IMG/VR virus record: IMGVR_UViG_3300042870_001314
Span: 1 to 21,510 of that record
DNA from: a virus
Strand: one strand, 5' to 3'
DNA length: 21,510 bases
Part shown: one piece after another, positions 1 to 21,510 of the stretch
How positions within the stretch are numbered: the first letter of the stretch is position 1
Layout: every line of letters starts with the position of its first letter
Notes under the pieces: generated by a model
Told to the model about the DNA's origin: nothing
The model's input: the letters and a program-made list of their open reading frames with translations, nothing else
Databases searched by the model: none
Position numbers and translations under genes: made by a program

Positions 1-179
1 CATCGGGTCCAACTACCCACGGGGCCGGTGACCTATACGCGAAGAAGCCGAGCGATTGGTACTCGCCCGGCTCTTCTAAGACACCTCCGCCAACCACCTA
101 TGGCGTGTCAGTTCCTGACTTCAAGTCTACAGGACTTGCAGGCGATTGCACACTCGTGGCTTTGGCGAGGAAGGCCAAA

Positions 180-1016
180 GTGACTTTACGAGTTGAGGAT
201 AGGAAACAGTTCACCGTTGTCGATTCCCGGACTATCAACGACCGCACGTTGTCGTTGCGGGCGAGAGGACTTCTGGTATGGCTATTAGATAAGCCAGATG
301 GGTGGCGGGTGAACTCGCAAGACATCAGCAAGCATTGCCCGGAGGGGCGAGAGGCGATTCGAACAGCAATCGCAGAGTTGGAGCAGGCGGGTTATCTGAC
401 TCGGCTGAAATACCAGTTGGCTGACGGCCAGTGGTTTACAGAAACGGTTGTCCGGGAACTTCCTGAGAGCGTTGATTCAACCGACGACCGGAAACCCGTC
501 TCCGGTCCTATTGGTGAGAAAACCGACGACCGGAAACCCGACCTCGGTTTTCCGGGCGCTATTATCAGTACTAAGAGTCAAGACTATAAAGAGACTAATA
601 CTTATGTCGATGAAACTCTTTCTTTGCCACCAAGGTCTGAACTCCAACTTGTATCGGTTGGAGAGATAACAAAAAACGCGGGAACGGCAGAGCGGGTTAT
701 GGAAGCGTGGGTTGAGGCCACTGGGCGCGCTCCGGGGAAAGTGAAGTTGAATGCGAAACGGCGCGCGGCTGTTGCTGCCCGTTTGCGGGAGGGATACACG
801 GAGGAAGACCTGATTGCTGCGGCACGGGGGATTGCTTTATCTGCGTGGCACATGGGAGATAACCCTGACGGCAAGAAGTTCGACGATCTGCTTGTAGCGA
901 TTAGGGACGGGGAGCGGGTTGAGCGGTTCAGGGATATATACGATGCGGGCGGGGAACGAGGAAAGATGTCGGCCACGGATCAGGTGATGGCTCTTTACGC
1001 AGAGGAGGGTCGGTGA
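180..1016 (+). CDS. Winged-helix replication initiator-like protein (lambda O-like role)
   Basis: Likely DNA-binding replication protein. From the chosen start, residues about 10-80 form a winged helix-turn-helix (FTVVDSRTINDRTLSLRARG, LLVWLLDKPDGWRV, then a recognition-helix region and GYLTR), the pattern of phage replication-organiser proteins. A polar linker of about residues 90-160 contains a repeated TDDRKP, and a C-terminal helical domain (about 175-265; RVMEAWVEATG, RLREGYTEEDLIAAARGIA) resembles the C-terminal parts of phage initiators. GTG 180 is chosen because GAGGAAGG lies about six bases upstream; GTG 105 is in frame but has no ribosome-binding site. The frame is open to the left window edge, so a longer product or a fusion cannot be excluded. 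It overlaps the next gene by GTGA. Helicase-loading neighbours support a replication role. The repeats in its linker region may be the origin itself. Confidence 0.8.
   Translation: MTLRVEDRKQFTVVDSRTINDRTLSLRARGLLVWLLDKPDGWRVNSQDISKHCPEGREAIRTAIAELEQAGYLTRLKYQLADGQWFTETVVRELPESVDSTDDRKPVSGPIGEKTDDRKPDLGFPGAIISTKSQDYKETNTYVDETLSLPPRSELQLVSVGEITKNAGTAERVMEAWVEATGRAPGKVKLNAKRRAAVAARLREGYTEEDLIAAARGIALSAWHMGDNPDGKKFDDLLVAIRDGERVERFRDIYDAGGERGKMSATDQVMALYAEEGR
479..622. other. Candidate replication origin inside the initiator gene
   Basis: A 20-bp direct repeat (AACCGACGACCGGAAACCCG) occurs at 479-498 and 521-540, a 42-bp period that keeps reading frame. Inverted repeats surround it: GACCGGA 486-492 with TCCGGTC 501-507, and AAAACCGA 519-526 with TCGGTTTT 544-551. 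Immediately downstream, about 560-622 is distinctly AT-rich compared with the rest of the gene. Iterons followed by an AT-rich unwinding region inside the initiator gene is the arrangement of lambda ori within O. The function is inferred from this resemblance. Confidence 0.45.
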
Positions 1017-1450
1017 ATCTTGGAGAGGCGGGGCAGGTGGTGCGGCTGTTGGAGTTTGGCTGGTCGCAGAAGTTCCCGCCGGAGATGGCGTTGGTCTATG
1101 TGGAGTGCCTGCGTGGTTTGCCGTATAGGGCCACTAGAGCGGGGGTGGAGGCGATGCTGCGGACTGAGGAGTTCCGCCCGTCTGTGGCCGCTGTGTGCAG
1201 AGCAGCTACGGGCGCGCCGGACGAGGCGGCTGCGTTGGTTGGCGCTGAACGCTGGTTGGCCTATCGGGAGCAGATGCGTTTCGTGAACGGCTCGGGTTAC
1301 GTTCCTGTCCGTCCAGACGTTCATACTCTGGTCGTTGAGTCGTGTGCCGGATTATCTGCGGGGATGTTTGGTTGGCAAACACGGTTCAGAGGCTCTTATG
1401 AAGTGCGGGTTCAAAATGTGTTGTCCGGGCTGAAGGAGTTAGAAGCATGA
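1013..1450 (+). CDS. G39P-like helicase loader protein
   Basis: Small protein of 145 residues whose N-terminal 65 residues follow the pattern of the phage helicase loader/inhibitor family (G39P of SPP1): a helix, then FPPEMALVYVECLRGLPYRA, then a helix ending TEEFRPSVAAVCRAA, equivalent to the family's KxFPPTIADI ending. Such proteins bind the hexameric helicase and deliver it to the origin-bound initiator. The rest is less recognisable. Start GTG overlaps the upstream stop (GTGA) with GAGGAGGG a few bases before it. It ends in an ATGA overlap with the helicase gene. Position between an initiator-like and a helicase gene strongly supports the loader role; sequence similarity alone is modest. 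Confidence 0.65.
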   Translation: MNLGEAGQVVRLLEFGWSQKFPPEMALVYVECLRGLPYRATRAGVEAMLRTEEFRPSVAAVCRAATGAPDEAAALVGAERWLAYREQMRFVNGSGYVPVRPDVHTLVVESCAGLSAGMFGWQTRFRGSYEVRVQNVLSGLKELEA

Positions 1451-2724
1451 AGGAACGTTTGCCGCCATACGACGTCGAAGCTGAGGAGGCGTTGGTTGGG
1501 GCGATGATATTAAACAACGACGCTATCGGTGAGGTGTTGCCGCTGTGTTCAGCGGAGGATCTCTACACGCCACGCCTGAAGGCCCTGTATGCGACGATGG
1601 CTGGTATGTATGGGCGTGGGGAGCCGGTGGACGCTACGACGCTCTCCGGCGCGCTGACGCTCGCTGAGGGCGAGGGTGCCTATGGCGGGGCGGCGGCGAT
1701 TATGACCCTCGTCGCTAACGCGGGTTTCGTATCAAACGTCACGGCTTACGCGACGCGAGTTGTGAAATGCGCTGCGTACAGGAAACTGATTAGCGCGTGC
1801 AAAGACATTGGCGAGCGGGCATTCGACCAAGACGGCGACCCTTCCGAGCTTGGCGACATATTGAATGCGGCGGTGCTGGACATCCACAAGTCGGATGTGG
1901 TGGAAGTCCCCGGCGACGTTTGGACGATTGACGGGTTCCTAGATCGGCCCATTTCCGAGCGCCCGGCGTGGGTGATTCCCGGCTTGATGCGGGTTGGTTG
2001 GCGGGTGATGGTTGTAGCTCAGGAGGGGATTGGTAAGACGGTCCTGTTGAGGCAGTTAGGAATTGCGGCGGCGCAGGGTATCCACCCGCTCCGCTTCACG
2101 CCTATCCCACCGTGCCGGACGCTGATCGTCGATCTTGAAAACCCAGACGATTCGATTATCGATGTGTGCAACCCGATCCGTACTCAGGTGCTTTCTTCGA
2201 CGAGCAAAGAATACGATGCTGACCGGGCGTGGCTGTGGCACCGTCCGGGCGGGGTGAACCTGCGGTCAAGGCGTGATCGTTCAGAGCTGGAAGCGGTGAT
2301 CGCTCATGTGCGTCCCACGCTGGTTTGCTTAGGACCGATCTATAAAGCCTATCGGGTAGAGGCTCGGGAATCCGATGAGCAAGCGTCCGCTGAAGTGATG
2401 TCTGTGTTTGACGACCTGCGTACCCGCTACGGGTTTGGTTTAATACTTGAACACCACGCGCCAAAGGGATCTGGCGGGACACGAGATTTGATGCCTTACG
2501 GTTCGAGCCTGTGGTTACGGTGGCCTGAGATCGGGTTGAAACTTGAATCCACTTCTGACGGCAACGAGGTTATGGAGGTTGGCCGGTGGCGGGGGGACAG
2601 GCTGGAAAACGATTGGCCGGATGTTATTGAACGCTCCAGCCCTTGGCCGTGGAAGGGTGTTTGGCAACTAGAGTCTGGTTGGCAACAACCGAGAGATCGT
2701 TGGGACGAGGAGGTTCCGTACTGA
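1447..2724 (+). CDS. Replicative helicase: DnaB N-terminal domain fused to RecA/RepA-type ATPase
   Basis: Predicted hexameric replicative DNA helicase, 425 residues. Residues about 4-105 match the DnaB N-terminal domain (PPYDVEAEEALVGAMI, then DLYTPRLKALYATM and PVDATTL). Residues about 175-400 are a RecA-fold ATPase: Walker A AQEGIGKT at 191-198, a strand TLIVDLEN at 225-232 with the likely catalytic Glu231, TLVCLGPIYK at 291-300 at the usual Walker B strand, and LILEHHAPKG about 332-341. The ATPase half looks closer to the RepA/AAA_25 group than to canonical DnaB, and the Walker B Asp is replaced by Gly. The first Walker A Gly is Ala. AAGGAGTT precedes the ATG, which overlaps the loader gene stop. 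It is probably the replisome motor recruited by the two upstream products. Confidence 0.85.
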   Translation: MKERLPPYDVEAEEALVGAMILNNDAIGEVLPLCSAEDLYTPRLKALYATMAGMYGRGEPVDATTLSGALTLAEGEGAYGGAAAIMTLVANAGFVSNVTAYATRVVKCAAYRKLISACKDIGERAFDQDGDPSELGDILNAAVLDIHKSDVVEVPGDVWTIDGFLDRPISERPAWVIPGLMRVGWRVMVVAQEGIGKTVLLRQLGIAAAQGIHPLRFTPIPPCRTLIVDLENPDDSIIDVCNPIRTQVLSSTSKEYDADRAWLWHRPGGVNLRSRRDRSELEAVIAHVRPTLVCLGPIYKAYRVEARESDEQASAEVMSVFDDLRTRYGFGLILEHHAPKGSGGTRDLMPYGSSLWLRWPEIGLKLESTSDGNEVMEVGRWRGDRLENDWPDVIERSSPWPWKGVWQLESGWQQPRDRWDEEVPY

Positions 2725-2755
2725 TGGACTCTGAACAACAGGCAAGGATGAGACT

Positions 2756-2989
2756 ATGTATCACGGGAGAGATTGGGACTATGAAATTCAGTCAAAGGTG
2801 TTTGACGAGATGACCCGTGATCTGAACCGCCCGACTGCGACTCCTCGCCGCAAGAAACCTGCACCCGCTGGGGCCGTTGTCGCCGTGACGTTCTTTACTG
2901 TTGCTGCTACTTGGTTGTTTGTTATCGCTCTGTTGATGCCGTGTGTCTGGTTGTTGTGGACTGCCGCTAAGTGGATGTTTAGTTTCTGA
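2756..2989 (+). CDS. Small membrane protein of unknown function
   Basis: 77 residues. The N-terminal half is charged and ends in a basic Pro-rich stretch (PRRKKPAPAG, about 30-40). The C-terminal half, about 41-77, is continuously hydrophobic (VVAVTFFTVAATWLFVIALL, then MPCVWLLWTAAKWMF), enough for one or two membrane segments with a Pro near the middle. The basic stretch before the first segment predicts a cytoplasmic N-terminus. AAGGA lies about eight bases before the ATG. The stop overlaps the next ATG as TGATG. A holin or a membrane anchor for replication are both possible; neither is supported by a specific motif. Confidence 0.65.
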   Translation: MYHGRDWDYEIQSKVFDEMTRDLNRPTATPRRKKPAPAGAVVAVTFFTVAATWLFVIALLMPCVWLLWTAAKWMFSF

Positions 2990-3525
2990 TGCCGTGGGAT
3001 GTGGTGGCTGAGGATGAGGGTTGCCCGGTGTCTACCCCGTGGGGTGTTCGTTTAGAGACAGGTCGGTTGTTGTCGTGTCATGGGTCGAAGCGTGAAGCGT
3101 TAGCTCAGGTGGCTGCGTTGCACGCTAATGAAAACCTTCAGGGCCGTTTGTCTGGCGCTGCGCTATCGGCGCTCGCTGCTTATGTTTCGCTTGCCGATCT
3201 GGACTTGAAGCCTACGGACGCGATGGTTGCTGAAGCGGAGCGTGGCTTGGCTTGGCGGGATGAGTTCAAGCGTGGTGGCGGGGCGGTCGGTGTTGCGCGC
3301 GCTCGTGATATTGCGAATCGGGTGCGGCTGTCGCCGGAGACGGTTCAGCGGATGGCTTCGTATTTCGCGCGCCACGAGATTGATAAAGAGGGGCAGGGGT
3401 TCAACCGTGGCGAGGATGGGTATCCGTCGGCGGGGCGTATCGCTTGGGCGTTGTGGGGTGGCGATCCCGGTAAGAGCTGGGCTGACGCTCGGGTTGTTCA
3501 AATTAGAAATATAAAAGAAACCTGA
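2989..3525 (+). CDS. Conserved phage protein with C-terminal GYPSAGRIAWALWGGD motif
   Basis: 178 residues, function not assigned. The N-terminal 50 residues (PWGVRLETGRLLSCHGSKREALAQ, split here only by reading, then AALHAN) look like the small domain found at the start of some phage head and DNA-associated proteins. The C-terminal half carries RGLAWRDEFKRGGGAVGVAR, then MASYFARHEIDK and YPSAGRIAWALWGGDPGKSW, a block I recall as recurring in phage proteins, sometimes fused to head-maturation or other structural proteins. It starts at the TGATG overlap with the membrane-protein gene and is the last gene of the left rightward operon, followed by a promoter and hairpins. No catalytic motif is evident. 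Confidence 0.75.
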   Translation: MPWDVVAEDEGCPVSTPWGVRLETGRLLSCHGSKREALAQVAALHANENLQGRLSGAALSALAAYVSLADLDLKPTDAMVAEAERGLAWRDEFKRGGGAVGVARARDIANRVRLSPETVQRMASYFARHEIDKEGQGFNRGEDGYPSAGRIAWALWGGDPGKSWADARVVQIRNIKET

Positions 3526-3572
3526 GAAAGATTCCAAATAGACTTGATAGCTGTAGGACCACCAACTACAGT
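3526..3572 (+). promoter_or_regulatory. Promoter A with dyad operator, driving candidate ncRNA
   Basis: Box GAAAGATTCC at 3526-3535, -35 TTGATA at 3544-3549, a 17-base spacer and -10 TACAGT at 3567-3572. The dyad CTGTAG (3551-3556)-N9-CTACAG (3566-3571) spans the spacer and most of the -10. The gap between the AAAGATT box and the -35 is 10 bases. Predicted start of transcription is about 3579. The same layout recurs at four other sites. Confidence 0.6.
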
Positions 3573-3578
3573 AACAGA

Positions 3579-3654
3579 CACATAGGAACGCAAGCCCGGT
3601 TTGGTCGGGGGTTGAGCATCAAGAAGCTCCCCCTTACGCACCGGGCTTCTTCCA
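3579..3654 (+). ncRNA. Candidate structured phage ncRNA downstream of promoter A
   Basis: No ATG or GTG occurs between the predicted start and the hairpins. The RNA would fold into an outer nine-pair stem, AAGCCCGGT (3592-3600) with ACCGGGCTT (3640-3648), enclosing GGGGG and GAGC paired with GCTCCCCC, followed by CTTCTTCC. The hairpin could end the transcript or be its functional part; transcription might continue to the compound hairpin at 3662-3717. AGGAACG at 3584-3590 also occurs early in the other candidate ncRNA at 12675-12837. Not a tRNA: no T-arm sequence and too short between acceptor-like strands. Confidence 0.4.
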
Positions 3655-3661
3655 TTTCACG

Positions 3662-3717
3662 GGGCCACTGGTAAAGGACCAGAGGCGTACCTCTGGCCCT
3701 TTGTAGTTCAGTGGCCC
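3662..3717. terminator. Long compound hairpin between convergent transcription units
   Basis: Outer stem GGGCCACTG (3662-3670) with CAGTGGCCC (3709-3717). Inner stem AAAGG-A-CCAGAGG (3673-3685) with CCTCTGG-C-CCTTT (3690-3702), closed by a CGTA loop. It sits between the rightward operon and the leftward genes and looks the same on either strand, so a bidirectional terminator is the simplest reading, although T-runs are short. It overlaps the last three codons of the leftward 39-residue ORF. Confidence 0.5.
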
Positions 3718-3827
3718 TTCAACCTCTTAGCCCGTAGCGCCGCCCGCCGCTGCTCACGGTTTGGCTTCAAACGCTCTGGGCTATTCCTGCGCAACAGTTC
3801 CGTGGCCGCTTTATAAACATCGGCCAT
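3708..3827 (-). CDS. Small basic peptide, 39 residues, unknown function
   Basis: Encodes MADVYKAATELLRRNSPERL followed by KPNREQRRAALRAKRLKGH. It is predicted helical with a strongly basic C-terminal half (REQRRAALRAKRLK). GGGGAG lies seven bases before the ATG. It follows the ribbon-helix-helix gene by about 46 bases on the same strand, suggesting co-transcription, and its stop codon sits in the arm of the compound hairpin. The region is otherwise without any gene, and the composition is like the neighbours. A nucleic-acid-binding accessory peptide is possible. Too short for family assignment. Confidence 0.5.
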   Translation of the reverse strand: MADVYKAATELLRRNSPERLKPNREQRRAALRAKRLKGH

Positions 3828-3873
3828 CGCGTCGCTCCCCGGACCCTCAACCTCTACTTGAGGTTCAGGCTCG

Positions 3874-4290
3874 CTACGAGTCAAGAGAAGCGAGGGCGGC
3901 GGCGATCCGGTCGGCCACGGTTGGCTCGGCTGCTGCTGGCTCGGTTGCTGGCACTACTTCGTCAAGCGCCTCAAAGTCATCCGTGGCAAGAGCGATGTCA
4001 CGGTCTGCCTGCTCGGAGGAAACTACTGGAGCGGTTGGGGCCACTGGTGCGGCGGGCGTGTCAGCAACCTTCAGCGGTTTAGGTTCTACCACCGGGGCTT
4101 CTTCTAGCCGCATTACAAGGGATCGAAGTATCCCTGATCGCGATTCCCCTTTGGCCGCTGCCCAACCGTCAAGCCGGTCGATCTGCGAAGGTGAAAGGCT
4201 GAAGCTGTACGTCTTCAGTTTCTCATCGGTCTTGAGCGGTCGCCCGGTTTTACGCTGGGCGATTGGTTCTGTTTCTGTGTTTGGTTCCAT
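3874..4290 (-). CDS. Ribbon-helix-helix (CopG/Arc-like) DNA-binding protein
   Basis: 138 residues from ATG 4290. Residues about 14-62 (KTGRPLKTDEKLKTYSFSLS, then IDRLDGWAAAKGESRSGILRSLV) fit a ribbon-helix-helix: a basic arm, a beta strand alternating polar residues (KTYSFSLS), then two helices with the SRSGILRSLV pattern. The rest (about 65-138) is a low-complexity Pro/Val/Ala/Glu tail ending in a helix (TVADRIAAALASLDS), perhaps for oligomer or partner contacts. The start is preferred over upstream ATGs because TATGGT is exactly six bases before it, the leaderless geometry seen elsewhere here. A GGAAATCTTC box lies about 48 bases upstream. It is a candidate regulator of the CTGTAG-N9-CTACAG sites, or a partition-like protein; the ligand is unknown. 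Confidence 0.75.
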   Translation of the reverse strand: MEPNTETEPIAQRKTGRPLKTDEKLKTYSFSLSPSQIDRLDGWAAAKGESRSGILRSLVMRLEEAPVVEPKPLKVADTPAAPVAPTAPVVSSEQADRDIALATDDFEALDEVVPATEPAAAEPTVADRIAAALASLDS

Positions 4291-4296
4291 GCGCCA

Positions 4297-4302
4297 ACCA
4301 TA
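4297..4302 (-). promoter_or_regulatory. -10 box of the leaderless ribbon-helix-helix gene
   Basis: TATGGT on the minus strand followed by six bases (TGGCGC) and ATG 4290, so the expected transcription start is the A of the start codon. No Shine-Dalgarno sequence is possible. Confidence 0.45.
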
Positions 4303-4369
4303 ACATTTCATATGGACGCAAATATGAAAGTGCTGTGGGAAATCTTCGGACCCCGGCCCGACCCGGACT

Positions 4370-4612
4370 TCACACTGGTTTGGCTGCGTCTGTAATCCCT
4401 TGGACGATAAGAGCAGCAACCTGAATCGCGTCTTCTGGTTTGACTAAGAAATGGATCGTGTGGTGACCGGACGAATTCTTTGCAAGTATTTCAAAGGCCA
4501 GATATGTCGACACGCCATCGTCGTCAATTGAAGCAACATGCCCAATAGCAATTTCTTCTAAACGGGGCGGATCGGATTCAAGCCACTCGGGTTCATAGTC
4601 TTCTTCGTACAC
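4370..4612 (-). CDS. Hypothetical acidic protein, 80 residues
   Basis: Unrecognised. The N-terminus is very acidic (MYEEDYEPEWLESDPPRLEE), followed by what look like alternating strands (IAIGHVASIDD, STYLAFEILAKN, HHTIHFLVKPEDA) and a C-terminal helix (IQVAALIVQGITDAA). This could be a small alpha/beta fold. The GTG start has no ribosome-binding site but is preceded by TATCCT with a seven-base gap, compatible with a leaderless transcript. It is divergent from the HNH gene at 4675; the 62 bases between them hold both promoters. The ribbon-helix-helix gene downstream has its own -10 box. Confidence 0.6.
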   Translation of the reverse strand: MYEEDYEPEWLESDPPRLEEIAIGHVASIDDDGVSTYLAFEILAKNSSGHHTIHFLVKPEDAIQVAALIVQGITDAAKPV

Positions 4613-4674
4613 GGGATGCAGGATAGTTGGCGGCTTAGACGTTTACGGTCTATCTGGAAAGATAACCTGCGGGT
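4613..4674. promoter_or_regulatory. Divergent promoter region with two leaderless -10 boxes
   Basis: Leftward: TATCCT (4625-4620) then seven bases then GTG 4612. Rightward: TAACCT (4663-4668), six bases (GCGGGT) then GTG 4675. No convincing -35 hexamer was found for either. No ribosome-binding site is available upstream of either start. Confidence 0.45.
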
Positions 4675-5034
4675 GTGAAACGTTCAGGGTTGAAATCACG
4701 GTCAGCGAAGCGGCAGCGGTTAATGGCCACTGATCGGATTCCGCGAATCGAAGCGTTGGTTGACGCAGGCGTTGGATGTTTGATCTGCCCAATGTTTGAG
4801 GAGGCGGGTTTGGAGATCCGTTGTGCTGGTCGGATTCAGGGATTGCACGAGCGTAGGAAACGGTCGGCGGGTGGGAGTCTGGTCAATCCTGAGAACCTGA
4901 TACCGGCGTGCAATTGGTCTAACGGTTTTGTTGAGGATCAACCGGCGCTGATTCGTGACCTGTTTGGTCAGGCATTGGTTGTCCGGGAAGGCGACGAAGA
5001 TTGGGAGCGGCTCGGTGCGCGCAATGACCGCTGA
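4675..5034 (+). CDS. HNH-type nuclease-like protein
   Basis: 119 residues with a probable HNH/beta-beta-alpha-metal module: C35-x2-C38 (GCLICPMFEEAG), H58 in GLHERRKRSAGG, N71-N74 in NPENLIPAC, C79, and CNWSNGFVED where the last metal ligand of classic HNH is Asn83. This HNN-like variant is common in phage proteins that nick or cut DNA, often near packaging or replication genes. The first 20 residues are strongly basic (MKRSGLKSRSAKRQR). The GTG start is exactly six bases after TAACCT, suggesting a leaderless message. It overlaps the next ORF in ATGACCGCTGA. Activity is likely but not certain because the last histidine is absent. Confidence 0.65.
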   Translation: MKRSGLKSRSAKRQRLMATDRIPRIEALVDAGVGCLICPMFEEAGLEIRCAGRIQGLHERRKRSAGGSLVNPENLIPACNWSNGFVEDQPALIRDLFGQALVVREGDEDWERLGARNDR

Positions 5035-5209
5035 CCAAGTTTGGTTTGACGTGAAACGTAAAGGGCCACGGAGTTGGTCGTGGTCTGTTTGGCAGGGTGC
5101 GCGAATCGTGAAGTCCGGTCGCTGCCCTGCTCACGGGATTGCTTTTATGGTTGGCGGCATTTCTGCTTCCCGGACAAGGGCGGATACGTTTTGGGATTCG
5201 AGACGGTGA
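5024..5209 (+). CDS. Hypothetical small protein
   Basis: 61 residues beginning MTADQVWFDVKRKGPRSWSW. Notable for Trp content (WFDV, SWSWSVW, FWDS) and a predicted small beta sheet: charged strand, turn, SVWQGARIVKSG, then GIAFMVGGISASRTRAD. The start ATG overlaps the stop of the HNH gene by 11 bases; in-frame earlier starts exist but would extend the overlap. Its stop overlaps the next start as GTGA. The chain of overlaps shows it belongs to the HNH-to-VRR-NUC operon. No family recognised. Confidence 0.55.
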   Translation: MTADQVWFDVKRKGPRSWSWSVWQGARIVKSGRCPAHGIAFMVGGISASRTRADTFWDSRR

Positions 5210-5418
5210 GATTTCATATTGCCCCTGACTCTCTTGAGGCGGCTGTTATCGAAGCTGCTCAGGAAGGCCACGGGTTGATACTCGCGATGAGTAGCGTGTA
5301 TCTGTTCGGTGTTGAGGGGATGCCAGTTGGCAAGGTTGCGGGTTTGTGGAATGTCGAATTTACGGAGGAGCAGGTGTGGGAGATGTTAGAAAATAGAGCG
5401 GTCGGGGTGAAGCCGTGA
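5206..5418 (+). CDS. Hypothetical small protein
   Basis: 70 residues beginning MRFHIAPDSLEAAVIEAAQE. Predicted alpha/beta; the C-terminus FTEEQVWEMLENRAVGVKP is a likely helix. The GTG start is chosen because it overlaps the previous stop (GTGA), the same junction used by its neighbours on both sides. An earlier in-frame start would overlap the previous gene by over 130 bases with a Cys-rich sequence unlike the rest. No family recognised. Co-transcribed with nucleases. Confidence 0.6.
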   Translation: MRFHIAPDSLEAAVIEAAQEGHGLILAMSSVYLFGVEGMPVGKVAGLWNVEFTEEQVWEMLENRAVGVKP

Positions 5419-5807
5419 GCGCGCGTCTTACTCCAAAGGAGCAGGCGCTCCGGTTAGTGACGGAGCGTGAATTGCAAAGTCGGTTGATGGCGTTTGCCCG
5501 GTTGTACGGGTGGCGGGTCGCGCACTTTCATGATTCGAGACGGCAGGTAAAGCCGGGGGTGTTTGTTGGCGACGCTGACGCTAAGGGGTTTCCTGATCTC
5601 GCGTTGGTGCATCCGAGGTTTGGATTTGCGTGTTTGGAGTTGAAGAAAGAGCTGGGGAAGTTGTCGCCGGAGCAGATCGATTGGTTGGATGATTTGGTGC
5701 GGGCTGGTGTTCCTGCGTTGGTGGTGCGCCCGTCGCGTGAGCTTGAGGTTTGCGGGTGGTTGTCGCGTGGGTTTCCTGCGGTGGGTGTTGTTGCGGGGCT
5801 GCGTTAA
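5415..5807 (+). CDS. VRR-NUC family nuclease
   Basis: 130 residues covering a complete VRR-NUC (PD-(D/E)XK superfamily) domain. Visible motifs: N-terminal helix with Glu17/Glu19 (TERELQSRLM), the GFPDLALV strand with Asp61, CLELKKE with Glu75-x-Lys77, and the LSPEQIDWLDDL helix with Gln87, which is the family's conserved downstream Gln. Ends with a VPALVVRPSRELE strand-helix. VRR-NUC proteins act on branched or flap DNA; phage copies are thought to help replication, recombination or packaging as resolvase-like enzymes. It starts at a GTGA overlap and ends the HNH operon. Only promoter B and short untranslated sequence follow. Confidence 0.88.
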   Translation: MSARLTPKEQALRLVTERELQSRLMAFARLYGWRVAHFHDSRRQVKPGVFVGDADAKGFPDLALVHPRFGFACLELKKELGKLSPEQIDWLDDLVRAGVPALVVRPSRELEVCGWLSRGFPAVGVVAGLR

Positions 5808-5823
5808 CGTGAAAGCTATTTGA

Positions 5824-5871
5824 GAAAGATTCCAACTGGTGTCGCATAGTGTCCTACAGGGCTGCTACAGT
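5824..5871 (+). promoter_or_regulatory. Promoter B for the leaderless gene at 5878
   Basis: GAAAGATTCC box at about 5824-5833 as in promoter A, and -10 TACAGT at 5866-5871, exactly six bases before ATG 5878. The left dyad arm is degenerate; instead CTACAG is present twice (5854-5859 and 5865-5870) as a direct repeat. No clear -35. Confidence 0.5.
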
Positions 5872-5877
5872 ATGGGC

Positions 5878-6042
5878 ATGGACAACATTGAACGCACAGC
5901 AGTATGGAGCTACAACGAGCGAGACGTAGCTTGGCTGCTTCACAAAGGTTGGCGAACGGAAGTCATCACTTGCGACGGCACGCTCGTAGAGGTTTGGATC
6001 GCACCCCCAATCGAAGAGGCCACGGCCAACGAGCAGGCCTAA
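5878..6042 (+). CDS. Small hypothetical protein, 54 residues
   Basis: Starts MDNIERTAVWSYNERDVAWL and ends in an acidic Ala-rich tail. The core (ERDVAWLLHKGWRTEVITCD) looks like a helix followed by beta strands, ending VEVWIAPPIEE. No family recognised. ATG 5878 is preferred: TACAGT, six bases, ATG gives a leaderless message. An ATG six bases earlier is in frame but would lie before the expected transcription start. Monocistronic, followed by promoter C. Confidence 0.6.
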   Translation: MDNIERTAVWSYNERDVAWLLHKGWRTEVITCDGTLVEVWIAPPIEEATANEQA

Positions 6043-6054
6043 TAAATAAATAAG

Positions 6055-6100
6055 AAATCTTACGGTTTGGCTTGCAAGCCGTAGGACGACGAGCTACAGT
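6055..6100 (+). promoter_or_regulatory. Promoter C with dyad operator for the paralogue operon
   Basis: AAATCTT at 6055-6061, ten bases, -35 TTGCAA at 6072-6077, a 17-base spacer, -10 TACAGT at 6095-6100. Dyad CCGTAG (6079-6084)-N9-CTACAG (6094-6099), one mismatch from the consensus. A perfect 12-bp palindrome GGCTTGCAAGCC (6069-6080) overlaps the -35. The transcript would have a leader of about 24 bases with AAGGAG before ATG 6131, so this one is not leaderless. Confidence 0.6.
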
Positions 6101-6130
6101 TATTACACAACGAACAAGGAGAACAGCAAG

Positions 6131-6445
6131 ATGGAATACGCACTGAACACCGAGACAAGAATGAACCCAAGCAACCCATCAGCGGCGACGTACTACGACG
6201 AGCGGGTTTGCATCTACGTCATCGACGTAACCCGCGACCCAGCACGGCCAAGCCTGCGGGTATACACGAGCTACGGCAGCGCCACCCACGCCGTAGGCGA
6301 CAGGCTGGACATGCGCTCCAGCCTCCAGCCAAACCGCAGCCTCTGCGGATACCGAGGAGCGACCGTAGTAGCGGTCATCGACACCGACGGCACCACTACC
6401 GGCACCCTTCCAACCCGAGGCCTTCCCCACTGGGTTGCCAAGTAA
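6131..6445 (+). CDS. Phage paralogue protein 1 (tandem pair)
   Basis: 104 residues, function unknown. Has an N-terminal segment MEYALNTETRMNP, a strand CIYVIDVTRD, then LRVYTSYGSATHAVGDRLDM, RSSLQPNRSLCGYRGA and the C-terminal signature VVAVIDTDGTTTG followed by GLPHWVAK. The next gene has the same segments in order, showing a gene duplication. The sequence suggests a compact beta-rich domain. AAGGAG is placed about ten bases before the ATG. First gene of the operon driven by promoter C. No enzyme motif seen; the name is structural only. Confidence 0.75.
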   Translation: MEYALNTETRMNPSNPSAATYYDERVCIYVIDVTRDPARPSLRVYTSYGSATHAVGDRLDMRSSLQPNRSLCGYRGATVVAVIDTDGTTTGTLPTRGLPHWVAK

Positions 6446-6471
6446 CACCCACAACAAACAAGGAGCAAAGC

Positions 6472-6840
6472 ATGACTACCCACTACGCATACAACACGCA
6501 AGAGAAGATCAACCCGACAGGCGAACGCGCTGCACGCGAAACACAAGCTCGTTCAACCATCTACATCATCAACGTCAGCAAAGACTTTGTTCATGCACCG
6601 AAGTCTGTCGATGGTATTCGCAGAGGACGCGGAAGCTTTGCTACGCAAAAGCTGCGTGTCTATGTTCAATACGGCTCGGCAGAAATGCGTGTCGGCTGGA
6701 GATTCGCAGTTCGTTCGTCGCTCAATCACCGCATCTTGTGTTCTGCTCAGGGAGCAGAAGTAGTAGGGGTCATCGACACCGACGGCACCGTCTCCGGTGA
6801 GATTCCTAACCGCATGCTGCCTTGGTGGGTTGCCAAGTGA
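6472..6840 (+). CDS. Phage paralogue protein 2 (tandem pair)
   Basis: 122 residues, clearly homologous to the preceding protein: MTTHYAYNTQEKINP, TIYIINVSKDF, LRVYVQYGSAEMRVGWRFAV, RSSLNHRILCSAQGA, VVGVIDTDGTVSG and MLPWWVAK align with the first copy. An extra basic insertion (KSVDGIRRGRGSFATQK, about 42-58) replaces the short ARPS linker. The two genes share a 21-base identical run around the IDTDGT codons. AAGGAGC is eight bases before the ATG. Its stop overlaps the next GTG. Function unknown; divergence of the insertion suggests the copies no longer do identical jobs. Confidence 0.75.
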   Translation: MTTHYAYNTQEKINPTGERAARETQARSTIYIINVSKDFVHAPKSVDGIRRGRGSFATQKLRVYVQYGSAEMRVGWRFAVRSSLNHRILCSAQGAEVVGVIDTDGTVSGEIPNRMLPWWVAK

Positions 6841-7007
6841 GTTACCTGATGCCGAAGACGGGCGAGCGGTTTGAGTACGCCGGGGAAACCCACACGCTTG
6901 CCAGATGCCGGATGGTCGACGGCAGGTTCGTTTATGACTTGACCAGCAACCGCACCGGGCGCATCGTCCTTGGTGTGAAGATCGAAGACTTTGGAAAGGA
7001 AGCCTGA
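6837..7007 (+). CDS. Small hypothetical protein, 56 residues
   Basis: Reads MSYLMPKTGERFEYAGETHT and continues as short alternating strands (LARCRMVDGRFVYDLTSNRT, GRIVLGVKIEDF). It looks like a small beta barrel or Tudor/SH3-like fold, but this is a guess from pattern. The GTG start is taken from the GTGA overlap with the paralogue stop; ATG 6849 is an alternative. Ends TGATG into the next gene. Part of the promoter C operon. Confidence 0.6.
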   Translation: MSYLMPKTGERFEYAGETHTLARCRMVDGRFVYDLTSNRTGRIVLGVKIEDFGKEA

Positions 7008-7336
7008 TGGGGATTTCAATATCGGTGTCATGCGAGACCGCGCAGGAATGGAACGCGCTTGAGTCAGAGGGTTTCTACTCCGCTGACATGGGGTACTCCT
7101 CATGGGCCAACGTGCTGGAGTGCTTCAACTTGACCGTCGAAGATCAGGTCGTGGGTTCGCTCCCTGCTGAAGCGTTTCTTGATAGCGGCGTTGACCCGCT
7201 TGCTCAAGCAGGCCGCTACGAATCGACTTGGGTTGTTGGAGGCGGGTGGCAGAACGTGACAGCGCGTAGAGTTGCGGACGTGATCAGGGTTGCTACTGTG
7301 GCCCGCCAACTAAGAAGGGAAGTCGTGTGGGCTTAG
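7007..7336 (+). CDS. Hypothetical protein, 109 residues
   Basis: Starts MGISISVSCETAQEWNALES. The sequence has a strand, an acidic helix, then WANVLECFNLTVEDQVVGSL, and a basic C-terminal helix (ARRVADVIRVATVARQLRRE). No recognised motif. The ATG overlaps the previous stop (TGATG). GGAAAGGAAG lies upstream as a ribosome-binding site. Its 3' end overlaps the next gene by ten bases, so it is translationally linked on both sides. Confidence 0.65.
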   Translation: MGISISVSCETAQEWNALESEGFYSADMGYSSWANVLECFNLTVEDQVVGSLPAEAFLDSGVDPLAQAGRYESTWVVGGGWQNVTARRVADVIRVATVARQLRREVVWA

Positions 7337-7551
7337 AACCGGTAGAAGGTTCAATCGAACAGGCGCTCTATAACTGGAATGGTTATGGGGCGTACATTGT
7401 TCTGACCGCCAAAGACTACGAGCGGGTCGTTGCGAAACTGACTGAGCTGGAGTTGCTGGAGCCGGTGCTTGGAATGGACATGGTGGTCCTGCCCTGTTTT
7501 CTTGACATTCCTGACTACGATGATGCGGATGGATCGCAGGGAGATACCTGA
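7327..7551 (+). CDS. Small acidic hypothetical protein, 74 residues
   Basis: Begins MGLEPVEGSIEQALYNWNGY, followed by a strand GAYIVLTAKDYERVV, a helix AKLTELELLEPVLGM, and an acidic tail (DIPDYDDADGSQGD). Overall pI is clearly low. AGAAGGGAAG precedes the GTG by four bases. No homologous family recognised. It overlaps the preceding gene and ends 70 bases before the methyltransferase start. Confidence 0.6.
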   Translation: MGLEPVEGSIEQALYNWNGYGAYIVLTAKDYERVVAKLTELELLEPVLGMDMVVLPCFLDIPDYDDADGSQGDT

Positions 7552-7621
7552 TCGCAGGCATCTCCCTGACCGCAGACAGTTTCCTCGCAATACAACTGAT
7601 CGAAGGAAGGCACGCAGACGC

Positions 7622-8185
7622 ATGGAAGTTTTCACCTATTGGGGCCACGTTCTTGCTTACGCTGACTTCGAGTACAACACAACTCGTTTGAACGAGCGGG
7701 CGGTTGAGATTCCTATTGTTCGCCACTGGTTGAAAACTGGGTCGATCCTTGAGGTTGGCAACGTACTCGGCCATTACCCTGAAGCACCTGAACGCGCTGT
7801 CGTAGATCGCTGGGAGCAAGCGCCGGGCGTGGAGAACATTGACGTATTCGATGTGGCTGGTTCGTGGGATCAGATATTTTCTATCTCAACGCTGGAGCAT
7901 GTTCGTTGGGACGAGAAACCTCGTGAGCCGGGCGGGTCGGTTGCGGCGATACATCATCTCCGCTCTGTGCTTGCACCGGGCGGGCGGCTACTCGTGACTG
8001 TCCCTACGGGGTGCAACCCGCCTTTGGACGAGTGGCTTGCTGCGGGCGAGACGGGCGTTGATCGTGCTTGCACGTTGGTCAGGGATGGAGCGCATTGGCG
8101 GCAAACCTCTGAGGTTCAGATTCTCCCCTATGGGCAAGCAGCAGGCTGGGCTGAGTCTGTTTGGGTTGGCGAGTGGAGCGCGTAA
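7622..8185 (+). CDS. Class I SAM-dependent methyltransferase
   Basis: 187 residues. Motif I SILEVGNVLGHY at about 41-52 (SAM-binding loop), a motif IV-like strand DQIFSISTLEHV about 83-94, and LAPGGRLLVTVPTG about 117-130 typical of type 11/12 methyltransferases. NERAVEIPIVRHWL just before motif I is a common lead-in in phage members of this group. Substrate unknown: small molecule, glycan or nucleotide are all possible. ATG 7622 is selected with GAAGGAAGG upstream (11-base spacing). In-frame ATG 7529 would add a striking repeat of Asp-Arg-Arg (DRREIPDRRHLPDRR), which cannot be dismissed. Followed by a sulfotransferase-like gene, suggesting surface modification. Confidence 0.8.
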   Translation: MEVFTYWGHVLAYADFEYNTTRLNERAVEIPIVRHWLKTGSILEVGNVLGHYPEAPERAVVDRWEQAPGVENIDVFDVAGSWDQIFSISTLEHVRWDEKPREPGGSVAAIHHLRSVLAPGGRLLVTVPTGCNPPLDEWLAAGETGVDRACTLVRDGAHWRQTSEVQILPYGQAAGWAESVWVGEWSA

Positions 8186-8682
8186 GCGATCATGTGAATG
8201 TGGTTGTTACCGGACCGGCGGGGTCGGCAACCCGGTTTGTGTCTAGGTGGTTGGAAGCGAATCCTGCGGTGGTGGCCCGGCATTGGTCGATGCCGTCCGG
8301 GGATAAGTGGATGTCGCATTGGCCGACGGACTTTGACTTTGACGGGGAGTGGCCGGAGGCGGTTGTTCTGGTGTTGAGGTCTTTCGAGTCAACGATTGGT
8401 TCGCAGGTGGATCGTGGTATTGCTTCTTGTCGTGAGGAGGCTGAAGCGAATATTGTGCAGGCGCAGATGCGGGTGTTGACTTGGTCGGTTGCTCGTGGCA
8501 TCCCCTTGTACCCGTTGATCTATGAGGAAATCTTGGTGGCTCCGGCGAGCTTTGCGGCGTTGTTTCGTTGGTTGGATGTGGAGCCGGTGGAGTGTCCCGA
8601 GCCGGTGGTTGACGGCAATGTGAAGCATCGGGTGGTTGAAAAGAAATCTTGTTATTTGTTTGGCCGTGACTTGAATCTGTAG
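8173..8682 (+). CDS. Sulfotransferase-like P-loop protein
   Basis: 169 residues. VVVTGPAGSATRFVSRWLEA at about 11-30 matches the 5'-phosphosulfate-binding loop of sulfotransferases (TGxxGSGTR type), and VLRSFESTIGSQVDR at 67-81 has the Arg and Ser spacing of the 3'-phosphate site (R69, S77). A downstream PLYPLIYEEILVAPASF fits the usual strand plus helix. The domain is short compared with cellular sulfotransferases (over 250 residues), so a minimal or noncanonical activity is possible. Start uncertain: GTG 8173 is used; TTG 8161 and GTG 8194 are in frame. It overlaps the methyltransferase end. The stop codon TAG lies in the left arm of the promoter D operator. Confidence 0.6.
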   Translation: MERVSDHVNVVVTGPAGSATRFVSRWLEANPAVVARHWSMPSGDKWMSHWPTDFDFDGEWPEAVVLVLRSFESTIGSQVDRGIASCREEAEANIVQAQMRVLTWSVARGIPLYPLIYEEILVAPASFAALFRWLDVEPVECPEPVVDGNVKHRVVEKKSCYLFGRDLNL

Positions 8683-8698
8683 ACTGACGTGCTACAGT
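8644..8698 (+). promoter_or_regulatory. Promoter D with dyad operator
   Basis: AAATCTT 8644-8650, twenty bases, -35 TTGAAT 8671-8676, 16-base spacer, -10 TACAGT 8693-8698. Dyad CTGTAG (8677-8682)-N9-CTACAG (8692-8697) is perfect. The whole element to 8682 is inside the 3' end of the upstream gene. TACAGT is six bases from ATG 8705, predicting a leaderless message. Confidence 0.65.
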
Positions 8699-8704
8699 AA
8701 CGGC

Positions 8705-8872
8705 ATGGACACCACCACAACAACCACCCGCCGCACCGCTAACAGCGGGCGGACCATCGCCGCACAGACCTCTGGCGCTTGCGGCTACTGCGGTTGCATC
8801 CGGGTCATCCCCGCACACCGCGCCGATACGCTGGCACCCCGCGCGGTGGTGACCTGCGGCCACGGTTCCTGA
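8705..8872 (+). CDS. Small Cys-containing peptide, 55 residues, possible zinc ribbon
   Basis: Encodes MDTTTTTTRRTANSGRTIAA, then ACGYCGC and near the end VTCGHGS. Four Cys (26, 29, 31, 51) plus His53 give a C-x2-C...C-x-H arrangement consistent with a small metal-binding knuckle. The N-terminus is Thr-rich and then basic. It has its own promoter with the dyad operator and an exact six-base -10 to ATG gap. There is no ribosome-binding site, as expected for leaderless translation. Ends about 100 bases before the portal gene. Function unknown; the dedicated regulated promoter argues that it is real. Confidence 0.6.
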   Translation: MDTTTTTTRRTANSGRTIAAQTSGACGYCGCIRVIPAHRADTLAPRAVVTCGHGS

Positions 8873-8958
8873 ACCAAGGCCGCAGGCACGCCGCTAGTAG
8901 CGGACGGGCCTACACCTATAGCCCCCCAACTAACACGGTCCCGGTCCGGGCTGGGGAG

Positions 8959-8964
8959 TACAGT
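8959..8964 (+). promoter_or_regulatory. -10 box of leaderless portal transcript
   Basis: TACAGT followed by six bases (TAGCCC) and ATG 8971. There is no dyad and no TTG-type -35 here, unlike promoters A, C and D. No ribosome-binding site precedes the portal ATG. Upstream 8873-8958 holds only a short CCGC-TAGTA-GCGG hairpin. Confidence 0.45.
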
Positions 8965-8970
8965 TAGCCC

Positions 8971-10863
8971 ATGCCTCGCGCTTCAAGATGGAACCAACAG
9001 ACCGCCGCCGAGTTTGCGATGATCGCGCCGCAACCAAATATTGCATCGGTGTCTTCGGCGGCGCTGTCACGAATTGACGCTTGGACCGTCCCTGCTCGTA
9101 AAGGCCACGAGTGGCAGCGGGATGCGTTTTCGTTTAACGAGTTGATTGGCGAGATCGGCTACCTCAACAATTTGGTTGCGAATCTGGTTTCGACTTGTGA
9201 GCTTCGCGTGGTGGAAAGCAAAATCGGGGTTGACGGTTTGGAGATGGACGAGTCAACTGACCCTCGTGCCGTTCGCGTTATGGAAGCGTTTACCGGACCG
9301 CAGGGCGGGCAGAAAGAACTGAAACGCCGAGCGGCAATGCATTTGCAAATAGCTGGTGAGAGTTATCTGTTGGGGACACCGCTCAAAGATAAGTTTGACC
9401 GGGCCGCAGGGTTCTTGTGGGAGTTCTTGTCCACCGAGGAGATCCGTGTCACCGCAGGTCAGGGCGGGCAACGGATCAAACGAAACGCCAGCGGGCTATC
9501 CGATGGCGACGCAGGCTTCGTTGATGTTGAAGCGTTTATCGCACGGCTGTGGCGACCGGACCCGAGGTATTCTTTGCGGGCTGATTCACCGATGAAACGT
9601 GTGTTGCCGATCTGCCGTGAACTAGTTGTCCTATCGGAGGTCGTTGATTCAATCGCTAAGTCGCGGCTCTCGTCTGGCATGTTGTTTATCCCAGAGGAGA
9701 TGAGCTTTGGTCCTATCAACGAGACTGAAGCGCCAAACGACTCCGATGACTTTGACGAGTTCATTGGGACGCTCGTGGAACATATGTCTGCTCCGGTTAG
9801 GGATCGTACCTCTGCGGCTGGGTTGGTCCCGCTAGTTGTTCGTGGCGCTGCGGAGTACGGCGACAAGATCAGGCTCGTTCAGTTGGCGCAGGATTTGGAT
9901 TCGACGTTCCACGACCTCCGCATGGAGTTGTTGGATCGGCTGGCTAAAGGGTTGGACGCGCCGCCGGAGATCATTGGTGGCAAGGCGGGGTTGAACCACT
10001 GGTCTAGCTACAACGTCGATGCCGACCTAATTGGTAAGCATGTGAATCCGGTTGGCGAGATGATCGCAGAGTTCATAACGGTCGCGTACCTGCGTCCGAT
10101 GCTCGCAGAGTTCGAACATGTATCTGACGAGGACGTTCAACGGTTTGAGTTGGTCTTCGATTCACGGGTGTTGACCGCCCGGCAGGATGAGGGTCCAGCG
10201 GCCACTGGCGCGTGGGACCGCTTGGCCCTTTCTGACGTTTCGTATTTGCGGGCCAACGGGTTTCAGTTAGAGGACTACCCGTCTGAGGATGAGCGGCGGC
10301 GGCGCACGCTAGAAAAAGTTTTGATGGCCGACCCCGGAACTTATGGGCCACTGCTCCTCCCCGAGCTATACCCCGAGCTGGGCTACCTGTTCGCTGGCGT
10401 AGCGCCTACTCCATCCTCTAGTCCCGCACAGGCCGCTCCTGTGGCCGCTGTTCCCCCCGACCCGGCGGCAGCGATGCTTCCACCGGCGGAACCATCCGTG
10501 GCCCCGTCTGCGGGGACAGAGCCGTCTGTGGCGGCAACGGGTGACCTAGTAGACAAGTTGACCGGGGCGGCGGACGTGGCCCTTGTGAAAGCGCTTGGAG
10601 CGGGGCAGGAAACAGGCGGCTGGGAAGAGTTCAAAGCGGTGGCAGGCGTGTTCGTTTCCGATTGGTTATTGGCGACGGGCTTTGAGCCGGTAATGGCTGC
10701 GACGGTTACGGAGAACGTTTTGGATTCCGTTATGCTCTCTCTGGATTCCTTTACACATCAAGTTTCTGTGCAGGGTGGGGTTTTGGAAGTTCCGCAAGAG
10801 GTGGTGTTGATTCCATTGCGGCGCGCGTTAGCGACGTTTGCAAATATGGAAACGGCAAGCTGA
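8971..10863 (+). CDS. Phage portal protein
   Basis: 630 residues, the usual size for actinophage portals. It forms the dodecameric DNA gate at one capsid vertex and binds the packaging motor. Support: N-terminal FNELIGEIGYLNNLVANLVS and TCELRVVES, ELKRRAAMHLQIAGESYLLG in the wing, VEAFIARLWRPDPRYSLRAD with SPMKRVLPICRELVVLSEVV, and a stem-region block HDLRMELLDRLAKGLDAPPE preceding IIGGKAGLNHWSSYNVDADL, which is a portal hallmark. A Pro/Ala-rich linker (about 465-525) separates a C-terminal helical domain (about 525-630). The gene lies directly before the MuF-like gene (TGATG overlap). The start is leaderless-type. No terminase gene precedes it, which is unusual. Confidence 0.88.
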   Translation: MPRASRWNQQTAAEFAMIAPQPNIASVSSAALSRIDAWTVPARKGHEWQRDAFSFNELIGEIGYLNNLVANLVSTCELRVVESKIGVDGLEMDESTDPRAVRVMEAFTGPQGGQKELKRRAAMHLQIAGESYLLGTPLKDKFDRAAGFLWEFLSTEEIRVTAGQGGQRIKRNASGLSDGDAGFVDVEAFIARLWRPDPRYSLRADSPMKRVLPICRELVVLSEVVDSIAKSRLSSGMLFIPEEMSFGPINETEAPNDSDDFDEFIGTLVEHMSAPVRDRTSAAGLVPLVVRGAAEYGDKIRLVQLAQDLDSTFHDLRMELLDRLAKGLDAPPEIIGGKAGLNHWSSYNVDADLIGKHVNPVGEMIAEFITVAYLRPMLAEFEHVSDEDVQRFELVFDSRVLTARQDEGPAATGAWDRLALSDVSYLRANGFQLEDYPSEDERRRRTLEKVLMADPGTYGPLLLPELYPELGYLFAGVAPTPSSSPAQAAPVAAVPPDPAAAMLPPAEPSVAPSAGTEPSVAATGDLVDKLTGAADVALVKALGAGQETGGWEEFKAVAGVFVSDWLLATGFEPVMAATVTENVLDSVMLSLDSFTHQVSVQGGVLEVPQEVVLIPLRRALATFANMETAS

Positions 10864-12485
10864 TGGCAACTCGCAAAGTTCAGCTACCGGCTAGGAACCA
10901 GAATCTCACTCGGCTGAGATTGCGGCAGGCTACAAGCGAAGCCTTTGATGCTTCACGGTCAAAGTTGCGGGCGGCGGTGATGGCTTCAGAGCCGGGGGTT
11001 TACTCGGCGGCGGAGCTATGGGATGACTCGTGGTGGGTTGAGGCCACGGATAAGTTCGTGGCCCCGGTCTTGTGGGATGCGTATATGCGGGCGGCGTTTC
11101 TAACGTTGCCTCCCGATACAAAGACTGTCCCGCCGTGGGTGCTGTGGTCTGCGGAGACTTCGTGGCGCGCGCAAGTCAACAGGGTTCGGCATCTTGCTGT
11201 CACGGTTGGCAAGCGGGTTGCTGTTCTAGCGGATACCGGACAGGGCGAAACCCGTGGGTGGATGTTGGAGCAGCTTGGACTTGTAGCGGCGGCTGGACCT
11301 TTGTCTGCGGGTATCGAAGATGGTGTGGTTTTGACGGAGGGCGACGCAGCGGATCAAGGCGGGCTGTCTGCGGGTGCGGAGTTGCAGCAGGGGTTTAAGA
11401 CTTGGGTTGCGGCTGGCGCTAATACCAGACCTACTCATCTGGATGCTGACGGGCAGGTCGTTGGCTTTGACGAGATGTTTATGGTTGGCGGCGAGGAGTG
11501 CGAATTCCCCGGCGACCCTGCGTTGTCGGATGCTGAAGCTATTAACTGCCAGTGTGAAACCGATTACGAGATGGAAGATCCAAGGGCCACGGTCCTTGGT
11601 GAGGATTGGTCGGTGGTTGCGGCGGCAGCGGAGGACGGTGCGGTTGGTTCAGCGGTACTTGAATCTGGCGGGCAGCAAGTTCTTGATGCTTTGGCAAATG
11701 GCGAACTGAGACCGTTAAGCAATTTTGCTGACAGAGAACTAAGGGCGGCGTGGAAATCTGAACTGGGTTTGCCCAAAGACGTTCGTTTCGTGCCTACAGC
11801 TCCTGTTAGAGGTATTGAGGTTGCAGCCACTCGGGTTCAGGCGGCGGTCGACGAAGTCATTAGTACGGTTGAAGGACTTCACGGTGTCCCTGCTGGTACT
11901 CCAGACGTCACGTTTCATGTTTTAACTGGTGAAGGGCAGGGCAATTTTGTCCGTTTACTTGATAACGAAACTGGCGACTTGTTGAGCTACATTTCGATTA
12001 AAGATGGGGCCACAAATCTGAACACGGTTGCTCACGAGATTGGGCATTATATGGACTGGGGAGATATTGGAACAGCGCCCGGCGGCTACGGCACCGGAGT
12101 CTGGAGCGCTGAAGCAGGGCTGTCTGGTGCGAGCGCTGAAATGGCTGGGGTCTTGGAGGCGCTGTACGCAACACCTGAAATTGAATCGCTGATTGCTTTG
12201 CGGGCGGCGGCGATTGATCAGGGTTCGTTTATCTATGACGGGTTCAGGATGAGAGGCGCGGCAATAACCGCGCATACGGATTACCTGTTGAAGCCGGTCG
12301 AAGTCTTCGCAAGGGCTTATGCACAATTTGTAGCGGTTGAAAGTGGCAACGTCGCGATGCTTGCAGAGCTGGCTCTGATGCAGACTCCAGAGATTGCAGC
12401 CATTTCATATGTGTGGAGCGATGCGGCGTTTGGCCCAGTACGCGAAGCGATCCGTAAAGCTTTACGTCTATCTGGTGTGGCATAA
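10863..12485 (+). CDS. MuF-like minor head protein fused to a zincin metallopeptidase
   Basis: 540 residues. The N-terminal 240 are MuF/SPP1 gp7-like: helical, then FKTWVAAGANTRPTHLDADG at about 178-197, GFDEMFMVGGEE, and a paired-Cys end AEAINCQCETDYEM (Cys229, Cys231). This domain sits near the portal and is packaged. The C-terminal half (about 300-540) has VAHEIGHYMDWG with HExxH at 391-395 and a likely third ligand Glu480 in LKPVEVFARAYAQFV, the layout of zincin peptidases linked to polyvalent proteins. MuF proteins often carry toxin or enzyme domains that may be ejected into the host. Overlaps portal stop TGATG. Substrate and whether it is injected are inferred, not shown. Confidence 0.75.
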   Translation: MATRKVQLPARNQNLTRLRLRQATSEAFDASRSKLRAAVMASEPGVYSAAELWDDSWWVEATDKFVAPVLWDAYMRAAFLTLPPDTKTVPPWVLWSAETSWRAQVNRVRHLAVTVGKRVAVLADTGQGETRGWMLEQLGLVAAAGPLSAGIEDGVVLTEGDAADQGGLSAGAELQQGFKTWVAAGANTRPTHLDADGQVVGFDEMFMVGGEECEFPGDPALSDAEAINCQCETDYEMEDPRATVLGEDWSVVAAAAEDGAVGSAVLESGGQQVLDALANGELRPLSNFADRELRAAWKSELGLPKDVRFVPTAPVRGIEVAATRVQAAVDEVISTVEGLHGVPAGTPDVTFHVLTGEGQGNFVRLLDNETGDLLSYISIKDGATNLNTVAHEIGHYMDWGDIGTAPGGYGTGVWSAEAGLSGASAEMAGVLEALYATPEIESLIALRAAAIDQGSFIYDGFRMRGAAITAHTDYLLKPVEVFARAYAQFVAVESGNVAMLAELALMQTPEIAAISYVWSDAAFGPVREAIRKALRLSGVA

Positions 12486-12492
12486 TTTTTCT

Positions 12493-12669
12493 ATGCCTGA
12501 TATGCCGCCGATGCCGCCGATAGACGTTGTGGATTTCGATGACCTGACTTCGGCGGAGCAGGAAGCGGCGTTGGACCGTTTGTTTGGAACGTCTGGTGTT
12601 GCGATGTTGGGGCGAGAGGTGTTCTTGGGTTTGTCGGACGGGGACGCTGAGTTGGAGATCGAGATATAG
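12493..12669 (+). CDS. Small acidic hypothetical protein, 58 residues
   Basis: Starts MPDMPPMPPIDVVDFDDLTS; a Met/Pro-rich leader is followed by an acidic helix (SAEQEAALDRLFG) and ends AELEIEI. It could be a peptide that binds a neighbouring head protein, but no family is recognised. CATAAT is six bases before the ATG, close to the leaderless geometry but one base off TANNNT. The upstream stop is only seven bases away, so reinitiation is also possible. The terminator hairpin begins six bases after its stop. Confidence 0.6.
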   Translation: MPDMPPMPPIDVVDFDDLTSAEQEAALDRLFGTSGVAMLGREVFLGLSDGDAELEIEI

Positions 12670-12674
12670 AATCG

Positions 12675-12704
12675 AAGAAGCCCCCCGTTGCCGGAGGGCT
12701 TCTT
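12675..12704. terminator. Bidirectional rho-independent terminator
   Basis: AAGAAGCCC (12675-12683) pairs with GGGCTTCTT (12696-12704), with CC/GG pairs above a mismatch and a short loop. Rightward it is followed by T; leftward by CTTCTTCG. It ends the portal/MuF operon and, on the opposite strand, the candidate leftward ncRNA. Confidence 0.7.
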
Positions 12705-12708
12705 TGCA

Positions 12709-12820
12709 GGTGTGGAGGCGGTCGCAGTGTTGTTTGCTGCTGCGGTGGTTGCTTATCGTCCTGCTCTGTATCGCCGGTGTTTGGGGCGGTCGCTGCGATG
12801 TTCTGCTGCGGTGGTTGCTT
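12709..12820 (+). repeat. Two imperfect tandem repeats within the candidate ncRNA
   Basis: Copies at about 12709-12754 and 12776-12820. On the + strand both run GGTGT...GGCGGTCGC...CTGCTGCGGTGGTTGCTT, period about 66 bases. The last 16-18 bases are identical. The repeats lie wholly within the leftward candidate ncRNA. Confidence 0.7.
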
Positions 12821-12843
12821 GCCGTTCCTGCGGTACAAGGTCT

Positions 12844-12898
12844 ACTGTAGCACACGCTTCTACAGGAGCAAGCCAATTAGGAAAGATTTCTGAGATTT
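12844..12898 (-). promoter_or_regulatory. Promoter E with dyad operator, leftward
   Basis: Read on the minus strand: AAATCTC and AAATCTT boxes at 20 and 11 bases before -35 TTGCTC (12871-12866), 16-base spacer, -10 TACAGT (12849-12844). Perfect dyad at 12845-12865 (CTGTAG-N9-CTACAG). TTGGCTTG at the -35 matches promoters C and F. Transcription is predicted toward the terminator at 12675. Confidence 0.6.
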
Positions 12899-13000
12899 CT
12901 TTTTGGCCCCAATTCCAGCCCCTGCAATTTGCTATCAACTAACCCATCCGAGACTTGGGTTTCTTCATAGTAAGGTCAGGCCACCCGCAACTAGCGCACC

Positions 13001-13014
13001 CGCCGTGTTACTCT
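13001..13014 (+). promoter_or_regulatory. Late-type promoter for protease/scaffold gene
   Basis: CCGTGTTACTCT with -10 TACTCT at 13009-13014, closely similar to CCGTGTACTCT at 15388-15398. ATG 13025 is ten bases from the -10, with CGGAG just ahead of it, so this message would have a very short leader. The region 12905-13000 holds AACCCA/TGGGTT (hairpin about 12943-12963) and nothing else recognisable. Confidence 0.4.
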
Positions 13015-13024
13015 CGGAGTCCAT

Positions 13025-15346
13025 ATGAGCTTCCAAGTCGTACCCGATAGCCCGTACTGCCCGCTCCCAACAGGGGGCTTCGCAGTGGCCGTTGTATCCG
13101 CCGCAGAGGACGGGACGATCATTCACGACTCGTGCCACCTAACTACTGCCGAAGCAGAGGCGTGGATCGGACAGATGGATAACCCCGATGTCGACTTGAC
13201 TGCCGAGGCGTTGCCGCCGGAGGTTCCAGAGGTCGCGACAAACAGCACGACCCCGACAGGGTTTGTAAACCGGGAAGCGATGCTCACCGCGATGCTTGCC
13301 GGAGCAATGTCAGAGTTACAGGAATCGGTTACCGCTCCCGTGGTCACCGCTGAGATGGAGGTTGAAGCAGTGAGCGAAACAGTAGAAACAGAATCGTTTG
13401 ATATGCACGAGGGTGAACTAGAAGACGACCTCCTTGGGACGGAAGCGCTTGAGCCGGTCGAACTTGAAGAAGGCGAGATCGTTGTCACCGATGGCGACAT
13501 GTCTGGCATTACCGATGACGAGTTGATGGCCGAGCTTGCACGCCGCTGGGCTGAAACAACAGTCGCTGGTCTGTCCCCCGATGATGCTATTGAGGAGCCG
13601 GTTACTGTTGCTGCTGCTGAGGACGCTGAAGCATTCGGCAATCCGGTCATTGAAGTCGAACTTGAAGTGACACAGGTCGAAGCCGAGATTGAAATTGGTG
13701 GGTCTGAAGAAAAGGGCTGCTACGCCAAAGACCACGGCGAAGGTTGCATGTGCGGCGGCGGCATGGAAGACGAAGAGGAAGACAAGATCGTTGTTACGAT
13801 CCCTGCCGGTTCTTCTATCGTTGTCGAAGCTGAGTCAGAGGAAGGCGACGACTATGAACACGGTTATAAAGATGAGCATGGCGGCGAGGCGATGATGGCC
13901 GCTGACGGCACAACGCTTGCCGAGGAACCAGAGATGGTCCAAGCACCCGTTACGCTTTACGACTGGGAAGGCGTGCTGATCGTTGAAGGGATCGCTTCAG
14001 GCGATGGCCGCAAGATCGCTGAGAACGCTTTAACATGGCGTGAACTGCCGTTGCCACTAATGCTTCAAACAGCAAATGCTTCCGGCCACGACGGAGCAGT
14101 GATCGCAGGGTCGATTCACGAGATCGAACGGCAGGGCCAGAACATCGTTGGCCGTGGCTTCTTCGATTCAGGCTCCGCTGGTATTGAAGCGCACCGCCTA
14201 CTCAAAGAAGGAACGATGCGCGGCGTGTCTGCCGACATCGATTCCGTGATGGTTGAGTTCTTGACCGCAGACGGTTCAGCAATCAGCGCCGAAGATATGT
14301 TGTTCGGCGGCGTTGACGCACTCGAAGTTCTTGTCGCCGGGCGCATGATGGGCGCGACCCTCACACCGTTCCCCGCCTTCCAAGAGGCATTCGTTACCGT
14401 CCTGAGCGGAGACGACGTACAGGTCGACGAGACCCTCGTCGCTTCAGGCGCTACGGCAGCGGGCGACGTATGGCGGGTGCCTTCACCTCTAGGCGTGTGG
14501 CTGTCCGGGCAGGGCAACGCAGAGGACGGGCTTGCCGCTCTAGTGGCCTCTGCTGCCGCTTCGGTTGAGGTTCCTACTAACCCTCCGATGGATTGGTTCC
14601 TCCCCGGCAACATGACGGGCATTGAGCCTTTCACGGTTCACCCCGATGGGCGCTGCTACGGGCTAGTCGCTGCGTGGGGTTCTTGCCACATCGGGTTTGC
14701 TGATCGGTGCGTCCCGGTTCCAAAGTCAGGTTGCGCGTATAAGCACTTCCGTAACAAGAACGTGCTGACCGCTGAAGGCACGCTCGTGGCCACAGGGCCT
14801 ATCTACATGGACACGGTTCACCCTAACCTCCGTCTGGTCGCTTCCGATTCCCAAGCGTTCTACGCAGACACGGGTTGCGGCGTGGCCGATGTCGCGCTCT
14901 ACGAGAACGAGTTCGGCATCGTAGCTGCCGGTGCGTTGCGTCCCGGTTTGTCTGCGGAGCAGGTCCGCAAGTTCCGTGGCTCGGATGTTTCCCCGGACTG
15001 GCGGCAGTTGGGTGGCAGGCTCGAAGTTGTTGGCCTCCTCTCCGTAAACGTTTCTGGCTTTATCGTCGAAGGGCTGGTCGCTTCAGGCGCTGAGGTTTCT
15101 GCGCCACGAGGCGTGTGGGATTCTGTGGCTGGTGAAGTCACCGCTCTGGTAGCGGCGGGCATGATCCACACTGCCGATACTGAGCGGTCCGATCTGCGGC
15201 GAGAGCTGGATTCGATCCGGGTTGAGCTTGCCGAGTTCCGGGATGCGCTCCGCCCGGTCCGGGCTGCTGCGGCGGCTGCGAAGTTCGCTGCTCTTTCCCC
15301 TGCTGGTGACGTTGAGTCGGGTTGCTCCTGCGGCACAGGCCACTAG
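13025..15346 (+). CDS. Prohead protease with acidic scaffold-like region and C-terminal structural domain
   Basis: 773 residues. Residues 1-55 form a small domain (FQVVPDSPYCPLPTGGFAVA). About 56-305 is long, acidic, Glu/Val-rich and probably scaffold-like, with a Cys/His knot GCYAKDHGEGCMCGGGM at 231-247. About 308-460 is the prohead protease core: LTWRELPLPLMLQ, SGHDGAVIAGSI with catalytic-type His355, and MRGVSADID with Ser402. About 530-700 carries a domain I recall in actinophage maturation proteases: FTVHPDGRCYGLVAAWGSCH, then IGFADRC, and AAGALRPGLSAEQVRKFRGS with DVSPDWRQLGG. The C-terminus is coiled-coil-like with a final CSCGTGH. It processes scaffold and capsid during head assembly; located between portal/MuF and capsid genes as expected. 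Confidence 0.85.
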   Translation: MSFQVVPDSPYCPLPTGGFAVAVVSAAEDGTIIHDSCHLTTAEAEAWIGQMDNPDVDLTAEALPPEVPEVATNSTTPTGFVNREAMLTAMLAGAMSELQESVTAPVVTAEMEVEAVSETVETESFDMHEGELEDDLLGTEALEPVELEEGEIVVTDGDMSGITDDELMAELARRWAETTVAGLSPDDAIEEPVTVAAAEDAEAFGNPVIEVELEVTQVEAEIEIGGSEEKGCYAKDHGEGCMCGGGMEDEEEDKIVVTIPAGSSIVVEAESEEGDDYEHGYKDEHGGEAMMAADGTTLAEEPEMVQAPVTLYDWEGVLIVEGIASGDGRKIAENALTWRELPLPLMLQTANASGHDGAVIAGSIHEIERQGQNIVGRGFFDSGSAGIEAHRLLKEGTMRGVSADIDSVMVEFLTADGSAISAEDMLFGGVDALEVLVAGRMMGATLTPFPAFQEAFVTVLSGDDVQVDETLVASGATAAGDVWRVPSPLGVWLSGQGNAEDGLAALVASAAASVEVPTNPPMDWFLPGNMTGIEPFTVHPDGRCYGLVAAWGSCHIGFADRCVPVPKSGCAYKHFRNKNVLTAEGTLVATGPIYMDTVHPNLRLVASDSQAFYADTGCGVADVALYENEFGIVAAGALRPGLSAEQVRKFRGSDVSPDWRQLGGRLEVVGLLSVNVSGFIVEGLVASGAEVSAPRGVWDSVAGEVTALVAAGMIHTADTERSDLRRELDSIRVELAEFRDALRPVRAAAAAAKFAALSPAGDVESGCSCGTGH

Positions 15347-15356
15347 CTGTTGGGCA

Positions 15357-15389
15357 GGTCGGGTGGGCATCTGGGGTGTCCACCCGACC
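15357..15389 (+). promoter_or_regulatory. Perfect ten-pair hairpin upstream of leaderless gene
   Basis: GGTCGGGTGG (15357-15366) and CCACCCGACC (15380-15389) with a 13-base loop. There is no T-run, and the right arm abuts the -10 TACTCT at 15393, so it occupies the -35 region. It may be an operator, a terminator for the protease transcript or both. Confidence 0.5.
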
Positions 15390-15392
15390 GTG

Positions 15393-15398
15393 TACTCT
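15393..15398 (+). promoter_or_regulatory. -10 box of the leaderless gene at 15405
   Basis: TACTCT, six bases (GCGAGT), ATG 15405. The CCGTGTACTCT context repeats the promoter near 13001. Confidence 0.5.
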
Positions 15399-15404
15399 GC
15401 GAGT

Positions 15405-15992
15405 ATGAACGAGCAGATTGGTTTGGATTGGGAGGCTGCTAATAAAGCGGCCACGGCAGGGATCGATAGAGCGGACGGGAACGCTCTCGAAGAGTGGAAG
15501 TCTCTAGCGGACGATTACATTTTCCGGTTGGCAAAGCGCTCACTGGAATTTACGTCTGAGGATGTTTGGCATATGGGTTTGCCTGCTAATCCGACGGGCG
15601 CTAATAGTGCGCTTGGCGCGAGGTTCAGGTCGGCGGCGGCGGCGGGGATCATTTGCAACTCTGGTCGCAAGTTGAACACGCTGGCTAACGGGAAACATGG
15701 GTCGGCCACGGTGGTCTGGTCGTCTTTGGTTTGCGAGATCCATCCGGTTAAAGAAAGCCGCTCTGAGGTTGAGGAACTACGCGCTGCTCTAGCGGTGATG
15801 TATGGGTTGGCTCGGATGAACACTGAGCCGCCGTCCCGTTGGGCGGTGCCGGGTACGCGAGGCGGGGATGTGATGTCTGTTCATAGCAGGGTTGCCCGGT
15901 TGTTGGGTTTGCCGAACCCGTGGAACCACGACCCCGATAAGGACGTCATATTTTCTAGTCGTGTTAAGCGTTTGGTTTCGAAGGTTGTCTAG
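15405..15992 (+). CDS. Winged-helix-like DNA-binding protein
   Basis: 195 residues. Residues about 30-110 follow a pattern common in actinophage regulatory or replication-associated proteins: EEWKSLADDYIFRLAKRSLE, FTSEDVWHMGLPANPTGANS, ALGARFRSAAAAGIICNSGR, then KHGSATVVWSS, where the last helix and the GR...VW hairpin suggest recognition helix and wing. The C-terminal part (about 140-195) has a Pro/Trp-rich stretch and a basic helix (SSRVKRLVSKVV). It has its own leaderless-type promoter preceded by a perfect hairpin. A transcription factor for late genes is possible; the DNA-binding role is inferred. Confidence 0.65.
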   Translation: MNEQIGLDWEAANKAATAGIDRADGNALEEWKSLADDYIFRLAKRSLEFTSEDVWHMGLPANPTGANSALGARFRSAAAAGIICNSGRKLNTLANGKHGSATVVWSSLVCEIHPVKESRSEVEELRAALAVMYGLARMNTEPPSRWAVPGTRGGDVMSVHSRVARLLGLPNPWNHDPDKDVIFSSRVKRLVSKVV

Positions 15993-16329
15993 GTGCGCTG
16001 ATCGTGGATGCGGGGTGGTCCTATCGCACGAGACGCGGTCGGTTGATAACACAACGTTTTGCAAACAGCACGGCGACTTTGTGTGGGCGTTTCGACCTAA
16101 CGACAGGTTGGCAACTGAATGGTTCTTTGTTTCTGAGACCGAGCCGGATGAGGGGCAGGTTGTTGCGGGCGACCAGTGCGACGGCTGTGGCCTTTCAGAA
16201 TTTGTTATTCGCCGGGTGAATAAGTCTGCGTGGATAGCACGGTGCGAGGGGCAGTGCTGGGACGGGGATTTGATCGACGGGTGCGGGGCGTTGCATTTGG
16301 TGCGGAGGAAGATGGGCCGTGAAGTCTAG
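15985..16329 (+). CDS. Cys-rich putative zinc-binding protein
   Basis: 114 residues from TTG 15985. Cysteine pairs: CADRGCG (4 and 9), FCKQHGD (Cys26), CDGCG (about 65-68), and CEGQCW...DGCG (about 84-102), suggesting two or more metal sites. The middle is aromatic and acidic (VWAFRPNDRL, EWFFVSETEPDEGQ). Start is uncertain: TTG keeps the first Cys motif and overlaps the upstream stop by eight bases; the nearby GTG codons either extend the overlap or cut into CADRGCG. The 3' end overlaps the next micro-ORF. No known family; may bind nucleic acid or a protein partner. Confidence 0.6.
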   Translation: MSRCADRGCGVVLSHETRSVDNTTFCKQHGDFVWAFRPNDRLATEWFFVSETEPDEGQVVAGDQCDGCGLSEFVIRRVNKSAWIARCEGQCWDGDLIDGCGALHLVRRKMGREV

Positions 16330-16402
16330 GTTGGCTCGCCGCCGCCGTAGGCTTGCTGGGGTCCGGGCGACGCTGCTCCGGCTGGCCCGTGTGTTGCGTT
16401 GA
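16319..16402 (+). CDS. Arg-rich micropeptide, 27 residues
   Basis: Sequence MKSRLARRRRRLAGVRATLL followed by RLARVLR: ten Arg and one Lys, with Leu/Ala/Val at intervals that would make a cationic amphipathic helix. GGAGGAAG lies seven bases before the GTG, a strong site for such a short ORF, and it overlaps the preceding gene. It ends nine bases from the convergent acidic micropeptide gene. Could be RNA-binding or membrane-active; too short for family evidence. Confidence 0.5.
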   Translation: MKSRLARRRRRLAGVRATLLRLARVLR

Positions 16403-16411
16403 CTAGGGGGG

Positions 16412-16504
16412 TTAGCCCCGCTCGTCGTCGCGCTCGTCGTCTTCCCATTCTTGGTCCCAGTCTTCGTCCTCTTGTTCCCAGTCGATTTCGTTGTCGTTTG
16501 GCAT
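16412..16504 (-). CDS. Highly acidic micropeptide, 30 residues, leaderless
   Basis: Sequence MPNDNEIDWEQEDEDWDQEW followed by EDDERDDERG: 17 of 30 residues are Asp/Glu and three are Trp. The reading frame is supported by promoter F: TATAGT, exactly six bases (AAGTAC), ATG. No ribosome-binding site is needed for a leaderless message. GGGG-CTAA-CCCC overlaps the stop. Such acid/aromatic peptides resemble DNA-mimic proteins in composition, but at 30 residues this is only a comparison. It faces the Arg-rich micropeptide tail to tail. Confidence 0.5.
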   Translation of the reverse strand: MPNDNEIDWEQEDEDWDQEWEDDERDDERG

Positions 16505-16510
16505 GTACTT

Positions 16511-16565
16511 ACTATAGCACGGTGAGCTACAGCATCAAGCCAATAGCAAACAGTTCTTAAGATTT
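16511..16565 (-). promoter_or_regulatory. Promoter F with dyad operator, leftward
   Basis: Minus strand: AAATCTT box (16565-16559), twenty bases, -35 TTGATG (16538-16533), 16-base spacer, -10 TATAGT (16516-16511). Dyad CTATAG/CTACAG at 16512-16532 with nine bases between; one mismatch. TTGGCTTG at the -35 as in C and E. Confidence 0.6.
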
Positions 16566-16625
16566 CTTTTGGACCCCGCAATTGATAAACAAACAACAGC
16601 CCCGCCCGTCCGATAGCATCAGCGG

Positions 16626-17000
16626 ATCGAAGACGGCCCCGATGACTGGAAACTTAAAGCGCGCTGCCGGGGCAAACCCCCGAGCATGTTCTTTCCCAAA
16701 CAGGGGCAGTACCAAGACGTTGTCAGAGCCAAACAATTCTGTGCCGAGTGCGAAGTCCAACGGGAATGTTTAACAGCCAACATCGATGAAGACGACGGGG
16801 TATACGGTGGGACTAGCGGGCGGCAACGCAAAGAGATGAGGCGCGCTATCAAGCGAGCAGAAAGAGGAAGGCAGCAAAGTGAAAATCGTTCTTACTATCG
16901 AAACCTCACGGCACAGGCGGAACCGTGGGAAGAACGAGAACCCCGAGGAAACCCCGGCCCCGGCGACCCCGAACCCGGCGACCCCGATGCCCCAGCCTGA
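16626..17000 (+). CDS. WhiB-like iron-sulfur regulator, probable non-canonical ATC start
   Basis: WhiB-family protein of about 124 residues. All four cluster-binding Cys are present only if translation starts upstream of ATG 16686: DDWKLKARCRGKPPSMFFP (first Cys), then QFCAECEVQRECLTA (other three), then GVYGGTSGRQRKEMRRA, the family's GVWGGxxxxxR turn. The in-frame interval between stop TAG 16614 and ATG 16686 has no ATG, GTG or TTG; ATC 16626 is six bases after TAGCAT, the same geometry as the leaderless genes here. Starting at 16686 would lose the first Cys. Phage WhiB proteins can bind the host sigma factor and redirect transcription. The tail (about 85-124) is Pro/Gly/Asp-rich with GDPEPGDPD and overlaps another ORF. 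Confidence 0.75.
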   Translation: MEDGPDDWKLKARCRGKPPSMFFPKQGQYQDVVRAKQFCAECEVQRECLTANIDEDDGVYGGTSGRQRKEMRRAIKRAERGRQQSENRSYYRNLTAQAEPWEEREPRGNPGPGDPEPGDPDAPA

Positions 17001-17103
17001 GCGAGTTGCTGAAGGTTTCTTGTCGCCTGAGTTTCAGTTTGTAGAAGGCAGATCAACCCCGCCGCCACCTAGACCGCCGGGCGCTCAACGACCTGTACAA
17101 TAA
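16879..17103 (+). CDS. Pro-rich small protein overlapping the WhiB gene
   Basis: 74 residues: MKIVLTIETSRHRRNRGKNE, then TPAPATPNPATPMPQPERV and EFQFVEGRSTPPPPRPPG. GAGGAAGG sits about seven bases before the GTG, a better ribosome site than most in the window. It overlaps the 3' 122 bases of the WhiB gene in another frame. The Pro/Ala/Thr repeat may arise from the same GC-rich repeat that encodes GDPEPGDP in WhiB. It ends where the TACAAT box before the capsid leader begins. Real gene is likely but function is unknown. Confidence 0.5.
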   Translation: MKIVLTIETSRHRRNRGKNENPEETPAPATPNPATPMPQPERVAEGFLSPEFQFVEGRSTPPPPRPPGAQRPVQ

Positions 17104-17219
17104 GCTATGCACTCAAGTTGCTATTTCATGTTCTAAGGTGTTCGTTTAACAGCCCTTATCTATTCAGGGTTGAGCGGTAACGGTTAGTCCGTAGCTGCGT
17201 GACAACACCTAACGCTCAA
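17096..17219 (+). promoter_or_regulatory. Promoter and structured leader of the major capsid gene
   Basis: TACAAT at 17096-17101 is a good -10 box. The leader of about 130 bases contains a nine-codon ORF (ATG 17107, MHSSCYFMF) and an inverted repeat, TTGAGC (17170-17175) with GCTCAA (17214-17219), extended by GTTAG (17183-17187) with CTAAC (17209-17213). This ends four bases before the GGAGGAG ribosome-binding site. Control of capsid translation or transcript stability is inferred. Confidence 0.45.
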
Positions 17220-17236
17220 GCTGGAGGAGTTCTAAA

Positions 17237-19252
17237 TTGGCAGACATCGTTGTTCCAGAAGACCTAACAGCAGTGGTCGATGCCGACCTAACTGCTCTTA
17301 GCGATTCCATTCGTGCAGAAGCAGAGGCCGTTGGTGCCGACGCAGCTAACTCTGACGAGGCTCTTGCGCAAGTTGAAATGCTTGTGGCCGACTTTGATCG
17401 CGTGAACAACGAGATCAAAGCACGGGAGATGCAACGTCAGGACAGGGCTGATCGGGTCGCCGCAGCGCTCGGCAAACTTTCCGAGCCTGTCCCTGACATG
17501 GTTCCTGACATGGGTGAAGTTGTTGTGACTGAACCTATGATGGCTACTGAAGTCGTGGCCGAGTTCACTGCGGTGGAAACACCAGTTGTTGACCCTGAAC
17601 CTGTAGTTGAGGTTGAGGCCACTGTTGCTCCCGAGGCGACTGCTGAACTTCAAGAAGAAGAAGCAGTTGTTGAAGTAGTCGAAGTTGTTGAGACAGTCGA
17701 AGTGATCGAAACCGTTGAGGTTGAGGTTGAGGCTGTCGAAGCGGCAGTTGTTGAAGTAGAAGCAGTTGAAGTAGTAGCCGAGGTTGCAGCCGCTCCGGTG
17801 GTTGAAGCAGCGGTCGTAGTACCCGCCGAAGACATCGTGTCTGAGGTGGTTGAAGAATCCACAATCGAGTTGTCCACGGAGGTCAGCGGCATGGAAGACA
17901 GCAGTTCCCTTACAGGTGCCGAGGCCAGTTCTGCGCTGACCCGGCTTGTCCCCGACGGTGTTGCACCTATCGGTGAAACAGTTTCTACGGGTGCTGCATT
18001 GCACGCGTCGAACGCTGTCCCCGGTATCAGCGAAGGCACCGCTCTTGACCGCATGGAGCTTGCGACTGCGATCACGAAGAAGCGCCACGGAATGAACAAC
18101 GCTTCTTCAGGGTCGTATGAGCGCATCGTTCTTGCAACCGCACAGTCTGACCTGCCTAACAAGGTCGCCGGTGGCGCTGAGGAAAACTTCTCAGTGTTCG
18201 ACACGGTTCGCACTAGCTGGGCGCTTGAGTCGCAGCAGCGCACTTCACTTGTCGCTTCAGGCGGCAACTGCGCACCGCTGCCTCCTTCATATGAGTTCTT
18301 CCGTTTGGCCGAGCAGATCAACCCTGTTGAGCAGGCTCTCCCAACCGTTGAGGCTCCCCGTGGTGGTATCCGTTTCATCACCCCGCCCGATTGGACCGAT
18401 GCCCTTGCAGGCGTTCGAGTAACAACCGAGGCTGAGGACGCTGCCGGTTACGGCGACGCTTCAGGCTTGACCGCTCCTAAGCCATGCGTCCACGTTGACT
18501 GCCCACCAATTGAGGAGTGCCGCGTTGACGCTGTCTCCCAGTGCGTGGAGTTCGGCAACTTGAACTACCGGGTATTCCCCGAGCAGGTTGCTGCTTTCCT
18601 TGAAGACCTCGCAGTGGCCTTTACGTCCACCAAGGAGATCTTCTACCTTGACGCCATCGACGCAACGTCTACCGCTGTGACCCTTGGTTACGGTGGTCAG
18701 ACTTACGGTGCAACCCGTACTTCTACCCTGTCGATTCTGTCTCTTGCTGCGAACTACCGCCGCCGTCAGCACATGGCGATCAACGCAGTGTTGACGCTTA
18801 TGCTGCCGTCTTGGTATGTGGAGTTCATCAAGTCTGACATGGTGAACGATCATGCTCTTGGCATGAGCTTCCTGAACGCTGGCGAGGCTGAGGTGACCGC
18901 ATGGTTGGCTTCTAACAACCTTGATGTCGTCTGGTACTACGACAGCGCTACCGGCGCTGGTCAGGCTTTCAATGACGCTCAGGGTGCTAACGCACAAAAC
19001 ATGTTCCCTGCGACTGTTGTTGCTTACCTGTTCGCTCCCGGCACTTATGTCCGTCTTGATGGCGGAACGTTGGATGTTGGTATCGTGCGGGATTCAATCC
19101 TCAACGGGACTAACGATCTGCAAATCTTCTCTGAGCAGTGGGTTCAGGTTTGTCAGGTTGGTCTTGAGTCGATCCGTCTTGAGTTGGAGCTTTGCCCAAC
19201 AGGTGTTGGTCCTGTCGGCACCTCCGATTACACCGATTGCTCACGCGGCTAA
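17237..19252 (+). CDS. Major capsid protein (HK97 fold) with N-terminal delta-like and Val/Glu-rich region
   Basis: 671 residues from TTG 17237, with GGAGGAG eight bases upstream. Residues about 5-85 are a coiled-coil, delta-domain-like helix (LTALSDSIRAEAEAVGADAA and VEMLVADFDRVNNEIKAREM). About 88-220 is an extraordinarily Val/Glu-rich repeat (VEVVEVVETVEVIETVEVEV). The capsid core follows: ALDRMELATAITKKRHGMNN, RTSWALESQQRTSLVASGGN, EAPRGGIRFITPPDWTDALA, a Cys-rich block KPCVHVDCPPIEECRVDAVS, then LGYGGQTYGATRT and a C-terminal LFAPGTYVRLDGGTLDVGIV. The N-terminal part is probably cleaved by the upstream prohead protease. The core is typical of actinophage capsids; the low-complexity stretch is not. 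Confidence 0.88.
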   Translation: MADIVVPEDLTAVVDADLTALSDSIRAEAEAVGADAANSDEALAQVEMLVADFDRVNNEIKAREMQRQDRADRVAAALGKLSEPVPDMVPDMGEVVVTEPMMATEVVAEFTAVETPVVDPEPVVEVEATVAPEATAELQEEEAVVEVVEVVETVEVIETVEVEVEAVEAAVVEVEAVEVVAEVAAAPVVEAAVVVPAEDIVSEVVEESTIELSTEVSGMEDSSSLTGAEASSALTRLVPDGVAPIGETVSTGAALHASNAVPGISEGTALDRMELATAITKKRHGMNNASSGSYERIVLATAQSDLPNKVAGGAEENFSVFDTVRTSWALESQQRTSLVASGGNCAPLPPSYEFFRLAEQINPVEQALPTVEAPRGGIRFITPPDWTDALAGVRVTTEAEDAAGYGDASGLTAPKPCVHVDCPPIEECRVDAVSQCVEFGNLNYRVFPEQVAAFLEDLAVAFTSTKEIFYLDAIDATSTAVTLGYGGQTYGATRTSTLSILSLAANYRRRQHMAINAVLTLMLPSWYVEFIKSDMVNDHALGMSFLNAGEAEVTAWLASNNLDVVWYYDSATGAGQAFNDAQGANAQNMFPATVVAYLFAPGTYVRLDGGTLDVGIVRDSILNGTNDLQIFSEQWVQVCQVGLESIRLELELCPTGVGPVGTSDYTDCSRG

Positions 19253-19273
19253 TCGGGTTTGTTGTTCGGGGAG

Positions 19274-19297
19274 GGGGTCGGGAAACCGGCCCCTTTT
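19274..19297 (+). terminator. Rho-independent terminator after capsid gene
   Basis: GGGGTCGG (19274-19281) pairs with CCGGCCCC (19286-19293), one G-T pair, GAAA tetraloop, then TTTT. It lies 21 bases after the capsid stop and isolates the glycosyltransferase operon. Confidence 0.85.
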
Positions 19298-19323
19298 CCG
19301 CGTCTGGGCTTATGTTTGTTTGT

Positions 19324-19329
19324 TAGGGT
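19324..19329 (+). promoter_or_regulatory. -10 box before the glycosyltransferase operon
   Basis: TAGGGT, six G, ATG 19336. Matches the TANNNT-N6-start rule, although the G-run could alternatively serve as a ribosome-binding site. Confidence 0.35.
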
Positions 19330-19335
19330 GGGGGG

Positions 19336-20280
19336 ATGAAGATCGCTGCTGTGACCCCGTGCTACCCGCCGGGATCGCGTGTTGGGTCGTGGCTTTCAAC
19401 GCATGAATGTTTGAGGGTGCTTCTAGCAGCCGGTCATGATGTTGTGGCGAACCCGATGATGGTTGATAACCCTAACGAGTATGTCTTGGATGGTATTCGT
19501 GTTGTTCCCGGTGCTGTGCGAATGGAAGAAGTTATCGGCGGCGCAGATGTAGTCATCTCGCATCTAGGCGATCCCGGCCACGCGCACCGCACGGCTATCG
19601 CTCTTGGCATCCCATCCGTCCGCATGGTGCATGGCCTAATAGGTCAAGACGCGTTACGGCAGTTAGCTGCTTACCCGCCCGCTCTTGTCGTGTTCAACTC
19701 TGAGTCCTCTGCCGCTACTGCCCGTCACCGTTGCCCGCATATTGTTGTGAACCCGATTTTTGATCGGCAGGACTTCGCGACAACACCGGGCGAGTTGGTT
19801 ACGCAGGTCAACCAGTCTGATCCAAAGGGCGGCCAGATGTTTCAGAAGTTGGTTCGGTTTATGCCAGACGTTAATTTTCTTGCCGTGCGTGGCGGCTACG
19901 GGAAACAGCGCGACATGGTTGGCCGCAACGTAGAGACGCTTGCTCCCACGCAGGACATGCGCGGCGACGTGTATTCCCGGACGAGGGTGTTGTTGATTCC
20001 TTCTAAGGCTGAGACGTGGGGGATGGTTGGGGTTGAGGCGATGTGTTCTGGTATCCCAGTCATGGCTTCGCCCACGCCGGGCTTGGTTGAGTCGCTTGGC
20101 GACGCAGGCATTTTTGTTGACGCTAATAATTTCAAGGGTTGGATGTCTGAACTGAGAAGGCTCCTAGACCCCGTAGAGTGGGCCGCGGCGTCTGCTAGGT
20201 CTTTGGCAAGGGTTGCCGAGCTGGACCCCTACGAGGGCGCTGTGCGCTTCGTGAAGGCTATTGAAGGGCTTGTAGAGTGA
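19336..20280 (+). CDS. GT-B family 4-like glycosyltransferase
   Basis: 314 residues. N-terminal Rossmann strand MKIAAVTPCYPPGSRVGSWL with the glycine-bearing loop, a second strand GADVVISHLGDPGHAH, and in the C-terminal domain PSKAETWGMVGVEAMCSGIP at about 222-241 containing the E-x7-E pair (Glu226, Glu234) of GT4 enzymes, then ASPTPGLVESLGDAGIFVD for donor binding. NQSDPKGGQMFQKL (159-172) is the usual donor-domain start. Shorter than many GT4 enzymes. It transfers a sugar from a nucleotide donor; acceptor unknown. It starts after the capsid terminator and is coupled (GTGA) to the next GT gene. Confidence 0.85.
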   Translation: MKIAAVTPCYPPGSRVGSWLSTHECLRVLLAAGHDVVANPMMVDNPNEYVLDGIRVVPGAVRMEEVIGGADVVISHLGDPGHAHRTAIALGIPSVRMVHGLIGQDALRQLAAYPPALVVFNSESSAATARHRCPHIVVNPIFDRQDFATTPGELVTQVNQSDPKGGQMFQKLVRFMPDVNFLAVRGGYGKQRDMVGRNVETLAPTQDMRGDVYSRTRVLLIPSKAETWGMVGVEAMCSGIPVMASPTPGLVESLGDAGIFVDANNFKGWMSELRRLLDPVEWAAASARSLARVAELDPYEGAVRFVKAIEGLVE

Positions 20281-20879
20281 ACGTAGCGGTGATGTTCCCT
20301 TGGCGGGCTAGAGACGAACGTGTGGCCGCCTATGCCGTCACACGGGCGTGGTACGAGGTTCACGTTCCCGGAGCGAAAATAGTTGAGGTTGATACAGGCC
20401 ACGAGCGGTTTAACCTTGGGGCGTGCCGCAACGCTGCGGTTGAGATAGCAACAGGGCTTGGCGCTGACGTTGTCGTAATCTCAGATGCCGACACGCTCCC
20501 GCCGCCGACGGGTTTGGCTGCTGCTATCGCTAACGCTGACGACCATCGGTTGCATATCCCGTTTACTCAGTGCATCTATGCGGGGACGGATTCACCGCCG
20601 GGGCTTGCTAACGGCGGCGTGCATGTTGTGACCCCTACAGGCTGGGACGCGATAGGCGGGCAGGACGAGCGCTTCATTGGTTGGGGCGGCGACGACGATC
20701 AACTAGTTGCTGTTGCAACTTGTTTGTCTGGTTTGGTCAGGCATCCGGGGTTGGCTGTTTCGTTGTGGCATTCTGATGCGGCGAGAGTGTGCGCTCAACC
20801 GAGTCGTGATCTTGTGAACAGGTATTGGCAGGCGGTTGATAAACCTGCTGCGATGCGAAAGTTGATTGCTGAACGATGA
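20277..20879 (+). CDS. GT-A family 2-like glycosyltransferase
   Basis: 200 residues. N-terminal strand MNVAVMFPWRARDERVAAYA, then FNLGACRNAAVEIATGLGAD, VVVISDADTLPP with the DxD motif at about 70-72 (metal and nucleotide-sugar binding), NGGVHVVTPTGWDAIGGQDE, and the acid motif GWGGDDDQL about 135-143. This is the arrangement of polypeptide GalNAc-type and chondroitin-type GT2/GT27 domains. Overlaps upstream stop as GTGA and downstream start as ATGA. Likely works with the flanking transferases on the same glycan. Confidence 0.8.
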   Translation: MNVAVMFPWRARDERVAAYAVTRAWYEVHVPGAKIVEVDTGHERFNLGACRNAAVEIATGLGADVVVISDADTLPPPTGLAAAIANADDHRLHIPFTQCIYAGTDSPPGLANGGVHVVTPTGWDAIGGQDERFIGWGGDDDQLVAVATCLSGLVRHPGLAVSLWHSDAARVCAQPSRDLVNRYWQAVDKPAAMRKLIAER

Positions 20880-21463
20880 TCCCTGCACGGTTGATCCGCA
20901 CGGTTCCAACAGTGGCCTCTGATGAGGCTGAGGGTTTCTGGCGGGGAGCGTGCGAGCTGCATCCGCATTGGGACTATGTGACGTGGCGCGATCCGGTGGA
21001 CCCTGAGAAGTTCCCGTTGACTTCGCCGCACTGGGCGGCGTGCAAGTCGGGGGCGCAGATGGCGGGGCTGATCCGGTTGGAAGCGTTGTGGCATTGGGGC
21101 GGCATCTATTTGGATTCAGACGTTGAAGTATTCAGGCCACTGGACAGCTTGCTGGCATACGATCTGTTTGCTACTTGGGAATCGGTGTGGTCGTTGAATG
21201 ATGCGGTGCTTGGCGCGTCGGCAGGCCAACCGCTGGTCCGTGAAGCTATCGCTCTCGCGATTGAACGCTTGCCATTGGGGGCGTTGCATTCAGGGCCAAA
21301 GGTAATCAACGACCTGTTCAGAGATAAAGCAAACGTGTTACTCCTTCCACCACGGTCGTTCTCCCCGTATCTTTGGAATGAGAAACACCGGCGGCACGAG
21401 GACCACACGGTTCATCCGGGTACATTCGGCGCTCATCACTGGGCCAACTCGCACGGAGCGTGA
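20876..21463 (+). CDS. GT32-like DXD sugar transferase
   Basis: 195 residues. MIPARLIRTVPTVASDEAEG is the typical P-K-x-I-h-x-h-W-type start with changes; AGLIRLEALWHWGGIYLDSD with DxD at 80-82 and VEVFRPLDSLL is the hallmark of the glycosyltransferase family with DXD motif (Gly_transf_sug, GT32). LNDAVLGASAGQPLVREAI and the late SGPKVINDLF agree with the family. GT-A fold with metal-dependent sugar transfer; acceptor unknown. Overlaps the previous gene as ATGA. Confidence 0.82.
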   Translation: MIPARLIRTVPTVASDEAEGFWRGACELHPHWDYVTWRDPVDPEKFPLTSPHWAACKSGAQMAGLIRLEALWHWGGIYLDSDVEVFRPLDSLLAYDLFATWESVWSLNDAVLGASAGQPLVREAIALAIERLPLGALHSGPKVINDLFRDKANVLLLPPRSFSPYLWNEKHRRHEDHTVHPGTFGAHHWANSHGA

Positions 21464-21464
21464 C

Positions 21465-21510
21465 ATGAAGTTTCTCAACGTTGGTTGCGGGCAGTGCATA
21501 AACAGGGGAG
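21465..21510 (+). CDS. Methyltransferase, 5' end only
   Basis: Only MKFLNVGCGQCINRG is in the window. LNVGCG with a following small-residue turn is a class I SAM-binding motif I at the extreme N-terminus, common in methyltransferases clustered with glycosyltransferases. GGAG precedes the ATG by seven bases. The gene is truncated by the window edge. Confidence 0.6.
   Translation, partial: MKFLNVGCGQCINRG

Follow-up and report, generated by a model that had tools for sequence, protein, structure and literature searches.

The window, a stretch of 21,510 bases that is a whole IMG/VR virus record, encodes a helicase and a portal protein that are nearest to those of Gordonia phages (31-32% identity) and of Microbacterium/Arthrobacter phages (about 30%). 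Because these proteins are closest to actinobacteriophage proteins, an actinobacterial host is likely. No tRNA or tmRNA was found in the window. The locus considered here is flanked by the replication operon and, convergent to it, a regulator gene: a plus-strand gene of 178 aa (2989-3525) stops at 3525, and the minus-strand genes end at 3708. On the minus strand, a 58-aa frame (3708-3884) overlaps a CopG-like gene (3874-4290), and the end of this frame reads similarly, by eye, in the DNA of two relatives (L211 and L217). The order of the 178-aa gene and a Mu F-like gene (L217:10067-10843) differs between lineages directly before the RNA gene, or one of the two is missing.

The first-pass annotation had described a full promoter with an operator that fires into this locus. 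The promoter form is present on the plus strand at 3544-3572, with a -35 element TTGATA (3544-3549), a 17-nt spacer, and a -10 element TACAGT (3567-3572) that were found by consensus scan and are kept in relatives. Across the spacer and -10 element, a pattern search located the palindrome CTGTAG-N9-CTACAG (3551-3571), a candidate operator. A regular-expression match to the upstream box of a recurring promoter class, AAAAGAAACCTGAGA, lies at 3513-3527 on the plus strand and overlaps the 3' end of the upstream gene. Scanning the window for the bare promoter consensus was unremarkable alone, with 7 sites against 7.5 expected. The composite of -35, palindrome, and -10 occurs at five sites (3544, 6072, and 8671 on the plus strand; 12871 and 16538 on the minus strand) versus none in 200 order-1 Markov randomisations. 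This class is made up of a AAAAGAAATCT-like box, (A/G)CTTG, and CTGTAG-N9-CTACAGT, and it is present at other small genes in relatives too. An AAAGAAA(T/C) box stands upstream at four of the five class promoters in the window, with a shorter form at the fifth and close variants in relatives. The exact palindrome pattern has four sites in the window versus none for a reversed control pattern; it was found in 11 of 15 records, and the control matched once in each of two records.

At two class promoters (8671 on the plus strand and 16538 on the minus strand), an ATG follows the -10 element at a distance of exactly 6 nt, as it likewise does in L208, L209, L212, L217, and L219. This spacing fits leaderless mRNAs whose transcription would start about 7 nt after the -10 element. 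It thereby supports the class as real promoters and, applied to the RNA promoter, predicts a start at 3579. The class promoters are a candidate phage regulon, and their make-up suggests that a phage regulator reading the palindrome sets the timing of expression, a role for which the CopG-like protein encoded next door is a candidate. At the RNA place, relatives carry the forms TTGACC/TTGATA-N17-TACAGT, TTGACA-N17-TACATT, and TTGGCA-N17-TACAGT. The promoter stands as first described. Regulation by the palindrome is only inferred, and the upstream palindrome arm is lost in lineage L213/L214. Among the small genes under class promoters, we observed a leaderless gene of 55 aa with the motif CGYCGC (8705-8872, plus strand) and a leaderless, very acidic 30-aa peptide beginning MPNDNEIDWEQEDEDW (16412-16504, minus strand). 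In the large relatives G009 and G010, class promoters likewise precede small genes, and these begin MSDN.

Downstream of the promoter we predict a small RNA of about 79 nt (3579-3657, plus strand), its start taken from the leaderless class genes and its end from a U-rich tail. The predicted fold is a nested hairpin (3585-3653, plus strand) in which the outer stem, GGAA.G.AAGCCCGGU paired with ACCGGGCUU.C.UUCC, encloses the inner stem, GGGGG..GAGC paired with GCUCCCCC. The apical loop AUCAAGAA (3618-3625, plus strand) is invariant in an alignment of three lineages. A nested stem-loop had been proposed from the letters alone, and it was borne out: positions 3579-3654 fold at -36.7 kcal/mol (z -4.45), whereas 200 dinucleotide shuffles gave -21.96 +/- 3.31 kcal/mol and not one folded as well. 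The arms at 3592-3611 and 3629-3648 form the longest of the four inverted repeats in the window that have arms of at least 16 nt within 120 nt. The G+C-rich stem of an intrinsic terminator is present, and the U-rich tail CUUCCAUUU (3649-3657, plus strand) makes an imperfect one. A simple terminator scan of the window did not list the 3585-3653 hairpin, the inner part of which exceeds the scan's loop limit. Just 3' of the RNA lies a second strong nested hairpin (3661-3718; -39.4 kcal/mol, z -5.90), which is missing in L211, L212, L217, and L218 and may be a terminator that was inserted at the end of the minus-strand operon.

The 5' segment of the RNA had also been described as shared with a second candidate RNA in the window. 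It is present there with a 1-nt gap (AGGAACGCAAGC at 3584-3595; minus-strand AGGAACGGCAAGC at 12829-12817), and the gapped pattern, which was picked after being seen, gave 2 matches versus 0.03 expected. The second candidate (12871-12670, minus strand) consists of a class promoter followed by about 165 nt that end in a strong terminator hairpin (12704-12672). Its whole fold has a z of -2.98, with 1 of 200 shuffles as good. As none of 14 relatives contained this candidate at a meaningful score, the shared segment stays a single resemblance within one genome.

Thirteen loci were found through the helicase, five of which (L208, L209, L215, L216, and L219) end before the RNA place. A promoter and a hairpin occur at this place in all eight that reach it (L207, L210, L211, L212, L213, L214, L217, and L218), a count that excludes L221, found via the RNA core sequence itself. 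The helicase divides these genomes into the lineages window, L211/L212, L217/L218, L207/L210, and L213/L214, in a comparison made without L218. The RNA of the window, which we call type 1, is shared by L211/L212 and L217/L218, and the RNA region of L218 is identical to that of L217. The large relatives G009 and G010 stop within the helicase, and the other contig ends fetched do not continue it. Two Actinomycetes MAG contigs with a distant helicase, judged from the frame list of L244 alone, were of no use for this neighbourhood.

Type 1 RNA is nearly frozen. Across the block 3576-3657, the window has 80 identical positions, no substitutions, and one 2-nt gap relative to both L211 and L217, which in turn match each other at 80 of 80 positions. 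The 49 promoter bases just upstream have 37 identical and 12 different between the window and L211, 39 and 10 between the window and L217, and 43 and 6 between L211 and L217. With gaps left out, Fisher tests of substitutions in the RNA versus the promoter gave p = 3.5e-6 (window-L211), 3.3e-5 (window-L217), and 0.0025 (L211-L217). The helicase of the window shares 79-80% nucleotide identity with those of L211 and L217, and its fourfold sites are identical at 86 of 200 (L211) and 95 of 204 (L217), i.e., 43-47%. Even the best 82-base stretch of helicase has only 75 (L211) or 73 (L217) identical bases. "Invariant" here rests on few cases, namely three type 1 lineages with two distinct RNA sequences, apart from a tail base in the window and the 2-nt indel.

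The RNA is therefore conserved beyond its flanks, with one exception: an 82-base stretch of the upstream gene (2989-3525) is identical at all 82 bases in L217. It belongs to a near-identical tract (3049-3228, plus strand; 177 of 180 bases) inside otherwise diverged genes, which on its sequence is a recent recombination. No such tract was found between the upstream gene and L211, where the best 82-base stretch has 74 identical bases. In the window, the promoter separates this tract from the RNA, and the promoter has diverged in both L211 and L217. The frozen block begins 3 nt ahead of the predicted start of transcription and stops at the hairpin tail. This sharp edge at the predicted start points to selection on the RNA, which explains it better than exchange of a whole piece of DNA would, although recombination next door lends some probability to an exchange of the block. 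The cassette follows the Mu F-like gene in L217/L218 and another gene in the window, L211, and L212, so it has been kept with a different upstream neighbour.

Lineages L207/L210 and L213/L214 hold an unrelated RNA (type 2) of roughly 95-135 nt at the same place, behind the same type of promoter (TTGACA-N17-TACATT and TTGGCA-N17-TACAGT). The hairpin at the end of type 2 RNA has as many as 15 pairs and the loop UUGCUCUCUCUC, which stays the same between lineages that agree at about 40% of their helicase fourfold sites. Complements of the loop in their own genomes are short, scattered matches outside the hairpin, none of which was seen to be shared. Covariation of the stems, one route by which the fold could have been supported in relatives, contributed little for either type. 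None of the 26 type 1 base pairs has compensating changes, the RNA being invariant. In type 2, both partners have changed in two pairs, and 97.8% of cells are paired; with only three sequences, however, 104 of 500 shuffles scored as high. A covariance model (R2) matched 6 of 16 records, all of them type 1; an earlier model (R1) was set aside because it spanned too much flank.

We weighed four other explanations for the locus. It is unlikely, though less so than the three that follow, that the hairpin is an ordinary intrinsic terminator where two convergent operons meet. The rep-helicase operon would end there on the left side and perhaps the CopG operon on the right, and the promoter-like sequence would be incidental or yield only a short waste RNA. 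The setting suits a terminator, with the upstream gene stopping at 3525, the minus-strand genes ending at 3708, and no other hairpin with a T-run seen from 3525 to the RNA. Hairpins of the form AAGCCCGGT...ACCGGGCTT are also common (at least 120 IMG/VR stretches), and type 2 RNA closes with T6. Yet termination requires paired arms and a U-tail; it does not call for a loop, internal loops, and a 5' tail that stay unchanged. The promoter, for its part, is of the class that also stands before other small genes, and it is kept in all eight loci found through the helicase that extend this far.

Regulation in cis of the convergent CopG-like/58-aa operon, through transcription interference or a read-through antisense RNA, is improbable. 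The 58-aa frame does end at 3708, about 50 nt past the end of the RNA, and the 77-nt OOP RNA of lambda offers a precedent as an antisense RNA to cII (PMC12197685). The predicted RNA itself overlaps no minus-strand gene, however, and in the window the extra hairpin at 3661-3718 intervenes. Moreover, the convergent neighbour is by eye another gene in L207/L210 and L213/L214, where promoter and hairpin are retained.

Still less probable is a DNA site, such as a replication origin, a packaging site, or a protein-binding site, whose inverted-repeat form is incidental. Strong primary conservation beside replication genes would be in keeping with one, but the frozen block runs from 3 nt before the predicted start to the hairpin tail, two lineages have unrelated sequence there, and no tandem iterons or skew switch were seen at the locus. 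Finally, a very short protein gene overlooked by gene finders is hardly credible: some frames 3' of the indel are open across the block, and the earlier statement that the stretch contains no start codon is right for ATG and GTG in 3579-3657 but overlooks two TTG codons (3601 and 3612), yet TTG 3612 would sit at the foot of the apical stem, and the 2-nt indel puts every frame of either strand out of register between lineages that have no start codon in common in any frame of the block, which argues that it is not protein-coding.

Searches elsewhere placed the RNA within this group of phages. Rfam families had no match to the window at the gathering score and only weak ones below it. A 22-base core of the RNA was absent from 84,980 bacterial and archaeal genomes, named phages gave chance-level matches only, and a 19-base core was found in IMG/VR in this group alone, plus one chance match. 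The latter, L222, was rejected as a relative, as it carries the 19-base core by chance within an unrelated gene. In the rest of the window the RNA has no complement longer than 11 nt, a length within the 9 to 13 nt given by shuffles. Several baits were unproductive. The gene at 2989-3525 drew 80 loci, nearly all of them representing a shared domain in other settings, with only L002 being useful. The outer-stem pattern was far too common, and an earlier promoter pattern gave six loci, four of which (L203-L206) lie outside the group. A looser promoter pattern returned, among the matches listed, at least 115 sites in new loci that are mostly chance, at least 21 of them with a TTG a short way upstream; L379 alone was a clear class promoter among those listed.

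The OOP RNA adjoins the lambda replication gene O. It is 77 nt long and expressed from pO, and the sar RNA of P22 is 68/69 nt, so both resemble the predicted RNA in size and in having their own promoter (PMC12197685). Unlike the predicted RNA, which has no gene overlap or complementarity above chance, OOP and sar are antisense to phage mRNAs (PMC12197685). The closest comparators, together with the WC1 transcripts described below, are the abundant non-coding RNAs of the Cluster A mycobacteriophages L5, D29, and StarStuff, which include the Pleft RNA at the right genome end and the D29 63-64 intergenic RNA (PMC5712189). They share with our locus an actinobacterial phage (probable here), a non-coding transcript outside genes (predicted here), a phage promoter, and repeated operator-like sites (PMC5712189). 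The Pleft RNA was measured, comes from a source of about 500 bp, appears to be processed, and has no evident stem-loop terminator; the Pleft region is toxic to the host M. smegmatis (PMC5712189). The RNA of the window differs in being predicted, about 79 nt long, and equipped with its own hairpin. In Rhodococcus phage WC1, RNA-seq revealed transcribed intergenic nc_1, nc_2, and nc_3 among the most abundant transcripts after infection (PMC10986025). These are likewise intergenic non-coding RNAs of an actinophage, ours being predicted from sequence; the accessible part of that report describes no fold or conservation, and our comparison with WC1 was made only through the phage collection search (PMC10986025). 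Kampy was also considered as a comparator (PMC4626039). By analogy, the predicted RNA may work like the Cluster A and WC1 RNAs, although no sequence kinship to known phage RNAs was found, there being no above-chance match to any phage record. The literature searched supplied comparators and no description that we recognised as this RNA, and we do not claim its absence from print.

We conclude that a functional non-coding RNA expressed from its own promoter is well supported at the sequence level. The conclusion follows from conservation that runs from the start site to the tail and exceeds that of the promoter and coding flanks, together with a promoter class that recurs at other small genes. 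The original argument, that a regulated promoter driving no protein gene implies a functional RNA, gains from both observations, but not from covariation. With a putative promoter of its own, no conserved reading frame, and conservation above its flanks, the locus can be classed as a putative phage small-RNA gene. Probably it is a dedicated small-RNA gene of a tailed phage, one that may act in trans on a host component. Such a gene is ordinary in kind; what sets this one apart is the degree to which its sequence is frozen and the presence of two unrelated RNAs behind a single promoter at a single place.

Under this small-RNA reading, the class promoter would drive transcription from 3579 on a schedule set by the phage through the palindrome-reading regulator. 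The RNA of about 79 nt would have no protein product, and its own hairpin would end transcription. It would then act in trans, with the invariant 5' tail (CACAUAGGAACG) and apical loop contacting an invariant partner. We tentatively favour a host RNA or protein as the target over a phage transcript, since complementarity in the window does not exceed chance and the RNA has remained frozen while nearby phage genes drifted. A more speculative and rather doubtful extension is that this position acts as an RNA-effector slot, in which a regulated promoter would serve unrelated RNAs in different lineages, each frozen within its type by gripping an invariant host partner, e.g., in switching off a host process or defence.

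Generality is limited in that the RNA type is not universal, with two lineages holding the unrelated RNA. Abundant actinophage non-coding RNAs are known from RNA-seq without a known function (PMC5712189, PMC10986025). A self-contained short RNA gene whose start is predicted, whose sequence is frozen, and whose promoter class is shared with other small genes would be a handier object for finding the partner of such an RNA. From the promoter class itself one can also read off, in these uncultured phages, which small genes are probably regulated together.
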